From NCBI RefSeq assembly GCF_036046055.1, contig NZ_CP107939.1, positions 5,208,001 through 5,272,000 of the forward strand: a stretch of 64,000 nucleotides of DNA. The letters run 5' to 3'. The stretch comes from Nocardia sp. NBC_00403. GTDB taxonomy: Bacteria > Actinomycetota > Actinomycetes > Mycobacteriales > Mycobacteriaceae. The notes under the pieces are model-generated. The model saw only the letters and a program-made list of their open reading frames with translations, searched no databases and had not been told where the DNA came from. The stretch's first letter is position 1. Each line of letters starts with the position of its first letter. Of this stretch, positions 1-64,000 are shown one piece after another. A program made the position numbers and the translations under genes.

Positions 1-6
1 GGCGGG

Positions 7-201
7 TCATAGCTTTGGTTGGCGTGAGCCGGTGAGGTCCATGTAGTCGGGCAGCATGCGCAGCACCTCGACGAGTCCGTAACTGCTGTAGCGATTGGCG
101 TCGTCGGTGTCGAGATGACCGATACGGACCGGTGTCGCGATCTGGATCTCGCGGGCCAACGGGTTGCACTGGCCGGGCGTTTCTGCCGAACGCACGCTCA
201 T
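7..201 (-). CDS. Small ORF overlapping the aftB stop codon
   Basis: This is a 64-codon ORF whose ATG (201-199) overlaps the aftB stop TGA in an ATGA junction, so translational coupling to aftB is possible. I recognise no family. The C-terminal part (residues 28-60, with the run YSSYGLVEVLRMLPDYMDL) looks protein-like and has no low-complexity bias. It could be a small conserved partner or chance coding at the end of the operon. Nothing shows membrane segments or a signal peptide. Confidence 0.3.
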   Translation of the reverse strand: MSVRSAETPGQCNPLAREIQIATPVRIGHLDTDDANRYSSYGLVEVLRMLPDYMDLTGSRQPKL

Positions 202-2156
202 GGCTCGCCTATGTCAAGTCGCAACCTCGATGCGTTAGGGTCGCTCCGGTCGACCACGTGGCACCGCTCGATCTCGTGCTCAGGCACCCGGTCGATGCGG
301 TACTTGGCGTATTCCACCGACTGCTGGATGTTGCGCCGGAATCGGTCGAAGGTGAGCGGGGCGCGGGTGGAGGCCAGCATATCCCGAGTTTCCGGGCAGC
401 TCAGGGCGGTTCGGATCCTGGTCACCCAGCCCTCGTCCAGGAACCATGGCATCCAGGGATGCTCGTCCGCCATGCCGGCGTCCACGACCACCCAGTCCGA
501 GTCGAGGTTCTTGTCATGGCCGATACGGGCATTTGGGAACCGGAAAGTGTGTGCGGCAAGCGGATACGACAGACCCATCGGATCGAGGACGCGGACATCG
601 AGGGGCATGTTCATGCCGATCATGCCGAGGTTCACGAAAAACACGGTATGCCCGGCGCTGCCATCCGGGATCGGTGTCGGAGGCGGGACGATGGTCCAGC
701 TCCAGGACGGCGAATTGATGAGCAGACCGCCGTTCGGGCTTCTTGCGATATCGCCGACCATGGCGCGCATACGCGGGTAGTCCAGGTAGTCCTCGGCGCG
801 GAGCGGGTGATCGTGGCCGGTGGTCTGGACGTAGTAGAGCCGCTCGTCTGCGATACCGGAGGTGCTGATCTTGCTGTCGGTCTCGATGGCGGTGGCGTTG
901 GCCGCGAACAGCGCCCAGCCCACGGTTCCGGCGAGAGCTACGGGCACGATCAGGGAGGCCCGGCCGGTGCGGCGCGGGTCCGCCTGCGCAGCCCAAGACT
1001 TCAGCGGCAGCACCATGACGGGCAGTAGCAGGCAGAACAGCTGCGGCAGCAGCATCCGGCCGTGCATGAAGTCGCCGCCGACACGGATCTCATAGACGGC
1101 CAACAGGACACCGCTGCCGAACATGAGTGCGACCACTGCGACCGGGGTCCGCAGCCACCCGCTGAGTCGGTGAATGCGTTCGCGCAGGGCCGGTTTCGCA
1201 TCGCGGTCGGACGCGATAGCGGCATGACCACCGATACGTCGGGACCGCACCGCCATCACCGCCGCCACACCCAGCACCACCAGCGGCACCCACAGCCAGT
1301 ACGGCCCAACCAGATTCCACAGGTAGACCAACCCCTGCCGCCATTTCGCGCCGCCCGCATCTTTGGCAACGGCCGTATTCGGGTACGGCAGACCGTAATA
1401 ACCCATGCGCCAGATCTGATAGGCGACGGGCGCCACGCCCGCCATCGCCACCATCAGTGCACGGAACATCCACGGCCGCATCCGGATCCCCGGCTGTGGC
1501 GCGCAGCAGATCATGAGCAGCGCCAGCGCGCCGACCAGCGTCATCTCCGGCCGGATCAGCGGCGCCAGACCTGCGACAAAGGACAGGCCGAAAATGCTTG
1601 CGAAACACACTGTTTCGGCGCGGCTCCAGCGGATCAGCCACCACCACAGCACCGCCAGCCAGCAGATGACCAGGCTGGACTCCAGTCCCGAGGTGGCATA
1701 GTCACGGGCCGGGGGCACCGCGATATAGACCAGAGCGCCTGCCGGAAGTAGTAATCGGGCACCGCCGCCATCCCACAACCGGGCCGCGCCCAGCATCGCG
1801 AAGACGATGGCCGCAACCGACAGCGTCAGCGCGATACCCAGCACCAGGTATTCCAGCCGCGCCTGCGTCAGCCAGCCGAAGAACCAGATGAGGTAGGTCC
1901 AGGCCGTACTGGTGTTGACTTCGACGCGCTCACCCGCATTGAAGACTGGGCCGTTGCCCGCCAGTAGGTTTCGCACCGTACGCAGCACGGTCAAGCCGTC
2001 GTCGGCGATCCAGCGCCGCTCCCAGCCGCCGATCGCGAAAAGCGCAGCGGTGAGCACAATTCCGCTGACGAGAGTCGTGCGAGATGGTCGCTGTGTCGCC
2101 GGCGCAACCGCAAGCTCTTCGCTCATCACCATGTCAGGCGAAATAGTCAGCGTCAC
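198..2156 (-). CDS. aftB: AftB-type terminal arabinofuranosyltransferase (ZomB family)
   Basis: The 652-residue polytopic membrane protein resembles mycobacterial AftB (Rv3805c, often named ZomB in automatic annotation). AftB adds the terminal beta-(1->2)-arabinofuranose to arabinogalactan from decaprenyl-phospho-arabinose, outside the plasma membrane. Seen here: an N-terminal TM segment followed by the GT-C loop around residues 45-75, with WIADDGLTVLRTVRNLL (carrying the acidic DD pair) and GERVEVNTSTAWTYL. About ten further hydrophobic segments follow, then a soluble C-terminal third ending in YRIDRVPEHEIERC. Length fits the family (about 630). The GTG start at 2156 directly follows the stop of a 47-codon ORF; ATGs at 2132 and 2126 are alternatives and none has a clear ribosome site. 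This gene marks a mycolata-type cell wall. Confidence 0.85.
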   Translation of the reverse strand: MTLTISPDMVMSEELAVAPATQRPSRTTLVSGIVLTAALFAIGGWERRWIADDGLTVLRTVRNLLAGNGPVFNAGERVEVNTSTAWTYLIWFFGWLTQARLEYLVLGIALTLSVAAIVFAMLGAARLWDGGGARLLLPAGALVYIAVPPARDYATSGLESSLVICWLAVLWWWLIRWSRAETVCFASIFGLSFVAGLAPLIRPEMTLVGALALLMICCAPQPGIRMRPWMFRALMVAMAGVAPVAYQIWRMGYYGLPYPNTAVAKDAGGAKWRQGLVYLWNLVGPYWLWVPLVVLGVAAVMAVRSRRIGGHAAIASDRDAKPALRERIHRLSGWLRTPVAVVALMFGSGVLLAVYEIRVGGDFMHGRMLLPQLFCLLLPVMVLPLKSWAAQADPRRTGRASLIVPVALAGTVGWALFAANATAIETDSKISTSGIADERLYYVQTTGHDHPLRAEDYLDYPRMRAMVGDIARSPNGGLLINSPSWSWTIVPPPTPIPDGSAGHTVFFVNLGMIGMNMPLDVRVLDPMGLSYPLAAHTFRFPNARIGHDKNLDSDWVVVDAGMADEHPWMPWFLDEGWVTRIRTALSCPETRDMLASTRAPLTFDRFRRNIQQSVEYAKYRIDRVPEHEIERCHVVDRSDPNASRLRLDIGEP

Positions 2157-2299
2157 CTAAGCGAACCGAACGCCGTGATGAGCAGGAACCACTGTGGACA
2201 GCCGGATACCGGCGACCATCCCCCCGGCTACCGCGCTCAGCGGGAAGCCGGAGGACACGAGACCGCCGCGCTGTCCGGGCTGCCCGGAAAGGTAACTCA
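2157..2299 (-). CDS. 47-residue ORF immediately upstream of aftB
   Basis: This short ORF starts at an ATG with a purine-rich site (GAGGGG, 7 nt before the start). Its TAG (2159-2157) is adjacent to the aftB GTG. The product has a glycine-rich, mildly hydrophobic centre (PLSAVAGGMVAGIRLSTVV) that could be one weak membrane segment. I recognise no family. It may be a leader or coupled small protein, or the upstream sequence of an aftB with a different start. Confidence 0.28.
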
Positions 2300-2859
2300 T
2301 GGATCTTCCCCTCATTGGTACGGGCGAACCATACCGTGCGATCCAACGAGGGGCCAAAATCTTGGGGTCAGCCATGCGGCCGGGCCGACGTCGAGGATCT
2401 CTTGCGCACAAGCACTTTCAGAGCAGAGCGCCGAGCCTGCACCAGCCGGCCGACTACGGTCGCGGGCCCATCGGCGAGCATCCTGGGCGGCTTCCTCATT
2501 GGACGCGCGCTTGGGCGTATTCGGGGGTACTGCCGTCCCAGCGTAATGCCGAAAGCGGTTGCCTGCTCGTGGGAATCCCACGTCGGAAGAATCCGCCTCG
2601 AGAGCGGTCTCTGCGGTTTGGTACACGACTCGCGGCCTGCCTGAACCGGACACGGCACCCGGACTCTCAAAAAAACTGACTGATCGATTCCCGTACCTGG
2701 CATAGATACCCTCACCGCGCTTCTTCGGCATTTCTGCCCGAATGGTACCGACCGATTGACGTAGTCCACTACCCCAGCTGTTGACCCAGCCGCGCAGTAA
2801 CGTCTGCCACACGTTCGTTCCGGCACCGCCGGGGAAATGTCAAGAAAGGTCATAGGAAA
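2300..2859. other. Non-coding stretch before the lectin-like gene
   Basis: Several overlapping open frames exist on both strands, as is usual in GC-rich DNA, but none has recognisable domain content or a good start. The stretch presumably holds the promoters of aftB (leftward) and the lectin-like gene (rightward). Before the latter, an AGGAAA directly precedes the ATG at 2860. Confidence 0.4.
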
Positions 2860-4134
2860 ATGACGAGAACAATTCAGCTGCACACGATTCGCTGCCTGGA
2901 AGAAGTAAACGAAGATTCTGCCTCAGAAGAAATATATGTACTCATTTCAGCCGTGGACATGCGACCATCGAACTTTCCGGTTCCGGTTCCGCCGGTGCCG
3001 AATTTCGAAGTATTTCGCTATGGCATTTTCAAGGATTTCGACGCTGGCGAGGTACGCACCGTAAACGATCCTCCCTGCTGGGGGCCCAGCAGAACACCGC
3101 TGGAGATTGCAAGTCCGGACCATGCGGCAATCGTCGTCTCGGTAATGGAACAAGACAATGGTTCCCCGGAGCAATACCAGGCGCTTGTCCGAACCACGAT
3201 TCCTCTGTCTCTCGCCGCGTCGCTGGGTGAAAGGAATCAGGCTGTCAGGGCGACCCGTTTAACCGACACTATTCGTGACAATCTGAACGGCATCGACCTG
3301 CCCATACCGTTCGCCCTTGATGATGATCACATCGGAACGCAGCAATTGATTCTCGACCGCTCGGACATCTTCGTTCAGGGTGCCGAAAACAAGGTGATGA
3401 TTTTCGACACCTTGGAAGGAAGGTACGAACTGGTCTTCCGGGTGGCGGGCGAGACGGGCTGGTCGGATTGGGAGAGTCTGGGCGGCGGCATCACCACCGC
3501 GCCGACCCCGGTTTCATGGGGGCCGGGTCACCTTGACGTCTTCGCACGTGGCGGTGACAACGCGCTTTGGCACAAATGGTGGACCGGCAAGACCTGGTCG
3601 GGTTGGGAGAGTCTGGGCGGCGGCATCACCACCGCGCCGACCCCGGTTTCATGGGGGCCGGGTCACCTTGACGTCTTCGCACGTGGCGGTGACAACGCGC
3701 TTTGGCACAAATGGTGGACCGGCAAGACCTGGTCGGGTTGGGAGAGTCTGGGCGGCGGCATCACCGACACGCCCGCCCCGGTCTCGTGGGGGCCGGGTCA
3801 TCTTGATGTCTTCGCACGTGGCGGTGACAACGCGCTTTGGCACAAATGGTGGACCGGCAAGACCTGGTCGGGTTGGGAGAGTCTGGGCGGCGGCATCACC
3901 GACACGCCCGCCCCGGTCTCGTGGGGGCCGGGTCATCTTGATGTCTTCGCACGTGGCGGTGACAACGCGCTTTGGCACAAATGGTGGACCGGCAAGACCT
4001 GGTCGGGTTGGGAGAGTCTGGAAGGCACCATCACCACCGCGCCCGCCCCGGTCTCGTGGGGGCCGGATCATCTCGACGTCTTCGCACGTGGCGGCGACAA
4101 CGCACTCTGGCATCGGTTTTGGAGGGGGCTCTAG
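2860..4134 (+). CDS. Lectin-like tandem-repeat protein (PLL/DUF346-type propeller)
   Basis: The 424-residue protein has two parts. Residues 1-190 form an unassigned, probably beta-rich domain without signal peptide or TM segment; it opens with [15 protein letters not shown]. From about residue 200 come five blades with a period of exactly 45 residues, each containing [20 protein letters not shown] or a close variant, the signature of DUF346/PLL-like lectin beta-propellers. Members bind fucose or other sugars (Photorhabdus PLL family). The ATG has AGGAAA just upstream. Four blade junctions are almost identical at DNA level, so the array expanded recently or is homogenised. With no secretion signal, export would need a non-classical route, or the protein acts in the cytosol. 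The role (adhesion, defence or toxin delivery) is unknown. Confidence 0.7.
3466..4134 (+). repeat. 135-bp in-frame tandem repeat array in the lectin-like gene
   Basis: The boundary GGAGAGTCTG ends at 3480, 3615, 3750, 3885 and 4020, always 135 bp apart. Units 1-2 share TTAPTP and units 3-4 share TDTPAP variants of the inter-blade loop, so pairs were duplicated. The last unit diverges at its 3' end (HRFWRGL then stop). Confidence 0.93.
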
Positions 4135-4136
4135 TA

Positions 4137-4744
4137 GGACTTTGTTGGGTGGGGAAGGTGTGGTGGCAGAGTGGGCAGGTGCCGATCCAGATGGCAAGGG
4201 CGCGTTGGATTATGCGCAGGATGCCGTAGAGGGTCAGTCCTGCCCGCTGGCTTTTGGGGTGTAGAGCCCGAGGGTGGTGAGGAACAGGTGGGCGGCGGTG
4301 ACGAGGGTGGCGTGGTGGTGCCAGCCGAGCCAGGATCGGCCTTCGAAGTGGTCCAGGCCGAGGGCGTGTTTGAGTTCCCCGTAGTCGTGTTCGATGCGCC
4401 AGCGGATCTTCGCCAGCCGGACGAGTGCTTCGATGGGGGTGTCGGTGGGGAGGGTGGAGATCCAGTAGTTGGTGGGTGGGTGCGCCGGCGGGCCATTCGG
4501 CGATCAGCCAGGCCTGGGGCAGGGTGCCGTCGCAGGCGCGGGTTATGGTGCGGTTGGCTGGGCGCACCCGGATCGCGGTGAAGCGGGAACGCATCTCGGC
4601 CGCCGGGTTGGCGGGGCCGGTCTTGGTGCCCTGGCGCCAGGTCACCTCGGACAGCGCTGTTTCTCCGGCGGTCAGGGCGAGGTCTTTGCATGTGGTCGGT
4701 GCGTCTGGGTAGATCTGGAACCTGCTGATCGCCGCCAAGGTCAT
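4137..4744 (-). pseudogene. IS701-like DDE transposase, C-terminal remnant
   Basis: Read leftwards, the first frame gives SEVTWRQGTKTGPANPAAEM and ITRACDGTLPQAWLIAEWP. Near 4480 the reading shifts to PTNYWISTLPTDTPIEAL, IRWRIEHDYGELKHALGLDH and FEGRSWLGWHHHATLV. It then shifts back to LTLYGILRIIQRALAIWIGTC. These are the conserved C-terminal blocks of IS701-like transposases, including the YREL-like E block. The N-terminal half is absent and two frameshifts disable the rest. Its left edge lies within a few bases of the lectin gene stop, so this insertion probably set the present 3' flank of that gene. No terminal repeats could be defined. Confidence 0.7.
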
Positions 4745-5102
4745 CTAGACCTCGGTATGTTCCGGCCGGGCCGCACCGACCGGAACATGCCGAAATGACT
4801 CGTCGCCACGTGTTCTCGACCGCGGACCATCTCGGCCACAAGCCCTCACCGATCTCCATGCAGCCGATAAGGTCACGCACTCATCGGCTACCGGGTGTTC
4901 GAGTTTGTCCGGTTATGGCCTGACCGATGGACATCTGCTCCCTCTGCACGGAAGCGATTGATCAGTGATGAGCCGTTGCGATGAGGCATCGCAGTGCGGC
5001 ATGGGCGGGTGGGGACCATGTGCGTTTGCCGCCGGGGCGGCCGTGGGCGCCGGCGTCTGCTTGACATGCGTGGCTGACGGTCCCGGCGGGTGGCTCCGGT
5101 AG
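4745..5102. other. No gene recognised
   Basis: This is the gap between the IS701-like remnant and the acetyltransferase remnant. No domain-bearing frame, RNA gene or repeat was recognised. Confidence 0.4.
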
Positions 5103-5384
5103 GTCGCGACGCGCGAAAGTCGGTACACGGGATTTCTGGCGGGGCGGGCCGCCGAGGGGCACATCGGCATCGTCGGCGTCGTTCAACCTGGCACGGGGAC
5201 GGGGACAACACTGGTCGCGCACTTCGCGGAGCATGCTCGCCGAGCCGGTGCTGAACAGCTGACGATCGCGTTGGACGGCGAGACGGCCGCACGCTGGAAA
5301 CGTCGAAAATTCCTCGAGGGGGCTGGGTTTCAGGCACAAGGCCGTGGCGCGATTCACTTCGCCCGGTTGCTGGCTGCCGGCTAG
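5103..5384 (+). pseudogene. GNAT-like acetyltransferase, C-terminal remnant
   Basis: An open frame of 93 codons (possible GTG at 5103, stop TAG 5382-5384) reads GHIGIVGVVQPGTGTGTTLV, then an alpha-helical AHFAEHARRAGAEQLTIAL, and ends WKRRKFLEGAGFQAQGRG. This matches the second half of a GNAT fold: acetyl-CoA loop with glycines, helix, beta strand, and the GF segment near the end. No N-terminal half is found in any frame upstream. It is a decayed fragment rather than a working enzyme. Assignment is by motif feel only. Confidence 0.42.
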
Positions 5385-6324
5385 CGACCCGTAGCCGTTC
5401 GAGCGCAGTGGGCGATGTGTCGCACGCATCGCGCGCGGACAGTCGAGTGGGTCTCGCGCGGCAGTGCTCACGGTCCGTGAGTGATATGCCCGCCCAGCGC
5501 GCGGGCACCGTACGTCGCGCTCGACCTGATTCCGGACGTAACGTGCGCGCTCGCCGGACAGCGACAAACCGATCGAGCCGCGCGCGAGGCCGCTCTTGCG
5601 TTCGACTATGACCACAGTGGCGCACGGTTTGGAGCGACTGGTGTGCTCAGTGGGCGCGTGGTGCGTGGCCGGAACGCGCGCGCCACGCACGACAGTGTCC
5701 TCGTCCTCGGCCATGAGAACTTGGCCATGACGGCGACAATGCGTCAATCTGGAGTTCGCTGAGCTCGCCGGCGTCGGGTCATCGACGGTGCATGTACGCG
5801 AAGGTCGCGGACTGAGCGCCTTGTGCAGCGACTCGGCGCACCACTGGCAGCGCGGTCTCATCAAATTCCGGGTGCTCGATCTCGGACTCAGGCGGGTGTC
5901 GCCGCATCGTTGCGCCAGCATCCGCAGCGACTTCTTTGTCGCTCAGGTCCGACAGAAGGGATTGATCACTCTGCAGTGTTGAGGATCAAGATCCGATCTG
6001 CAGTGCTTGTTCAGTCTGTGCGAGCGAAGTTCATGGTTCTCTCCGTTCTTGTGTCGGTCCCACCACTCTCGCTGCGCGCCAGGCGAGCACGGCGAGTAGT
6101 GCGGTACCCCATTTGAAGGGCACCTCAGCACGCGCAAGCCCAGAGATTCGCCACGAATCCGCTCCGTCGCATCAGCCGGTTGCTCGCGCTGGTCTCCGCC
6201 ATCTCGGACCGGGTGGTTCCCCATGGATCGTGCGGTGCGGTGTCGCTGCAGGGATCCGAAGGCCGATTGGGGTAGCCGACTGCGTCTTCGACCGCTGTTG
6301 TCCAGGCCAACACTCGAACCCGAC
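5385..6324. other. Long stretch without a supported gene
   Basis: This stretch of about 940 bp is rich in CGCGCG tracts. Open frames run on both strands, but none shows a family signature, a credible start or consistent third-position GC. It is probably decayed accessory DNA. Confidence 0.4.
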
Positions 6325-6720
6325 CGGCACTCGTCGGCTACCAGTACTGGGGCCGTCGCGGCGCTGCCTGGCATTGCATCGGCGGCAGATGTGACGCCGG
6401 ACTTGATCAGGGGCAGGGGGCGGGTGACGGTGACCGTCACCTCCACCGCACCCGGGCCGCTGACCTGCAACGTCAATATCAACGGCAAGTCCAGGCGTCG
6501 TTCCCGGTCGTGACCGGCGGAAAGAACAGCACCGTGATCGCACAGGTTCCCCCTGGGACGGCCACCGTGCAAGTGTCATGTGGCGCCGCGCTGGATGTGA
6601 CGCACTCGGTGCCGATCGACTTGGCGAACGCGGCGTTGGACGATGTCGACTCGGTGTTCATCAGCGCGGGCAGCAGCGCGTTGGCCACCGACCCGGCACT
6701 GAGGCGACCCTGCCATTCCA
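6325..6720 (+). pseudogene. Frameshifted small secreted protein remnant
   Basis: One frame reads TGAVAALPGIASAADVTPDL, the end of a Sec signal peptide with an Ala-X-Ala cleavage site, then GRVTVTVTSTAPGPLTCNVN. Near 6490 the reading shifts to ASFPVVTGGKNSTVIAQVPP followed by GTATVQVSCGAALDVTHSVP. The two cysteine-containing beta-strand segments suit a small exported beta-sandwich protein, as in many actinobacterial secreted proteins of unknown function. The start of the signal peptide is not in frame, and an IS3 element begins about 65 bp downstream. It is therefore a pseudogene; its original family is unknown. Confidence 0.45.
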
Positions 6721-6829
6721 TTACAGGTCGGAAGTCCAGGCGGCGCGACCACGGCCGCGCCGCCTGGATGCCAGCAGGTGAATCCCCCCGGTGAGTCCGG
6801 GGACTTCATCTTCTGTGAAGGATGGAGCT

Positions 6830-7150
6830 GTGTCGTCGAGGAAGAAGTACCCGGCCGAGCTGCGTGAGCGGGCCGTGCGGATGTATGCCGAGGTTCGGGA
6901 GCAGCACGAGTCGGAATGGGCGGCTATGCGTGCGGTCGCCGAGCTGCTGGGTGTCGGGACACCGGAAACGGTCCGCAAATGGGTGCGGCAAGGCCAAATC
7001 GACACCGGTGCCCGCCCGGGCATCACCACCGACGAGTCCGCCGAGTTGAAACGACTGCGGCGGGAGAACGCAGAACTCAAGCGCGCCAACGCAATTCTGA
7101 AATCTGCGTCGATTTTCTTCGCGGCCGAACTGGACCGGCCACAGCGCTGA
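6830..7150 (+). CDS. IS3-family transposase OrfA
   Basis: OrfA (106 residues) is the helix-turn-helix protein that recognises the IS ends. Visible are the N-terminal RKKYPAELRERAVRMYAEV, the HTH region with LLGVGTPETVRKWVRQ, and a leucine-zipper-like C-terminus (LKRLRRENAELKRANAIL). The GTG at 6830 follows GAAGGATGGAG; this start places SSRKKYP at the N-terminus as in relatives. The frame ends at 7150 just after the shift site, so most product is OrfA and a minority is the OrfAB transposase. Confidence 0.87.
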   Translation: MSSRKKYPAELRERAVRMYAEVREQHESEWAAMRAVAELLGVGTPETVRKWVRQGQIDTGARPGITTDESAELKRLRRENAELKRANAILKSASIFFAAELDRPQR

Positions 7151-8094
7151 CCGTCAAATACATCAGCGAATATCAGGGCCATCGTGAGAACGGTGGCCTG
7201 CGATGGGGTGTCGAGTCGATCTGCGCCGTGCTCACCGAGTTAGGCGTCGAAATCGCCCCATCGACCTATTACGAACACCGCAACCGGATCCCGACCGCAC
7301 GGGAGCAGCGCGACGAGGAACTGAAAGTAGAGATCACACGGGTGCACACGCAGAACTACGGTGTCTACGGCGCGAGAAAGGTGTGGCTGCAACTCAATCG
7401 GGAACGGATCCGGGTCGCCCGCTGCACCGTGGAGCGGTTGATGCGCGAGCTGGGACTGCGTGGGGCGGTGCGGGGGCGGGTCAAACGCACCACGATCGCC
7501 GATCCGGCCGCGCCGCGGCCGGCGGATCTGGTGCAACGAAGATTCGCGCCCACGGCACCGAATCGGTTGTGGGTGGCCGACATAACCTATGTCCGGACGT
7601 GGTCGGGGTGGGTGTATGTCGCGTTCGTTGTCGATGCCTATGCCCGACGCATCCTGGGCTGGCGCACCGGAACGTCGATGACCACCGCATTGGTGCTCGA
7701 CGCGATCGAGCACGCCATCTGGACGCGCGAACGCGACGGCTGGGATGTGAAAGATGTTGTGCACCATACGGATAGGGGGTCGCGATACGCATCTATTGCG
7801 CTCAGTGAACGACTCGCCGACGCCGGGATCCACCCCTCGGTCGGAGCGGTCGGATCCTCCTATGACAACGCGCTCGCCGAGACGATCAACGGTCTCTATA
7901 AGACCGAACTGATCAAACCACGCGGCCCCTGGCGCACGGTCGATCACGTCGAGTTGGCCACCGCCGAATGGGTGGATTGGTTCAATCACCGGCGGCTCTA
8001 TCAACACTGCGGTGACATGCCGCCTGCCGCGATGGAGACCGCCTACTACTGTCAACAACCAGCCCAGCAAACCGCTGAGCTGTCACACCCGTAA
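7111..8094 (+). CDS. IS3-family transposase OrfB (by -1 frameshift)
   Basis: This is the catalytic DDE integrase half of the IS3 transposase, expressed as a fusion with OrfA through the GATTTTC slip at 7111-7117. The first Asp lies in NRLWVADITYVRTW, the second in VHHTDRGSRYASI and the Glu in SSYDNALAETINGLYKTEL. An HTH_21-like segment (YGVYGARKVWLQLNRE) precedes the core. The frame is intact to the TAA at 8092-8094, so the element may still be active. Confidence 0.87.
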   Translation, partial: DFLRGRTGPATALTVKYISEYQGHRENGGLRWGVESICAVLTELGVEIAPSTYYEHRNRIPTAREQRDEELKVEITRVHTQNYGVYGARKVWLQLNRERIRVARCTVERLMRELGLRGAVRGRVKRTTIADPAAPRPADLVQRRFAPTAPNRLWVADITYVRTWSGWVYVAFVVDAYARRILGWRTGTSMTTALVLDAIEHAIWTRERDGWDVKDVVHHTDRGSRYASIALSERLADAGIHPSVGAVGSSYDNALAETINGLYKTELIKPRGPWRTVDHVELATAEWVDWFNHRRLYQHCGDMPPAAMETAYYCQQPAQQTAELSHP

Positions 8095-8162
8095 GTCTCC
8101 GGACTCGCCGGGGCGGTTCAGGCTGCGCACGGGGTTCTGGGGGACAGATCAGCGAGAGGGTT

Positions 8163-8529
8163 CTAGGTGGAGTCGGCTCGGCGGCGAGATCGGTGATGGG
8201 CCGTCGAGGTGATGGCACGCTGGGAAGGCGGCAGGGTGCGCTCAGCTGATGCGCTGTCGGCGCAGTCGCAGTCGGGGAAGCCGGATTCGCACTCGAAGCA
8301 CCAGCCGCATGTGCCGCAGTGTCGGCTCGTGCGGTTCGCCTCGAGTGCTCCGCAGTACCAGCACACGTATCGGCGGGGTTGTGTCGGCCAGCGCACGGAG
8401 ATCGGGAGGTGGGATCGCCGGCGGAAGCGCATCTGCCCTGCGTCAGGGGCGGTCCAGCCGATGTCGCCATCCGGTCCTGCGATGAAACCCGTCCAGCGAC
8501 ACGCTCATCGAGTAGATCACCGGCAGCAT
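8163..8529 (-). pseudogene. DHFR/RibD-like start fused out of frame to a zinc-ribbon tail
   Basis: An ATG at 8529 with a good site (GGAGGG) begins MLPVIYSMSVSLDGF, the N-terminus of RibD-C/dihydrofolate-reductase-like proteins. After a one-base shift the next frame continues IAGPDGDIGWTAPDAGQMRF, then changes character to YVCWYCGALEANR and HCGTCGWCFECESGFPDC, with CxxC pairs typical of a zinc ribbon. The reductase core is missing. The Cys-rich part (ATG at 8432) could still be made as an 89-residue protein. It is most likely a scar joining two genes. Confidence 0.4.
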
Positions 8530-8593
8530 CGAGCCCTCCTCGGCGACTGGGCGGTGCGTTCGAGTAGGTCGAGGGCGTCGTTGAGGCCTTCGG

Positions 8594-8935
8594 TCATATA
8601 GTGGCGCAACGCATCGTGATCCGCCACGTTGCCGTATCGGACCAGATGCGCGGGACCGCAAGCGTGCTCATCGGCAGAAGCCGACGTTCATGACCGCTCG
8701 GTAGGCGGCTACTTCGAGACTGGCGGCAGGACCGGTGCTCGGCCAAGTTCTGGTCCAGGTGCCCGGCGAGATGCTCGATACACCGGGCTGTCGGCGACCG
8801 CGGCGGACCCCGCTCGGTGTAGAACCGCAACATCAACCCGAACCCGAGCTTCGCCGCACCACGCTTGGACGCGACCAGCCCCAACTCCTCGCCGACAAGC
8901 GTCCACCGATCGATCAGCTCATCCTTGTCAAGCCC
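8594..8935 (-). pseudogene. Tn3-type transposase N-terminal (DUF4158-like) remnant
   Basis: The minus strand reads DELIDRWTLVGEELGLVASK then RGAAKLGFGLMLRFYTERG, the opening of actinobacterial Tn3-family transposases. The similarity stops after about 45 residues; what follows is out of register. A nearby frame ends HDALRHYMTEGLNDALDLLE, possibly another piece. Only a stub of a roughly 1000-residue transposase is left. No 38-bp Tn3 ends were found. Confidence 0.5.
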
Positions 8936-9070
8936 CCCTCATCACGCGGCAAACTACACCCGCCACCACCGTTACCAGGCAGTTGCGCCTCATGTACCAG
9001 ATGACACGGTTCTTGCCGGCACCTGGTTCTGATCGCGACTCTGGGCAGCAGTTGGTCGTGAATCTCGACA

Positions 9071-9673
9071 TCACTTGGTGGAGTAGGATTTTTGTGATCG
9101 CGAATTTTGACACCGTTGTTGTGGCAGGTCCTCGCTCAGACCTCGCGCCGACCACCAAGCAGGGGACAGGACAATGGACCACACATCGCCCACCCTGTGC
9201 TCGGCAGGGCCTTCCGCACCCACGTCGGCGTATCCACAAGGATCAGCGTCGGCGACAACGAAGACCCGCACACCGGACTCGGGGACCCGGTAGTGGCGAA
9301 TGTCCGTGGTCGTCGCGTCGTTGTCCGGTTCGATGCGATAGCCCAAACTGGTGATGAGGGCAGCTAATTCGTCGAACTTCACCCGAGGTGTGAACTCGCC
9401 GTACTCGTTCCGCAGGGGCGCTGGCACGGTGGACACGTCACCTCCGCTCAGACGGTGCGCCTGCACGCTGATGCCGAAGCAGTGCCATGTGCCCTCGTCC
9501 GCCTGGAACGAAAGCTCTACGAGTCCGTAGTCCCGCCGCATGAGGTCCTGTGCCCTGTCGTCGAGATAGTCCGGCCCCAGCTTCGCTTCCCACTCGGCAG
9601 GATTTGTGTCGAATCCGGCCCCCAACACTTCACCACGCGTGGCGAAGTGGACATACAAATCCAGGTCAGGCAT
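9071..9673 (-). CDS. Uncharacterised protein, possibly immunity-like
   Basis: The 200-residue soluble protein starts MPDLDLYVHFATRGEVLGAG. The ATG at 9673 is chosen because GGGAG lies 9 nt upstream; ATGs at 9679 and 9694 are possible. Residues 1-145 look well conserved (DYLDDRAQDLMRRDYGLVEL, WHCFGISVQAHRL), alpha/beta in pattern, without signal or TM. I recall similar proteins next to polymorphic-toxin or ADP-ribosyltransferase loci in Streptomyces, but the family is unnamed to me. The last 40 residues (QQRCQNSRSQKSYSTK) look degenerate, so the C-terminus may be replaced by rearrangement. Confidence 0.5.
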   Translation of the reverse strand: MPDLDLYVHFATRGEVLGAGFDTNPAEWEAKLGPDYLDDRAQDLMRRDYGLVELSFQADEGTWHCFGISVQAHRLSGGDVSTVPAPLRNEYGEFTPRVKFDELAALITSLGYRIEPDNDATTTDIRHYRVPESGVRVFVVADADPCGYADVGAEGPAEHRVGDVWSIVLSPAWWSARGLSEDLPQQRCQNSRSQKSYSTK

Positions 9674-10218
9674 CGACATCTTCTCCCTTGTCATTACAGG
9701 ATCTGCGCCTCTGTCCGGCCGCGGGCGCCGCCATCACCGACGCCTACAGACCCGCCCACGCCCGAGCAACCCACCGCTGACCCCTCACAGCACAACACGC
9801 CAATCCGACACACCAACTCAGGTGATGTCAATTTTCGCGACCGGGATCGGGAATCACCCAGCCCAACCGATGCCTAAATCCGCTATCAACCGGCAACAGA
9901 ATTCGCGAACAACGACACCGGAATTCGCGAACAACCGGCAACAGAATTCGCGAACAACCGGCAACAGAATTCGCGAACAAAGCCCAGGCGCCCGAACTGG
10001 ACGGCGGCGCCTCTCAAAGCCGCGCGACAAGGTCACGCCTGGTGTCTAGTTTCCCAATAGCTATCGGCCGAACCCGAAAAACGGACAAAGCCGCACCGGG
10101 GGTGCATTGCCAAAGTGCCGCAACTGGAGGGTTACTGGGCATAGGCAGCGCAACTAACGGCCAGGCCCGTGCTGCTGTGGGAGAACCCTTTTCACGTTCA
10201 CTGATAGAAAGCAAGAAG
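9674..10218. other. Intergenic region with short tandem repeats
   Basis: No gene is supported. The stretch contains the tandem 22-23 bp repeats at 9888-9978 and the presumed promoter of the TIG/ice-binding-like gene. A GTG-started extension of that gene to 10042 is open but lacks a signal peptide or TIG-like sequence. Confidence 0.4.
9888..9978. repeat. Four tandem 22-23 bp repeats, each with a palindromic core
   Basis: Four head-to-tail copies lie at 9888-9910, 9911-9932, 9933-9955 and 9956-9978. Three are identical and copy 2 differs. Each ends GAATTCGCGAAC, containing the palindrome TTCGCGAA. This is the layout of iterons or multiple operator sites. It lies 240 bp upstream of the TIG gene and 215 bp from the divergent 200-residue gene, so it may regulate either. 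Confidence 0.8.
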
Positions 10219-11589
10219 ATGGCACCTGTTATCACCTCGCTGACACCCTCTTTCGGCCCTCCAGCGGGTTTCAACTCTGTAATCATCGCCGGCTCCGGAT
10301 TCAGCAATGTCGGTCCCGTGTCTGTCCGGTTCGGCACGACGGCGACGACATTCACCATCGACTCCAATACCCAGCTCACGGCCATCGCCCCACCGGGAAC
10401 CGGCACGGTGAACGTTACCGTACAGGTACTGCTGGACGGCACGAGCAACCCGCTGCCCTACACCTATGGCGTGCCTGCTCCTATCTTGACCAGCATCAGT
10501 CCGGCTTCGGGGTCGGCGGCCGGCGGAACGGCGGTCGTGCTCACCGGGACGAACTTGACCGGAGCCACCGCAGTGAGTTTCGGTGGGACACCGGCAACCT
10601 CGTTCACGGTCAACTCCTCGACGCAGATCACGGCGGTGACCCCAGCCCATTCGGCTGGGACGGTGTCGGTCACTGTCACCACCGCCGGCGGAACCAGCAA
10701 CGGTGTCGCGTTCACCTATATCGCGGTGCCCACCCTCACCAGCATCACTCCAAGCTCAGGGCCGCCAAGCGGTGGGACAGTGGTTGTGCTCACCGGGACA
10801 GGCCTGACCGGAGCCACCGCAGTGAATTTCGGCGCTACCCCATCGACCCTGTTCGTTGTCAACTCGTCGACGCAGATCACCGCCCTCACCCCAGCCCATT
10901 CAGCTGGGACGGTGTCGGTCACTGTCACCACCGCCGGCGGAACCAGCAACGGTGTCGCCTACACCTACGTTTCAGGTCTGGCGCCGGTCAATTTAGGGAC
11001 AGCCGCGTCGTTCGCGGTGCTGGGTGCCGCGACAGTCACCAACACCGGAGCCACGGCCATCACCGGTAACCTGGGTGTCAGCCCGGGCACCGCAGTGACC
11101 GGATTCCCGCCCGGAACGGTGACCGGCGGAGCCATCCATGCCGGGGACCTGGTCGCGGCGCAGGCACACACCGATTTGCAGGCTGCCTACATCGACGCGG
11201 TGGGCCGGACGCCCACCGCTTTCGTGACCACTGATCTCGCGGGACAAACCCTGACCTCCGGGGTGTACCACGCAGTTGCCGGGATCGGCCTCAACGGCAC
11301 CGTCACCCTGGACGGGCAAGGCAATCCGAATGCGGTGTTCATCTTCCAGGCCGGGACGACACTGATCACCGGGGCGAACAGTGTGGTCAGCCTTATCAAC
11401 GGCGCCACCGCAAGCAAGGTGTTCTGGCAAGTCGGTAGCTCGGCCACACTGGGCACCAACACCAACTTCGCCGGAAACATCCTTGCTTTCACCTCGGTCA
11501 CGGTGACAGGCGGCACCACCTCGAACGGGGACATCCTGGCCCTCAACGGTGCGGTCACCCTGGACACCAACACCATCACGGCACCCTGA
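10219..11589 (+). CDS. TIG/IPT-repeat protein with C-terminal ice-binding-like (DUF3494) domain
   Basis: The 456-residue protein has three TIG/IPT immunoglobulin-like domains at about residues 1-85, 87-170 and 171-253, each opening like [13 protein letters not shown] or [23 protein letters not shown]3494 ice-binding-like beta-solenoid follows (about 256-456), with [37 protein letters not shown] and [22 protein letters not shown]3494 proteins bind ice or serve as adhesins. The ATG at 10219 follows GAAAGCAAGAAG and gives the [15 protein letters not shown] start usual for such proteins; there is no signal peptide, so export is unexplained. TIG units 2 and 3 share long identical stretches, showing recent duplication. 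A strong hairpin follows the stop. Confidence 0.78.
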
Positions 11590-11613
11590 GCCCCGATCCA
11601 CCGAAAGGATTCC

Positions 11614-11650
11614 GACCCTGTCCGCGCGCCTTCGGCGCGCGGACAGGGTC
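11614..11650 (+). terminator. Hairpin terminator after the TIG/ice-binding-like gene
   Basis: A perfect 17-bp GC-rich stem (arms 11614-11630 and 11634-11650) is closed by a C(TTCG)G tetraloop and begins 25 bp after the stop codon. There is no T-run, as in many actinobacterial terminators. Confidence 0.85.
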
Positions 11651-11902
11651 GTATCGGGTGTGGGTAGCCGCTGGCCCGGACTCAACCGGTCGTCGCAACA
11701 CCACGCTGTTGGAGCAACGATAGCTGTTCCTCGAGGGCCTCGGCGGGGGTCTTCCAACCGAGTGTCTTCCGAGGACGATTGTTGAGTGCTGAGGCGACCG
11801 CTCCGAGTTCTCTCCGACCGTATCGAGATAGATCAGTTCCCTTCGGAAAGTATTGGTGTAGAAGTGGAGTGGTCCCCGAAAGTTGGACCTTGGAATTAAA
11901 CC

Positions 11903-12796
11903 TTATGCGGCGGCGGAGGTTTGGGCGAGGTACTCGTCGGGGCTGAGGTAGCCGAGCCGTTGTTGGATGCGGGTCGTGTTCCACCACTGCAGGTAGTCGG
12001 TCAGTCCGGCGTGGAACTCGTCAGTGGTCGCGGGCTGCTGGATTCGGAACCATTCCTCTTTGAGATGGCTGAAGAATCCTTCCATGACGGCGTTGTCGAG
12101 GCACGTGCCTTTTCTGGACATGGATTGCGTGAGGCCGGCCTCGCGGAGCACGTCCTGCCAGAGGGGGTGGCGGTACTGAAATCCTTGATCGGAGTGAACC
12201 AGCGGTTTCTCACCTGACTGCAGGCTGTCGATTGCGGTGCGCAGGCCATCGGTAACCATCTTCACGCTCGGTGATGGCCCGGCCGCGGCAGAGATGACTC
12301 GGTTGTTATAGAGGTCGAGGACTGGCGAGACATATACCTTGGAGGCCCCGATCGCGAACTCGGTCACGTCCGTGACCCACTTGGTGTGCTTGACTGCTGC
12401 GGTGAACTGGCGGTTCAACACGTTGTCGGCCGCCTGGCCAACCTCGCCCCGGAAGGAGTTGTATCTCCGCCGACGGCGCACAGGGCACTGCAGGCCGAGC
12501 GTGCGCATCAGTTTCAGAACGGTCTTTTTCGACACCCGCCACCCGCGACGCAGCAGGATCGCCAGGATGCGCCGGTGCCCGTATGCGCGTCTTGCCTCTT
12601 CAAAGGCTTGACGGATGGCTTCTTTCAGCTCAGCATGCCGATCCGCGCGGGCGATTCTGTTCCGGTGGTCGTAGAACGTTGACCGGGGAAGGTGCGCGAT
12701 CTGCAGCAAGAGCGACAGTGGGTACTGCGCCTTGAGGTCTTCGACGGCTTGAACCTTCAGCGGCGTTCCTGTGACTTCAAGGCCCGCAATTTTCCC
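11903..12796 (-). CDS. IS3-family transposase OrfB (by -1 frameshift)
   Basis: This is the catalytic half of the IS150-type transposase. The DDE residues lie in KWVTDVTEFAIGASKVYVSP (Asp), LVHSDQGFQYRHPLW (Asp) and SRKGTCLDNAVMEGFFSHLK (Glu). An HTH_21-like segment (YGHRRILAILLRRGWRVSKK) precedes. Translation depends on slipping from OrfA at GGGAAAA (12796-12790). Stop TAA at 11903. The frame is intact. Confidence 0.88.
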   Translation of the reverse strand, partial: GKIAGLEVTGTPLKVQAVEDLKAQYPLSLLLQIAHLPRSTFYDHRNRIARADRHAELKEAIRQAFEEARRAYGHRRILAILLRRGWRVSKKTVLKLMRTLGLQCPVRRRRRYNSFRGEVGQAADNVLNRQFTAAVKHTKWVTDVTEFAIGASKVYVSPVLDLYNNRVISAAAGPSPSVKMVTDGLRTAIDSLQSGEKPLVHSDQGFQYRHPLWQDVLREAGLTQSMSRKGTCLDNAVMEGFFSHLKEEWFRIQQPATTDEFHAGLTDYLQWWNTTRIQQRLGYLSPDEYLAQTSAAA

Positions 12797-13239
12797 AGGT
12801 ACGCGACCTCTGCGCGCAACCGCTCGTTCTCCTTGCGCAGCGTCTCGATCTCGTTCTGCGGTGGAGGGTTTCCGCGATCGGTCGGGGGCCGGCCGCGTCT
12901 CTTGGGTCGCAGCCCGTCTTCGCCCTCGCGTCGATAGATACTCGTCCAGTTGGCGACGGTGCTGGGCGAGGGGAGCCCGTATTCCTCGGCGAGAGCCCGT
13001 CCAGACTCGCCCGCAACATGACGGAGCACGATCTCGAGCTTGGTCCCGAAGTCGTACTGCCTGCGTTCCCTCGTCACCAGCGCATCCCGTCCTCTCAGCT
13101 GCCATCGCTGGTACAACATTTGAACGGGGTTCGGGGCGAGGTCAAGGGACAGGGACGCGGACTTCGCGGTGAAGCCATGTTCAAACAGTTCGACGGCCAA
13201 GCCGGCGTCGGCCTGACTCAACGTGCTTCCCGAGTACAT
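12757..13239 (-). CDS. IS3-family transposase OrfA (IS150-like, double HTH)
   Basis: The 160-residue DNA-binding protein has two helix-turn-helix units: FEHGFTAKSASLSLDLAPN and LRHVAGESGRALAEEYGLPS. A basic linker follows (RPKRRGRPPTDRG), then a leucine-zipper-like tail (IETLRKENERLRAEVAYLGK). The frame continues past the shift site at 12796-12790, where a -1 slip yields the OrfAB fusion. The ATG at 13239 gives the usual N-terminal length. Confidence 0.88.
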   Translation of the reverse strand: MYSGSTLSQADAGLAVELFEHGFTAKSASLSLDLAPNPVQMLYQRWQLRGRDALVTRERRQYDFGTKLEIVLRHVAGESGRALAEEYGLPSPSTVANWTSIYRREGEDGLRPKRRGRPPTDRGNPPPQNEIETLRKENERLRAEVAYLGKLRALKSQERR

Positions 13240-14561
13240 CGGCCTGCCCTCCTGAAGATGGACGCTTACTTACGGTGTCCAACTTCTGGGGACCACTCCA
13301 GAAGACCATTCGTGTTCTCGTTCGTGCCACGCTGCCAGGGACTGTAGGGGTCGCAGAAGTAGACTCCGATGCCTGTAACGAGCGTCAGTTCGGCGTGCCG
13401 GGCGAGTTCTTTGCCGCGATCCCAGGTCAACGTCCGGCGCAGCGGTTCGGGCAGCGTCGTGAGCGCCGAGGCGATAGCCTCACCCACCGCATCGGCGCCG
13501 CGACCTGCCAGCGCGGGGCCGTTCTTGACCGGTGACTGGATGCCGTGTCCGACCATGCGGGGCAGGTGCAGCAGCATCGTGAACCGGGTGGTCCGCTCGA
13601 CCAGGGTGCCGATCGCGGACCTGCTCGAGCCGATGATCAAATCGCCTTCCCAATGGCCAGGGACGGCGCGGTCGGTGACCTCGGCGGGACGAGCGCTGAT
13701 CATCACCTCAGGCGTGACGAATCCGTTGCGGCGACGACGGCAACGAGCCCTCGGAACACGCAACGCCCGCCCGGTGCGCAGGCAGGCGACCAGTTCCCGC
13801 TCCAACGCTCCACGCCCCTTGATATAGAGGGCCTGGTAGATCGCCTCGTGAGAGATGCGCATCGACTCGTCATCGGGATAGTCGATGCGCATCCGCCGCG
13901 AAATCTGTTCAGGACTCCACGAATTGGCCCACCGGCGGTCGGCGCGGCGGGCCTTGTTGCGGCCGATCCATCGTGTCACCGGACCAAGGACCTTCTTTTC
14001 GGCGTCGGTCCGGATCGTTCCGGAGAGCCGATCGGAAACGTAGGCACGCAACTGGTCGTTGTCGGCGAGTTTGGCTGTTCTCGGCCGCGTGGCTCGACGG
14101 TCCCGATGCCACTGCGCCGTCGTGGCCCGATAGAGCAGGATCCCGCCACGAGTTGCCGCGTTGCGCCGTAGCTCACGCGAGATCGTCGAGGGTGAACGGC
14201 CCAGATGACGCGCTATCTCACGAACCCCGAAACCACGGGCATGGCATATCGCGATCTCTTCCCGCTCAGCGAAAGACAGATAGCGTTCGGTGTGAATTGC
14301 AAAGGGAGACTGCGACACTCCGCCAGCTTCGCGGAACCAACGGCTCCCGACCGCCGGCGACACACCGGCCTCGACACCCGCGTTCTCACTCGTAGATCCG
14401 CGACCGATCGCTTCCCAGAAACGCTGTCGATGCTCACGCCGCGCCACCGGCGGCCGACCCGGCGACCGCATCACCGGCCTGCCGGCCGCCGCTGCCGCCC
14501 AACCTTTCGGTCGTCCCACTGAATACCTCCGAATCGAAGGTGTTGCGACGACCGATTGAAT

Positions 14562-14891
14562 CCGCCACCTACACGGCGATCAGGTTCGCGAATCGATTGG
14601 CCGACAACGGTATTGCGCAATCGATGGGGTCTGTCGGCGATTCCTACGACAACGCGTTGATGGAGAACTTCTTCTCCACCCTGAAGACCGAACTGGTCTA
14701 CCGCTGCGCGTGGCAGACCCGCGACGAGGCGGAGAACGCGCTGTTCGCCTACATCGACGGCTGGTACGACTCCCAGCGCATCCAGAAGAAGCTGGGTTGG
14801 CGATCACCCGACGAGTTCGAAGCCAGCTACCATCAACGGGTTCCGGCTGGAACCAGGTAATTCGCTCTCCAGCTAAGCGGGGGAACCTCAT
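14562..14891 (+). pseudogene. IS3-family OrfB C-terminal remnant
   Basis: The sequence reads YTAIRFANRLADNGIAQSMG, SVGDSYDNALMENFFSTLKT and ALFAYIDGWYDSQRIQKKLG to a TAA at 14858-14860: the last third of an IS3 OrfB including the catalytic Glu block. It is cut at its 5' side exactly by the IS30 right end. Its own right end appears to lie near 14891 (GGGGGAACCTCA), where IS256 sequence starts. It is a second, distinct IS3 type from the two complete copies. Confidence 0.82.
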
Positions 14892-15035
14892 GGTGAACTG
14901 TTTGAGCAGCCCGTTCGGCCCAGTCAGCGATAAGCCTTGCTCTTTGGCCATCCGGACCAGCTCCTGGGCGGCCAACTCCTCGGCCGAAGCCTCTGCCGGC
15001 TTCTTCTTCCTCGTCACGGCATCAAGTGTCGTCAT
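14892..15035 (-). pseudogene. IS256-family transposase N-terminal remnant
   Basis: From an ATG at 15035 the minus strand reads MTTLDAVTRKKKPAEASAEE, LVRMAKEQGLSLTGPNGLL and KQFT, the conserved opening of actinobacterial IS256/Mutator-type transposases. It breaks where the IS3 remnant begins, so the IS3 inserted here and the remaining roughly 350 codons were lost. Confidence 0.75.
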
Positions 15036-15422
15036 CACGGCACCTTCCCGCTGAGCATCGCTCAGCGAATCAGGCCGGAACACCGTTGAATCCACAGTCT
15101 CGCCGGGACTGGCGCAGGCGGTCGAGAGCACGATCGTCTGCTGTTGCGACCCCCTCGCAGGGGCGATGAGGACCCCACGGTAAAAACGCAGGCCAAAGCC
15201 GCTAGCTAAGGGTTGTAGCGAAAGTATCTGCAGACCTCCGGTGATGTAGTTCGGCCAGGTGTGGCGCTGAAATCAGGCAATGTATCAGCATTGGCACAGT
15301 CGCAGACAAGATCGACGACGGACCTGCCTGGCCTGGAATAACAAGACGAACAGGGAGCATGACTGGTTTGCGGCTACGCGAATCAAACTCGACCGAACAG
15401 TTTTAAACTGGCCTCGGGCAGG
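15036..15422. other. Spacer between IS256 and IS21 remnants
   Basis: No gene recognised. It presumably includes the upstream end of the IS256. A 13-bp palindrome CAGTTTTAAACTG (15400-15412) lies just beyond the stop of the IS21 ORF and may belong to its end. Confidence 0.4.
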
Positions 15423-16394
15423 TCAGCGGGGTTTGTCGGTGGTTTCGGTTGCCTTGGCATGGGACCCGCGATAGCTGTGGGTGCCGGTCTCGATGATGTT
15501 GCCGCCGAAGGTAAGTCGGTCGATGATCGCGGCGCGGAGCCCAGCGTCGGTGAAGGTTCGGGACCAGCCGGCGACGCTGCGGTTGGAGACGATCGCGACC
15601 GACTTCCTCTCCTCACGTTCGGTCAATACCTGGAACAGCAATTCGGCGCCGCGGCTGTCCAGCTCTGTGTAGCCGAGTTCGTCGATGCAGAGCAGGTCGA
15701 CGCCGCTGTAGCGGGCGATGGTGTTGGTGAGCCGTTTACCATCGACGGCTTCGATCAGTTTGTTGACCAGCCTGGCAGCCAGGGTGTATCTGACGCGGTA
15801 TCCGGCTTTCGCCGCCTCGGTGCCCAAGGCGATGAGCAGATGGGATTTCCCAGTGCCGGAGTCACCGATCAAACACAACGGCAGCCCTTCCTTCACCCAG
15901 TCGCATTTAGCGAGAGTGTGGATCATGCCAGGGTCGACACTGGGGTTGGCACCGAAATCGAAGTCACGCAACGTTTTAGCACGAGGAAACCCGGCGGCCT
16001 TGATGAGCCGTTCGGAGCGGCGACGGGCCGTCACCTGTTCTGCCTGTAGCTGTGGTTTGCGTTCGCGGACATAGGCACTGACTCGCTGATACGACACGTC
16101 TCTCATGCCGTGCTCCTCGAGCAAACGGTGATAGATCCGGGTCGCCGTGTGACGTTGCCTACGAGGCACATCCAGATCGGCGCGCAGAACATCGTCGATG
16201 AACGGCTTGTAGGGATCCAGCTTCTGTGGACGCGGCGGATACCCCTTACGGGGCTCGGGCCACACCGACTCCGTCGCGTTGGCCACCGTCCGCCACCCCA
16301 CCTTGTGCTTGCGCTCGATGGCACGCATGGACAGGCCGGCACGAAGATCCTGGCGGATAGCCGCGTACAGCTCAACTTTCGACATGTCGGACAT
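15423..16394 (-). CDS. IS21 IstA-IstB deletion fusion protein
   Basis: One intact ORF of 323 residues joins the IstA N-terminus to most of IstB. Residues 1-120 carry the IstA HTH and linker (VELYAAIRQDLRAGLSMRAI, DVSYQRVSAYVRERKPQLQ). From about 122 IstB takes over: RRRSERLIKAAGFPRAKTL, Walker A GDSGTGKSHLL, Walker B LLCIDELGYTELDSRGAELL and sensor IVSNRSVAGWSRTFTD. The IstA catalytic DDE domain is missing, so the element cannot transpose alone. Normally IstA and IstB are separate genes; the joint is in frame. ATG 16394 has GGAGGGGAG upstream. It could be a chance deletion or a domesticated DNA-binding AAA+ ATPase. Confidence 0.8.
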   Translation of the reverse strand: MSDMSKVELYAAIRQDLRAGLSMRAIERKHKVGWRTVANATESVWPEPRKGYPPRPQKLDPYKPFIDDVLRADLDVPRRQRHTATRIYHRLLEEHGMRDVSYQRVSAYVRERKPQLQAEQVTARRRSERLIKAAGFPRAKTLRDFDFGANPSVDPGMIHTLAKCDWVKEGLPLCLIGDSGTGKSHLLIALGTEAAKAGYRVRYTLAARLVNKLIEAVDGKRLTNTIARYSGVDLLCIDELGYTELDSRGAELLFQVLTEREERKSVAIVSNRSVAGWSRTFTDAGLRAAIIDRLTFGGNIIETGTHSYRGSHAKATETTDKPR

Positions 16395-16854
16395 CGGCAG
16401 ACTCCCCTCCCGCAACCCGATAATTACACTATAACCGCTGGTGCCGCCTAAATCCGTGACTCCGCAACGCGCCCGTTAAGATTCGTGAGCAACCGCCGTC
16501 ACGGTTGATGAACAGGGTACGGGCCCGAGGTAGACCTCGATACCGTCCCGAGTAGTGGCAGATCGTGTTCGACCGGGCAGGTCGATGCGTTGCTGCTGCG
16601 GCAGCGACGTGGTGAGTCACCACGTGCCGGCTATGCGCAACAGTGGGAACGCCCGGGGCACGCGCGGGCGTGGATGCTCGGCTCGACCCATGCGCCGCCG
16701 GTGGCAGCCTCGATGCGTTTGCTCGGTGGATCGGCGTTAGGGGCATGAAGTCGAACCCTCTTCCAGTAGTGGGTCTTCCCGTTCTGACGACTACGGCCGC
16801 AAATGCGTGGCACGTAGTACGGTGCCGTGTACGTCCTGGCAAAGCAACGCGGAG
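16395..16854. other. No gene recognised, presumed IS21 end and decayed DNA
   Basis: This region upstream of the IstA-IstB fusion has no credible frame. IS21 terminal repeats would be expected within the first 100 bp but could not be paired with the other end. Confidence 0.35.
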
Positions 16855-17145
16855 ACCAATCAAATTGCGAGCGGCGTCAAGCCTGTGACGGTTCGTTCCA
16901 CCTTGACGACCTTCGGCATGGTCGTACAGTCCTACGTCGACCAGGGCGCTTTGCCGCGCAACGTAATCGTGCTGGTGAAGCGCCCCCACCGATGACATCA
17001 GCGAAGACGACGACGAGCAAGCCAAGTCGTGGAAGTCGAGCAGTTCCGGGAAGCGGTGCGCACGGAATGTGCTCTATGTCTGCTGGCTGTTGCGTTACTA
17101 CGGGGCACGGCGGTCGGAGGTGCTCGGCGTGCGGTAGACGCAGTT
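16855..17145 (+). pseudogene. Tyrosine recombinase (integrase) remnant with several frameshifts
   Basis: The segment reads IASGVKPVTVRSTLTTFGMV and VQSYVDQGALPRNVIVLVKR in one frame, the SAM-like core-binding domain of phage/AICE integrases. It then shifts to DDISEDDDEQAKSWK and again through EQFREAVRTE to VCWLLRYYGARRSEVLGVR, which includes the first catalytic Arg (ARRSEVLGLR-like). It stops there. At least two shifts and the loss of the C-terminal H-R-Y residues make it inactive. Confidence 0.55.
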
Positions 17146-17195
17146 CGTCGCATCCGCGCTGAAGGTACGCGGGGGCGTGTCGCGCGCTCCCCGAG

Positions 17196-17229
17196 TATCG
17201 GCCCGTCTTGGCAAGCTCTAGGCACGCTC
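17196..17229 (+). repeat. 34-bp inverted repeat, left copy
   Basis: This copy contains TATCGGCCCGTCTTGGCA and ends TCTAGGCACGCTC. It matches, in inverted orientation, 17751-17784 at 32 of 34 positions. The pair bounds a 589-bp segment holding a ParB-like stump and a CRISPR-type repeat. No transposase lies between. Such long, well-kept ends suggest a non-autonomous (MITE-like) element or inverted recombination sites. Confidence 0.8.
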
Positions 17230-17465
17230 AGAATCGCCAGCACAAGGCAGCAGATTACCGGAACCTCGACAGCGGCTCTCGACCTTCTCGTTGGCTGCGA
17301 CAAGCCCGCACGCATATCGGCGGTACTGACGGTTGATCGGCGCATAGGCTGCGCCGACTCTGATCGCCGCGCGCGACGCGATCACTGACCGAACGACCCA
17401 TCGGCACCGAACTGTCAGGATGACCTCCGCCGGTCCGGGACATGTGACCATCCCATCCGGATCGG

Positions 17466-17609
17466 TTAGCACGCGGCGGCGACGGCGAGTTCGGAGCGGG
17501 CCGCGGTGACCAGCGCGGCGACCATAATGTTGCCCCGGCGCGGGTTGCCTTCGTAGGTGCGCAGTTGCTCGACCGCGATGGTCTCGAAGCGGATCGCGGT
17601 GACCGGACG
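17466..17609 (-). pseudogene. ParB/Srx-like N-terminal stump
   Basis: The minus strand reads IRFETIAVEQLRTYEGNPRRG, the start of ParB-like nuclease proteins common on actinobacterial integrative elements (consensus near E.LR.YPGNPRRGDV). After NIMVAALVTAARSELAVAAAC it stops at TAA 17468-17466, long before the GERR-type catalytic motif. It is a truncated remnant. Confidence 0.45.
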
Positions 17610-17692
17610 GCTCACGCCCGGACCTGGCCAGTGGCTGGGAGTTTCGCGCACCTCGCGCGATGGGGGTATGCCCGCGGGTGGGTGTCGGTCCC

Positions 17693-17720
17693 GGATCATC
17701 CCCGCATGCGCGGGGAGCAC
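17693..17720 (-). repeat. Solitary type I-E-like CRISPR repeat
   Basis: The 28-nt sequence contains GGATCATCCCCGC and GCGGGGAGCAC around an ATGC centre. It matches the actinobacterial type I-E repeat form (GGATCA..CCCCGC....GCGGGGAGCAC) with its internal stem CCCCGC/GCGGGG. No second copy occurs 61 bp to either side and no cas gene lies in the window, so it is a single repeat, not an array. Confidence 0.6.
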
Positions 17721-17750
17721 ACGTTCGGTTGCCAGATGAGGGGTTGATTC

Positions 17751-17784
17751 GAGCGTGCCTAGAACGTGCCAAGACGGGCCGATA
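17751..17784 (-). repeat. 34-bp inverted repeat, right copy
   Basis: This is the reverse complement of 17196-17229 with two mismatches. It begins GAGCGTGCCTAGAACGTGCC and ends GATA. Confidence 0.8.
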
Positions 17785-17877
17785 CAGCACGGATAGGGCA
17801 GCACCAGCCGGACGTTGAAAAGCCTCTGACCTGGACGGGAGGGTGCCAGCCGGACCCCCGGGACGAAATCCAGTTCC

Positions 17878-17915
17878 CTGGGGGTCAAGTGGTCGCAGGT
17901 TCTAATCCTGTCGGC
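17878..17915 (+). other. Partial tRNA-Pro(GGG) 3' half, probable att-site relic
   Basis: The 38 bp read CTGGGGGTCAAG (anticodon loop with GGG plus the 3' anticodon stem), GTGGTCGCAGG, then the T loop TTCTAAT and CCTGT. This is what the 3' half of an actinobacterial tRNA-Pro(GGG) looks like; the 5' half and acceptor match are missing. Duplicated 3' halves of tRNA genes arise when integrases use the tRNA as attB. With two broken integrases nearby, it is best read as attL/attR of a lost element, not as a functional tRNA. Confidence 0.6.
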
Positions 17916-17940
17916 AAAGAAACCCCTTCCGACCTCTTGG

Positions 17941-18050
17941 GTTCTAGCAGTCGTCGCAACACCCAGTTCAGCGGAGGGTCGCGATGGACTTCAGGGTTCG
18001 GGAAGATCGGAAACCGCAGAGGCCCAGGAAGTTGCGGGCCGAGCGGGTGT
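17941..18050 (+). pseudogene. IS30-family left end and transposase start, remnant
   Basis: CAGTCGTCGCAACACC (17947-17962) matches the terminal repeat of the IS30 at 11681-14560. Twenty-one bases later an ATG at 17984 opens MDFRVREDRKPQRPRKLRAE, the N-terminus of a related IS30 transposase. Similarity ends around 18045. The rest of the element is absent. Confidence 0.6.
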
Positions 18051-18177
18051 GTCAACGTCGGTCTTCGGGTGGGTAGCGATGGACCAACCGGTATCTCCCA
18101 CAGGTAGGCATGCGGTAGGTTGCGCCGATTGCGAGACCCAATGACCCAGTGGTTAAGCCGGGACCGCGGGGCTATGC

Positions 18178-18680
18178 GTGAGTAAGATCGACTCCGGGAG
18201 AATCAACAGGCGGGCTTCGGCTTGAGGAGTCAGCCCCGGAACTTCTCGAGCGGTTGGAGCGCTCGCGTGTACGTGCACATGAACGCCGCGTAGCGGCGCG
18301 TAAGCGGGAACGCGCGATCGCCGATGCAGTGAAGCGTTACGTCGATGATTGGCAGGCGATCACCGCGTGCGAAACCAAACGTGACAGCGAGATCGAGGGA
18401 CTGCGAGAGCAAATCCGCGCGATCGAATCACGTACAGCTGAGGAAGTCGCGTGGCACCGCGGCGGCCAGGCCGCAGCCGCTGCGGCAATCCGTGACCAAT
18501 GGCGAGACCGGCGGCGGCGCCGCCGAGCTATTGGTAATCAGTACCCGGGAAGCTCGGCAACTCATCAACGCCGGCCGCGCACAACGCAGCGCATCTCAGG
18601 CGGTGCCCACGGTCGCGTCTACTTCGCGGCACGAGGATGCTCGTCGGGTCTCGGTGAATATTGATCGGGCGAGGCGTTTT
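18178..18680 (+). pseudogene. Frameshifted coiled-coil/HTH protein of an integrative element
   Basis: Three frames carry successive pieces of one protein: MSKIDSGRINRRASA from GTG 18178, then ELLERLERSRVRAHERRVAA and RYVDDWQAITACETKRDSEI with a predicted coiled coil, and after about 18500 GAAELLVISTREARQLINAG, which resembles an HTH tail. At least two frameshifts break it. Proteins with this opening are frequent next to AICE integrases. No function is assigned. Confidence 0.5.
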
Positions 18681-18726
18681 GGCTCGGAGAGCGCGCCAGA
18701 CGACTCAGTCGGACGTTATGTACCTG

Positions 18727-19320
18727 TCAGTGTCGAGGACACAGGGCAGGACGGGAGCTCCTGACGCGATACCAGCATCGAGGTGTCGCTTGCCACGGGC
18801 GAGCAACACCTCCGCCGTTGACGATGCTGGTCCCGAATGCCGTTCGGGCGCATGGAGATCGAGAAACCTTCGACATCGTGCCAACCACGCCGTGGAGCAG
18901 TTCGTTCATCAAGGTCGGTGACACCGGTTGCCAGCGGGGGGTGCCCCGCTTTTCGCGTAGGTGGATCAGGCATTGGGCGGGATCGAGGTCCTCGGGTCGC
19001 AACGACAGCGCGCCTTTCACCCGGCACGCGGTTTCGATGTGGAGGCGGATGATCAGACTGTCGAGCTCGGGATCGTTGCCGGTCGTGTCCGCGGCCTCGA
19101 TGATCCACCGCAGCAACTGATCCGGCAGCGCTCGGTGCGAGGAGGGCACCGCACCGGGCTTGGTCAGTTTCGTGGCCGGGTCGTCGTCGCGACGGATGTA
19201 GCCATCATCGACCGCCCGTCGATACAGAAACCGCAGAACTGCGACTGCATGCAACACCACCCCGCGCCCGCCCTTGTCGTTGCTGCGGATCTGCCGGTTG
19301 GTCCGGAAATGTTCGATCAT
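18727..19320 (-). pseudogene. Tyrosine recombinase, C-terminally truncated
   Basis: Residues 1-45 (MIEHFRTNRQIRSNDKGGRG, LRFLYRRAVDDGYIRRDDD) form the core-binding domain. ELDSLIIRLHIETACRVKGA with LSLRPEDLDPAQCLIHLREK brings the first catalytic region; the Arg sits in a CRVKGAL context. After QPVSPTLMNELLHGVVGT the match ends, and the HxxR and Tyr boxes are absent. The remaining 50 residues are out of register. It is a different recombinase from the fragment at 16855. Confidence 0.6.
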
Positions 19321-19526
19321 CGTTTTGAACTCGGTGACCGTTGGCTCATCCAGACGCCGCTCGGCCCACCTGGTCCGGTCTGTGGATGATCGCGGCCATC
19401 GAGTTCAGAGGCTGTTTTACTCACAGCGACCACCTCGCTACTAGAAATCCGCAGGTCAGGGCCCTGGTTGGGAAATTACGTGTCAGAGGTGGTGATCTGG
19501 CACAGGACAGAGGGGGAGCTCGCGCC

Positions 19527-19886
19527 ATGAGTGAGATCGAATTCGTCTATAACGTCGTAGTCGTCACACACCTGCTCGGCCTGGCTGCAGTGGTCGGGGG
19601 CTATGCGGCCGGACAGCCGAACGTGTCCACGGTAATGGTGTGGGGCGAACGTCTGCAGATCATCACCGGTCTCGTGCTCGTCGGTATGGCCGAGTCGATC
19701 GACTCGCTCGGCAAGGACCTCGATATGGCGAAGGTCGGTACCAAGCTGATCATCGCGGTGCTGGTCGCGGCATTCGCCGAGATGGGGCATGCGGATGCCA
19801 AACGAGGGAAGAACGTGCCATGGCTGACGCACGCTGCGGGCGGACTGGCGATCGTGAACGTGTTCGTCGCTGTGCTGTGGACCTGA
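19527..19886 (+). CDS. Four-TM integral membrane protein, conserved in actinobacteria
   Basis: The 119-residue protein starts at ATG 19527 behind AGGGGGAG. Four hydrophobic segments are evident at about residues 7-27 (VYNVVVVTHLLGLAAVVGGY), 37-57, 67-85 and 98-118 (THAAGGLAIVNVFVAVLWT). It has no catalytic motif. It is the first intact housekeeping-type gene right of the mobile island and converges with the DyP operon. The function is unknown. Confidence 0.75.
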   Translation: MSEIEFVYNVVVVTHLLGLAAVVGGYAAGQPNVSTVMVWGERLQIITGLVLVGMAESIDSLGKDLDMAKVGTKLIIAVLVAAFAEMGHADAKRGKNVPWLTHAAGGLAIVNVFVAVLWT

Positions 19887-19955
19887 GGCACAAATCGAAA
19901 CCGAGTCGCGAGAGTCCGATGCCGGCGTTGCCGAACGCGGGCATCGGACCAGTCG

Positions 19956-21164
19956 TCACGACTCGAACAGCGATTGCCCGAGGTATCCGCCTGGTGACCG
20001 CACCCCGGGTGGGATGACGAACACCGCCGACCCGATCGGTGTCGTCCATACATTGAGGGCGTCGAATTCGGCGAGACGCTGCTGCACCGGCAGATATTGG
20101 GTATCCACATCACGCTGGAACGCCGCGAACAGCAGCCCGGAGTTGGAGGTTTGACCGGGCGGCGGCGCGTCGTCGTAGTTGTAGCCGCGGCGCAGGAACC
20201 GCTCGCCGTCGTGGGCGTGATGGGCGCGGGCGATATGTGCGGACGGTGGGATGACCGGAATACCGTGTGCGTCGACGGCCGCGAAGTTCGGCTCGTCGAA
20301 TTCCCTGCTCCCGGTCAGTGGCGCGCCATCGGCCAGCTTGCGGCCGACGCTGAGTTCCCTGCCCTCCGGATCGATTTCGTCCCAGGTGTCGAGCTTCATC
20401 GCGATGCGGCGCAGCACCAGCGACGTACCGCCGGCCAGCCAGGGCTGCGCGCTGCCGTCGTCCCAGACCAGCTGGGCGAAATCAGGTGTGCCCGGCGCGA
20501 TATTGACGGTGCCGTCGACCTGCCCCATCAGATTGCGCGGGGTCTGCCCTGGCGCGGCGTTGCGGAAACCACGTTGCACCCAGCGCACCGAGACGAGTGA
20601 TGCCACGTTCTTGCACAACACCCGTACCGCGTGCGACACAGCCGTCGCTTCGTCGGCGCAGACCTGCAGCAGGAGATCACCGTCGTTCCAGGCCGGTTCG
20701 AGACGATCGATGTCGAACGGCGGCAACGGATGCAGCCACGACGGCCTGCGCTGTTCCAGGCCGGCCACCGTGAACATCCCTGGACCCAGTCCCACGGTGA
20801 CTGTGAGCCGGGCGGGCCGGTGTGCCAGTTCGGGTTCGGTGTCGGCCAGTGCGGGGCGGCCCTGGGTGAGCCGCGCGGCATCGTCGGTCCAGATCCGCAG
20901 GAGCCCGATGATGTCGTCGCGGTCGGTGCCGGGGCGCAGATCGAACCCCACGAAGGTCGCCTGCGCCGGTGGTGCGGTCTCGATGCCTGCCTGGTGTTCG
21001 CCGTAGAAGGGCTCTATCGCGGTCGGCGTCTGATCGGTGTCGCCGGTCTGCCGATCGCCGAGCGCGACCGCGCCCCAACCCAGTCCGGCAGCGCCTGCCG
21101 CGGCGGCGGCCCCGCCGAACAGGTGTCGGCGAGAGACGCGTCCTGGGCGGGCGGACTCAGCCAC
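19956..21164 (-). CDS. efeB: Tat-exported DyP-type heme peroxidase
   Basis: The enzyme is a dye-decolorising peroxidase of the EfeB/DyP family: H2O2-dependent oxidation, possibly heme-iron handling, outside the membrane. The N-terminus carries a Tat signal (SRRHLFGGAAAAAGAAGLGW). Family motifs are GQVDGTVN (GxxDG, distal Asp), IARAHHAHDGERFLRRGYNY (proximal heme His region) and GLLFAAFQRDVDTQYLPVQQ. GTG 21164 is preferred because it overlaps the upstream stop (GTGGCTGA); ATG 21194 would lengthen the N-terminus by 10. It is the third gene of an operon with PCu(A)C and a His-rich membrane protein, an arrangement pointing to copper or iron handling. The symbol follows the family; an EfeU/EfeO pair is not present. 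Confidence 0.85.
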   Translation of the reverse strand: MAESARPGRVSRRHLFGGAAAAAGAAGLGWGAVALGDRQTGDTDQTPTAIEPFYGEHQAGIETAPPAQATFVGFDLRPGTDRDDIIGLLRIWTDDAARLTQGRPALADTEPELAHRPARLTVTVGLGPGMFTVAGLEQRRPSWLHPLPPFDIDRLEPAWNDGDLLLQVCADEATAVSHAVRVLCKNVASLVSVRWVQRGFRNAAPGQTPRNLMGQVDGTVNIAPGTPDFAQLVWDDGSAQPWLAGGTSLVLRRIAMKLDTWDEIDPEGRELSVGRKLADGAPLTGSREFDEPNFAAVDAHGIPVIPPSAHIARAHHAHDGERFLRRGYNYDDAPPPGQTSNSGLLFAAFQRDVDTQYLPVQQRLAEFDALNVWTTPIGSAVFVIPPGVRSPGGYLGQSLFES

Positions 21165-21733
21165 CGTGCGCGGGGGTCTGCGGGGTGCCGCCACTCATGT
21201 GGTCGCCTTCTGGTGCGTAATTCTCCTGGTTGCCGGGGAAGTCGCGCACCCGGGCGGTGAAGGTGGTGGTCGTCCCGTCGTCGAAGGTGAGCGTGACCGG
21301 GGTTTCCGAGCCGGTGCGCAGCGCCGCCTTCAGCCCCATGAACATGATGTGGTCGCCGCCGGGGCGCAGCGCGACACTGCCGTGCGCCGGAATCACGAAG
21401 CCACCCCTTTTCGGCTGCATCTTCTTGGTTCCGTCCGCGGCCGCGACGACCTCGTGCAGCTCGACTCGTTCGGAGGCGGGGGTGGTGGCGGAGACGACTG
21501 TCACCGACGTGGTGCCGGAGTTGTTCAGATCGCCGAACGCGGCCGACATACCACTCTCGGCGGCCTTGATCCACTGATCCTCGACAGTGATCGAATCCGC
21601 TGCCTTGGTGGGTGCGGCGTCCTTGTCGTTGGATGAGCAGCCGACGAGCAGGAGTGGGACCGACGCGAGGGCGGCAGCCGTGCGCAATAGACGGGAGGCG
21701 CGGAGTGCGGATGGTCGGGTTGTTGTCAGCATG
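21157..21733 (-). CDS. Copper chaperone PCu(A)C-type lipoprotein
   Basis: The 191-residue lipoprotein begins MLTTTRPSALRASRLL and has a lipobox LLVGC (Cys about residue 31). The PCu(A)C domain spans about 45-170, with SGMSAAFGDLNNSG, the metal-site region VELHEV (His) and KMQPKRGGFVIPAHGSVALR, then GGDHIMFMGLKAAL, giving the H(M)x10MxnHxM pattern of periplasmic Cu(I) chaperones that serve cytochrome oxidase. It ends in DHMSGGTPQTPAHGG with extra His/Met. Start ATG 21733. Its stop overlaps the DyP start. Confidence 0.85.
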
Positions 21734-21899
21734 GGAGGCTCCGATCGGGAAGGGATGGGTTTTCCGCTGCAGGCAGGGCGCGATTGACGACACCGAAACG
21801 TTCGATCGACGCTGCGTGGGTCGGTTCGAGGCAGTCGTGCTCGACTCGATGCGACGCGAGACACGAGCCGGGCGAGGGTCGCCGACCGACTCCGGTCGA

Positions 21900-22685
21900 T
21901 TAAATGAGTGCCTGCATAGAGTGGGAACGTGCTGAAGCCCGTCGAGTGCGCTGTTGCACAGCGCGCTGGCGCGGTGCGGGCACATCCGCCATTGCTCGAT
22001 GCGGGTGCGGTCCTGCACTCGGCCGCATGCGCGTATTCACTGTGGTTGGCAACCCATTACCGAGGTCGAGCGAATGTGCCGATGGCGCTGAATGCATGAC
22101 CGCATCGACTGCCGGCGGGACGGGCCAGCGGGGCGCCGGAGGTCCCCGGGTGCCGATTCCCGAACTGAACAGCAACCGCTTCGGAGTCTGCGCAGCGCTG
22201 AACGACACAGCGAGGGCAGGGGTCCTGGGTGCGAGCGGTCCAGTGCCGAGCACGCCGACGGCGCGCACCGCACTCGACGCCGCACCGGTGATGGCGCGTT
22301 GTGCGCTGTGGATGAGGAGGCCGCCCACCGGGATGGTGATCAGGTGTGCCATCAGCATGGCCCCACCGGTATGCGTGCTGTGGTGATGGCCCGCCGACAT
22401 CGATAAGGCGAGATGGCCGACAGTCTGGCCGATCGCGAGCATCGCCATGACTTCGACAACGCCGTGCCGGGTGCGCATCGAGGCAACCACAGCGCCGGTC
22501 AGCGTGCAGGCGGCGAGCAGGAGGGCAAGCGCGGATCGGCCGGGGGAGACCGTGCCGCCGGCGAGAGCGTGGGCGGCGATACTCACCGCACCGGATGCTG
22601 ATCCGACGAAAGCACCGCGCAGCCGCGCCGCTGCCTCCGTCGGTGTTCGCACCCGGGTCATACTACTGCCGGTCGTAGGACGCAT
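21900..22685 (-). CDS. His-rich membrane protein of the DyP/PCu(A)C operon
   Basis: The 261-residue protein has about four or five TM segments, for example residues 20-40, 47-65 and 75-95, followed by MSAGHHHSTHTGGAMLMAH, a likely metal-binding loop, and a TM hairpin LITIPVGGLLIHSAQRAI. The last 100 residues are Pro/Arg/His-rich and soluble. It is encoded 167 bp upstream of the PCu(A)C gene on the same strand. The position and His/Met cluster suggest copper transport or sensing; I know no named family. Start 22685 or 22661 (MTRVRTPTEA) cannot be decided. Confidence 0.6.
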   Translation of the reverse strand: MRPTTGSSMTRVRTPTEAAARLRGAFVGSASGAVSIAAHALAGGTVSPGRSALALLLAACTLTGAVVASMRTRHGVVEVMAMLAIGQTVGHLALSMSAGHHHSTHTGGAMLMAHLITIPVGGLLIHSAQRAITGAASSAVRAVGVLGTGPLAPRTPALAVSFSAAQTPKRLLFSSGIGTRGPPAPRWPVPPAVDAVMHSAPSAHSLDLGNGLPTTVNTRMRPSAGPHPHRAMADVPAPRQRAVQQRTRRASARSHSMQALI

Positions 22686-23578
22686 ACGCGCCGGGATTGA
22701 GCGGTTGATCCGGTCTTGGCTCGATGTGCACCGACTGTCGCGGTGCGGCGACTGCCATCGACGCGCCCGTATAGACCGACGGCCGATCTCGAGCCGACAC
22801 CGTCAGCTCGGTACCGGTAGCAAGGTAGGCCGTTTGGGCTCGATGTCCGTGCCCGACGAGCGTCCACGCAGGCGTCGCACCATCCACGGCAACACATGAT
22901 CGGCGACCCATCGCACCCCCCGACGACGGTTCGACGGTTCGACGGCAAGGGCTCGCGCCAGGTCTCGTCCGCGCCGGGAACGCCGAGCGTGGCGGCGACG
23001 GCACGCGCGACGAGGTCGTGGCCGAGCGGACTCAGATGCAATCGGTCCTCCGCCCATACCTTCGGGTGGGTGGTGGCCGCGACCGGCTCGAAGTCGATCA
23101 GCGTGACTCCGTGCTGTCGGGTCAGTCGGCGCATGTCGGCATTGAGTGCACGCACGCGCGCTGAGAGCGGCCGGGCGAACGGCGCAACGGCACCGATATC
23201 AGGGAAAGTGAAGGTGACAACGCGAATGTCGAGTGCGGTCAGTGCGGCGAACATCGCGTCGAGGTGGCCCAACAGGGCGTCACGGTCGAAGCGCGGCCGG
23301 ATGATGTCGTTCATTCCAGCGAGCACGGTCACGAGATCGGGTCGCAGCGCGATGGCGGCGGCGAGCTGCTCGGTGCGGATCTGTGCGGCGCGACGGCCGC
23401 GGATGGCCAGATTGGCGTAGTGCAGGCCGGGGTCGGCCGCGCCGAGGCGTTCGGCGAACCGGTCGGCCCAGCCGCGGTGTCCGCCGTCGTCGTCGGGGTC
23501 GCCGATGCCTTCGGTCTGGCTGTCTCCGATGGCCACGTAGCGGGTGTAGTGCGATCCGGGTGTCGGGTTCGGCTCCAC
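22658..23578 (-). CDS. SGNH/GDSL hydrolase, C-terminus frameshifted
   Basis: The catalytic blocks of an SGNH esterase/lipase are all present: GDSQTEGIGDPDDDGGHRG (nucleophile Ser), NLAIRGRRAAQ (block II), VTVLAGMNDIIRP (Asn) and DRLHLSPLGHDLVA (Asp, His). After REPLPSNRRT the frame wanders to a stop at 22658. The next frame supplies the expected tail RRGVRWVADHVLPWMVRRL with KRP to a stop at 22803. The cause is a tandem CGACGGTT duplication at 22924-22939: deleting one copy rejoins both parts in frame. The fold core is intact, so the altered protein may still work. Confidence 0.8.
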   Translation of the reverse strand: MEPNPTPGSHYTRYVAIGDSQTEGIGDPDDDGGHRGWADRFAERLGAADPGLHYANLAIRGRRAAQIRTEQLAAAIALRPDLVTVLAGMNDIIRPRFDRDALLGHLDAMFAALTALDIRVVTFTFPDIGAVAPFARPLSARVRALNADMRRLTRQHGVTLIDFEPVAATTHPKVWAEDRLHLSPLGHDLVARAVAATLGVPGADETWREPLPSNRRTVVGGCDGSPIMCCRGWCDACVDARRARTSSPNGLPCYRYRADGVGSRSAVGLYGRVDGSRRTATVGAHRAKTGSTAQSRRVCVLRPAVV

Positions 23579-23656
23579 GTTCTGCTCCTGCGGGTTCGGC
23601 CATCGGCGCAGGAATATCGTACGGCCACACAGGAATACGGGCCATCGGTGCTGCGG

Positions 23657-24415
23657 TCAGAGTGGACGGAAGCCGGTTCCGATGCCGCCGGACTGATCGA
23701 TGTCGTCGAGCACCATGCCGATTTGACTGGCCACCGCCGGATCGTGGACCGGCACCCCCGTGCCCTGACACATGACGTCGAAGACGGTCACGCCGAGCGC
23801 CTTGACCCCGATGTGTCCGACGTTCATCCCGACCAGCTGGTCGCCGATGGTGACGGGACCGCCCGAGTCTCCCGGTTGCGAGCACACGTGATTCTGGAAC
23901 CACCAGCGGTGGGTGTCCCACACGACGCCGCAGTTGAATCCGGATGTGCGCCCGTTCTTGCAGACGATGTCGCCTTCGCGCGGCGGGGTGCCGATTCGGG
24001 CAATGAGCGTCGAGGTCACTTGCCGGATCGGGTGGACTTTGCCGCGATCGAACTTGATCACGGCATAGTCGTCGTGGTGATCGACCGCGGCCACGGTGCC
24101 GATGATCCCGGCCTGCGGCATGTGCTCGGATTTGACCGACATGCCGAGTTCCGCGCAATGTCCCGCGGTCAGTCCGACCATCCGATCGGCGCGGTCGAAA
24201 CCGATCGTGGTGAGGGTGCAGGCCGATTGTCCGCCGAGCACGATGCCCGATCCACCGCCGAGAGCCGCCCGCCGGTCCGCCGCTGTCGCCGACCCTGGGT
24301 ACCCGTGGGTGGCCAGGAGTGCGACCGCCGCGGCCACGAGCACGCGAATCCCGATCCGTCCCGTAGCAAACATGCTGATAACTGTGCACCGCGGCTCGCC
24401 TGCCGGCTGGATCAT
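23657..24415 (-). CDS. Secreted trypsin-like serine protease (S1)
   Basis: The 252-residue precursor begins with a signal peptide whose core is IRVLVAAAVALLATHGYPGSATA. The S1 catalytic triad is visible: VGLTAGHC (His), HDDYAVIKFDRG (Asp) and CSQPGDSGGPVTIGDQLVG (Ser in GDSGGP). Cys pairs surround the His and Ser, as in streptomycete chymotrypsin-like enzymes; there is no long pro-region. ATG 24415 is chosen because GGAAGGGA lies 6-8 nt upstream; ATG 24373 would give a shorter signal peptide. It stands alone between the SGNH hydrolase and the methyltransferase. Confidence 0.82.
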   Translation of the reverse strand: MIQPAGEPRCTVISMFATGRIGIRVLVAAAVALLATHGYPGSATAADRRAALGGGSGIVLGGQSACTLTTIGFDRADRMVGLTAGHCAELGMSVKSEHMPQAGIIGTVAAVDHHDDYAVIKFDRGKVHPIRQVTSTLIARIGTPPREGDIVCKNGRTSGFNCGVVWDTHRWWFQNHVCSQPGDSGGPVTIGDQLVGMNVGHIGVKALGVTVFDVMCQGTGVPVHDPAVASQIGMVLDDIDQSGGIGTGFRPL

Positions 24416-24667
24416 GTGCCATCCCTTCCGTTGCAGGTCGGACACGGTTTGGTGTAGCCGTGCCCGCTCTGCGGTACCGACGACCGCCCGGCCTGCGGAT
24501 GGGCAACCGTCCAGCGCGGACGTCGATCACACGTCGACGGAGGCGGTGCTCGGATCGCGCTCGATGATCGACTCCAGGGCGCAGGATCTGTTGTGGCGCT
24601 CGGGATTTCCGTTGTGCGTCACAACACGACAGAATGGCGTATCGGGCCACGTGACACCGGCCCTTCA

Positions 24668-24677
24668 TGGTTAGGTT
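24668..24677 (+). promoter_or_regulatory. Shared TGGTTAGGTT element before DUF574 gene 1
   Basis: The same 10-mer occurs before paralog 2 at 46332-46341 (minus strand), at nearly equal distance from the start. It fits an extended -10 (TGN plus TAGGTT), so it may be the promoter core both genes use. Confidence 0.45.
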
Positions 24678-24722
24678 GCTCCGAACGATCCAGACATGCG
24701 GATCCTGCATGGGAGGGTGACG

Positions 24723-25523
24723 ATGATGGGTTCCGAGTCGGTACCGGTGGGCATCGACCCCACCAAGCCGAGCATTTCGCGAGTCTACGACGCACTACTC
24801 GGCGGGAAAGACTATTACGAGGTCGACCAGCACGTGGTCGACCACCTCGTCGAGACGATGCCGCAGGTCGATGTGCTTGCGAAATTGAATCGCGCGATCC
24901 TGGGCCGCGGTGTGCGGTACCTGGCCGATGAAGCCGGGCTGAAGCAGTACCTCGACCTCGGTGCGGGGCTGCCGACCATGGAGAACACCCACCAGGTCGC
25001 CCAGTCGTTCCAGCCGGATGCACGGGTGGTGTATGTCGACAACGATCCAATTGTGTTGGCGCACGGGCGCGCTCTGCTGGAACAGGACAAGAGCACTCGG
25101 GTGGTGACCGCCGACCTGCGTGAGCCGGACAAGGTCCTGGCACACCCCGACGTGCAGAAGATGATCGATTTCTCCGAGCCGGTCGCGGTCCTGCTCGTCG
25201 GCATGTTGCATCACCTGCACGACGGCGAAGACCCCGAAGGTGTGGTGGACGGCTACCTGGACGCGGTACCGCCGGGCAGTCATGTGTTCATCACGCACTT
25301 CATCAACGAGGGTCCGGAGGCAGGCCCGGTGGAGCAGTCGTTCCTGGAATATCTGGGGACGGGGCGGTTCCGGACGCGCGCGGAGATTCTGCGGCTGTTC
25401 CGTGGTCTCGAACTGGTGGAGCCCGGTTTGGCGTATCTGCCCGAATGGCGGCCGGACCGCATCGTGCGCGACAAGCTCACCCTTGCCGAGCGACTGATGG
25501 TCGGCGGGATAGCGCGCAAATAA
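24723..25523 (+). CDS. S-adenosyl methyltransferase, DUF574 family (paralog 1)
   Basis: This 266-residue Rossmann-type SAM-dependent methyltransferase belongs to the actinobacterial DUF574/Methyltransf_19 family. Diagnostic stretches are PTKPSISRVYDALLGGKDYY, YLDLGAGLPTMENTHQVAQ (motif I), VVYVDNDPIVLAHGRALL (motif II), VAVLLVGMLHHLHDGEDPEG and FLEYLGTGRFRTRAEILRLF. Targets are not known for most members. Start ATG 24723 has GGGAGGG 6-8 nt upstream. A paralog sits at 45487-46284, and both share a TGGTTAGGTT element 45-47 nt before the start. Confidence 0.88.
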   Translation: MMGSESVPVGIDPTKPSISRVYDALLGGKDYYEVDQHVVDHLVETMPQVDVLAKLNRAILGRGVRYLADEAGLKQYLDLGAGLPTMENTHQVAQSFQPDARVVYVDNDPIVLAHGRALLEQDKSTRVVTADLREPDKVLAHPDVQKMIDFSEPVAVLLVGMLHHLHDGEDPEGVVDGYLDAVPPGSHVFITHFINEGPEAGPVEQSFLEYLGTGRFRTRAEILRLFRGLELVEPGLAYLPEWRPDRIVRDKLTLAERLMVGGIARK

Positions 25524-26015
25524 TCGCGGTGCACACGAGCTTCTGATCGGCGCGGATCGCGCGCGGCTCGAGACCGCGAACGTCGCACTGCATGGTCGAC
25601 GATATTGGCCACCTTTGCCGGCGCCCTCAGCCGTCGCACCGCGGGTATCGGTCGACGAACCCGGCCCGCTCCCTGCTCGTCGTCGCCGCCCTGGTCCCGG
25701 CCACCCACATCGGTCTACCTATCGGCAGTCTCTACCCTCCTGGTCGTAGCAAATACCTTGTGCCTGTTGCGCTTCGGCCGCGGGGCCGAACACGAAGGCA
25801 TCGACAACGAGCCCTGCCCGGTGTCCGCCTGAGAACCTCAGGCGTCGGGCAGCGGCCGGCCGCAGTCCTCGGAGCATCAGCCGATCACGATCTGGCCGGT
25901 CGAGCGACTCGGGTCGATCCAGAGTGACTTTCCGAATTCCATCGATCGGCGAACACACGGAATCTCCACATTTGACACCGCTTCTCTCCACAGGCGGTGG
26001 CTAGGGTTTCGGAGC
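25524..26015 (+). other. Intergenic region before the two-component system
   Basis: The region is about 490 bp. One open frame (25605-25832) ends SVYLSAVSTLLVVANTLCLL plus a charged tail and could encode one TM segment, but its N-terminal part is unconvincing and no ribosome site is seen. The region before 26016 should carry the response-regulator promoter. Confidence 0.3.
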
Positions 26016-26720
26016 ATGGAGCAGAGCGCACTGGTCGCGGGGCCGCCGGTATCGCGTCGGATCCTCGTCGTCGACGACGAGGTGACCATCGCCGAGTCCG
26101 TCGCGGCACGGCTGCGGGCAGAGGGTTTCACCGTCGAGACAGCGCACGACGGCCCCGCGGCGGTCGCCGCTGTGGAGGCGGGGGAGCCCGATCTTGTAGT
26201 CCTCGATGTGATGCTGCCGGGGTTCGATGGGCTCGAGGTGTGTCGGCGCATTCAGGCCGGGCGCGGTGTGCCGGTGCTGATGCTCACTGCTCGCACCGAT
26301 GAAACCGATCAGTTGATCGGGCTCGGCGTCGGCGCGGACGACTATCTCACCAAACCGTTCTCCATGCGTGTGCTCGCGGCCCGGGTGCATGCACTGCTGC
26401 GGCGTATGGACCGCGCGGCCGACCGTGACGATGCCACCATCGTCGTCGGCGACCTGCGCATAGACCTCGATCAGCGTCGTGTCTGGCGCGGTGACGTCGA
26501 AGCTCAGCTGACCCCACTCGAATTCGAGCTGCTTGCTCGACTTGCCCGCAGGCCCCGCGTCGTGCTGGCCCGCGAACGTCTACTCGAGGAAGTCTGGGAC
26601 TGGGCCGACGCCGCAGGCACCCGCGCCGTCGACAGCCACATCAAGGCCTTGCGCCGCAAGCTCGGCGCCGACCTCATCCGCACCGTGCACGGTGTCGGCT
26701 ACGCGCTGGAGGCACGATGA
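26016..26720 (+). CDS. OmpR/PhoB-family response regulator
   Basis: The 234-residue regulator has a receiver domain (about 12-125) with acidic pair VVDDE, phospho-acceptor Asp in LVVLDVMLPGFDGLEV and Lys in DYLTKPFSM. The winged-helix DNA-binding domain (about 140-233) has LTPLEFELLARLARRPRVVL, ERLLEEVWDWA and TRAVDSHIKALRRKLG. It overlaps the kinase gene by 4 bp (ATGA). The pair probably controls itself and the following membrane-protein gene. Confidence 0.93.
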   Translation: MEQSALVAGPPVSRRILVVDDEVTIAESVAARLRAEGFTVETAHDGPAAVAAVEAGEPDLVVLDVMLPGFDGLEVCRRIQAGRGVPVLMLTARTDETDQLIGLGVGADDYLTKPFSMRVLAARVHALLRRMDRAADRDDATIVVGDLRIDLDQRRVWRGDVEAQLTPLEFELLARLARRPRVVLARERLLEEVWDWADAAGTRAVDSHIKALRRKLGADLIRTVHGVGYALEAR

Positions 26721-27745
26721 GCGCCGTGGAGAGGGTCGGTGACTTCGTGGCCGAGGTGTTGCCGCGCCCGCTCGATCCGGTCCGGTCGATCAAGCTCAAG
26801 TTGGCGATCCTGATGCTGGTTTCGGGTGGGGTGGCCTTCGGGTTCTTTCGCTTCAAGATCGGCTGGCTGCCGCCGCGGACCACGCTCACCGCCGTCGTCA
26901 TCGCATTGGTGACCTCGCAGTTCCTGGCGCACGGCATCACCAGGCCGCTGCGTGAGATGACTGCCGCAGCCAAACGGATGGCGCACGGCGACTACACACG
27001 GCGAGTTCGTGCGAGTTCGCGCGATGAGGTCGGGCAGTTGGCGGCAGCGTTCAATCAGATGGCCGCCGACCTGGCGGCCGCCGACCAGCAGCGCCGCGAT
27101 CTCATCGCCAATGTCTCCCATGAGCTCCGCACGCCGATCACCGCGCTCAACGCTGTGCTGGAGAATCTTGTGGACGGAGTGTCCGAGCCCGACCCCACGA
27201 CGCTGCGTACAGCCCTCGCGCAAACCGAGCGGTTGGGCTTGCTCGTGTCCGAGCTCCTCGATCTGTCCAGCATCGAGGCGGGTGCGCTCCCGCTCGATCG
27301 TGAACGCCTCGCCGTCGTCCCGCTGCTTGCCCAGGTCGTCGCCGAGGCCGAGGTGATGGCGGCGGCGCTCGGGCGTGGCGTGCGATTCAGCACCGATGTG
27401 CAACCGAGCACGGCCAGCGTGTCGGCAGACCGTGCACGCCTGCATCAAGTGCTGTTGAATCTGCTCGACAACGCCGCCCGCCACGGCCCCGCAGGCGGCC
27501 GAGTGCGGATCACCGCCCATGCCCAGAACGGCCAATTGGTCATCGAGGTCCAAGACGAAGGACCCGGCATCCCGCCGGCCGAACGTGCCCGCGTCTTCGA
27601 CCGCTTCACCCGCGGCGGCCGCACCGACGGCGGCGGCACCGGCCTGGGCCTCGCCATCTCTCGCTGGGTCGTCGACCTACACGGCGGCACCATTGCGGTG
27701 GCCGACCCCGGCTCCCGCATCCGCGTAGTCCTGCCCGACCGCTGA
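26717..27745 (+). CDS. Membrane sensor histidine kinase
   Basis: The 342-residue kinase has two close TM segments in the first 75 residues and almost no extracytoplasmic loop (about 10 residues), so it may sense within the membrane or through a partner. HAMP follows (ITRPLREMTAAAKRMAHGDY), then HisKA with phospho-acceptor His in LIANVSHELRTPITALNAVL, N box LLNLLDNAARHGPAGG, G1 QDEGPGIP, F box VFDRFTRGG and G2 GGGTGLGLAISRW. It is intact and coupled to the response regulator. The large membrane protein at 27842 follows after 96 bp and may be its sensory partner or target. Confidence 0.92.
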   Translation: MSAVERVGDFVAEVLPRPLDPVRSIKLKLAILMLVSGGVAFGFFRFKIGWLPPRTTLTAVVIALVTSQFLAHGITRPLREMTAAAKRMAHGDYTRRVRASSRDEVGQLAAAFNQMAADLAAADQQRRDLIANVSHELRTPITALNAVLENLVDGVSEPDPTTLRTALAQTERLGLLVSELLDLSSIEAGALPLDRERLAVVPLLAQVVAEAEVMAAALGRGVRFSTDVQPSTASVSADRARLHQVLLNLLDNAARHGPAGGRVRITAHAQNGQLVIEVQDEGPGIPPAERARVFDRFTRGGRTDGGGTGLGLAISRWVVDLHGGTIAVADPGSRIRVVLPDR

Positions 27746-27841
27746 CGCCCCCGAACCACCTCTGGCCCAACCCAACTCGCCACACCCCGAGCCACTCGAC
27801 AGGTCCCGGGGCGCTCCCGCACACCCACAGGAGGGAACCTC

Positions 27842-30800
27842 ATGCCCGAACAACCCGTGACGCCAGACGAACCACCGACATCGAATCGACCATCCGGCGA
27901 CGAGCATCCGCAGCATGGCGAGGCTGTGGCCGAGGGCTCCGCATCACCGAACGACCCGACCCCCAACTCCCGCTCGGCGGTGCCGGATGAACCGGCCACA
28001 TCGGCAGCGTCGCTGACCCGCGTGACACGGCCGTACCGATGGAGCAGAACAACGCCGCCGACCTCGGCCGGACAAAGTACTGAGGGGCAAAGCGTTGCCG
28101 GACAAAGCGCTGAGGGGCAAAACGCTGCCGGACAACTTGCTGCCGGAGATGGCATTGCCCGGCTGGGAACTGCCGGACAGGGCGATCGCGGGCAAGGAGC
28201 AGCTGGGCAAGACGCTGCCGGAGAAGGTGCTGCCGGAGACGGTACTCCCCGGCAGGGTGCTGCGGGAGACGGTGCTGCTGGCGATGGCTTCGCCGGACAA
28301 AGTGCTGGTGGCCAAAGCGTCGCCGGGGAAGACGCCGTGGGAGACGGTGCCGATGGGCGGGGTTCTGCTGGGGCAGGTTCCGCCGAACAATGCCCCGCCG
28401 AACAATGCCCCGCCGGGCAAGGATCCGTCGGACAAGGACCCGTCGGTTCGACGGCATCGGACATCGAACAGTCCTCGGGCTGTGGCGTTTCGACCAGCGC
28501 TGCACTTTCCATCGAGGGGGTGATGTCGCGCAAGGGCAAGGCAACCGATGCCGCAGTGGGCGGGCCGAATAGTGCGACAGCCGCAGCGATTGTCGCTGAC
28601 TCCGCAGCCGCGGGAGTTTCATCTGCATCGACGTCCGTAGAGCCGCACTCCGACGAAACACCGGAGTCGGCAAGTGACGCTATGGCGGGTGAGCCGACGC
28701 TGACGGCTCCACACAGTGACGCGGATTCGGACCATGCGGCACCGCCGTGGAGCGCAGGTTGGCGAACGACCTCGTCGGCTCCGACGCAACCTACGCGACT
28801 TGTTTCTCCTGTCTGGCAGGAGCCACCCTCGACTGCGCTGGGCAACCGGATGCCGCCTTCTCCGACCGGAGTTCAAGCGCTCCGCGCGCCGGAATTATGG
28901 GTACCGCAACCGCCGAGGTGGCGGCGCGTCACCTGTCCATCGGGTGTCCTGCCTGCCGCTGGCATTGCGGGGGTAGGAGCAGCGGTTCTGATCCCGCTGG
29001 ATCGTCCAGGGGTCGGCTGGGTGCTGGCCGGAGCGGTGGCCTCGGCCGCGGTGTTCTTGGTAGATCGGCGTGCGCGGCGCACCGCGGGAGCTGGTGCCGC
29101 GTCCACATCGGACGGTGGGTCTCTAGGTCTGCCCGCGGACGGGAACGCGGTGGTCGGTGTTGCCGAGGTCGCCACGGCGGGGGCCGGGCATTTCCACACA
29201 TCGCAGTCTGCGGCGAAAGATTCCTCGACGGAACCACCGACCGAGGTGGCATCGTCGGCCGTGCAGGAAACGGTTGCTGCGCAGGCCGAGTCGGCAACGG
29301 TCGGAGTCGTGGAGAAGGGATCCGCAGCAGCTGGAACCATGCGAGCCGGGTCGGCCGCGGCTGTAGCAGTGCGGGCCGAGTCGGCAACGATCGGAGCCAT
29401 GCAGGCGGGGTCTGTGACAGCTGGAGCGTTGCCGACGGTGTTGGCCGCCGCCGGGGCAGTACAGCCCGGGACAGCAAAGGTCGGAGGTGTGCGGGAGGGG
29501 TCGACAACGACTGGGGCTGTGCAGTCGGGGTCCGCCACCGCCGGAGCGGCGCACCCCGCCGGAACAGAAATTGGATCGGAGCACACTGCGGGACCGGCGG
29601 CGGTGGCTGCGTCGGTCGCGGCCGAGGCGACGACGCCACGGTCGGATCTCGTGGACCGCAACGGCGGCGTCCTGGGGAACCGGGGCCGGATCTGGTGGTC
29701 GGCCTCGGCATTGGCCTTGCTTGCGGTGGGTGCGTTCCGCGCCGCCGGATGGCTGTTCGTGTTGTGCGTACTCGCCGCGTGTGTGGCCGGATCGCTGGCT
29801 GCCGTCGGGCGGCGATCGGCCAATGGCGTTTGGTACGACGTGATCGCGGTGCCGATCGAGTCGTTCGCGGCGTTGCCGTGGGTGTACGCGGCGATCGGCC
29901 GGATGCGCGCGAATGGTCAGGACAGGTCGTGGCGGGTCGCGGCGTCGATGGCGGTGACGGTTGTGCTGTTGGCGGTGTTCGTACCACTCCTCGGTGGGGC
30001 GGACGCGACGTTCGCCAACCTGCTTGCGAGCGTGACACCGGAGATCGACGCCGGGGCGATCGTGCAGTGGACTGTCCTGTTCGCTGTCGTCGGGCTGGGC
30101 TCACTCGGTGCGATGTATCTGCTGGCCGGACCGCCTGCCACGCCGTTCGACGAGGAAGAAGCCGAGACCGGTCGATCGCTGCGACGACTGGAGTGGGTGT
30201 TGCCCGTCGGCGCACTGACCGCGCTGTTCGCGCTCTTCGTCGGTGCACAGTTCGTTGCGCTGTTCGGTGGTGACGACTACGTGCAGCGGACCGCTGGGCT
30301 CATCTACGCCGAGTACGCACGCAGCGGTTTCTGGCAGCTGTCGATCGTGACGATGCTGACCCTTGCCGTCATTCTCATCGTCTTGCGTTGGGCGGCAAAG
30401 GATTCAGCGGCCGATCGGCTGTGGTTGCGAACGCTGCTGTGTGTGGTGAGTGTGCTCACGTTGGTCATTGTCGCGTCCGCGCTCGGCCGTATGTGGACCT
30501 ATCAGCAGGCGTATGGATTCACGGTGCTACGACTGTTGGTCGAGGTGTGCGAACTGTGGCTCGGCTTGGTCTACCTGCTGGTGATCGCCGCTGTGCTCCG
30601 GCTGGACCGCGCCTGGCTGCCTCGTGCCGCGATCGGCACGGCCACCGCAACGCTGGTCGCCCTTGCCGTACTGAACCCTGAAGGTCTTATCGCCGACAAG
30701 AACATCGACCGTTGGCAGCACGGGAGGAACTTCGACGCCGAGTACCTGAGCACCCTCTCGCCGGATATCGTCCCGGCACTGGAGCGTCTGCCGGAACCGC

Positions 30801-30889
30801 TGCGCGCCGAGGTGTTCGATCAGATTCGCGCGGACATCGACGATGACAGCTGGCAGAGCTGGAATTTGTCACGATCACGCGCACGATGA
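27842..30889 (+). CDS. Giant DUF4153/DUF4173-like membrane protein with repetitive disordered N-terminus
   Basis: The ATG has AGGAGG 7 nt upstream. Residues 1-370 are hydrophilic and disordered, including a Gly/Ala/Gln-rich tract of 5-residue periodicity (about 77-210). One or two TM segments follow near 376-410, then a second repeat tract (about 465-575) of roughly 10-residue units like AGSATAGAVQ. The C-terminal 400 residues are a polytopic domain (about 10 TMs: WWSASALALLAVGAFRAAGW, WYDVIAVPIESFAALPWVYA, YQQAYGFTVLRLLVEVCELW) of the DUF4153/DUF4173 type found beside two-component systems. Typical relatives are about 500-600 residues; the excess is the repeats. In the first tract a second frame has the higher third-position GC. 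Confidence 0.75.
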   Translation: MPEQPVTPDEPPTSNRPSGDEHPQHGEAVAEGSASPNDPTPNSRSAVPDEPATSAASLTRVTRPYRWSRTTPPTSAGQSTEGQSVAGQSAEGQNAAGQLAAGDGIARLGTAGQGDRGQGAAGQDAAGEGAAGDGTPRQGAAGDGAAGDGFAGQSAGGQSVAGEDAVGDGADGRGSAGAGSAEQCPAEQCPAGQGSVGQGPVGSTASDIEQSSGCGVSTSAALSIEGVMSRKGKATDAAVGGPNSATAAAIVADSAAAGVSSASTSVEPHSDETPESASDAMAGEPTLTAPHSDADSDHAAPPWSAGWRTTSSAPTQPTRLVSPVWQEPPSTALGNRMPPSPTGVQALRAPELWVPQPPRWRRVTCPSGVLPAAGIAGVGAAVLIPLDRPGVGWVLAGAVASAAVFLVDRRARRTAGAGAASTSDGGSLGLPADGNAVVGVAEVATAGAGHFHTSQSAAKDSSTEPPTEVASSAVQETVAAQAESATVGVVEKGSAAAGTMRAGSAAAVAVRAESATIGAMQAGSVTAGALPTVLAAAGAVQPGTAKVGGVREGSTTTGAVQSGSATAGAAHPAGTEIGSEHTAGPAAVAASVAAEATTPRSDLVDRNGGVLGNRGRIWWSASALALLAVGAFRAAGWLFVLCVLAACVAGSLAAVGRRSANGVWYDVIAVPIESFAALPWVYAAIGRMRANGQDRSWRVAASMAVTVVLLAVFVPLLGGADATFANLLASVTPEIDAGAIVQWTVLFAVVGLGSLGAMYLLAGPPATPFDEEEAETGRSLRRLEWVLPVGALTALFALFVGAQFVALFGGDDYVQRTAGLIYAEYARSGFWQLSIVTMLTLAVILIVLRWAAKDSAADRLWLRTLLCVVSVLTLVIVASALGRMWTYQQAYGFTVLRLLVEVCELWLGLVYLLVIAAVLRLDRAWLPRAAIGTATATLVALAVLNPEGLIADKNIDRWQHGRNFDAEYLSTLSPDIVPALERLPEPLRAEVFDQIRADIDDDSWQSWNLSRSRAR
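28070..28470 (+). repeat. 15/30-nt degenerate repeat tract inside the DUF4153-like gene
   Basis: Units such as GCCGGACAA recur every 15 or 30 nt, ending with near-perfect copies (CCGAACAATGCCCCG twice near 28381-28412). In the annotated frame this is Gly/Gln/Ala pentads. The +2 frame reads LPDKA, LPDNL, LPEMA-type pentads with a more GC-rich third codon position. Confidence 0.75.
29240..29580 (+). repeat. 30-nt repeat tract encoding decapeptides
   Basis: About ten imperfect 10-residue units of the type G/E-S-A-T-x-G-A-V-x-x are seen (for example AESATIGAMQ, AGSVTAGALP, SGSATAGAAH). They extend the loop between the N-terminal TM pair and the C-terminal membrane domain. Confidence 0.7.
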
Positions 30890-31003
30890 GTCCGGCCGGT
30901 GCGCGCGCTCTCGACGAGCCGCCGCAAAAGCTGGTGCGGAAGGGTGCGCATCGGCCGGGCCGGTGACGAGGCGGTCTGGCAGCCCACCTGCCCTCCCAGA
31001 GGC

Positions 31004-31017
31004 AATACACTTGTATT
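31004..31017 (+). promoter_or_regulatory. Palindrome and -10 box of the toxin-antitoxin operon
   Basis: AATACA-CT-TGTATT is a perfect 6-bp inverted repeat that runs into TATTAT (31014-31019), a -10 hexamer. The toxin GTG is at 31028, so transcription would start at or next to the start codon (leaderless). This placement suits autorepression by the ribbon-helix-helix antitoxin. Confidence 0.6.
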
Positions 31018-31027
31018 ATCCCTGTTT

Positions 31028-31306
31028 GTGGGTTATAACTGGCCTGAGTGGGCATTGCTATCACTGAGCGGGATCGATCCCCGCGAGGTGCTACAAGTGC
31101 TCACCGGTGTTCGCCGATGGCCTCGGCGGGCGCGCGGTCCCGGCGGGCTGGCGGTCCTGACAGTGTGGGGCCGGACCGACGCAGGCAGGCCGCTCATCGT
31201 CGCCGTCCGCCGGACCGAGGACTGGCAGTGGGACATCCTGGGTGCCGTCGAGATGGCAGACACGCAGGTCGCGGAGTTCGAGCGTTGGGAGCACGCCGAT
31301 GACTGA
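31028..31306 (+). CDS. Putative type II toxin, BrnT-like
   Basis: The 92-residue protein begins VGYNWPEWALLSLSGIDPRE. Its middle, VLTVWGRTDAGRPLIVAVRR followed by DWQWDILGAVEM, resembles the beta-sheet of small BrnT/RelE-fold RNases, where a GRT.AGRPL stretch recurs. It overlaps the next gene by 8 bp; that gene encodes a ribbon-helix-helix antitoxin. Toxin-first order with RHH second is the BrnT-BrnA layout. The GTG is chosen because the palindrome and -10 box lie directly upstream. Confidence 0.6.
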   Translation: MGYNWPEWALLSLSGIDPREVLQVLTGVRRWPRRARGPGGLAVLTVWGRTDAGRPLIVAVRRTEDWQWDILGAVEMADTQVAEFERWEHADD

Positions 31307-31619
31307 CTATCCGACGAACCCGGAGGACGTCCAGGATTTCCTGGCCGGCCTCGAATTCGGTGACGAGCCCGTGGATCCGGCCGAAGCGCCGCCGGTGCTG
31401 CGTGCGGACGCGGTCACCGTTACCACGTCGCTGCGCATCCCGTTCGAGCTGCATCAGCGGGTGAAGAGGGCCGCCGAAGATCGCAACGTCACCATGTCGG
31501 CACTGATCCGCGACTGGATCGAACTCGAGCTCGCCGCCCTGGAGAACGACCAGCCGATCTCTCGCGCCGACGCACTCCGCGCTCTCGCCGCCCTGCATCC
31601 ACTGCGCCAATCGGCCTAG
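31299..31619 (+). CDS. Ribbon-helix-helix antitoxin
   Basis: The 106-residue protein has an acidic N-terminal half (probably the toxin-binding part: NPEDVQDFLAGLEFGDEPVD). A CopG/Arc-type RHH follows (about 50-85): VTVTTSLRIPFELHQRVKRA and AEDRNVTMSALIRDWIELEL. In most BrnA/RelB systems the DNA-binding part is N-terminal or central; here it is central with a short helical tail. ATG 31299 overlaps the toxin stop. It likely represses the operon via the 31004-31017 palindrome. Confidence 0.7.
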   Translation: MTDYPTNPEDVQDFLAGLEFGDEPVDPAEAPPVLRADAVTVTTSLRIPFELHQRVKRAAEDRNVTMSALIRDWIELELAALENDQPISRADALRALAALHPLRQSA

Positions 31620-32472
31620 CAGACGGCACCGGTCGGTAGCACACCCGGACGCGCCGATTGTGGTGGCTGCCTGCCGGGGTCGGAATTGCCCGGACACGCA
31701 ACTGTGGCTGGACGCGCCGATTATCGTGGTTTCGGCCCCCAACCGGTGGGCGGTCGACCCGTTCAAGAGCGAGCACCTCCCGATCACCGCGTTCAACCAG
31801 GATCTGGATGCGGCCTGGATCGTGCACCTGGAACAGGACAAGGGCAACGGCGCGAAAACCATTCACAACAAACACGGTTTCCTGTCTGCCGGTCTGAATG
31901 CTGCTGTGGCCGAACGGCCTTGTGCGCCACGAGGCGCTGTGATATTGAGCGGAGGTGAGAGACCTTCGCCTTTGAGTTGAGCTGTCGCAGCAGCTTGATG
32001 AAGCTGAGGGCAGCCTGATCCGGGTCGATGACGGGGAGGGTGGGAGCAGCCCTGACAAAGCCGGGACGTGTCGGTATTACCAGACGGTGCGGGTTCGGCG
32101 AGCAAGGCAGAAAGGTGTACGTGCAGAAACCGGCGAGAAAGTCTCTTCAATTCGCCAACTAGATCCGGAACGGACAGCGAGCGTGAGTAGGCGAGGATGA
32201 CAGTGGCAATGAGGGGAGGTGCGCTAGCTGGGGCGGTGGGGCGCCTTTGGTGACTGTTAGTGGATCAGGAGGGGCGGGGTGGTGCTCGTCCGCGCGTGGC
32301 TCTCGCCTGCGGAGCGGCCTGACCGAGCAGGCATCGAGGTCGCGTTGGTGCACCGGTCCGGCGAATGGGAATGGACATCGCGGCGGACCGGGTATCAGGG
32401 ACGAGTCCGAAGTTCTGGTCGTCGTCGTGGCCGTCCTCGCCGGGGCAGCGTGGACGTGGATCTCGCTGTGAG
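31620..32472. other. Decayed region with one orphan open frame
   Basis: A frame ending at 31980 reads WLDAPIIVVSAPNRWAVDPF and NQDLDAAWIVHLEQDKGNGA. It looks protein-like but lacks a start with ribosome site and a recognisable family; it may be a fragment. The rest shows no gene. A near-repeat GGACGCGCCGATT occurs at 31651 and about 50 bp later. Confidence 0.3.
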
Positions 32473-32559
32473 TCAGTCCTGCGAGCGATTCTTGTGTCGG
32501 ATGAGCAGGGCGAGACCGACGAATATTCCGATGAGGGTGAGTGCGGCGACCTCGGCCAT
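32473..32559 (-). CDS. 28-residue single-TM small membrane protein
   Basis: ATG 32559 has a strong site (GAGGAG, 8 nt upstream). The product is a single hydrophobic helix (VAALTLIGIFVGLALLI) with a basic tail (RHKNRSQD), so N-out/C-in is expected. Size and layout resemble regulatory micro-proteins of transport ATPases or oxidases, such as KdpF-type peptides, but no partner gene is adjacent. It falls below usual gene-calling limits. Confidence 0.45.
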   Translation of the reverse strand: MAEVAALTLIGIFVGLALLIRHKNRSQD

Positions 32560-33037
32560 GGCTGGTACTCCTCTACGGCGCGGCAGGGCATCCGTCAGGG
32601 TGTAGGAATACTCGATTCCGGTCGTGCCTGACGGCAGAGTACCCAATCGCATCGGTTCTCAGCGGAATTTCGTCATCCGGGCCGCCGAGGTGGGTGCCCG
32701 GCACTGCGGGGTCGCTGCCTTGTCGTCGATCGGGGACGCTATCTCGGCGCCTGGCTGGCCAAGCTCACGGTGCCCGAGTTGGGCGGGTGCTGCTTTATGG
32801 GTTCCGTGACCAGGATTTGGTGCCGCTATGCCACGTCGATGGGTGTTGGCTCGTTCGTTGTCATGGGCCGGAGGTGCGACGGACTACAGCAGGCGTTTGA
32901 GCTATACGACCTCGGCTTTTACGGTGGCGTGGGCGATGCCACGGCGTCTTCCGGCTCGGGGGTCCAGCACCAATAGAGCAGCGCGGCGAGGACCAGGGCG
33001 GCGGCGGGCGAGGCCAGTGGCTCGCCACGGGGATACG
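32560..33037. other. No gene recognised
   Basis: This intergenic stretch lies between the divergent 28-residue peptide gene and the membrane protein at 33038. Only unsupported overlapping frames are present. Confidence 0.35.
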
Positions 33038-33466
33038 ATGGACATTGTGTTGGTGTGTGCGTTCCACCGGCCACTTCGCATCGCGACCGCCGCCCTCGCA
33101 GTGACCGGGGTATGTCTGGCCATCACTGGGTTGGCGTTGTCGCTTGCCCATGAGGACCGCGGCCGGGCCGGTGTCTTCGCTGTCGTCGCTGTTGTGCTGA
33201 TGGTCGCCGCCGCGATGGTGTTGCGCGGCGGTAGATGGGTGAGTTCGGCCGCGGTAATCCTGTTGGGGGGCCAGTGGATTGCCATGGCGGCGACGATCTT
33301 CGAACTCGTCCACGGCATCGACTGGGTGAAAACCCAACAGCTGCAACGCCTTGGCGTTGATCCCACTGTCGGGGTCACCATCAATCTGGTCTTCTCCAGC
33401 ATCGCCGCGTTACTGTTTGCGTGGTTCGCCCTCCGGTATGCCGCAATACGGCGGAATCGGTCATAG
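33038..33466 (+). CDS. Four-TM membrane protein of unknown function
   Basis: The 142-residue protein starts MDIVLVCAFHRPLRIATAAL. TM segments lie at about 16-36 (AALAVTGVCLAITGLALSL), 46-64, 72-92 and 116-135 (GVTINLVFSSIAALLFAWF). A TFELVHGID-like loop precedes the last helix. I recall similar short proteins widespread in Nocardia and Rhodococcus, without known role. It is monocistronic. Confidence 0.65.
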   Translation: MDIVLVCAFHRPLRIATAALAVTGVCLAITGLALSLAHEDRGRAGVFAVVAVVLMVAAAMVLRGGRWVSSAAVILLGGQWIAMAATIFELVHGIDWVKTQQLQRLGVDPTVGVTINLVFSSIAALLFAWFALRYAAIRRNRS

Positions 33467-33703
33467 CTCACCCCGGCCGGGGCCGAAGTCCAGCGGCTTG
33501 TTTACGGGAACCTCTGGAAGTATCGACATCAGCGGAGATACTCCCCTTTCAGTTGCGGGACAGGTGGCTACGTGGGCGCGTGTCGGCCGTAGGAGGTCAG
33601 GAGCTGGGTTTGTCGCCGACCGGTTCGAGAAAGGCCGCTGTTGGCCGCTGCGAAGCTGCGGCAATCTTCGATCCACTCGCGAATCGGCTAGAGGGCGATG
33701 CGG

Positions 33704-34255
33704 CTATGTCAGGAAGACTCTCAGCTGCGGAATCGCCTCGACGGGATGTCTTGCCCGGATGCCCTCGCCGATCGACTCGAACTGCCGAACTCCGTTGGAG
33801 CGAACCACTTTGCCCATCACCAGGCCGGTATACGACCCGCCGCCGCTGAGATCGTAGCGGGCGATTTCGATACCTGACCCGCCATCGACCACCCGGCAGA
33901 ACGCATTCTCGATCTGCTCGAAGGTTTGACCCGAGTACGAGGTGACGATGAAGATCACGGTCGTGACCTCGGGCGCCAACCTTGTCAGGTCGACAGCAAT
34001 TATTTCGTTGTCGCCCTTACCTTCCCCGTTTGTGCTGTCGCCGAGGTGTCGCACCGAGCCGTCGCGTGAGATGAGCTGCTCGTGGTAGACGACCTCCACG
34101 ATCTGGTCACCGGCGAACAACAGGGCCGCCGCATTAAGATCGATGTCCTCGCTGCGGGGGCCGAACCAGCGGCGCCGACGGACCGGATCCCAGCCCAGAG
34201 CCACGGTGAGGTGATCTAGACCCGCCCCACTCGCGTCGCGAAGCGTAACGAACAT
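33704..34255 (-). CDS. TerD-family calcium-binding stress protein
   Basis: The 183-residue TerD-domain protein has LDHLTVALGWDP, the calcium-site strand DIDLNAAALLF and the acidic loop STNGEGKGDNEIIAVDLTRL. VTTVIFIVTSYSGQTFEQIE and IENAFCRVVD complete the fold. TerD proteins link to tellurite or phage-stress resistance and Streptomyces differentiation. Start ATG 34255. It lies 60 bp downstream of the ArsB/NhaD gene on the same strand and might be co-transcribed with it. Confidence 0.9.
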   Translation of the reverse strand: MFVTLRDASGAGLDHLTVALGWDPVRRRRWFGPRSEDIDLNAAALLFAGDQIVEVVYHEQLISRDGSVRHLGDSTNGEGKGDNEIIAVDLTRLAPEVTTVIFIVTSYSGQTFEQIENAFCRVVDGGSGIEIARYDLSGGGSYTGLVMGKVVRSNGVRQFESIGEGIRARHPVEAIPQLRVFLT

Positions 34256-34315
34256 GGGTTACCCCCTCTGTCAGAGCGACCGCGGTGCCACAAGCCGCCG
34301 CTGCGCCAAACTGTC

Positions 34316-35605
34316 CTAGTTGAATACGAAGTAGCGCAACCACAGATACGGTGCGGCGACAACGATCGTGATTGCAGTGACCACCGCGCCCTTGCGGGTG
34401 AACTCCCAGAATGAGATCGGTGACCCGGACCTGGCCGCGATGCCGAGCATGACGACGTTGGCGCTGGCGCCGACTGCGGTCAGGTTGCCACCGAAATCCG
34501 AGCCCAAGGTCAGCGACCACCACAGCGCATCCGCGTGTACCCGGTTGTCGATACCGCCGGCGAGATCGGCGACCAGCGGGCTCATTGTGGCCACGTACGG
34601 AATGTTGTCGATGATGCCTGACAACAGTGCGGACACCACCAGGATCAGCATCACCGCGAGGAGAGCGTTGCCGCCGGTGGCGTCGGCGGCCCATCGCGCC
34701 ATCGCCTCTACGACCCCGGTCTTGACCAATGCCCCGACCATGACGAACAGTCCGGCGAAGAACAGCAACGTCTCCCACTCGACACCGGAGAGATAGTCCT
34801 CGGGTTCGGTGCCCGAGATGAGCACCAGTACCCCGGCGCCGAGCAGTGCCATGACAGCCGGATCGACATGTAGCACCGAGTGACCGACGAACCCGGTGAA
34901 CACCGCCAGCAGCACGACACCGCATTTGACAAGTAGCGGCCGGTCGCGGATGGCTTCGCGTTCGTCGACTGCCATTACGTCGGCGATCCGATCGGGGTCG
35001 GCGTCGAAGGAGCCGCGGAACAGCCTGGGCAGGATCAGGGTGAACACCGCGAACTCGATCGCGACGATCGGTGTCATGTGGATGAGAAAGTCGTTGAAGG
35101 ACAACCCACTTCGGCTGGCGACAATGATGTTGGGTGGATCGCCGATCATGGTTGCCGCGCCGCCGATGTTGGATGCCAGCACTTCGGCGATCAGGAACGG
35201 TGTGGGCTTGATCCCGAGGCGGTCACATACCAGGAGCGTCACAGGTGCGACCAACAGCACGGTGGTGACGTTGTCCAGGAACGCTGATGCCACCGCGGTG
35301 ATGAGTACCAGCAGTATCATCACCCGCACCGGGGATCCCTTGGCGCGCTTGGCTGCCCAGATCGCGGTGAATTCGAATACGCCGGTTTGGCGGAGCACCC
35401 CGACGATGATCATCATCCCGAACAGCAGCAGGATGACATCCCAGTCGATCCCGGTGTCGTGGGAGAAGAACGCCTCCCCCGAGTCGAGTACACCTGCGGC
35501 GAGGACGATCGCGGCGCCACCGAGGGCGGCTTTGGTTTTGTGGATGCGTTCGGTGGCGATCAACAGATACGCCACTACGAACGCGGTGACCGCGATCGCG
35601 GTCAC
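34316..35605 (-). CDS. ArsB/NhaD-type ion permease (IT superfamily)
   Basis: The 429-residue polytopic protein has about 11 TMs. The two signature re-entrant regions of the ArsB/NhaD/CitMHS group are [20 protein letters not shown] and its inverted counterpart [40 protein letters not shown] is also conserved. It exports arsenite or exchanges Na+/H+; the substrate cannot be read from sequence. GTG 35605 begins 28 bp after the CBS-protein stop. No ArsR, ArsC or ArsA is nearby, which favours Na+/H+ exchange. Confidence 0.85.
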
Positions 35606-35633
35606 CGCCGGTCACCCGCGCGACCGTCCCCGC

Positions 35634-36086
35634 TCACGTGGCGGCGAGGGCTACCTGCAGCAACCGCGATGCGGTGATGACACCGACCATCTGTGTCCCG
35701 TCGACCACCGCGACCAGCGGGCATCGGCACCGCGCCATCAACGCGGCGACTTCGATCACGGTGTCGTCGGCGCGGACCACCGGCATGACCGGTTTCGATG
35801 TCGACTTCGGGAGCAGTTCGCCGACGGTCTTGCCGCGCAATGCATCCGCGACCCGATCGGCCACCGACTCCGATAACACCCCCGCCAGCGATGGGTCGTC
35901 CTGCACGTATCCCGGCACCAGGAAGCGCACCACCTGCGAGGCAGGCAGTACTGCTCGCGGCACGCGATCGCCGTCGGTTACCACGATGCCAGGTAGTCGA
36001 TGCTCGGCCAGCAGCTTCGCTGCGGCCAGCGCATCGGAGTCCTTGGTCACCGACGGATAGTCCTCGGCTATCTGACTTGCGTGCAC
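35634..36086 (-). CDS. CBS-pair protein, probable regulator of the adjacent permease
   Basis: The 150-residue protein consists of two CBS motifs: VTKDSDALAAAKLLAEHRLP with GIVVTDGDRVPRAVLPASQV, and MPVVRADDTVIEVAALMARC with PLVAVVDGTQMVGVITASRL. CBS pairs bind adenylates and gate transporters. The GTG at 36086 gives MHASQIAEDYPSV, the expected N-terminal edge. It precedes the ArsB/NhaD permease in one transcript, a layout seen in other actinobacteria. A leader motif lies 155-173 nt upstream. Confidence 0.82.
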   Translation of the reverse strand: MHASQIAEDYPSVTKDSDALAAAKLLAEHRLPGIVVTDGDRVPRAVLPASQVVRFLVPGYVQDDPSLAGVLSESVADRVADALRGKTVGELLPKSTSKPVMPVVRADDTVIEVAALMARCRCPLVAVVDGTQMVGVITASRLLQVALAAT

Positions 36087-36552
36087 ATGTGCACGATACG
36101 GCTCGGCCGACCCCTGTCGAGGTACATCTGCCCTTGTCGGCACCAGCCGCTGGATCGGATACTGCCCCGCCGTCGGTAAAGGTAAGCACCAGCAGTCTCC
36201 CCATGACCGGACTGCCCGACCCGTGGTCACGGACCGGGTTGCCGACCAGACTTCCCGGCGCACCACCCGTAAAGATGCCGTAAAAGCATGTTTGAGGCAA
36301 ACCGACAACCGTCTACGATCCACCACCACAACAGATCTGCCCTGTCGGCCTCCGCAGCAATGGCAGTCAGCGCGCACCACAGTCCACCCACCGGTACCGG
36401 GTGACGGTGGTAGAGCTGCGACGGACACCTCGCCGAGTCCGTCCTGCTGCTCGACACCACTACGAACTGAGCCGGTTCATCTCCGGTCGTAGGGCTAGAG
36501 GGGCGACGGTTCGAGGGCGCCGCCCGCCGTGGCGTCGGCACCCTCGAGCTGT
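36087..36552 (-). other. Long 5' region of the CBS-permease operon
   Basis: No gene is supported. The stretch includes the 19-nt leader motif (36241-36259) and GC-rich inverted segments between it and the GTG (for example GTGGTCAC near 36224-36231) that could fold as an expression platform. Confidence 0.4.
36241..36259 (-). promoter_or_regulatory. 19-nt leader motif, copy 1 (CBS/ArsB-NhaD operon)
   Basis: On the coding strand this is GCCGGGAAGTCTGGTCGGC, with GCCG/CGGC arms, preceded by CGGGTGGTGC. It is identical to copy 2 at 40579-40597 before the NhaP-type antiporter, whose preceding bases (CGGGTGT) also match. Two unrelated ion-transport operons sharing it, 100-175 nt before their starts, points to a common RNA leader or protein site. 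Confidence 0.6.
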
Positions 36553-37344
36553 TCAGGAGTTGAGGTCGCGCTGGTTGAACCAGGCCAGGCCCGCGGTTGA
36601 CAGGACCGCTGAGATAGCCAAAAGGGTTGCGGCGTCGGCCCATTGCATTCCATTCCGCAACGGCTCGCCGCCGATGTAGTAGTGGAACGGTGACAGGTAT
36701 TTCAGCCAGTCGGCGCCGAGGACACTGGCGAGGCTGTAGGCGGCGTAGGTGAGTACCCCGATTCCTGCGGCACCGGCGAGGACGGGTCCGCGACGTCCGA
36801 TGGCGGCGCCGAGGCCGATTGCCAGTGCACCGAAGGTGATTGCCAGCAGGGCCAGGTTGAGGCATTGGGCCGCAAACTCGCCGACGCTGATCGAGTCGAG
36901 ATCAGCAGCGGATCGGATCGTCAGCATGCCGAGAAAGACCAGCATCCCGATCGCGACAGCGCCGGTGACCAGAGCGGTGAAGCGTTGCAGCGCGAGCCGG
37001 GTTCGGCTGACCGGGTACGCGAGCAACAGGTCCAGGTATCCGGATTCCTCGTCGCCCGCGATGGCGCGGGCACCGAAGGTGACACCAAAGATCATCGCCA
37101 GCAGCGGCAGCAGGAGCCCGAACACGCTGGAGCCGAGATAGCCTGCGGCCGAGGACATGTCGTCCAGGCGCAGCGCTTCACGCATCGCATCGGGGTAGTT
37201 CTGCACCGCGTCGGCCATTCCGCCGCTCGCCACTTGTGGGTAGAACCCGGCGTACATCAGACCGACTGCGGCGATGCCGGCCGACCACGCGACCAGCGAG
37301 CGGCGATTGTCGGTAATTGTCTGGGTGTAGATGTCAGGCAGCAT
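36553..37344 (-). CDS. ABC-2 type transporter permease
   Basis: The 263-residue protein has six TM segments: about residues 20-38, 70-95 (LGSSVFGLLLPLLAMIFGVT), 112-135, 155-180, 185-205 and 235-255. The conserved ABC-2 region is GARAIAGDEESGYLDLLLAYPVSRTR. It forms a homodimeric exporter with the ATPase encoded just upstream (11-bp gene overlap). Substrate unknown; the divergent MarR-like regulator suggests drug or lipophile export. Confidence 0.88.
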   Translation of the reverse strand: MLPDIYTQTITDNRRSLVAWSAGIAAVGLMYAGFYPQVASGGMADAVQNYPDAMREALRLDDMSSAAGYLGSSVFGLLLPLLAMIFGVTFGARAIAGDEESGYLDLLLAYPVSRTRLALQRFTALVTGAVAIGMLVFLGMLTIRSAADLDSISVGEFAAQCLNLALLAITFGALAIGLGAAIGRRGPVLAGAAGIGVLTYAAYSLASVLGADWLKYLSPFHYYIGGEPLRNGMQWADAATLLAISAVLSTAGLAWFNQRDLNS

Positions 37345-38236
37345 CGGATTCTCCGGTGTAGTAGCCGTGGAACAGGTCTTCGAGCGCGGGTTCGGTCACC
37401 GACAAAGCGACGACCTGGTGTGCCACGAGAGTCCGCAGCAAAGCGTCCGGGCTGCCGCTTACCTGACAACGCAGGGTGGTGCCCTCCACTTCGATGCTGG
37501 TCACATTCGGGATTGTCGTGAACTCGGCGAGGGTGACCGGTTCGGTGAAGGTGACCTCAATATTGCGAACGGCGTTGGCGCGCAGCCCTGTCACCGTGTT
37601 CAGCGCCACCAGGCTCCCTTCACGGATGATGGCGACCCGGTCGGCGACCGCCTCGACTTCACTCATGATGTGGCTCGACATGAACACCGTCTGACCGTTG
37701 GCCGCCGCTTCGGCGGTCATCTCCAGGAAGGTTTGCTGACCGAGAGGGTCTAGACCCGAGGTCGGCTCGTCCAGGATCAGCAGCTCCGGGGAATGCATGA
37801 ACGCCTGCACCAGCCCGAGCTTCTGCCGGTTGCCCTTGGAGAGGGTTTTGACCAGTGCGCCCTGATCCAATTCGAGCCGTTTACACAGCGAGTCGATCCG
37901 TTGCGCATCGACGCCGCCGCGTAGAGCGGCCAGGAATCGCAGCGTCGCACCAACGCGCTGGCGGCCCGGTACGACGAAGTCTCCAGCGAGGTACCCGATC
38001 CTCGCGTGTAACGCCACTGCGTCCGCCCGTGGGTCAAGGCCCAGAACCCGGGCGGAGCCGCCGGTTGGGCGGATCAAGTCGAGTAGCAGCCGGATGGTTG
38101 TCGATTTGCCTGCTCCGTTCGGGCCCAGGTAACCGAACACCTCGCCGCTGCGGACTTCCAGGGATAACTCGACCAGACCTCGGACCGAACCGTAGGTCTT
38201 GCTGAGCCCTTGAAGCTCAATCACGTTCACCATCAT
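37334..38236 (-). CDS. ABC exporter ATP-binding protein
   Basis: The 300-residue ATPase has Walker A GPNGAGKST, Q-loop region IGYLAGDFVVPG, signature LSKGNRQKLGLVQAF (LSKGN variant of LSGGQ), Walker B LLILDEPTSGLD and the H-loop MSSHIMSEVEAVAD. A C-terminal DUF4162-like extension (about 220-290) is typical of daunorubicin/CcmA-type exporters. ATG 38236 lies 70 bp from the divergent regulator start. It pairs with the permease at 36553. Confidence 0.92.
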   Translation of the reverse strand: MMVNVIELQGLSKTYGSVRGLVELSLEVRSGEVFGYLGPNGAGKSTTIRLLLDLIRPTGGSARVLGLDPRADAVALHARIGYLAGDFVVPGRQRVGATLRFLAALRGGVDAQRIDSLCKRLELDQGALVKTLSKGNRQKLGLVQAFMHSPELLILDEPTSGLDPLGQQTFLEMTAEAAANGQTVFMSSHIMSEVEAVADRVAIIREGSLVALNTVTGLRANAVRNIEVTFTEPVTLAEFTTIPNVTSIEVEGTTLRCQVSGSPDALLRTLVAHQVVALSVTEPALEDLFHGYYTGESDAA

Positions 38237-38245
38237 TCAATCGTA

Positions 38246-38257
38246 CTGAAGTTTCAG
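38246..38257. promoter_or_regulatory. Candidate operator in the ABC exporter/MarR divergent promoter
   Basis: CTGAA-GT-TTCAG is a perfect 5-bp inverted repeat in the 70-bp gap between the exporter and regulator starts. Its location suits binding by the divergent MarR-like protein. Confidence 0.4.
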
Positions 38258-38305
38258 AGATCTGTAAATATTCGGAACAGTTGGAGGTTTGCTACGTTTG
38301 AACAC

Positions 38306-38779
38306 GTGGGAACCAACGAGCGATTGCGGGCAGCCGCGGAGAAGCTGGCCTTGATATTGTCCGACGGCGGCGGCATGCAGCGATCCACCGCTCGGGTGAT
38401 GACAGCCCTGCTCTACACCGAGCAGGACACGATGACCGCCGCCGATCTGTGCGAGGAACTCTCGATCAGCTCCGGCGCGGTCTCGACCGCGATCAAACAT
38501 CTCATCCCGGTCGGGTTGATCGAACGCGTGCCGGCCCCGGGCAGCCGCCGCGACCACTATCGCTTCCGCAGAGGCGCGTGGGCGGCATTGATGTCGCAGC
38601 AGAACACGATGCTGGCCACCATGCGCACCGCGGCCCAGGAAGGCATCGACGCGACCAGTGAGGACACCGTCACCGCACACCGCCTATATGAAATGCAGGA
38701 CTTCTACGCCTACATGACCAACGAGCTGGTCCCGCTGATCGACCGCTGGCGCGAGCAGTACGCGGCTGAACACGACTGA
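38306..38779 (+). CDS. MarR/GbsR-like transcriptional regulator
   Basis: The 157-residue winged-helix protein starts at GTG 38306 (VGTNERLRAAAEKLALILSD). The wHTH is in MTAADLCEELSISSGAVSTA, IKHLIPVGLIERVPAPGSRR and a wing DHYRFRRG. It ends with a long dimerisation helix (RLYEMQDFYAYMTNELVPLI). Such regulators usually repress a divergent exporter, here the ABC pair. No leader is visible between likely promoter elements (TACGTT at 38292) and the GTG, so the message may be leaderless. Confidence 0.82.
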   Translation: MGTNERLRAAAEKLALILSDGGGMQRSTARVMTALLYTEQDTMTAADLCEELSISSGAVSTAIKHLIPVGLIERVPAPGSRRDHYRFRRGAWAALMSQQNTMLATMRTAAQEGIDATSEDTVTAHRLYEMQDFYAYMTNELVPLIDRWREQYAAEHD

Positions 38780-38962
38780 CAGCGTCGTGCCCGCCCTCCT
38801 GGACGGGTTCAGCGAGAACCGGGTCCCTCACCGGCTGCGGTCGGAGATGCTGTTGGACTGCCGACCCCGCGATGGCACCAAAGCCGCGTCGAAGTGTGAT
38901 GCTGCGGCGTTGCGGATCGTGCCGATGTTCACCGGATTGCGTGGGGTGGGCGGTCTGTGGTG

Positions 38963-40468
38963 TCAAAGTGTCTCTGGTGGGCGTCCGGTGGGGTTGGGTT
39001 TGGGGTCGGTGAAGATGGCGGTGATGTGTGGGCTTGTTTCGGAGTCGGGGAGTATGACGAGGACTTCGTCGTCGGCGTGCAGGGTGGTGTCGGCTGCTCC
39101 GGCGACGAGTCGGCCGTCGCGGATGATGAGGCTGATCCAGATGTCGTCGGAGGGGAGGTCGGCGAGGGTGCTGCCGTCGGCGAGTGAGCCGGGGGTGATG
39201 GTGTAGCGGTGTAGTGCGTGTGGTTCGTGCCGGAAGCGCACTCCGATGCCCCATGGTTCGGGGTCGACGGTGCGCAGGGGCACGCCGAGTCGCCGGGCGA
39301 GGGTTGGGACGAGGCCTCCTTGGACGATGACGGAGAACGCGACGACGATGAAGATGATTTCGTAGGCGCGATGGCTGTCGGTGATGCCCGCGTGCACGAT
39401 GAAGGTGCCGAGCAGGATTGGTACTGCGCCTTTGAGTCCGGTCCACAGCACGAATACCCGCTCGCCGCGGGCGAGGTCCACCTTCCATAGCAGCGCGCCG
39501 ACGAGCAGTGGTCGTATCACCAGGGTCAGTAGAACGGCGAGCACGAGGCCGATCAGCCAGGCGCCGCCTTGGCTGATTCCGTCGGGGCCGGTGAGTTGGA
39601 TTGTGAGCCCGAGCATGACGAATACGACGATCTCGGCGAGGTTTGCCAGTGCGGAGTGGAACCGTGCGATTTCGGCTTTGTAGGGTGCGCGTTGATCTCC
39701 GATGACGATGCCTGCGACGAGGACGGCGAGGAATCCGGATCCGTGGGCGAGGGTGGCCGCGCCGTAGATCGCCAAGGCACACATCAGAACTCGCAGGGAG
39801 TAGAGCCCGGCGGCGGGCAGGGGTATGCGACGCATGAACAACAGCAGGCCCAACCCTCCCGTGACACCGACGGTGGCACCGACGACCATTTGCAGCCCGA
39901 ACTCGCCGGTGGCGTGCGCGATGGCTTGGGTGTCGAATGTTGTGGCACCCAGTAGCGCGATCAGTAGGGCGATGCCGACCGGGTCGTTGGCGCCGGACTC
40001 GCCTTGCAGCAGCACGCCGCTGCGGCCGGAGATTTCGCGGTTGCCCAGTACCGAGAACACCACTGCCGGATCGGTCGGTGCGAGTGCGGTGCCGAGCAGT
40101 AGCGCTATCCGCCAGTCGAAGCCGAAGAGCAGGTGTGCGGCGGCGGCGAGGGCCGCTGCTGTCACGAAGGTTCCGGCCACGCCGATCCAGACGATCGCGC
40201 CCGCGGCGGATCGGAAGCGTTTCCATCCGATTTGCATGCCGCCGTCGAACAGGATGATCGCCAGGGCGACCGTCGCCACATGCTCGACGGCGCTGATCGG
40301 TATTCGCCCCAGTTGTGGCCAGACGTCGGAGGCCACGGCGGCACCGACCAGAAACAGAGCCGGTGTCGGCACAGGTAGCCACGCGCCGAGTCGGTTCGAC
40401 AGCACCGCGGCGATGCCTACCAGGGCGGTGATCAGCACTACGAGGGCGAAGGGTTCGACGGTGCTCAC
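38963..40468 (-). CDS. NhaP-type cation/proton antiporter (CPA1) with TrkA-C domain
   Basis: The 501-residue protein has about 12 TMs of a CPA1 antiporter. FDGGMQIGWKRF, ALLLGTALAPTDPAVVFSVL, GESGANDPVGIALLIAL (the Asn-Asp pair of electroneutral exchangers) and HGSGFLAVLVAGIVIGD are visible. A cytosolic C-terminal TrkA-C/RCK_C domain (about 410-490, IGVRFRHEPHALHRYTITPG to VLVILPDSE) makes it resemble K+/H+ antiporters of the NhaP2/CvrA type, in which such domains bind nucleotides. ATG 40468 follows a leader of about 130 nt with the shared 19-nt motif. Confidence 0.88.
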   Translation of the reverse strand: MSTVEPFALVVLITALVGIAAVLSNRLGAWLPVPTPALFLVGAAVASDVWPQLGRIPISAVEHVATVALAIILFDGGMQIGWKRFRSAAGAIVWIGVAGTFVTAAALAAAAHLLFGFDWRIALLLGTALAPTDPAVVFSVLGNREISGRSGVLLQGESGANDPVGIALLIALLGATTFDTQAIAHATGEFGLQMVVGATVGVTGGLGLLLFMRRIPLPAAGLYSLRVLMCALAIYGAATLAHGSGFLAVLVAGIVIGDQRAPYKAEIARFHSALANLAEIVVFVMLGLTIQLTGPDGISQGGAWLIGLVLAVLLTLVIRPLLVGALLWKVDLARGERVFVLWTGLKGAVPILLGTFIVHAGITDSHRAYEIIFIVVAFSVIVQGGLVPTLARRLGVPLRTVDPEPWGIGVRFRHEPHALHRYTITPGSLADGSTLADLPSDDIWISLIIRDGRLVAGAADTTLHADDEVLVILPDSETSPHITAIFTDPKPNPTGRPPETL

Positions 40469-41091
40469 CGGCGTCGCCTACCAACGATCGTCGCCTGTGA
40501 GCGATGTCGGGGTCGGCCGTGTCGGCACTGCCGAGTAGACACGGGATGTCCTTTCGCGAGGTCACACGACGAAGCACCGCCGACCAGACTTCCCGGCACA
40601 CCCGCTTCTTACCTTAACGTTGTTTTTACCGCTGCCACTACGCCTTTTCCGACGGGTATGTGGGTGAACAAGCACCGCGATCTGCCGTTATTCGCGTTGA
40701 CCGAGGCTCGGCGCGGTCTGTGATTTCTCCACCACTGCGGCGGCAATCGCCGACTTCACCGTGCTTGGGAGCGCTCGCCACGCAGACAGTCCGGTCACGT
40801 TGGTTGAGTTCACCACAGCGGCGCCGCAGTCACTGGTGACTATCGCGGACCATGTCGTGGTCAGGTACGGAAGGTCGCTGGTACCGCAACATCCAGGCCG
40901 ATCCGCACTGCCGTCGTAGCCGAGCGGCAAACCCGGTCGCCAACACCACGACCACCCTCCTCGTCCACTCATTGTCGACGGCGGAGGCGGGCCGAAGCCG
41001 GTCGGTTACCCTGCAACGGAAACCCCGGCCGGCGTTTACACGCCCATCTCCCTGTCCTCCGCACGCCCCACCCGGGGCCGAACCCGAGGTC
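40469..41091. other. Antiporter leader and decayed DNA
   Basis: The left 150 bp are the promoter/leader of the antiporter. The rest has no intact gene. A plus-strand piece EGRWYRNIQADPHC faintly recalls deazaflavin-dependent nitroreductases but is too short to call. Confidence 0.4.
40579..40597 (-). promoter_or_regulatory. 19-nt leader motif, copy 2 (NhaP-type antiporter)
   Basis: Identical to 36241-36259. It lies 111-129 nt before the ATG at 40468. The bases just upstream (CGGGTGT) match copy 1 with a small gap. Confidence 0.6.
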
Positions 41092-41368
41092 GACTGTTCG
41101 CTGCCGATCTTGTGTGCACTGCAGCGCAAGCTCGAGGTCGATGTGTTCTCCCTATACACCGACAGCGAAACCTGGGCTGGGCATGCATTCGCATCAGGCA
41201 TTGCAGCAGTATCGATGCGAGATCAACCCGGATACGAAGTTGGTGGTGGTCGGCATGACAGCCACCAACTTCACCATTGCGGACCCGTCTGACGCCGGAA
41301 TGGTCGATGTCGCCGGGTTCGACTCCGCTGTGCCTTCACTATTGGCGGACTTCGCTCGCGGTGTCTGA
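41092..41368 (+). pseudogene. TROVE/Ro60-like RNA-binding protein, C-terminal remnant
   Basis: DCSLPILCALQRKLEVDVFS with LYTDSETWAGH, then after a shift near 41187 HSHQALQQYRCEINPDTKLV, VVGMTATNFTIADPSDAGMV and DVAGFDSAVPSLLADFARG, match the vWA-type C-terminal domain of bacterial Ro (Rsr) proteins. The HEAT-like TROVE part is missing. No Y-RNA-like or RtcB gene was seen. One frameshift plus the 5' truncation make it a pseudogene. Confidence 0.7.
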
Positions 41369-41501
41369 TATCCGGGCTGAGCCAACGAGGGAAAGCCGCA
41401 CAGTCAGGAATCCGAACGCCGAGTGGAGGCGGCCTCGATCGCTCCGCTGTGAGCCCTGTCCTGAATTGGTTCCGTGGTGTGTCTGTCTGTCGGTCGCTCG
41501 A

Positions 41502-41996
41502 TCAGCCGGCCGGGTCGAGCGCCCGGCGGACTGCGTCGGCCGGGTCGGTAGCGACTTGTCCTGCGTCGATGGGGTTTCCACCCGCGTCGCGGAGTTGCCA
41601 GCCGCCGAGACAGACCACGGGGATGTCTCCGCGGTGGTGGGCGAGGGCGAGTTCGGAGAGTGTGCCCCATGATCCGCCGATGACGATCACCGCGTCGGCG
41701 GAGCGCACAAGAATCGCATTCCTCGCCTCACCCATGTTCGTATAGAGCACGGCTGACAGTCCCGCGCAGACCGCGCTGCGGTCGGTGTCGGGGCGGACAC
41801 CGATGACGAGTCCGCCTGTGCGAGAGGCGCCTTCGGCGACAGCGGCCATCACCCCGACGCCGCCACCGCACAGCACCGTCACCCCCGCTTCGGCAAGAAG
41901 CAGACCGACTTCGGCGGCATGTATCGCGTCCGCGTGGGTGCAGTCACGTGGTCCGCAGACAGCGACTTGTCGTGGTGCACCGCACGGTGCGGTCAT
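41502..41996 (-). CDS. Rossmann-fold nucleotide-binding protein, LOG/TIGR00725 type
   Basis: The 164-residue protein has VTVLCGGGVGVMAAVAEGAS (phosphate loop) and AVIVIGGSWGTLSELALAHH, as in the LOG/TIGR00725 group related to DprA/SMF. LOG proteins release cytokinin bases from ribotides or bind nucleotides. The PGGxGTxxE motif appears here as GGSWGTLSE, so phosphoribohydrolase activity is uncertain. The ATG overlaps the preceding stop (ATGA), so it is coupled to the TetR-hydrolase gene. Confidence 0.82.
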   Translation of the reverse strand: MTAPCGAPRQVAVCGPRDCTHADAIHAAEVGLLLAEAGVTVLCGGGVGVMAAVAEGASRTGGLVIGVRPDTDRSAVCAGLSAVLYTNMGEARNAILVRSADAVIVIGGSWGTLSELALAHHRGDIPVVCLGGWQLRDAGGNPIDAGQVATDPADAVRRALDPAG

Positions 41997-43435
41997 GCGG
42001 TGGCCCCGGCCCGGCTGGTCAGCAAGTCCGCCAGTTGCGCGGCGAACTCGTCGGCGGCGAAAATGTAGCCGACGTGATTGCCCGCGAACTCCGCCACGTC
42101 CAGCCCGAGCTGTTCGGCGAGAACGGCATTCGGCTCGGCGGTGAATGTGTCCGCCGAATCGTGACCGGTGGCGAGCACCAGTTTGCCGGCCGCGGCCTGC
42201 AAACTCGTGAAGTCCGGTGTGTAGCGGGGGTATTGGCGAAGTTCGTGTTCCATCCAGAATTTCAGATTCTGCTGGATCCGTGCGGACATCGCCGCTGCCT
42301 CGGGTGACCGATCCTCGGCCGGCGGGCGCCCGCCCATCTGTAGGCCGATACCCGCGCCGAAGGCCGCCATTGCCGCGGGAGTGCCTTCGCTGTGGCTCTT
42401 TTCGTGGATGCCGTCCAGGAATGCCAGCCACTTGTCGGCATCCGGCAACAGACCGGCCAGCGGCGGTTCGTGTGCGACCACCGTGTCGATCAGCTCGGGG
42501 TGTTTGCTGAGCAGTTCCAGCGCGACGACCGCACCGGAGCTGCTGCCGAGCACATAGGCGGGCTGATCGGTCAAGTGGTCGAGCAATGCTGCGGCATCGG
42601 CGCCGTCGGCCGTCACCCGGTCTTCCGGAGGTCCGGCGAGCGGGCTGCGCGAGAATCCGCGCCGATCGTAGGAGACCACCGTGTAACGGTCGGCCATCCG
42701 CTCGGCGAGCGCGTTGAAGGTGCCCGCCTCACCGTTGCCGCCGGGGATCAGCAGCAGAAGTGGACCTGCGCCGCGGATTTCGTAGTGCAAACTCGCGCCG
42801 GGAACAGTGAGGGTGTGGTTGGTCGGAATGTCCATCGGAAAGGCTCCTGGAAGTAACGAAAGTTGCTGCAACGCTTCCCGGATGATGGGCAGCGCCGCAA
42901 CGGGTGGGTCGGAGTCGACCCACCGGTTGATAGCCACATGCAGTGCGGCGGAGATGGCGCCCGCCATGATCCGCGGGAACATGTCGGCGTCGGGATCCCG
43001 ATCGGTCCGCTCGGCGATGGCTTCGGCGAGCGCTTCCTGGATCACGGCCTGTGCCTTGAGGTATTCGCCTTGCAGCGCGGGCGCGCGAGTGATCAGCCGC
43101 ACGCCCTTCGTCCAGGCCGGATCGGGGATTTCGGCGTCACGGAACTCGGTCAGCACCGCGTGGATGACGGCGGGCCACAGTGCCTCCGTGCCCGGCCGCT
43201 CACGTAGCCCGTCCGCGATCCGCCGCGACCGATCCACCGCGAGCGCGCAGATGGCCTCGTACTTGCTGGTGAAATAGTTGTTGAACGTACGCGTCGAAAC
43301 GCCTGCCGCAGCAGCTATGTCCTCGACGAGAACATCATCGAGCCCTCGTTCCACTGCCAGCCGTAGTGCGGCGAATCCCAGCGCTTCACGGGTCGCCAGC
43401 TTCTTACGTTCCCGCAATCCGAGCACGAATGCCAT
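41993..43435 (-). CDS. TetR-alpha/beta hydrolase single-ORF fusion
   Basis: Residues 1-200 are a TetR regulator: RERKKLATREALGFAALRLA, HTH VEDIAAAAGVSTRTFNNYF then TSKYEAICALAVDR, and a helical ligand domain. With no stop, residues 201-480 are an alpha/beta hydrolase: LHYEIRGAGPLLLLIPGGNG, nucleophile elbow VLGSSSGAVVALELL (G-S-S-S-G), acid region VLATGHDSAD and His in FAGNHVGYIF. An internal ATG (42835, MDIPTNHTLTVPGASLHYE) has AGGAG 8 nt upstream, so the hydrolase can also be made separately. ATG 43435 starts the ORF, just below a perfect operator. Normally these are two genes; the fusion may couple ligand sensing and hydrolysis, or reflect a lost stop. Confidence 0.85.
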   Translation of the reverse strand: MAFVLGLRERKKLATREALGFAALRLAVERGLDDVLVEDIAAAAGVSTRTFNNYFTSKYEAICALAVDRSRRIADGLRERPGTEALWPAVIHAVLTEFRDAEIPDPAWTKGVRLITRAPALQGEYLKAQAVIQEALAEAIAERTDRDPDADMFPRIMAGAISAALHVAINRWVDSDPPVAALPIIREALQQLSLLPGAFPMDIPTNHTLTVPGASLHYEIRGAGPLLLLIPGGNGEAGTFNALAERMADRYTVVSYDRRGFSRSPLAGPPEDRVTADGADAAALLDHLTDQPAYVLGSSSGAVVALELLSKHPELIDTVVAHEPPLAGLLPDADKWLAFLDGIHEKSHSEGTPAAMAAFGAGIGLQMGGRPPAEDRSPEAAAMSARIQQNLKFWMEHELRQYPRYTPDFTSLQAAAGKLVLATGHDSADTFTAEPNAVLAEQLGLDVAEFAGNHVGYIFAADEFAAQLADLLTSRAGATA

Positions 43436-43451
43436 GCTTCCGACAATATCC

Positions 43452-43474
43452 AATCTTGCGTGATACGCAAGATT
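43452..43474. promoter_or_regulatory. Perfect TetR-type operator
   Basis: Arms AATCTTGCGT and ACGCAAGATT are exact reverse complements around GAT, placed 17-39 nt upstream of the ATG at 43435. Length and spacing are typical of TetR dimer sites, so the fusion protein probably represses itself. Confidence 0.75.
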
Positions 43475-43612
43475 GCGTGATCAGAATGTTTCATCCGACA
43501 GTCGGATCCTCGGATCGGCAATCGGCACTACCTGGGGTCACTCCCGCTCGAATACCTTCTGCACAGCCCGCGACCGATGCCGTGCGCAACGGGGCATAGT
43601 CGATGGCGACGA

Positions 43613-44575
43613 TCAGCCGAGCAGCGGGGCGGAGACGGCAATGCCTATGGCGGCCAAGGTTGCCGACGCGAGCGGCCCGATAATGACCAGTGCGACAACA
43701 ACTCCCAGGGCGAGGTGGGCGCGAACTCCCGGCCGCGGTTCGATCGGTGGGATCAGCCGCTCGACGCGCGCGGGGAGGTCGACCCCGTTCATGCCGAGCA
43801 CCGCAGAGGCGGCTTCGGGGATGCCGGAAAGGGTGAGCAGGGCGCGCAATACGGCCGTTCGGCCGTGCACGCGCGCGGCCGCGTCATCTGCGCACATCTC
43901 CAGGAGTCGGGCGACTTCGCCCGCGCCGAGGGTGAACAGCTCGATCCGGGAGAGATTGGCCGCGAGCCCTCGCGTCAGTGCGAGCCACAAATGGTGCCGA
44001 CCGGCGAGGTGGGCACGCTCGTGCTCCAATACGGCACGCAACTGGTGCTGGTCGAGAGCGGCGATCGCGCCGCGCGTGACGACGACGGTGTGTGGCTTGC
44101 CCGCCACGCTGTAGGCGGCCGGTTGGGCGACCTCGAGCACTATGGCATCCAATCCGGCATCGTGCCGCCCGGCTATTCGAACCATACGCGCGTGCTCGTG
44201 GGTGGTGCTGCGGGCCAGGAGAAACCACCGTCCGACGCGGACGAGCAGCACCACTCCTGCGCACATGGCGAACCCCGTCAGTGCGATGAACCCGCCTTGC
44301 ACCAGGACTCCGTAGTGACCGGTGGCGGCGTCGTGCAGTTGGGTGTAGCAGCTGTCGAGGACCGGGCGGCCCGGCTCGGCCAAATCAACGATCACGTAGG
44401 CGATGACGATCACCGGGACCACGGTCCATGAGACGATTACCGACCCGATCGCGCTCAGCCACGCGACCAGCTCGAACTGTGGCGCAATGCCGCGGTGGGT
44501 GAGTCGCGCGAGGGGGCGTGGAGCCAGCACGGCGACGGCGAAGCTGGAGAGGATCAGGCAGACCGCCTCGCTCAT
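43613..44575 (-). CDS. BlaR1/M56-like membrane metallopeptidase
   Basis: The 320-residue protein has TM segments at about 5-22, 35-60, 95-115 and 285-310. The zinc site HERAH in LRAVLEHERAHLAGRHHLWL and the downstream EMCADDAAARVHGR (third ligand Glu) mark an M56/M48-type protease. In BlaR1/MecR1 systems such a protease cleaves a BlaI repressor upon signal; no penicillin-sensor domain is attached here, as in mycobacterial BlaR (Rv1845c-like). It lies downstream of blaI on the same strand. ATG 44575 overlaps the stop of a 30-codon ORF. Confidence 0.85.
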   Translation of the reverse strand: MSEAVCLILSSFAVAVLAPRPLARLTHRGIAPQFELVAWLSAIGSVIVSWTVVPVIVIAYVIVDLAEPGRPVLDSCYTQLHDAATGHYGVLVQGGFIALTGFAMCAGVVLLVRVGRWFLLARSTTHEHARMVRIAGRHDAGLDAIVLEVAQPAAYSVAGKPHTVVVTRGAIAALDQHQLRAVLEHERAHLAGRHHLWLALTRGLAANLSRIELFTLGAGEVARLLEMCADDAAARVHGRTAVLRALLTLSGIPEAASAVLGMNGVDLPARVERLIPPIEPRPGVRAHLALGVVVALVIIGPLASATLAAIGIAVSAPLLG

Positions 44576-44664
44576 CCGGCGGCCCGCTGTGCGACAGGTC
44601 GTCGGATCCGGGCGCATAGCTCGGTGCTGCGCTGTTTCGAAGTCTTGAATGCGTGAAAACGCAT
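44572..44664 (-). CDS. 30-codon ORF translationally coupled to the M56 peptidase
   Basis: ATG 44664 is preceded by AGGAGG, 9 nt upstream. It encodes MRFHAFKTSKQRSTELCARI plus RRPVAQRAAG, basic with one Cys. Its TGA overlaps the peptidase ATG (ATGA). The peptidase itself lacks a good ribosome site, so reinitiation from this ORF likely drives it. It may be a leader peptide or a real basic micro-protein. It is below normal gene-calling length. Confidence 0.5.
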   Translation of the reverse strand: MRFHAFKTSKQRSTELCARIRRPVAQRAAG

Positions 44665-44736
44665 CAAGGCGTTCCTCCTGTCGATCGGCGTCGAGCCGTG
44701 CGGCGCACCGCGAATGCACTTAACCTAGCGGACACC

Positions 44737-44757
44737 TACTATCTACATACGTAATAT
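44737..44757. promoter_or_regulatory. Candidate BlaI operator before the M56 unit
   Basis: The AT-rich stretch TACTATCTACATACGTAATA lies in otherwise GC-rich DNA, 73 nt upstream of the 30-codon ORF. It resembles the TACTACA-type half sites bound by BlaI and shares ACATACGTA-like bases with the site before blaI. Confidence 0.4.
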
Positions 44758-44965
44758 CTGCTTGTCCAGGAAGTGGGGTGCGTCCAGGAATCCCGGTCGG
44801 GTCGGCTGTGAAAGGTGTTGTGTCGGAAAGCTGTTGAACCGGACCTGTCATTGCGTGCGGCGGCGGCTGTCCGGTGTGTACGGCAGCGGGCGTAGTGTGA
44901 GTCGCATTGCCATGTGTGGCAAGCCCCCCGAGTCCTCCGACACCCTTCGATGTCGCCGGCCGCGT

Positions 44966-45370
44966 TCACTGTTGCTGGGACAGGCTTCCCGCCGACCTCG
45001 GCTGCGGCAGATCTCGCCGAAGTCGCAGCGCAGCACGCAGTCCCGCTGATTCCTCGGCATCGATCTGCTCGACGAAATAGGCCAGCACGAGATCTGATCG
45101 GCCACCGCCATGGAGGGCCTCGTGCATCAGACTTGCGCTGTACTGCTCACGGGTCAGCGTGGGTTGATACCAGTATGCCTTGCCGACGCGTTCCCGCTCG
45201 AGGCAGCCTTTGCGGTGCAAATTGTCCATGGTCGACATCACCGTGGTGTACGCGATCTCGCGTTCGGCGCTGATCTCGTCGAGAATCCCACGGACAGTAG
45301 TCGGTTCGTCGCGATCCCACACTCGGTCCATGATGACCGCTTCGAGCTCGCCGAATCTCCGTACGCGCAT
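44966..45370 (-). CDS. BlaI/MecI-family repressor
   Basis: The 134-residue repressor has the Penicillinase_R fold: FGELEAVIMDRVWDRDEPTT, HTH VRGILDEISAEREIAYTTVM, STMDNLHRKGCLERERVGKA and YWYQPTLTREQYSASLMHEA. The C-terminal dimerisation helix spans 90-120. In BlaR/BlaI systems the M56 protease inactivates it. Start ATG 45370 has GGAGGTG 5 nt upstream. Gap to the M56 leader ORF is about 300 bp, which holds its own candidate operator. The regulon is unknown; no beta-lactamase is in the window. Confidence 0.9.
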   Translation of the reverse strand: MRVRRFGELEAVIMDRVWDRDEPTTVRGILDEISAEREIAYTTVMSTMDNLHRKGCLERERVGKAYWYQPTLTREQYSASLMHEALHGGGRSDLVLAYFVEQIDAEESAGLRAALRLRRDLPQPRSAGSLSQQQ

Positions 45371-45417
45371 AGTTCACCTCCAGTAGTGGCGGTGGTGGGA
45401 CCGGCATCCCGTCGCAC

Positions 45418-45446
45418 ACTACTTTCTGCGTACGTACATAGTACTT
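45418..45446. promoter_or_regulatory. Candidate BlaI operator before blaI
   Basis: This AT-rich segment with GTACGTAC and CATAGTACTTT lies 48-76 nt before the BlaI ATG. It contains the GTAC palindromes expected of a BlaI site and would allow autoregulation. Confidence 0.4.
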
Positions 45447-45486
45447 TCAGGCGCCATGATCCGCGCGCCAACGCAGCGGACGACCC

Positions 45487-46284
45487 TCAGGGTTTGCGCG
45501 CAATCCCGCCGACCATCAGCCGTTGGGTGATGGTCAGCTCGCCGGGGTCTCCATCGGCGGGCCGCCACTCGGGCAGGTACACGAGACCGGGCTCGACCAG
45601 TTCCAGACCCCGGAAAAGGTCGAGTACCTCCTCGTGCGTTCGGAACCGGCCGGTGCCGAGGAATTCCAGGAACGACTTCTCCAGCGCGCGTGCCTCCGGG
45701 CCCGAGTCGCAGAAGTGGGTGATGAACAGGTGGCTGCCTGAGGGCACGGCACTGAGATAGCTGTCGACGATGGCCGCTGGATCCTCATCGTCGCGGAGGT
45801 GATGCAAGATCCCGACGAGCATGACAGCGACCGGGCTGGTGAAGTCGATCGTCTGCCCAACCGCGGGATCGTCGAGAACTTCGGTGGAGGTGCGCAGGTC
45901 CGCGGCCACGACCACCGTCCCTTCGTTGTTCTCCACCAACGCGCGACCATGTGCCAACGCGACCGGATCGATGTCGACATAGGCGACTTTCGCGCCCGAT
46001 TGCAACGCCTGCGCGACCTGGTGAGTGTTCTCCATGGTGGGCAGCCCGGCGCCGAGATCGAGGAACTGTGTGATGCCTGCCGTGCCCGCGAGGTACCGGA
46101 CGCCGCGACCGAGCATGGCCCGATTCACCTGGGCGACTTCACTGATCTCCGGCAGCGTCTCGGCAAGATGCTCGACGACCGCAATATCGGCGGGATAGTT
46201 GTCCGTCCCGCCCAGTAGCGCGTCGTAGACGCGCGCGATGCTCGGTTTGGTCGTGTCGAAGCCCACCGACTCAGAACCCGTCAT
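45487..46284 (-). CDS. S-adenosyl methyltransferase, DUF574 family (paralog 2)
   Basis: The 265-residue DUF574 protein is closely related to 24723-25523: TTKPSIARVYDALLGGTDNY, FLDLGAGLPTMENTHQVAQ, VAYVDIDPVALAHGRALVE, MLVGILHHLRDDEDPAAIVD and FLEFLGTGRFRTHEEVLDLF. It ends QRLMVGGIARKP, as paralog 1 ends with RLMVGGIARK. Start ATG 46284, with AGGAG about 10 nt upstream. Methyl acceptor unknown. Confidence 0.88.
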   Translation of the reverse strand: MTGSESVGFDTTKPSIARVYDALLGGTDNYPADIAVVEHLAETLPEISEVAQVNRAMLGRGVRYLAGTAGITQFLDLGAGLPTMENTHQVAQALQSGAKVAYVDIDPVALAHGRALVENNEGTVVVAADLRTSTEVLDDPAVGQTIDFTSPVAVMLVGILHHLRDDEDPAAIVDSYLSAVPSGSHLFITHFCDSGPEARALEKSFLEFLGTGRFRTHEEVLDLFRGLELVEPGLVYLPEWRPADGDPGELTITQRLMVGGIARKP

Positions 46285-46331
46285 CGTCCATTCTCCTGCA
46301 CAACCTTGTCACACCCATTCCGAACCAGATG

Positions 46332-46341
46332 AACCTAACCA
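46332..46341 (-). promoter_or_regulatory. Shared TGGTTAGGTT element before DUF574 gene 2
   Basis: Same 10-mer as 24668-24677, 47 nt before ATG 46284, plausible extended -10. Confidence 0.45.
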
Positions 46342-47025
46342 CGGCGGCTTCGTTCGTGCGGCTCAATCGAGCATTCGTGGCAGCGCTGAAGTCCCGAGCG
46401 GCACAGGGGATCTCGCTCGGCGCGCACACCATGGCCGGATCAGGCCCGCTCGAGTGCCCGTCGACCGTCGACGGGCGCGTGTACGCCTGTCACCACCATC
46501 ATGGCCCGGCGGAGAAGGGGCCGGCCATTCACAGTGGTGGCGCGCGAGCTGTCGTTTGCCGGTCTCGCTCATGTTGTGTTCGATCAGCGTGACCATCCCG
46601 GACAGGGTTGGCGAGCAATGCGTCCGGTTGACACGCCGACTCGGTCTCGAGCTGTCGGACATCGACCTGTGCTTCGCCGACGACGGCGAATCGACTGCTT
46701 CGAGGTCGATCCGAGCCCGGCATATATCGTCTACGAGGACGCGACGGCCAGCCGATCTCCGCTGGGCCGGGGTGGCATTTGCAGGCGCGGTAGACAAGCG
46801 TCGGCGTCGGCGACCGCACGATACGCAGGGATCGGGTCGTGACAGACCCGGCGGACAACCACATCTCAGAATCTGTCCAACCCATGGACAGTGTTCGCTC
46901 GTTTATATAGGGTTTCGTGGATCCAGCGAAGGCACGGCAAACTATTGTCGTCGCGTCGGGTAGCCGACGCGGTGCACATCCGAACACGGGACTCGATGTC
47001 ACTTGGCTGAAAGCGGGGGCAAGAC
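46342..47025. other. Intergenic stretch without supported gene
   Basis: Overlapping frames on both strands lack family signals; a minus-strand VTLIEHNMSETG is faintly ABC/UvrA-like but isolated. The right end contains the MarR promoter. Confidence 0.35.
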
Positions 47026-47541
47026 ATGGCGACGGCGCTCGATCACACCGAAGAGCGGGCCTGGCGGGCGATGGTGACGCTGACGACACGCCTGCCGGGT
47101 GTCCTGGATGGCTTGCTGCAACGCGAATTCGGGGTCACCCATTTCGAATACCGTGTGCTGGAGCTGCTGTCGGAAGAGTGCGATCATCGGATGCGCATGA
47201 CCGAACTGGCCGGCGCGGCGAACGCCTCGACACCGCGGTTGTCCCATGCCGTGTCGAAGCTGGAGCGCAGGGGTTGGGCGGTGCGCAGCGCCGCAGCGGG
47301 ACTGCGCGGGGTGTACGCCGTCATCACCGCGGATGGCTGTCGGAAGGTGGACCAAGCGACTCCGGAATACCTGAACACGGTGCGGAGCCTGGTTTTCGAC
47401 GCCCTCGACTCCGACCGCAAGGACCAGCTGGCCGCCATGTGCGAGATGCTGTCGGACCATCTTGCCGGTGCACTGAGCGAGGCGGGCACCGTGCCCAGCG
47501 GAGTCGAGAACCGGTCGGTCGTCGCGGTAGTGGCGGGCTGA
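47026..47541 (+). CDS. MarR-family transcriptional regulator
   Basis: The 171-residue protein has an N-terminal dimer helix, then FGVTHFEYRVLELLSEECDH and wHTH RMTELAGAANASTPRLSHAV, SKLERRGWAVRS and wing GLRGVYAVITADG. The C-terminal helix DALDSDRKDQLAAMCEMLSD completes the fold. The ATG follows AGCGGGGGCAAG. No divergent target lies close (previous gene about 740 bp away), so the regulon is unclear. Confidence 0.85.
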   Translation: MATALDHTEERAWRAMVTLTTRLPGVLDGLLQREFGVTHFEYRVLELLSEECDHRMRMTELAGAANASTPRLSHAVSKLERRGWAVRSAAAGLRGVYAVITADGCRKVDQATPEYLNTVRSLVFDALDSDRKDQLAAMCEMLSDHLAGALSEAGTVPSGVENRSVVAVVAG

Positions 47542-47692
47542 GGACACCCGAGTTGGCCTTTATGCACTCGCCGGACCGGCAAAGTGGCTACGGGCGGGTT
47601 AATGGTCCGCCGGTTTTGTCCGGACCTTACTGTTTTGCCAGGGTCCCATGGTGCGGCCGAGGGCCGCTGCGACGGATGGGGAGCGCTACACG

Positions 47693-48205
47693 ATGGTGAC
47701 GATCGCACAGTTGCGGGCCGTGCTGGCGATTCTGCACATAGATCCTGTGGAGATCGGCGAGCCGGACAGCACGGGTCTTCGCGGGCCCGATTCGGAGCGG
47801 TCGTTGTTGGTGGGGTTGCTGTATCACGCGCTGGGTGGCGAAATGCGCCAGGTGCTCGCCACGGCGACGACCTCGGACGAGGTCGCTCGCGCTGCCGCGA
47901 TGAGCGCCCGGCAGGCGCCCTATGCGAATGCTTGCGTGCAAGCAGGTGTAGACGCACGCCGGCTGCGCGACCGTATCGAGGCGTTGGCCGCCGAGACGAC
48001 GGTCGATCCCGCGCCGATTCTGCTCGATGCCGCGGCGCGGTCGGCCGATGCCACCGAGACGTTGCTGGCGCTGAGCCGCAATCCCGGCGACGGTGACGCC
48101 GAATCCCGATGGCGGCAGGCCCTCGACGATCTGGGGCAGGCCTACCACCTGATCAACGACGAATACGTGGAGCGTACGAACGCGACGACGGCTCCGCTGC
48201 CCTGA
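47693..48205 (+). CDS. Uncharacterised helical protein
   Basis: The 170-residue protein starts at ATG 47693 (GGGGAGCG upstream; an in-frame ATG at 47648 is possible). It begins MVTIAQLRAVLAILHIDPVE and is mostly helical, with an Ala-rich core and no signal, TM or catalytic motif. The tail DDLGQAYHLINDEYVERT is charged. I recognise no family; similar Nocardia hypotheticals probably exist. It stands alone, 150 bp after the MarR gene. Confidence 0.5.
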   Translation: MVTIAQLRAVLAILHIDPVEIGEPDSTGLRGPDSERSLLVGLLYHALGGEMRQVLATATTSDEVARAAAMSARQAPYANACVQAGVDARRLRDRIEALAAETTVDPAPILLDAAARSADATETLLALSRNPGDGDAESRWRQALDDLGQAYHLINDEYVERTNATTAPLP

Positions 48206-48224
48206 ACGGCCGGCGGGGGCGGTC

Positions 48225-49013
48225 TCAGCGGACGGGGAAGTCGAAGTAGGTCTGTGGGAAGGGTTCTTCCCTCAGGGTGAAATGCCACCATTCCTCGGCG
48301 AGGTTCTTGAACCCGTGCTCGTCCATCAGGTTCGTCAGCAGCGTGCGCACTGCCCGCTGGGTGCCGCCGACGGCCGGGTTCGCGGTGTGCGCCGCGGGAT
48401 CGAAGCAGTCGTATCCGGTGCCGAAATCGAGCATGTCGTCACGGAATCGCTGATCCGCGGGCCGGAAACACTCACGCAGCGGATCGCCCTCGTGATACTG
48501 CTCGGCCTCGGGCGCGGGCAGCGCCACAATGGCGAGGTCCAGCGTGCTGCCCCGACTATGGCCCGACTTCTCGGCAATGTAGCCGTCTCGGAACAGATTC
48601 GCTTTGTCCACCGCAGGGTAGAACTCGGCCTTCATCTTCACATCGGCGAGATCGCGGGCCCAAGCAACGAAGTGGTCGACGGCGCGCTGCGGGCGGTAGC
48701 AGTCGTAGGTCTTCAGTGTGAGATTCATCGGCCGCAACTCCAGCTGCACCTGGGCGAGGGCCGATGCCGCCTGCTTGGTCAACAGGCACTTGGGCGCCTC
48801 ATATCCGGCCACGCGGGTACCGAGGAAATTGTGCTGCCCGAAATAGCGAGCATCGACGAGGATCGTCGGATCCACCTCGGTGACGGAGACGAACGCTTCT
48901 TCGCCGGCCGGTGGTGCTTCGGAACGGCTGTCCTCGCATGCCGCGATCGTCACCGTCATCACGTATGCCAGCGCCAGCGTGCCGAGACGCCGCAGCAACA
49001 ACCGGGAGCTCAT
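48225..49013 (-). CDS. VanX-like D-Ala-D-Ala dipeptidase lipoprotein (M15D)
   Basis: The 262-residue lipoprotein precursor has signal MSSRLLLRRLGTLALAYVMT and a Cys in VTIAACEDS. VanX-family (M15D) motifs are KTYDCYRPQRAVDHFVAWAR, zinc ligands in EKSGHSRGSTLDLAIVAL (His, Asp) and AEEWWHFTL (Glu, His). VanX hydrolyses D-Ala-D-Ala in vancomycin resistance; secreted relatives recycle or remodel wall peptides. No VanH/VanA is near, so resistance is not implied. ATG 49013 has GAGGAGGAAAC; the longer frame to 49079 would hide the lipobox. Confidence 0.87.
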   Translation of the reverse strand: MSSRLLLRRLGTLALAYVMTVTIAACEDSRSEAPPAGEEAFVSVTEVDPTILVDARYFGQHNFLGTRVAGYEAPKCLLTKQAASALAQVQLELRPMNLTLKTYDCYRPQRAVDHFVAWARDLADVKMKAEFYPAVDKANLFRDGYIAEKSGHSRGSTLDLAIVALPAPEAEQYHEGDPLRECFRPADQRFRDDMLDFGTGYDCFDPAAHTANPAVGGTQRAVRTLLTNLMDEHGFKNLAEEWWHFTLREEPFPQTYFDFPVR

Positions 49014-49160
49014 GTTTCCTCCTCGCGATTCCGGCTCGGGCACAACCACTTTCATGAGTGCTCGGTCTTCGACGGACACCGTACGTCACCACCGACGTGA
49101 TATGCGGGCGCTTTTGCCGACATTATGGATTGTCGATGCCCGCTCGACCGCACGGTCTGC

Positions 49161-50075
49161 TCAGCGTTCGCCCGTATGCAGAAAATCTCCGGTGCCACTG
49201 CGGGTGACGTCGTAGCCGAGCAGGCGTTCGGCCTCCTCGATGCCACCCTGCAGGTCGCCGACGGCGTTCATCTTCGACAGGTCCAACCCGATCGTCACCA
49301 ACGTCAACGCAATCTCCGAGGACAGGCCGGTGATGATCACGCTCGCGCCCATCAGCCCGGATGCTTCGACCGTCTGGACGAGGTGGTTGGCGACGGTGGA
49401 GTCGATCGTCGGCACACCGGTGATGTCGATGACGACGACCTTGGCGCGATTGTGTCGAATGGCGCTCAGCAGCTGTTCGGTGAGCTGACGGGCCCGCTGC
49501 CCGTCGAGCACACCGATGATCGGCAGGATCAGCAGCTGCTCACGCACCTGCAGCACGGGAGTCGACAACTCCCGGATCGCTTCCTGCTGTTGGCGGATGA
49601 TGCGCTCGCGTTCCTGGACAAAGGAGACGCCCACGGTGTTGGCGATGCGGTTGGCGGCCGGTTCGTAGGCGTCGAGTACCTGGTTGAGCAGATCGAAGTC
49701 GCCCTGGTATTTCTCGAACAACGAGCGCGCGAGCACATCGCGCAGCAACAGCACGATACCGAGGACCTCATCGGTTTCCACACCACGCGGAATGATGCGT
49801 TCGGAGAGATCGCGTGCGTAGGCCTGCAGCGCTTCCACGGAACCGGTCTCCAGCACCGCGACATAGTTGTCGTACACCGATGTCGCCTCGGAGAACATCT
49901 CATCGGGTGTCATCGCGGTGAGTAGCTGTGCTTCAGTGATGCGGCGCGCCCATTCCTCGCGCAGGATCGTCCGGTTCTGCCGCAGGTGCTCCACCAGTTC
50001 GGAGAGCAGGCCTTCGCTGGATCCGGTGGAGATCGTCGCGATGCTTCCGTCGAGCGACACCTCGAGCAACACCAT
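49161..50075 (-). CDS. RsbR-type STAS anti-sigma pathway protein
   Basis: The 304-residue protein has an N-terminal RsbRD-like helical domain (about 20-165: HLRQNRTILREEWARRITEA, IIPRGVETDEVLGIVLLLRD). A linker IRQQQEAIRELSTPVLQVRE with the conserved STPV follows, then a STAS domain: VVVIDITGVPTIDSTVANHL and GASVIITGLSSEIALTLVTI. These correspond to the stressosome RsbR proteins controlling SigB-type factors; Ser/Thr at the two phosphorylation positions (IDS and ALT) are kept. No RsbS/RsbT gene is adjacent. Confidence 0.88.
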   Translation of the reverse strand: MVLLEVSLDGSIATISTGSSEGLLSELVEHLRQNRTILREEWARRITEAQLLTAMTPDEMFSEATSVYDNYVAVLETGSVEALQAYARDLSERIIPRGVETDEVLGIVLLLRDVLARSLFEKYQGDFDLLNQVLDAYEPAANRIANTVGVSFVQERERIIRQQQEAIRELSTPVLQVREQLLILPIIGVLDGQRARQLTEQLLSAIRHNRAKVVVIDITGVPTIDSTVANHLVQTVEASGLMGASVIITGLSSEIALTLVTIGLDLSKMNAVGDLQGGIEEAERLLGYDVTRSGTGDFLHTGER

Positions 50076-50293
50076 CTCCGATCCCTATTCGGGCGGCCTG
50101 CACCCGATTGCCGCCAGCGCACCCACGGGCGTCCGTGGACCTCTGCCGACTGGCAGACGAAAGCCTATACCCAGGACCGGCGAATCGCCGGTCTCTGGCA
50201 TCTCCGAAAAGTTCGGACAGTCCGGTGCTCGAGCCACCGATCGGGACAGGGACCCCGCGACGGCCGGGGACCCTGTCCGAATCAGCCGGGAAA

Positions 50294-50905
50294 CTATGCC
50301 GTCGTCACGACCTCGTCGTAGTCGAGCCGAGGCGAACGCGGGAACCAGGCGTTCGGTCCCGGCTTGCCGATGTTGACCACGACGAGCGAGCTGTGGTTTC
50401 CGTCGGGGAAGAACTCCTTGTCGACGCCCGCGGCGTCGAAGCCATTCATCGGGCCTGCCGCCAGCCCGGCGGCGCGGATGCCGAGAATGAAGTAGCCGAC
50501 CTGGATCAGGGCATTGAAGCGTGCTGATTCCGTGCGGTAGGCGACGTCGGCGAAGTAGTCCTTGGCATCCGGTGCGTGCGGGAACACCTTGGGCAGCTGA
50601 TCGTGGAAGTTCAAGTCGGCGGCCAGAATTGCGGTCAGCGGCGCGCCGGCGGTCTTGGGCTTGTTGTTGTCGATCATGTGAGTGACGAGGCGGGCGCGCG
50701 CCTGCGGGCTACGCACGAGCACAACGCGAAGCGGCTGCTGATTCATCGAGGTCGGCCCGTACTTGACGAGTTCGTAGATGTCACGGATCTGCTCGTCGTC
50801 GACCGGATGGTCGGCGAAGGTGTTGGCGGTGCGCGCCTCGCGGAACAGCAGATTCTGGGCGTCGGCGGCCAGTGTGAGGTAGGTGGTGGGCTGAGCGGTG
50901 TTCAC
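50294..50905 (-). CDS. Nitroreductase-family reductase (RutE/HadB-like)
   Basis: The 203-residue FMN-dependent enzyme resembles RutE, which reduces malonic semialdehyde or enals: LLFREARTANTFADHPVDDE, YELVKYGPTSMNQQPLRVVL, DYFADVAYRTESARFNALIQ, ILGIRAAGLAAGPMNGFDAA. Start GTG 50905 with GAGGAGATATCC directly before, 10 bp after the DUF5519 gene stop. It shares an operon with that gene under a divergent HxlR regulator, as many quinone- or electrophile-responsive nitroreductases do. Confidence 0.85.
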   Translation of the reverse strand: MNTAQPTTYLTLAADAQNLLFREARTANTFADHPVDDEQIRDIYELVKYGPTSMNQQPLRVVLVRSPQARARLVTHMIDNNKPKTAGAPLTAILAADLNFHDQLPKVFPHAPDAKDYFADVAYRTESARFNALIQVGYFILGIRAAGLAAGPMNGFDAAGVDKEFFPDGNHSSLVVVNIGKPGPNAWFPRSPRLDYDEVVTTA

Positions 50906-50915
50906 GGATATCTCC

Positions 50916-51428
50916 TCAGTTGCCGACGGGCTGGGTGTTTCGCCCGCGCGCTCCGCGGGCGAACTGGTAGCTGGCACGGACCAACCGCCAAGTGATCTTC
51001 AATTCGTCGGTGTCGCGCGGCCCGTAGACCATCACCACCGTCGCGGGCAGGAATCGTTGTCGCGCCATCGGATGCAGCTCCGCCCAGCCGCGGGTGATCG
51101 CCTCCGCAACGACCTCGGTCGGCAGGCACATGTGCAGGCTGCCGTCGGCGGACCCGTGCAGGTGCGCGAATTCGGTGCCCGCCAGAAAGGCCTCGGCGGG
51201 ACCGCCGGCGTCGGCCGGTCGCAGATGCAGTGCGCGGGTGTCGGCAAGGGATACGCTGCTGCGGCCGACGATGACGCCATCGAGGGTGGCCATGCGCGCC
51301 CACAGGGTCTCTTGCAGGATCGTCGGCGCGGTCTGATCGAGTTGCTGGTGTGGATTGTGCGCTCGCGTGAGAGGCGGGTTCCCGGATCGCGTAGGTAGTC
51401 CCGGCCGGTTGTGCACTGTCGTCGACAT
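50916..51428 (-). CDS. DUF5519 (luciferase-like domain) protein
   Basis: The 170-residue protein has GRSSVSLADTRALHLRPADA, EFAHLHGSADGSLHMCLP, VAEAITRGWAELHPMA and TVVMVYGPRDTDELKITWRL. These are the hallmarks of DUF5519, called a luciferase family protein in databases although bioluminescence is not implied. Conserved His (AHLHG, LHM, ELH) may bind metal. ATG 51428 has AAGGGAG 8 nt upstream. It is the first gene of the HxlR-controlled operon. Confidence 0.8.
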   Translation of the reverse strand: MSTTVHNRPGLPTRSGNPPLTRAHNPHQQLDQTAPTILQETLWARMATLDGVIVGRSSVSLADTRALHLRPADAGGPAEAFLAGTEFAHLHGSADGSLHMCLPTEVVAEAITRGWAELHPMARQRFLPATVVMVYGPRDTDELKITWRLVRASYQFARGARGRNTQPVGN

Positions 51429-51489
51429 TGCTGTGCTCCCTTGGGTTTTCGCTCACTCATGCGGTGTGTGCGGCTGCTGGGATTCACAG

Positions 51490-51503
51490 TACTTTCCAAA
51501 GTA
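51490..51503. promoter_or_regulatory. HxlR operator between divergent units
   Basis: TACTTT-CC-AAAGTA is a perfect 6-bp inverted repeat in the 115-bp gap, overlapping TATAGT (51502-51507), a likely -10 of the regulator. The GTAC-TTT..AAA-GTAC style matches known HxlR-family sites. Confidence 0.65.
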
Positions 51504-51543
51504 TAGTAGTTACCAAGAGGAAAGCGGCTCGACTGGAGGATCG

Positions 51544-51921
51544 ATGACCACTGTGCCCCGCGCGGCGGTGACCGCAACTGTGGATCCGTGCCCGATCACG
51601 CCGGTGATCGACCTCGTCTTCGGGCGATGGTCGACGCAGGTGCTGTGGGTGCTGACCCATGACGGCCGACTGCGCTTCACCGAATTGCAGCAGCGAATCC
51701 CCGGCCTGACACCGAAGGTGTTGACCCAGCGCCTGCGTCAGCTCGAACGTGACGGCTTGGTTGCCCGCACCTACTACGCCGAGGTGCCGCCGCGCGTGGA
51801 GTATGCCGCGACCCCGCTGGCCGCGACGCTGGCCCCCGTGTTCGGCAGCATCGTGGACTGGTCGGGCGAGCACCTGGCCGAGGTGCTCGCCGCCCGCGCC
51901 GCCTACGACGCGAGCGTGTGA
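51544..51921 (+). CDS. HxlR-family redox/electrophile regulator
   Basis: The 125-residue winged-helix protein has DPCPITPVIDLVFGRWSTQV (with the N-terminal Cys typical of redox-sensing HxlR proteins), LWVLTHDGRLRFTELQQRIP, GLTPKVLTQRLRQLERDGLV and wing YYAEVPPRVEYAATPLA. ATG 51544 behind GGAGGATCG. It is divergent from DUF5519-nitroreductase, with the palindrome between. Confidence 0.9.
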   Translation: MTTVPRAAVTATVDPCPITPVIDLVFGRWSTQVLWVLTHDGRLRFTELQQRIPGLTPKVLTQRLRQLERDGLVARTYYAEVPPRVEYAATPLAATLAPVFGSIVDWSGEHLAEVLAARAAYDASV

Positions 51922-51946
51922 GTGCATCGGAGGTTGCCGTCGCGGG

Positions 51947-52708
51947 TCAGCTCTCGACCCGCGCCGGTGCGAGTTCGAGGAGATGGCCTGCCAGTTCGCG
52001 CGGCATGGTGATCATGCAGTCGTGCCCGGTCGGTAGCACATGGATGCGCGCGGCGGGGAAGTCGGCGGGCGGAAAGGTGCGTGGCAGGCCCGCCGCGCGC
52101 ATCTGTTTGAAGTCCTCGCCGCCCTCGCTGCAGTGCACGTGGGTCACCGGTATCGCCGCGAGGTCGTCCGGGTTGCGCAGCCGCAACGGCTGTTGAAATG
52201 TCGCGAGCGACTGCGCCGTCTGCATCGAGGCCACCCAGCTGAGGTCGGGTTCGTCCGTCACGCCGTAGAGGCCACCGTCGCCCATCGGTGTGGTTTGCGG
52301 CGGAACCCGCCAGCCGTCGCCTGCGGTCGCCGCCGCCGCGATGAACGCCTCGACCATGCCGGGCATGATGTCGGCGACAGATTCGCCGTCGCGGGGGACG
52401 AAGGTGTCGACATAGACCAGTTCGGCGATCCGGTCCGGCACCGCGTCCGCGACCGCGGTGATGACGATGCCCGCGTAACTGTGTCCGACCAGGACGATGT
52501 CGGTGAGGTCTGCGGACACAATGAGTTCGACCAGGTCTTGCACATGGGTGTCGAGGCCGACCTCCGACGTCAGCAACTCGGCCCGGTCGCCGAGCCCGAC
52601 GAGCGAGGGCGCGTGGACGGTGTGACCCTCGGCCGTGAGTAGCGGCGTCACCCGCTGCCAGCACCAGCCGCCGTGGAAGGCTCCATGGATGAGCAGATAG
52701 GTCGACAC
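51947..52708 (-). CDS. Alpha/beta hydrolase (MenH/esterase type)
   Basis: The 253-residue hydrolase starts MSTYLLIHGAFHGGWCWQRV. The nucleophile elbow GHSYAG lies in IVLVGHSYAGIVITAVADAV; acid and His regions are THVHCSEGG and HVLPTGHDCMITMPREL. This subgroup includes salicylate/pyrethroid esterases and ring-fission hydrolases. GTG 52708 overlaps the monooxygenase stop (TAGTG), so the two proteins probably act in sequence on one substrate. Confidence 0.86.
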   Translation of the reverse strand: MSTYLLIHGAFHGGWCWQRVTPLLTAEGHTVHAPSLVGLGDRAELLTSEVGLDTHVQDLVELIVSADLTDIVLVGHSYAGIVITAVADAVPDRIAELVYVDTFVPRDGESVADIMPGMVEAFIAAAATAGDGWRVPPQTTPMGDGGLYGVTDEPDLSWVASMQTAQSLATFQQPLRLRNPDDLAAIPVTHVHCSEGGEDFKQMRAAGLPRTFPPADFPAARIHVLPTGHDCMITMPRELAGHLLELAPARVES

Positions 52709-53973
52709 TAGTGGTTCTCCCTGAGCTTTGTTGGGGCAGTGGGTGTTTCAATGTGCGCCGCTATCGGCGGCACATGTTCGGATCGCAGACCGAGCCCGAT
52801 GACCCTGGCAACGACGTGTGGTAGACCGGGAACCTGCCGCAGCAGCCGGACCAGCAGTGGCTTGTCCGTGCCGGGCCGCCCGGCGTTCGGGTAGAGATCC
52901 GACAGCAGTCGCAGCTGTGCGAATTGCACCACCCGCATGGGCAATTGACGTCGGTGCTGGATCTCGCGGAGTTCGGCGACGGTGGGGCGTCGGCCCGCGG
53001 CAAGCGGCGGCGCCAGGATGCGGGCGGCGGCGATCGCGTCCTGGACGGCGAGATTGATGCCCACCCCGCCCGCCGGCGACATCGCGTGCGCGGCATCGCC
53101 GATGGCGACCAGCCCCGGCCGATACCAGCGGCGCAGCCTGTCGACCCGGACGTCGAGCGGTTTCACATCGTCCCAACTGCGGATCTCCGCATCGAGATGC
53201 CCGGTGAGACTCGGATAGATCGCGGCGACGTCGGCTCGGAATGCGGTGAGCCCAGCGGCCTTGATCGTGTCGAAGCCGCCTTTCGGAATCATGTACGCGA
53301 CTTGGAGATAGTCGCCGCGATCGATGCAGACGATGAAGAAGCCCTTGCCGCTGCGCACCGTCGGCAGCCGGTCACCATCGGGCTTACGTACCCGGAACCA
53401 CAGCACATCCATCGGGGCCACGCTTGCCGCGACCTCGAGCAGGCCACAGCCGCGCGCGAGTGAGTTGCGTCCGTCGGCGGCGATGACCAGCTTGCTGCTG
53501 ACCTCGAAAGGGCCGTCCGCGGTGCGCGCGCGCACGCCGACGACGGTGCCGTCCTGCTGGACCAGCTCGGTCACCTCGGCCTCTTGCAGCAGCCGGAAGC
53601 CCGGGTATCGGCGACCCGCATCGGCGAGGAAGTTCAACACGTCCCACTGCGGCATGAACGCGACGAACGGGAAACGTCCCGGCAGTTTGCGGAAGTCGGC
53701 GAATATCACCGGCCCCATGGCGGTGGCCATCGGCAGTTGCGGCAGCTCGACGTGCGGCAGCGCGAGGAACTCGTCGGCCAGTCCCAGCGCGTCCATCACC
53801 CGCAGGGTCGAGGGATGCACGGTGTCGCCTCGGAAGTCGCGCAGGAAGTCCGGATGTTTCTCCAGCACGAGCACATCCACACCGGACCTGGCCAGCAGCA
53901 GTCCTGCCATCAGGCCGGCGGGTCCGCCGCCGACGACGCAGACGTCGACCGAATCGCTGGTCACCTCCGGCAT
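52708..53973 (-). CDS. FAD-dependent aromatic monooxygenase (PHBH fold)
   Basis: The 421-residue flavoprotein has DVCVVGGGPAGLMAGLLLAR (Rossmann GxGxxG), LEKHPDFLRDFRGDTVHPST (the RGDT start of group A monooxygenases), the DG motif in LVIAADGRNSLARGCG and the GD motif VAIGDAAHAMSPAGGVGINL. It hydroxylates an aromatic or polyketide-like substrate using NAD(P)H. The coupled hydrolase suggests ring opening after hydroxylation. No dedicated regulator abuts; the SARP gene lies 500 bp upstream on the same strand. Confidence 0.9.
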   Translation of the reverse strand: MPEVTSDSVDVCVVGGGPAGLMAGLLLARSGVDVLVLEKHPDFLRDFRGDTVHPSTLRVMDALGLADEFLALPHVELPQLPMATAMGPVIFADFRKLPGRFPFVAFMPQWDVLNFLADAGRRYPGFRLLQEAEVTELVQQDGTVVGVRARTADGPFEVSSKLVIAADGRNSLARGCGLLEVAASVAPMDVLWFRVRKPDGDRLPTVRSGKGFFIVCIDRGDYLQVAYMIPKGGFDTIKAAGLTAFRADVAAIYPSLTGHLDAEIRSWDDVKPLDVRVDRLRRWYRPGLVAIGDAAHAMSPAGGVGINLAVQDAIAAARILAPPLAAGRRPTVAELREIQHRRQLPMRVVQFAQLRLLSDLYPNAGRPGTDKPLLVRLLRQVPGLPHVVARVIGLGLRSEHVPPIAAHIETPTAPTKLRENH

Positions 53974-54486
53974 ATCGGCGCCCCTCCGTCCCAGCAGGCT
54001 TTGTCACCGGTGAGCACGCGGTGGCGGGTCATCCGATACCGCCGAATGCGCTGGTATCCATAGCTTTTGCTCCCTCCGCAGGAAGATCGTGGTGTTGCGG
54101 CGATGCTGGGAATCAAGCATGGTGAGTGGTGCTCCAGCACTGCTCCAGCCGTCTATTCGAGGTGTTCTCGAGTGGGTGCGCGCAGGCTGTGGGAAACAGA
54201 TTTCACCGCGCCGTGCTCGAACGAATGCCTCGACGCCGAGAGGTGGACGTCGAGGCATTCTTTTTCCGGAGAAGTGCGGGAAATGCGCTCCGGGTATTCG
54301 TGTCGACATGAACGCGCGAAGTGGATATTCGCTTGGAATAAGCGCAAGCCCGGCCGGATTCGGCAACAGTGGGCGAATGATCGGCTACGGGAAAGGCTTT
54401 CCTGATCGAGGTCTTCGACTCGCGCATGTGGGATCTGCACTCTGCACGACTTGGTTCATGGAAGTGCCGTTGCGTGAGGAATATTG
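53974..54486. other. Intergenic region with an orphan terminator
   Basis: No protein-coding gene is supported. The region holds the promoter of the monooxygenase (left) and the 3' end of the SARP transcript (right), plus the hairpin at 54223-54265. Confidence 0.45.
54223..54265 (+). terminator. Strong intrinsic terminator without an upstream gene
   Basis: A perfect 13-bp stem (arms 54223-54235 and 54248-54260, GAATGCCTCGACG) is followed by a T-run (54261-54265). The T-run serves plus-strand transcription, yet no plus gene precedes it; it could end a small RNA, or serve as a bidirectional stop for the SARP gene. Confidence 0.75.
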
Positions 54487-55356
54487 CTAGGCGGGAGTAG
54501 CGGATGCCGCAGGGTCGCCGGGTGGATAGAAGCCGATCAGATAGCCGGCGTGCTTGCGCTCGAGCATCATGCCGACGCGTTCGTCCGAGGCAGCGAGGAT
54601 GTCTTGGTGCAGCTTCTGCAGCTTCATGCACGGGTCGAGCCCGAGCTCATGCTGCATCGCTTTGCAGAACTGCTGGTATGAGCTGAGCGCGAGATGCCGC
54701 TGACCCGAACGGCTCAGCGCGAACATGTAGTACGCCTGCATGCGCTCGTCCAGCGGATGCTGCATGGTCAATCGGGCCAGGTCGGGGCATGCTTCGCGAT
54801 AGCGGCCCAGTCGGAGTTCGGCTTCGATGCGCAGCTCGACGTTGGCCAGCAGCAGATGATCCAGGTGCGAGATCTCTGCGGCAAGCGGCATGCCCGCCTC
54901 CACGTCCACCAACGCGGGGCCGGTCCAGCAGGCCTCTGCCGCATGGAACAGATCGACGGCGCGGTGATCGTCGCCTGCCTTGGCGGCGATCCTGGCGGCA
55001 TCCGACAACGAGCGGTAATTGCGCAGGTCGAATACGCAATCCTGTACCTCGAACGAATAGCCCTTGCTGCGCGTGCGGAGATATCGCTCCGCGACCTCGC
55101 CCTGCCCGATATCGAGTTGCTCCGCCATCTTCTTGCGAATTCCAAGTACGTATGTCTGGATTACGGCGACCGCGCTGCGCGGCGGGTCCTCGCTCCACAG
55201 CTCTTCGATCAGTGTCGAGACCGGAACTACTGTCGAATGCCTGACCAGTAGTAATGCCAAGAGTTGTCGCTGTTTCTGGGCTGTGGGCGTTGCGTTGCGA
55301 TTGTTAAGAGCAAGCGTCAACGGACCTAACACGCGAGCGCACACTGGATACTTCAC
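54487..55356 (-). CDS. SARP/AfsR-type transcriptional regulator
   Basis: The 289-residue regulator has an OmpR-like winged helix at 1-100 (VLGPLTLALNNRNATPTAQK, QRQLLALLLVRHSTVVPVST, AVAVIQTYVLGIRKKMAEQL). A BTAD domain follows at about 105-260 (FDLRNYRSLSDAARIAAKAG, PLDERMQAYYMFALSRSGQR, SSYQQFCKAMQHELGLDP). SARPs activate secondary-metabolite clusters. GTG 55356 has GGGAGAGC upstream. No biosynthetic cluster is in view, apart from the monooxygenase/hydrolase pair downstream on the same strand. Confidence 0.9.
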   Translation of the reverse strand: MKYPVCARVLGPLTLALNNRNATPTAQKQRQLLALLLVRHSTVVPVSTLIEELWSEDPPRSAVAVIQTYVLGIRKKMAEQLDIGQGEVAERYLRTRSKGYSFEVQDCVFDLRNYRSLSDAARIAAKAGDDHRAVDLFHAAEACWTGPALVDVEAGMPLAAEISHLDHLLLANVELRIEAELRLGRYREACPDLARLTMQHPLDERMQAYYMFALSRSGQRHLALSSYQQFCKAMQHELGLDPCMKLQKLHQDILAASDERVGMMLERKHAGYLIGFYPPGDPAASATPA

Positions 55357-55561
55357 GAGCTCTCCCTACGGGCGTATTCCCCCCGACCGATGTGAGGTCT
55401 TCGAAAATCCCACCTCGCTGTAGGTAGGGTCAACACTATCGAGGATGCTGTATCGCGTCGATGAAACCTGAGTAATATCCGAGTAAACTCGACGCACGTC
55501 TGTGCTGAATTTCCCTACGGGACAAGGAGATTGAGTACAGGACGAATGGGTGGGCTCGCGA

Positions 55562-56767
55562 TCATTCGCCATGCGGTTCCGCGGCGGGCTGCGGCGGGGA
55601 CGGGCGGCGCGCAACCATGCCGAGGATGGGCTCGACCACGCGTGCGGCGATCGGACCGATCACCGCCATGATCAGCACGTACGTCGTTGCCATCGCGGCG
55701 AACTCGCTGGGGACCGCGCCAGCGGCGACGGCCAGTCCCGCGATCACGATGGAGAACTCGCCATGCGCCACCAGTGCGGTGCCCGCGCGGGCCCGGCCGA
55801 AACGGGAGGCGCCTGCCTGCTGGGCGGCCCACCAGCCGGTCGCCAGCTTGGTTGCGGTGGTAACCACTGCTAGTAGGCAGGCCCACCCCAATACCGGAGG
55901 GATGCTGGCCGGATCGGTGGTCAGGCCGAAGAGGACGAAGAACATCGCAGCGAACAGGTCGCGCAGCGGCTCGAGGATCTTGGTGGCGTTGTGCGCGGTC
56001 GAATCGGAGATCGCGATACCGAGCAGGAACGCGCCGACAGCCGCGGAAACCTGTACTGCGGAGGCGAACCCGGCAACCAGCAATGCGGCGCCGAGCAGTT
56101 TGAGCAGGAAGATCTCGCGGTCCTCGCTGGCCACGATCGCGGAGACGTACTTGCCGTAGCGCAGCGCGACCACCAGCACCACGGTGACGGCGATCAGCGC
56201 GATGGATAGTGTCTTCAGTCCGGCGAGGAATCCGGCACCGGCGAGCACGGCGGTCAACACCGGCAGATAGCCGGCCATGACGAGATCCTCGAACACCAGG
56301 ATCGACAGGATGACCGGCGTCTCGCGGTTACCGAGTCGACCGAGGTCGTTCAAGACTTTCGCGACGATTCCCGAGGAGGAGATATAGGTGACCCCCGCCA
56401 TCGCGATCGCTCCGGTGAGACCCCACCCCAGGCCGAGAGCGACCACGACGCCGGGCGTCGCGTTGAGCGCGATGTCGAGCAGTCCGGCCTGCCAGGATCT
56501 TCGCATTCCGGTAACCAGTTCCGGCGCACTGTATTCCAGGCCGAGCAACAGCAACAGCAGCACCACGCCGATCTCGCTGGCGAGGTGAATGAACTCGTCG
56601 ACATTGCTCAGCGCGATGAACCCGCCGTTGCCGAAGACCAGTCCGCCGATGAGATACAGGGGGATCGGCGACATTCCGATGCGTGCGGCGAGGCGGCCGA
56701 GCAGACCGAGGCCAAAAAATACCGCGCCCAGCTGGATCAGCGAGAGCGCGGTTCCTTCGAACACCAT
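55562..56767 (-). CDS. khtU: CPA2 K+/H+ antiporter (KhtU/KefB-like)
   Basis: The 401-residue polytopic CPA2 exchanger has PLYLIGGLVFGNGGFIAL, GVVLLLLLLGLEYSAPELVT, TYISSSGIVAKVLNDLGRLG (the fold's ion site region) and VGAFLLGIAISDSTAHNATK. It lacks the C-terminal RCK domain of KefB; that job belongs to the TrkA-C protein encoded just upstream (3-bp gap). B. subtilis KhtTU has this same split. Function: K+ (or Na+) efflux in exchange for protons. Confidence 0.88.
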   Translation of the reverse strand: MVFEGTALSLIQLGAVFFGLGLLGRLAARIGMSPIPLYLIGGLVFGNGGFIALSNVDEFIHLASEIGVVLLLLLLGLEYSAPELVTGMRRSWQAGLLDIALNATPGVVVALGLGWGLTGAIAMAGVTYISSSGIVAKVLNDLGRLGNRETPVILSILVFEDLVMAGYLPVLTAVLAGAGFLAGLKTLSIALIAVTVVLVVALRYGKYVSAIVASEDREIFLLKLLGAALLVAGFASAVQVSAAVGAFLLGIAISDSTAHNATKILEPLRDLFAAMFFVLFGLTTDPASIPPVLGWACLLAVVTTATKLATGWWAAQQAGASRFGRARAGTALVAHGEFSIVIAGLAVAAGAVPSEFAAMATTYVLIMAVIGPIAARVVEPILGMVARRPSPPQPAAEPHGE

Positions 56768-56770
56768 GGG

Positions 56771-57253
56771 TCAGCCGTGGCTTAGGATCTCGGCGGCGGC
56801 CTCGAGGCCCTCCGCGGTACCGACAATGACGAGTTGATCGCCCGAGGCGAACGTGAAATCGGGGCCGGGTGAGGCGATGACCTGGCCTGCCCGCATTACC
56901 GCAACGATGGAAGCTTTTGTCCGCGTGCGCATCTCGGTTTCACCGAGCATTCGCGCGTCATAGGGTGAGCCGCGCAGGATCGGGAACTGCCGCGTGTTGA
57001 CACCGTCCAACTCCCGATGCTCGGCACGCAGCCGCGCCACCAATTGCGGTGCGCCCAACAGGTTCGCCAATGCCGCTGCTTCGTTCGCCGACAAATGGAG
57101 CTGGTCGGTGACATCCGGGTTGTCTGCTCGGCTCAGAATCAGGTCGATCGTGCCGTCCTTGCGGTCGATGACGCCGATCCTGCGGTGCCCACTCTTGATC
57201 GGAAAGTCCTTGCGTACACCGATTCCCGGCAATGGCGTCACCTCTACGTTCAC
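56771..57253 (-). CDS. khtT: KhtT-like TrkA-C regulatory subunit
   Basis: The 160-residue cytosolic protein has an N-terminal domain (VEVTPLPGIGVRKDFPIKSG, RRIGVIDRKDGTIDLILSRA). A C-terminal RCK_C/TrkA-C domain (about 80-160) has ASIVAVMRAGQVIASPGPDF and FASGDQLVIVGTAEGLEAAA. In KhtTU it binds c-di-AMP or other nucleotides and gates the antiporter. GTG 57253 start; it precedes khtU, as in the classical operon. Confidence 0.88.
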   Translation of the reverse strand: MNVEVTPLPGIGVRKDFPIKSGHRRIGVIDRKDGTIDLILSRADNPDVTDQLHLSANEAAALANLLGAPQLVARLRAEHRELDGVNTRQFPILRGSPYDARMLGETEMRTRTKASIVAVMRAGQVIASPGPDFTFASGDQLVIVGTAEGLEAAAEILSHG

Positions 57254-57605
57254 CCTTCGAGCCTAGCTTCGCCCCCATCGACCACGCGCACCGGATGGGC
57301 GATTTGTCCGTTTAGCCTACCTGGGTCGGTCTCGTAGCAGGCGAAACGCTGTGTGGAATTGCCACTCGGGCACACGCCTGTCCCACCGCCGGATCTGGGC
57401 AGGTGTGAACGGCGGCGGCATCACCATGGATGCGGACAGCGCGATCTGGACCTCCGACATCGCCGAGGATCAACCCATCGTCCAGTGTGTCCGCGAAGGC
57501 GGCGAGGTGCTCGACCATTCTGCCGGCGGCTCTTCATCTGCCATGCCTGTCGCCGGGGACCTCGGTGTCGGCGGGGTCGAAGGCGTGGGGTGCCGGCGTC
57601 GAGGA
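57254..57605. other. Promoter region of khtTU and non-coding DNA
   Basis: No supported gene. The 19-nt leader motif found before the other two ion-transport units is absent here. Confidence 0.4.
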
Positions 57606-57800
57606 TCAGGCTTCGGGCAGTGGAATCAGTTCGAAATGTTCGGAGGCCACCGATTTCTTGCCGGTACCGGCAACCAGATGCACGCCACCGCGGTGTGCGA
57701 CCAGCCACTTGCCGCACACGCAGCGTAGATAGCGAACCGAGCGGTGCGACGACACATGCATTGGCGCGGACCAGGAGCAGGACGGGCAGGTGGCGGACAT
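57606..57800 (-). CDS. Small zinc-ribbon-like protein
   Basis: The 64-residue protein starts MSATCPSCSWSAPMHVSSHR and has a second Cys pair in YLRCVCGKWLVAHRGG: two CxxC/CxC knuckles about 23 residues apart, a compact treble-clef or ribbon. The C-terminal part ends HFELIPLPEA. ATG 57800 has only a weak ribosome site. Role unknown; similar orphan ribbons are common in actinobacteria. Confidence 0.5.
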   Translation of the reverse strand: MSATCPSCSWSAPMHVSSHRSVRYLRCVCGKWLVAHRGGVHLVAGTGKKSVASEHFELIPLPEA

Positions 57801-57956
57801 AGGCGGTAAGCCTGGATAGCGACCGGGGGGATGGCAACGACCACGGCGGCGTGGCGGCCGATCTTTTTCGAATGGCCGCCTACCGCGCATGGCTACGGGA
57901 GTCGTTGGTAGCGGATCGCGTGCGCCAACAGGTTCGCAGCCGTGGTCGCCTGCTAT

Positions 57957-57973
57957 CTTGAACGTCGTTCAAG
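57957..57973. promoter_or_regulatory. Candidate biotin-repressor (BioQ-like) operator
   Basis: CTTGAAC-GTC-GTTCAAG is a perfect 7-bp inverted repeat, 22-38 nt before the bioY GTG. GAAC...GTTC palindromes of this type are operators of the TetR-family regulator BioQ in actinobacteria. Nothing else in the gap resembles a control site. Confidence 0.65.
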
Positions 57974-57994
57974 TTGATAGCGAAGGATGTCGTC

Positions 57995-58579
57995 GTGGCA
58001 GGTGTCGAGAGCCCTCGGAAGTCGAGGGTCGGTATGTCCGCGCGGGACATGGCGCAGATCGCCGTGTTCGCGGCGTTGATCGCAGCGTTGGGCCTGCCGG
58101 GCGCCATCACGGTCGGATTCAGCGGTGTGCCGATCACGGTGCAGACCCTCGGTGTCATTCTGGCCGGTGCGGTGCTCGGGGCGCGCAAGGGCACGGCCGC
58201 GGTCGTGGTCTTCCTCGCGCTGACGATGATCGGGTTGCCGCTGCTGTCCGGCGGCCGTACCGGATTGACGGCGCTGGCTGGTCCGAGTGTCGGTTACCTC
58301 ATCGGCTGGATTCCAGCGGCGCTGTTCATCGGCTTGTGCACCGCCCGGATCCTGCCGAAGTACCCGATCGTGCTCGGTCTGGTCGTCAACGCGGTCGGCG
58401 GGATTCTGATCCTCTATGTCCTCGGCACAGTTGGTCTGCTGCTGCGCACCGATCTGGATTTCCGGCACGCCATCACCACCAACTTCGCGTTCATTCCGGG
58501 TGACCTGCTCAAGGTTGTCGTGGCGACGGTCGTCGCCAAGGGGGTGCACCGCGCATACCCCGGTCTGATCCGTGCGTAG
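57995..58579 (+). CDS. bioY: BioY, biotin-binding S component of ECF transporter
   Basis: The 194-residue membrane protein has six TMs and BioY hallmarks: MAQIAVFAALIAALGLPGAI, GVPITVQTLGVILAGAVLGA (ITxQT(L/F)GV), RKGTAAVVVFLALTMIGLPL, GPSVGYLIGWIPAALFIG and NFAFIPGDLLKVVVATVVAK (GDxxK). It captures biotin and docks on BioM/BioN. GTG 57995 has GAAGG upstream; TTG 57974 is a less likely start inside the operator. First gene of a six-gene operon. Confidence 0.92.
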   Translation: MAGVESPRKSRVGMSARDMAQIAVFAALIAALGLPGAITVGFSGVPITVQTLGVILAGAVLGARKGTAAVVVFLALTMIGLPLLSGGRTGLTALAGPSVGYLIGWIPAALFIGLCTARILPKYPIVLGLVVNAVGGILILYVLGTVGLLLRTDLDFRHAITTNFAFIPGDLLKVVVATVVAKGVHRAYPGLIRA

Positions 58580-58604
58580 TCCCGAACTCGGGGGCGCGGG
58601 TGAC

Positions 58605-59693
58605 ATGCCCGCTCTCGACATCGACGGCCGCACCTACACCTATGCGCAGCTCGACGCCGCGATCGAGCGGTGGATCGATCGGCACGGGCCGCGGGAGCCG
58701 GTCTACGACGCGTCGATGCTCACGATTGCGGACGCGTTGATCTGTATCTGTGCCGCAGCACGCCGAGGCATCCCGGTGATCGTCGAGAACCCCGACGCCC
58801 GCCCGCACCGCCCGAGTATTCCGCCGTCGGCATTTCTGCTGGTGACCACTTCGGGCTCCACCGGAAGGCCACGGGCACTGGCGCGGACCGCCGCATCCTG
58901 GTTCGACACTTTCCCCGCGTTCACCACGATCACCGGCATCCTGGCCACCGATCGCGTATTGATCACCGGCCCGCTGCACGCGACGATGCACCTGTTCGGC
59001 GCGCTGCATGCATTGTGGCGAGGCGGGTGCGTCACCGACGATCCGTCGCAGGCCACGGTCGTGCACGCGGTCCCTGCCGTGCTGCGGGAGGTGGTGCGCA
59101 CCGCTGCGCGGTTGCGCACGGCAATCGTCGCGGGCATCGCCCTGGACGACGGCGCCGCGGCAGCGGCCGAGGGTATTGCGCTCATCGAGTACTACGGGTC
59201 CGCAGAAGTTTCCCTCGTCGCGGCGCGCCGGGTCCCCGAGCCGCTTCGACTGATCGACGGCGTCGACGCCGAGGTGCGCGGGGGACTGCTCTACATCCGT
59301 TCTCCCTATAGCGTGCTCGGCGCCCCCGAATGGTTCGGTGTCGGCGACCTCGCCGAGCTGGGTGATAACCGCGAGCTCACGGTTCGTGGCCGTGGCGAGT
59401 TCGCGATCAACGTCGGTGGCACCACCGTGGTCGCCGAAGATGTCGAGCGCATCCTCGAAACGATCGATGGTGTCACCGCCGCGGCCGTCATCGGATCGCC
59501 GCACGCTGTATTCGGTGAAACCGTCACCGCTGCAGTGCAACTCGACGGCGCGAGCATCGAGGAGATCCGCTCGCGCGCCCGCGGAGTGCTGACGAAGGAG
59601 GCCATGCCGCGTCGCTGGGTGGCACTGCAGGCGCTGCCGCGGACCGGCGGCGGCAAGGTCGCTCGTGGTCGGCTGAAAGAGTTGCTGACATGA
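58605..59693 (+). CDS. AMP-forming acyl-CoA ligase-like enzyme 1 of the biotin operon
   Basis: The ANL-superfamily enzyme is short (362 residues; typical 500+). Motifs: A3 loop FLLVTTSGSTGRPRALART, A5 YYGSAEVSLVAAR, A7 GVGDLAELGDNRELTVRGRG, A8 INVGGTTVVAEDVERILETI and the A10 catalytic Lys in RTGGGKVARGRLKELL. It probably activates a carboxylate as acyl-AMP then acyl-CoA. ATG 58605 (GGGGGCGCGGG upstream) is preferred; GTG 58572 overlaps bioY by 8 bp. A ligase-thiolase-bioY grouping also occurs in Bacillus (yhfU-yhfT-yhfS). Confidence 0.82.
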   Translation: MPALDIDGRTYTYAQLDAAIERWIDRHGPREPVYDASMLTIADALICICAAARRGIPVIVENPDARPHRPSIPPSAFLLVTTSGSTGRPRALARTAASWFDTFPAFTTITGILATDRVLITGPLHATMHLFGALHALWRGGCVTDDPSQATVVHAVPAVLREVVRTAARLRTAIVAGIALDDGAAAAAEGIALIEYYGSAEVSLVAARRVPEPLRLIDGVDAEVRGGLLYIRSPYSVLGAPEWFGVGDLAELGDNRELTVRGRGEFAINVGGTTVVAEDVERILETIDGVTAAAVIGSPHAVFGETVTAAVQLDGASIEEIRSRARGVLTKEAMPRRWVALQALPRTGGGKVARGRLKELLT

Positions 59694-60817
59694 ATCACAT
59701 CCCCGTTCTGGTGGCGCCGCGTCGAACGCCGATCGGCAACGCCGGGCACGGGTTCGCCGATCTGACCGTTACCGATCTGGCCACCCCGGTGCTGCGCGAA
59801 GTGCTGACCACGGTGCGTGGCGCGGGCATCGACGCCGAGGTGGACGATGTCATCCTGGGCAACTGCCTCGGGCCGGGTGGCGACCCCGCGCGGATCGTGG
59901 CACTGCACGCCGGTGCGGGCGTACACGTTCCCGGCGTCACGGTCGATCGCCAGTGCGGCTCCGGCCTGGATGCTGTCATGCAGGCGGCGTTGCGGGTGCG
60001 CAGCGGCGCGGACGAACTCATTCTGGCCGGCGGCGTCGAGTCCGCGAGCACAGCGCCGTGGCGCTTCTGGCCGCCGATCGCGGACGCTGATCCCGTGCGC
60101 TACACCCGCGCCCCCTTTGCGCCACCAGGCTTTCCCGATCCCGACATGGGTGCGGCCGCCGACGACCTCGCGCGCGTGCGCGGCATCAGCAGACAACGGC
60201 AGGATGCCTATGCCGCGCGTTCGCACGCCCTCGCTGCCGCAGCCGACTTCTCCGCGGAGATCGTGCCCATCGGTGACGTGCACCGCGACGAACGCATCCG
60301 CGCAGGGATGACCGAAGCCAGGCTGGCGCGACTGCGCCCCAGTTTCGGCGTCGAGGGCACGGCGACCGCGGGTAACTCGTGCGGTATCTCCGACGGCGCC
60401 GCAATGTTGGCGGTCACCAGTGAGTCGCTGGCCGCTGGACAGCCAGCGTTGCGGATACTCGGGTCGGCGGTGGCCGGCTCCGATCCGGCGTTTCCCGGTC
60501 TCGGACCGGTGACCGCCATTCGGAAACTGCTGCGGCGCACCGGTGTCGATACCAAGGATCTCGGTGTCATCGAGATCACCGAAGCCTTCGCCTCGGTGGT
60601 GCTTGCGGTGTCCGATGAACTGGGTTTGGACGAATCCACGATCTGTCCGCAGGGCGGCGCCATCGCGATGGGTCATCCGTGGGGTGCGTCCGGAGCTATC
60701 TTGCTGGTGCGGTTGGCAAGTCAGATGCTGCGCGAGGGTGGCCCCACGCTCGGGCTCGCGGCGTGTGCCATCGGCGGCGGGCAAGGCATCGCGATGCTCG
60801 TGGAGCGAGTGTCGTGA
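59690..60817 (+). CDS. Thiolase of the biotin operon (YhfS-like)
   Basis: The 375-residue thiolase has acyl-binding Cys in VTVDRQCGSGLDAVMQAALR, NEAF-type motif as ITEAFASVVLAV, His in GGAIAMGHPWGASGAILLVR and the second Cys in AACAIGGGQGIAML. It either cleaves 3-oxoacyl-CoA or condenses acyl-CoAs. The family (acetyl-CoA acetyltransferase) often carries NEAFA; here the first residue is Thr. It overlaps the ligase by 4 bp. With the ligase it could shorten side chains of biotin-like acids or of their precursors. Confidence 0.88.
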   Translation: MNHIPVLVAPRRTPIGNAGHGFADLTVTDLATPVLREVLTTVRGAGIDAEVDDVILGNCLGPGGDPARIVALHAGAGVHVPGVTVDRQCGSGLDAVMQAALRVRSGADELILAGGVESASTAPWRFWPPIADADPVRYTRAPFAPPGFPDPDMGAAADDLARVRGISRQRQDAYAARSHALAAAADFSAEIVPIGDVHRDERIRAGMTEARLARLRPSFGVEGTATAGNSCGISDGAAMLAVTSESLAAGQPALRILGSAVAGSDPAFPGLGPVTAIRKLLRRTGVDTKDLGVIEITEAFASVVLAVSDELGLDESTICPQGGAIAMGHPWGASGAILLVRLASQMLREGGPTLGLAACAIGGGQGIAMLVERVS

Positions 60818-60889
60818 GTGAGTACAGCGAACGAGCCGGGTTGCTGTGCATCCGGCGCACGAGCGGTAGTGAGGCGCAGTCGTGAGTGA
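60812..60889 (+). repeat. MIRU-like 68-bp insert at the thiolase/bioM junction
   Basis: TCGTGAGTGA occurs at 60812-60821 and again at 60880-60889, as direct repeats. The first carries the thiolase TGA plus an overlapping GTG; the second carries the bioM GTG. The 68 bp between keep a 23-codon frame (VSEYSERAGLLCIRRTSGSE to TGA) that overlaps both neighbours. The insert thus preserves stop/start overlap, as mycobacterial MIRU elements do. Confidence 0.65.
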
Positions 60890-61562
60890 CATTGTTTTCG
60901 ACTCGGTCGGCCACCACTTCGGTGATCGAAAAGTGTTGCGCAACATCGATTTGCGCATCTGCGAGCGTCGCGTCGGCATTATCGGATCCAACGGCTCCGG
61001 CAAGTCGACCTTGGCGCGCATGATCAACGGGTTGTTGCGACCGACCTCCGGCACTGTCACCGTCGATGGGGTCGACGCGGCAAGGCAGGGCGCACAGGTG
61101 CGCCGCAAGGTCGGGTTCGTATTCACCGACCCCGACACCCAGATCGTGATGCCCACCGTCTCGGAGGATCTCGCATTCTCGCTGCGACGGACGGGGCTGA
61201 GCAAGCAGGAGGTCGCGGCGCGCGTCGAGGAGTTGCTGGTCCGGTTCGGGCTGGCGGAGCACGCCGAGCATCCCTCGCACCTGTTGTCCGGCGGTCAGAA
61301 GCAGTTGCTGGCCATCGGCGCGGTTCTCATCCGCCGACCGGAGGTGATCATCGCCGATGAGCCGACCACCCTGCTGGATCTGCGCAACGCCCGTGTGGTC
61401 GCCGCCGCGCTCGACTCCGTGGACCAGCAGGTGATCGTGGTGACCCACCAGCTGTCGCTGCTGGAGAGCTTCGAACGCGTCATCGTCATCGATGACGGTG
61501 CTGTGGCGTTCGACGGAATCCCCAGTGAAGCTGTCCCCGCATATCGGGCATCGGTCGGATGA
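60882..61562 (+). CDS. bioM: BioM, ECF transporter ATPase for biotin
   Basis: The 226-residue CbiO/EcfA-type ATPase has Walker A GSNGSGKST, Q loop VGFVFTDPDTQIVMPTVSED (the DPDxQ of ECF ATPases), signature LLSGGQKQLLAIGAVL, Walker B VIIADEPTTLLDLRNA and H-loop VIVVTHQLSLLE. It powers the BioMNY complex. GTG 60882 is at the right edge of the MIRU-like insert. It overlaps bioN by 4 bp (ATGA). Confidence 0.93.
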   Translation: MSDIVFDSVGHHFGDRKVLRNIDLRICERRVGIIGSNGSGKSTLARMINGLLRPTSGTVTVDGVDAARQGAQVRRKVGFVFTDPDTQIVMPTVSEDLAFSLRRTGLSKQEVAARVEELLVRFGLAEHAEHPSHLLSGGQKQLLAIGAVLIRRPEVIIADEPTTLLDLRNARVVAAALDSVDQQVIVVTHQLSLLESFERVIVIDDGAVAFDGIPSEAVPAYRASVG

Positions 61563-62161
61563 TCGGTGTGTATCTTCCCGGTGACTCGCTGCTGCACCGG
61601 ATGCCTGCCGGATCGAAACTGGTGCTGCTGATCACCTCGATCGTGACGGCCACGGTGTTCGTGCGTGGCCCGGTGGCCGTCGCAGTGGTGGGGGTGCTGG
61701 TGGCGGGATTGTTCGCGATGGCCGGTGTTCCATGGAAAGTCGTTGTGGCCCAACTGCGTCCGATGGTGTGGATGCTGCTGATCATCGCCACGTTCCAGGT
61801 GCTGATCACCTCGCCCGCGCGTGCGGTTGTCGTGTGCGGTGTGTTGCTGATCTCGGTGGCGCTCGCGGCGCTGGTCACGCTCACCACGCGGGTCACCGAC
61901 ATGCTCGACGCCGTGACGCGTGCGCTCGGACCGCTGCGCAAGGTGGGGGTCGACCCTGAGCGGATCGGGCTGCTGCTGGCGCTGGCCATCCGGTGTGTTC
62001 CGCTGCTGACCGAGATCGTGCACGACGTCGCCGAGGCCAGGCGTGCTCGCGGGTTGCAGTGGTCGATGACGGCGCTGGTCACACCGGTGCTGGTACGAGC
62101 GCTGCGCACCGCGGACGCGATGGGTGACGCGCTCGCCGCCAGGGGTGTCGACGATGACTGA
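61559..62161 (+). CDS. bioN: BioN, ECF transporter T component
   Basis: The 200-residue EcfT-type membrane protein begins MIGVYLPGDSLLHRMPAGSK (the PG.S.LHR...G.K entry is typical). Four or five TMs follow, then the coupling helices with VGVDPERIGLLLALAIRCVP and EARRARGLQWS (A-R-R type motif that contacts the ATPase). It scaffolds BioY on BioM. It overlaps the next ligase by 8 bp. Confidence 0.92.
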   Translation: MIGVYLPGDSLLHRMPAGSKLVLLITSIVTATVFVRGPVAVAVVGVLVAGLFAMAGVPWKVVVAQLRPMVWMLLIIATFQVLITSPARAVVVCGVLLISVALAALVTLTTRVTDMLDAVTRALGPLRKVGVDPERIGLLLALAIRCVPLLTEIVHDVAEARRARGLQWSMTALVTPVLVRALRTADAMGDALAARGVDDD

Positions 62162-63554
62162 ACTGTTGGCCGAGCGCATCGTGCGGCGAGTCGGCGAGCA
62201 TCCGGAATCGACGGCGATCGTCGCCGCTCGCGCGAGCATCGACTACCGGGAGTTCTGGTCGCGGGTTACCCGCACCGCCGCCGGGCTCGACGGTATGGAC
62301 AGGGTCGCGGTGCTGCCCACCTCGGATATCGAATCGCTCGTCGCGGTGGCGGCGGCCATGCACGCGGGTGTCAGCGTTGTGCTGCTGCACCGGCACCTGC
62401 TGGCGAATCAACTGGCCCGAGTGCTCGAGCTCGCGAAGCCCAGCGCCGTCGTCGCCGCGCCGCGCCAACACCGGCGGTTGCGCCGCCTGGGCTTCGAGGA
62501 GGATGTGCAGACGGCGTCGGCACTGGAATCCAACGGCCCGGTCGGCCGCGCGCACCCCGAGAACGAACTGCTGGTCGGCATCACCTCCGGCATCACCGGC
62601 GAACCGAAGTTGTTCGTGCGTAACCAACATTCGTGGGCCACCACCCTCGATCGCTCCGACAACACCTTCGATATCGGCCGCGGCGATCGCGTCGCGGTGC
62701 CCGGTGTCCTCGACCACACGCATTTTCTCTACGGTGCCCTGCATGCCCTCACCCGTGGCGCGACAGTGGACCTGCGGCCGGTGGCGCAGTCGCTGCCCGA
62801 TGGGGCGACACACCTGTATTCGGTGCCGACGATCGCCTGGGATGTGGTGCGGTCGGGCATCGATCCGGTCGAGACCGTCCGTGAGGTGCTGTCCTCGGCG
62901 GCCCGGTGGCCGCGCCCGGGACGCCTTGCGTTGCAGGAGATCGTTCCGAACGCGTCGCTCGTGCATTTCTACGGCGCGTCCGAATTGAGCTTCGTGTCCT
63001 TCGATCGGGGACTCGGGGCCGTCGAGGAGACGTCCGCGGGCCGACTGTTCGACGGCGTCGAGGCGCAGATCCGTGACGAGTTGGTGTTCGTGCGCAGCGA
63101 CATGCTGTTCGACGGCTACCTCACCGACGACGGTGTGGTGAACGGACCGGTCGACGGCTGGATGTCGGTGGGCGACCGAGGCCGCGTGGTCGGCAACCAC
63201 CTACACCTGTTCGGCCGCAGCAGCGACATGCTGATCCGCGCGGGCCTCAATGTAGAACCCGCAGCCATCGAAGCCGCGCTCACCGCGCTACCTGGCATCG
63301 CCGAGGCCGCCTGCCTCGCAGTGCCCGACGCCCGAATGGGTGAAGCGCCCGCCGCCGCGATCGTGGTGCACGACGGTGCGCCGAGCACCGGCGAAATCTG
63401 GCGACACCTGCGCGCGACCCTCCCGAGCCCGAGCATGCCGATCCAGCTCGTGGTTCTCGACAGCCTGCCACGCACTGCGCGCGGAAAACTCGACCGTCAG
63501 GCGCTGTCTGCGATTCTCGCTACTCATCGCGGAGTCGAAGCCCGAACTGCTTAG
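62154..63554 (+). CDS. AMP-forming acyl-CoA ligase-like enzyme 2 of the biotin operon
   Basis: The 466-residue ANL enzyme has A3 LLVGITSGITGEPKLFVRN, A5 LVHFYGASELSFVSFDRG, A7 WMSVGDRGRVVGNHLHLFGR, A8 SDMLIRAGLNVEPAAIEAAL and A10 Lys in LPRTARGKLDRQALSAIL. It is longer than enzyme 1 and probably has a complete N-terminal domain. ATG 62154 overlaps the bioN stop (62159-62161). Two different ligases flanking an ECF importer suggest activation of the imported compound and of a second acid. The substrates (biotin, bisnorbiotin, pimelate or another fatty acid) cannot be read from sequence. Confidence 0.85.
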   Translation: MTELLAERIVRRVGEHPESTAIVAARASIDYREFWSRVTRTAAGLDGMDRVAVLPTSDIESLVAVAAAMHAGVSVVLLHRHLLANQLARVLELAKPSAVVAAPRQHRRLRRLGFEEDVQTASALESNGPVGRAHPENELLVGITSGITGEPKLFVRNQHSWATTLDRSDNTFDIGRGDRVAVPGVLDHTHFLYGALHALTRGATVDLRPVAQSLPDGATHLYSVPTIAWDVVRSGIDPVETVREVLSSAARWPRPGRLALQEIVPNASLVHFYGASELSFVSFDRGLGAVEETSAGRLFDGVEAQIRDELVFVRSDMLFDGYLTDDGVVNGPVDGWMSVGDRGRVVGNHLHLFGRSSDMLIRAGLNVEPAAIEAALTALPGIAEAACLAVPDARMGEAPAAAIVVHDGAPSTGEIWRHLRATLPSPSMPIQLVVLDSLPRTARGKLDRQALSAILATHRGVEARTA

Positions 63555-63558
63555 TGCC

Positions 63559-64000
63559 CTACGCCTTGTGCTGGGCCGAGGAGCGGGCCGGGTTGGCCTG
63601 TTTCACGGCCTTCGGGTCGAGCTCGTCCTGTTTGGCTTGCACGCCCGTCTCGATGCGGTCGCCCAGATTCTTGTCGACACTGCGCCAGTACTGGAATGCC
63701 CTGGACAGCACGGGTGCAGAGACACCGTTGAGCAGATGCCCGACGATATTGTCGACCAGCCGCTCGCGGGCGGCGTCGTCGAGAATATCGCGGACCAGTG
63801 TGCCTGCTTGGCCCCAATCGTCGTCGTCGCGGCGCAATGTGTATGCGGTGCGGACCATTTCGCCGTCACTGTGCCACCCGATGGATGGGCCGGAGACCGC
63901 GGGATCGGCGTGCGGGCCGCCCTTGGAGTTGGGCACGTAGACGGGGTCGCTCACGTTCGTGTAGCGCATCGCCCCATCTTTCGAGTACGACCGCGCTGTC
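63559..64000 (-). CDS. Catalase (clade 3), C-terminal part, cut by window edge
   Basis: The gene enters from the right edge; 147 C-terminal residues are visible. ARSYSKDGAMRYTNVSDPVY, PNSKGGPHADP, SIGWHSDGEMVRTAYTLRRD and DDDWGQAGTLVRDILDDAAR are the tail of small-subunit heme catalases. VDNIVGHLLNGVSAPVLSRA and QYWRSVDKNLGDRIETGVQA follow, then a Lys/Ala-rich end. The heme Tyr and active His lie beyond the window. It converges with the ligase gene with only 4 bp between stops. Confidence 0.92.
   Translation of the reverse strand, partial: TARSYSKDGAMRYTNVSDPVYVPNSKGGPHADPAVSGPSIGWHSDGEMVRTAYTLRRDDDDWGQAGTLVRDILDDAARERLVDNIVGHLLNGVSAPVLSRAFQYWRSVDKNLGDRIETGVQAKQDELDPKAVKQANPARSSAQHKA

Follow-up and report, generated by a model that had tools for sequence, protein, structure and literature searches.

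Among the closest described relatives of the locus reported here are members of biotin regulons of Bacillota. In Bacillus, yhfUTS is bound by BirA (PMC4016012), and in Staphylococcus aureus yhfS-yhfT is under BirA control and repressed by biotin (PMC6391492). In accounts of the B. subtilis and S. aureus biotin regulons, YhfT and YhfS are labelled, for instance, a putative fatty acid ligase operon, and the passages available give them no further role. In Corynebacterium glutamicum, biotin uptake has been demonstrated for bioYMN, which carries a BioQ-type box of the consensus TGAAC-N3-GTTCA (PMC3398298), and in Sinorhizobium meliloti the BioY gene, SMc00965 and SMc00966 respond jointly to NolR (PMC12445080). 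A further point of comparison is BioZ, an enzyme with a Cys-His-Asn triad, in whose route a CoA-activated acid gains two carbons and then undergoes fatty-acid-type reduction (PMC8024396). Among the literature matches listed, with subscription journals mostly outside, none in its available passages gives yhfTS a function or describes bacterial re-extension of nor-biotins.

The window analysed here is a 64-kb stretch of the Nocardia sp. NBC_00403 genome. As an earlier sequence-only reading had listed them, bioY, ligase 1, a thiolase gene, bioM, bioN and ligase 2 lie in this order on one strand (57995–63554; Table 1), and all six proteins match Pfam models above curated cut-offs. The genes also overlap almost throughout, as that reading had it: bioY and ligase 1 by 8 bp, ligase 1 and the thiolase gene by 4 bp, bioM and bioN by 4 bp, and bioN and ligase 2 by 8 bp with the ATG start at 62154 or 38 bp with the GTG at 62124; the one exception is a gap of 64 bp between the thiolase gene and bioM. 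Three named Nocardia loci (L043, L051 and L076) have the 8-bp form of the bioN/ligase 2 overlap. Translation of bioY probably starts at GTG 57995, which is preceded by AAGGA (57983–57987); its longest frame opens at TTG 57974. The S, A and T components of an ECF importer are all present (PF02632, PF00005 and PF02361 above cut-off), and BioMNY of this operon is predicted to import biotin. At gathering thresholds, Rfam models matched no RNA element across the window. The operon shares BioY, BioM, BioN and a BioQ-type box with C. glutamicum bioYMN (PMC3398298), which is unlike it in having neither ligase nor thiolase.

Table 1. Features of the six-gene operon in the Nocardia sp. NBC_00403 window.
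Feature	Position	Strand	Evidence
BioQ-type operator, perfect palindrome CTTGAACGTCGTTCAAG	57957..57973	.	sequence; matches consensus TGAAC-N3-GTTCA
bioY, S component	57995..58579	+	PF02632 122.5 bits, above cut-off
ligase 1, short AMP-forming acyl-CoA ligase, 373 aa	58572..59693	+	PF00501, PF13193 above cut-off
thiolase-fold enzyme, 375 aa	59690..60817	+	PF00108, PF02803; TIGR01930 338.6 bits, above cut-off
Thr297 codon, replaces Asn316	60578..60580	+	profile alignment
Ala360 codon, replaces Claisen-base cysteine (Cys378, Zoogloea thiolase)	60767..60769	+	profile alignment; Cys359 one residue earlier
bioM, ECF ATPase	60882..61562	+	PF00005 100.7 bits; TIGR04520 196.4 bits, under its cut-off
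bioN, ECF transmembrane component	61559..62161	+	PF02361 (CbiQ) 52.3 bits
ligase 2, AMP-forming acyl-CoA ligase	62154..63554	+	PF00501, PF13193; longest frame from GTG 62124

The exact core of the operator occurs at six places in the genome, as compared with one for a control pattern. These places are at bioA, bioF, bioB/TetR and the six-gene operon, together with two flanked by IS256 elements. A TetR gene adjoins bioB, and with a BioQ-type box ahead of both the operon and the bio genes, we assign the operon to a predicted BioQ regulon. A whole-genome pattern search found no further exact box marking reductive genes. Among sampled Mycobacteriaceae, an exact box accompanies 17 of 20 operons with the ligase-thiolase cassette, compared with 9 of 40 plain bioYMN loci. 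Of 41 Bacilli loci, 26 have a BirA-like dyad close to their first gene; within the five full cassettes described below, two have a good dyad (L195, L197), and L186, L188 and L191 have dyads with 5–6 mismatches. The operator shared with bioA, bioF and bioB in this genome and the recurrence of the gene set across three phyla support a functional link between operon and biotin, as had been proposed from the letters alone. The span marked in that proposal starts at 57957, the first base of the palindrome, which went unnamed there.

A survey of bioY neighbours, suggested with the same reading, places ligase and thiolase genes beside BioY in Actinomycetota and Bacillota, and in Alphaproteobacteria as well. 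The six-gene order was found in all six named Nocardia and Rhodococcus loci fetched. Among 60 sampled Mycobacteriaceae loci, 20 have the cassette form and 40 the plain bioYMN form, L145 and L164, with a low-scoring ligase nearby, being counted as plain. The parallel drawn earlier with Bacillus yhfUTS under BirA agrees with PMC4016012; the Nocardia operon resembles yhfUTS in its BioY-ligase-thiolase order and biotin control, and S. aureus yhfS-yhfT in biotin control (PMC6391492). It differs from both in having a BioQ-type box where those have a BirA box, its own bioM and bioN, a second ligase, Thr and Ala at the Asn316 and Cys378 places of its enzyme, and YhfS/YhfT-type scores under cut-offs. 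For such scores we take PRK06690 to represent YhfS and PRK07638 to represent YhfT, with B. subtilis as the control for this assignment. The operon thiolase is the genome's top match of PRK06690 (310.7 bits, next 245.2; under cut-off) and ligase 2 that of PRK07638 (219 bits, next 211; cut-off 518). PRK07638 is also the best NCBIfam model for ligase 1, at a score far under its cut-off, and no specific NCBIfam model passes its cut-off for either ligase. Both ligases have AMP-binding and AMP-binding_C domains and the P-loop, A5 and lysine motifs, which in ligase 1 read TSGSTGRPR, YYGSAE and GGKVAR. The two look interchangeable, since the thiolase is accompanied by at least one ligase in each of the 20 Mycobacteriaceae cassettes. 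Malonyl-CoA ligases lead the solved relatives (3nyq for ligase 2, 4fuq for ligase 1), but with scores of 88 and 56 bits such an identity was set aside.

Sinorhizobium meliloti resembles Nocardia in having bioM, bioN, bioY (the BioY gene), ligase (SMc00965) and thiolase (SMc00966) in order; it differs in that its enzyme keeps Asn316, it has one ligase, and a thioesterase and a zinc dehydrogenase adjoin. A thioesterase likewise adjoins the cassette in Shinella and Streptomyces albireticuli, which counts for the salvage reading proposed below. In the S. meliloti strain fetched, the ligase is broken into two frames, and to our knowledge strain 1021 lacks bioA and bioD.

The third protein of the operon clearly has a thiolase fold, as judged from Pfam matches to Thiolase_N and Thiolase_C; ketoacyl-synt is matched weakly (21.3 bits), and no KAS III model appears in the Pfam search of this enzyme. 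In profile alignment it keeps Cys89 and His329, the latter at the place of His348. In none of 91 relatives linked to a ligase, drawn from three phyla, is there a Cys at the place of Cys378 (Ala 34, Gly 53, Ser 3, gap 1), whereas all 60 other thiolases have it; the equivalents of the nucleophilic Cys89 and of His348 are found in 91 of 91. Asn316 of the NEAF motif is kept by 58 of the 91, as against 60 of 60 others. It is replaced by Thr in the window enzyme and by Val in Streptosporangiales, and is retained in several enzymes from Actinomycetota (Arthrobacter, Blastococcus, Streptomyces albireticuli). Bacilli and nearly all sampled alphaproteobacterial members keep a Cys-His-Asn triad, as defined for BioZ (PMC8024396), and the window enzyme has Cys-His-Thr. 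In a tree of 54 linked and 61 other proteins, the ligase-linked enzymes form one clade with support 1.0. Four proteins that adjoin a ligase and group in this clade (L040, L055, L067, L086) are counted among the 91. Counted among the 60 are L206, L209 and L210, with DRQC but with Cys378 kept and no adjoining BioY or contiguous ligase, as well as L044, L046 and L053, with a ligase-like frame within reach but Cys378 present. L097, whose low-scoring "BioY" overlaps the thiolase frame, was omitted, and a Niallia match from the plasmid search of Bacillota was dropped as the thiolase of a beta-oxidation cluster. By its residues, the enzyme is no ordinary thiolase, since the Claisen-base cysteine is missing clade-wide, and the loss of Asn316 in the window enzyme weakens any predicted condensation there.

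This residue pattern bears on beta-oxidative shortening, in which the enzyme would thiolyse 3-oxo forms of biotin or of longer analogues. The thiolase fold and the passed TIGR01930 cut-off (338.6 bits) are in keeping with it. We nevertheless regard it as highly improbable, given the clade-wide absence of the Claisen-base cysteine and the biotin-repressed operators, which imply expression when biotin is scarce (PMC3398298, PMC6391492). The partner genes are FabG-like and FabK-like as well, and the flanking genes checked include a single acyl-CoA dehydrogenase, about 5 kb downstream in L187.

These partners are found in Bacilli, where 23 of 41 loci have at least one reductive partner and 18 have none. 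FAS1_DH with MaoC occurs in 12 loci, an SDR in 14, a FabK-like protein in 9 and all three in 5, the FabK-like, FabG-like, YhfS and YhfT model scores being mostly under curated cut-offs; FabK belongs to the nitronate monooxygenase family. A complete cassette comprises BioY, ligase, thiolase, dehydratase, SDR, ECF and FabK genes. All five such cassettes come from a single lineage, with thiolases 73–95% identical. From its gene content, the Bacilli set is read as a reductive two-carbon extension cycle rather than beta-oxidation. The presence in relatives of further genes resembling those for a dehydratase, a ketoreductase and an enoyl reductase favours an adjustment of the side chain through CoA thioesters. 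The salvage idea in the sequence-only reading is therefore retained in the direction of condensation, and its thiolysis variant is left unsupported by the missing Claisen-base cysteine and the reductive partners.

We tentatively propose, at close to an even chance, that the operon serves a biotin-controlled salvage in which shortened biotin is re-extended. The predicted BioMNY would import biotin or side-chain-shortened biotin, and a ligase would convert the acid to its CoA thioester. The thiolase-fold enzyme lacking the Claisen-base cysteine would then lengthen the chain by two carbons in a decarboxylative condensation like that of BioZ, with malonyl-CoA or malonyl-ACP as the putative donor, before a dehydratase and reductases complete the side chain of biotin. 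Bisnorbiotin, the first beta-oxidation product of biotin, would be the best candidate substrate, being one round shorter. Points against the proposal are the bioA, bioF, bioD and bioB genes of this organism, the bioB of 51 of 69 cassette genomes, the 18 Bacilli loci with no reductive partner and the clade members away from BioY noted below. Near the window operon and the 20 sampled Mycobacteriaceae cassettes, moreover, no reductive genes were found, and the reducing steps in this Nocardia would fall to housekeeping fatty-acid enzymes.

That absence, together with a window enzyme that has Cys89 and His329 and lacks Cys378 and Asn316, would also suit activation and trapping, in which biotin becomes biotinyl-CoA and the Cys-His protein transfers or releases the acyl group with no carbon–carbon bond made. 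Against this stand the ketoreductase, dehydratase and enoyl reductase genes that accompany Bacilli relatives of the same clade, and the Asn316 kept in Arthrobacter, Blastococcus and Streptomyces albireticuli. We consider it rather unlikely; it may apply to the actinobacterial branch alone.

The proposed salvage resembles the BioZ route to pimeloyl-ACP in using a thiolase-superfamily enzyme for two-carbon extension of a CoA-activated acid (PMC8024396). It departs from KAS III-like BioZ in that the cassette enzyme is of the thiolase family and occurs also in genomes without bioB. The same chemistry could serve pimeloyl supply, with ligase and condensing enzyme making pimeloyl-CoA (e.g., by the two-carbon lengthening of glutaryl-CoA known from BioZ; PMC8024396) for BioF, BioA, BioD and BioB and the importer merely co-regulated. 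In its favour, the operon here shares its operator with bioA and bioF, and bioB is present in 51 of the 69 cassette genomes. A bioB match is absent, however, from the other 18 (4/19, 12/30 and 2/20 by sample), including every genome with one of the five full cassettes; bioA and bioD are also under cut-off in five bioB-less genomes or records, and adjacency to BioY is persistent. Pimeloyl supply is accordingly judged unlikely, and pimelate-like acids, named earlier as possible substrates, are disfavoured as a general role by these 18 genomes. Among Bacilli, bioB is absent from 8 of 9 FabK-bearing genomes versus 4 of the remaining 21, counts uncorrected for kinship and non-independent because the five full cassettes form one lineage. 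Within Mycobacteriaceae, co-occurrence with bioB was rejected as an argument, as 194 of 201 genomes have the gene and only bioB-less genomes are informative.

More broadly, and with somewhat less confidence than the operon-level proposal, at least three phyla may own a vitamin-repair pathway. Biotin clipped by beta-oxidation (bisnorbiotin or tetranorbiotin) would enter through BioY, be activated, and be re-extended by private fatty-acid-type enzymes, namely a ligase, a base-less thiolase-fold synthase, a two-subunit dehydratase, a ketoreductase and a FabK-like reductase. Some operons, certain ones in bioB-less genomes, hold nearly the whole predicted pathway. If this is true, biotin auxotrophs could subsist on what remains of degraded biotin. 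Biotin catabolites present in soil, in the gut and in culture media would then supply the vitamin to some "auxotrophs", and models of vitamin exchange resting on bioB alone would be incomplete. The YhfT/YhfS question becomes directly testable, with a defined enzyme clade and a predicted reductive two-carbon extension that dispenses with the Claisen base.

Members of the linked clade also occur away from BioY, on Rhizobium plasmids, in small Bacilli genomes and at L040, L055, L067 and L086. Such pairs, along with a passage on S. aureus in PMC7235819 and the biotin repression of yhfS-yhfT (PMC6391492), would fit a biotin-sparing fatty-acid metabolism, in which fatty acids from outside the cell are handled by the ligase and the thiolase-like enzyme at times of biotin scarcity, with acetyl-CoA carboxylase limiting. 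This is distinctly improbable in view of the BioY adjacency repeated in three phyla and of the malonyl units that a full extension set would use, which a biotin-starved cell lacks. The malonyl objection counts against the salvage reading too, though a vitamin is needed in catalytic amounts only.

All six genes of the operon proposed by the sequence-only reading (bioY, ligase 1, thiolase, bioM, bioN and ligase 2) were confirmed on the plus strand in the expected order, each with a match to its anticipated Pfam family. Four of the five junctions are overlaps of 4–8 bp, taking ATG 62154 as the start of ligase 2, and a 64-bp gap separates the thiolase from bioM. The flanking catalase, TrkA_C and Na/H-exchanger-family genes (Table) do not belong to this unit. 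The window spans 5208001-5272000 of an 8.7-Mb, one-contig genome, and most of the nearest protein relatives listed for it come from Nocardia. A whole-genome pattern search found exact TGAAC-N3-GTTCA, the predicted BioQ site according to an excerpt of PMC3398298, at six places, and the reversed pattern, used as control, at one. One box is that of the operon. Three share one region: one ahead of bioA, one ahead of bioF, which bioD follows, and one separating bioB from a TetR-family gene that runs divergently. The bioA, bioD and bioB frames exceed curated model cut-offs, and the bioF frame scores 377.5 bits, under its own cut-off of 426.5. The two remaining boxes are nearly identical in their flanking bases; an IS256-family transposase gene lies at one of them, and no transposase frame was called at the other. 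Either chance or operator capture could account for them.

The cassette, a ligase-thiolase set linked with BioY, recurs in other bacteria, and plasmid records of Azospirillum and Sinorhizobium carry bioM-bioN-bioY-ligase-thiolase. Among the best 80 of 585 confirmed loci from a named-genome scan with thiolase alignment, together with ten plasmid loci, BioY and ligase adjoin the thiolase at 26 (Table), and the window locus is a variant of the yhfUTS kind. The Streptomyces albireticuli thiolase is 63% identical to that of Azospirillum, and transfer of this cassette between phyla is possible.

Table. Features of the operon (window positions) and of related loci (positions local to each fetched locus, L).
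Feature	Place	Remark
Perfect palindrome CTTGAACGTCGTTCAAG	57957-57973	21 bp between its end and likely bioY start
Likely bioY start	57995	GTG
Catalase gene	downstream of operon	opposite strand; Pfam
TrkA_C and Na/H-exchanger-family genes	upstream of operon	opposite strand; Pfam
Remaining BioQ-type boxes	L010:3872; L011:3273	~6273871 and ~6633272 in own genome
bioY-lig-thi	Bacillota	4 of 26 loci
bioM-N-Y-lig-thi	Alphaproteobacteria	8 of 26
bioM-N-Y-lig-thi	Streptomyces albireticuli	1 of 26; alphaproteobacterial order
bioY-lig-thi-M-N	Streptosporangiales	4 of 26
bioY-lig1-thi-M-N-lig2	Nocardia and Rhodococcus	6 of 26
lig-thi beside bioY, M, N on opposite strand	Arthrobacter (2), Blastococcus (1)	of the 26
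4HBT thioesterase upstream of bioM-N-Y-lig-thi	L034:2357-8179	Streptomyces albireticuli
Thioesterase-ligase-thiolase, base-less clade	L014:4044-7158; L017:4012-7170; L020:6525-9680	Rhizobium plasmids; no BioY nearby
bioY-lig-thi-FAS1_DH-MaoC-SDR-EcfA-EcfA-EcfT-FabK	L191, L195, L197	Bacilli; complete form
Same gene series as L191	L186, L188	BioY undetected
bioY-FabK-thi-lig	L189	second arrangement
FabK-thi-lig	L193, L199, L207	variant of second arrangement
Vut_1-family (PF02592) transporter frame	L186:3746-4459	ahead of full cassette
Frames of same length as L186 Vut_1	L188:3949-4662; L191:3682-4395
Adenine-deaminase-like amidohydrolase frame	L187:3170-4897	between EcfT and ligase
Tandem bioY-lig1-thiolase, then full six-gene operon	L154:6874-14785	genome G595; first thiolase shorter

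According to an excerpt of PMC3406046, the Zoogloea thiolase employs Cys89 as nucleophile and Cys378 as base, with Asn316 and His348 stabilising the enolate. Alignment to solved thiolases places Gly or Ala at Cys378 in the linked enzymes. In a first set, this cysteine was absent from all 27 BioY-linked proteins, including that of the window (A 13, G 12, S 2), and present in 57 of 61 other thiolases, the four exceptions likewise adjoining a ligase and carrying DRQC or DQQC. After addition of the Mycobacteriaceae and Bacilli sets, 91 linked enzymes lacked it (A 34, G 53, S 3, one gap), whereas 60/60 others had Cys. Asp86 and Gln88, ahead of the nucleophile, each occur in 91/91 linked enzymes, and an aromatic residue follows GHP in 90/91, versus 1/60 others. 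A FastTree phylogeny split 54 linked enzymes completely from 61 others (support 1.0), the latter being the nearest ordinary thiolases because sampling was by similarity to the query. All 41 Bacilli members retain Asn316, as do those of Arthrobacter, Blastococcus, Streptomyces albireticuli and every sampled alphaproteobacterium other than Microvirga; Nocardia, Rhodococcus and Nigerium have Thr in its place, and Streptosporangiales have Val. The relatives that keep Asn316 have Cys-His-Asn, which an excerpt of PMC8024396 defines as the BioZ triad.

In the class of Calidifontibacillus, 66 of 398 genomes strongly match PRK06690, a thiolase model probably of YhfS type, which among 14 control genomes matched B. 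subtilis alone, over cut-off. We fetched 40 of 68 listed places plus four named Bacillota loci; three (L206, L209, L210) hold other thiolases and were left out, leaving 41 of 44. FAS1_DH-region and MaoC proteins follow in 12 of these, an SDR occurs in 14 and a FabK-like protein in 9; at least one of the three additions is present in 23, all in 5 and none in 18. The calls that were checked are backed by Pfam/NCBIfam, and the remaining assignments come from our own profiles. FabG models are closest to the L184 SDR, and five FabK-like proteins score 279–300 bits with TIGR03151, under its cut-off of 453. Thiolases of the five full cassettes share 73–95% identity, and the second arrangement is a separate lineage, its thiolases being 53–56% identical to that of L191. 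In 26/41 loci a BirA-like dyad with 0–3 mismatches is found close to the start of the cassette, near its first gene; windows taken at random from these loci average 4.6–6.3 mismatches, though single ones reach 1–3. Of the five full cassettes, L195 and L197 alone have such a dyad. Six small Bacilli genomes (2.4–2.9 Mb; L200-L205) carry the clade's ligase-thiolase without BioY, four of them (L202-L205) with BirA-like dyads of 1–3 mismatches near the ligase start.

Biotin synthase is missing from part of the cassette genomes. Among 20 named genomes or records with the cassette, 15 have a bioB match above its cut-off. The other five are Shinella curvata, Blastococcus TF02A-26, Microbispora H11081, a Rhodobacteraceae genome and a 3.7-Mb S. 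meliloti record, and neither bioD nor bioA exceeds its cut-off in any of them; of three bioB-positive genomes compared, two pass both and Calidifontibacillus neither. No bioB match was found in 12/30 Bacilli cassette genomes at 1e-40, nor in 2/20 of Mycobacteriaceae (G278, G530) at 1e-60. In total, 18 of 69 cassette genomes lack bioB, a count that excludes the S. meliloti record, may include some Mycobacteriaceae twice (two sets) and covers named and Bacilli genomes of unstated completeness. Absence reaches 8/9 in FabK-bearing Bacilli cassette genomes versus 4/21 in the rest (Fisher p = 0.0006, kinship ignored).

The grouping of ligase, base-less thiolase-fold enzyme, ketoreductase, dehydratase and enoyl reductase with a biotin importer and a biotin-type operator, in genomes without biotin synthase, is most simply explained if an imported molecule that already bears the biotin ring, such as bisnorbiotin, is lengthened by two carbons in a reductive cycle. 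The compound would be activated by the ligase, extended by the thiolase-fold enzyme and then reduced, and the lost base with retained Cys-His-Asn suggests that condensation is decarboxylative. The interpretation proposed from the sequence alone is partly supported: biotin salvage is favoured in the form of extension, given the reductive partner genes and bioB-less genomes, whereas thiolysis, for which the usual Claisen base is absent, and pimelate are unlikely as the general role. No description of such a pathway was found in the literature searched, and it would be new if proven. The case for extension is weaker for the window operon, which does not encode the reducing enzymes and whose thiolase has lost Asn316, in an organism that carries bioA, bioF, bioD and bioB. 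Function in the actinobacterial branch may have shrunk to acyl transfer; alternatively, this branch may borrow the cell's fatty-acid enzymes.

BioY was matched in 149 of 201 Mycobacteriaceae genomes (147 over cut-off). Among 60 of the listed places, fetched across genera, 20 carry the cassette and 40 are plain bioY, M and N in varying order. Ligase 1 is undetected in four cassettes and ligase 2 in two, each keeping the thiolase and one ligase. An exact BioQ box accompanies 17/20 cassette operons versus 9/40 plain loci. Cassette-operon BioY proteins group in one clade of 21 members, of which one is a plain BioY, and the cassette/plain label changes twice across the tree, compared with 16.9 times on average in 500 shuffles, a pattern that partly tracks genus boundaries. 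The tandem in G595 is a recent duplication. Genome G585 has two BioY genes (L156 and L157), one with the cassette but no adjoining M or N and the other in a plain bioY-M-N, which offers a natural comparison for importer specificity.
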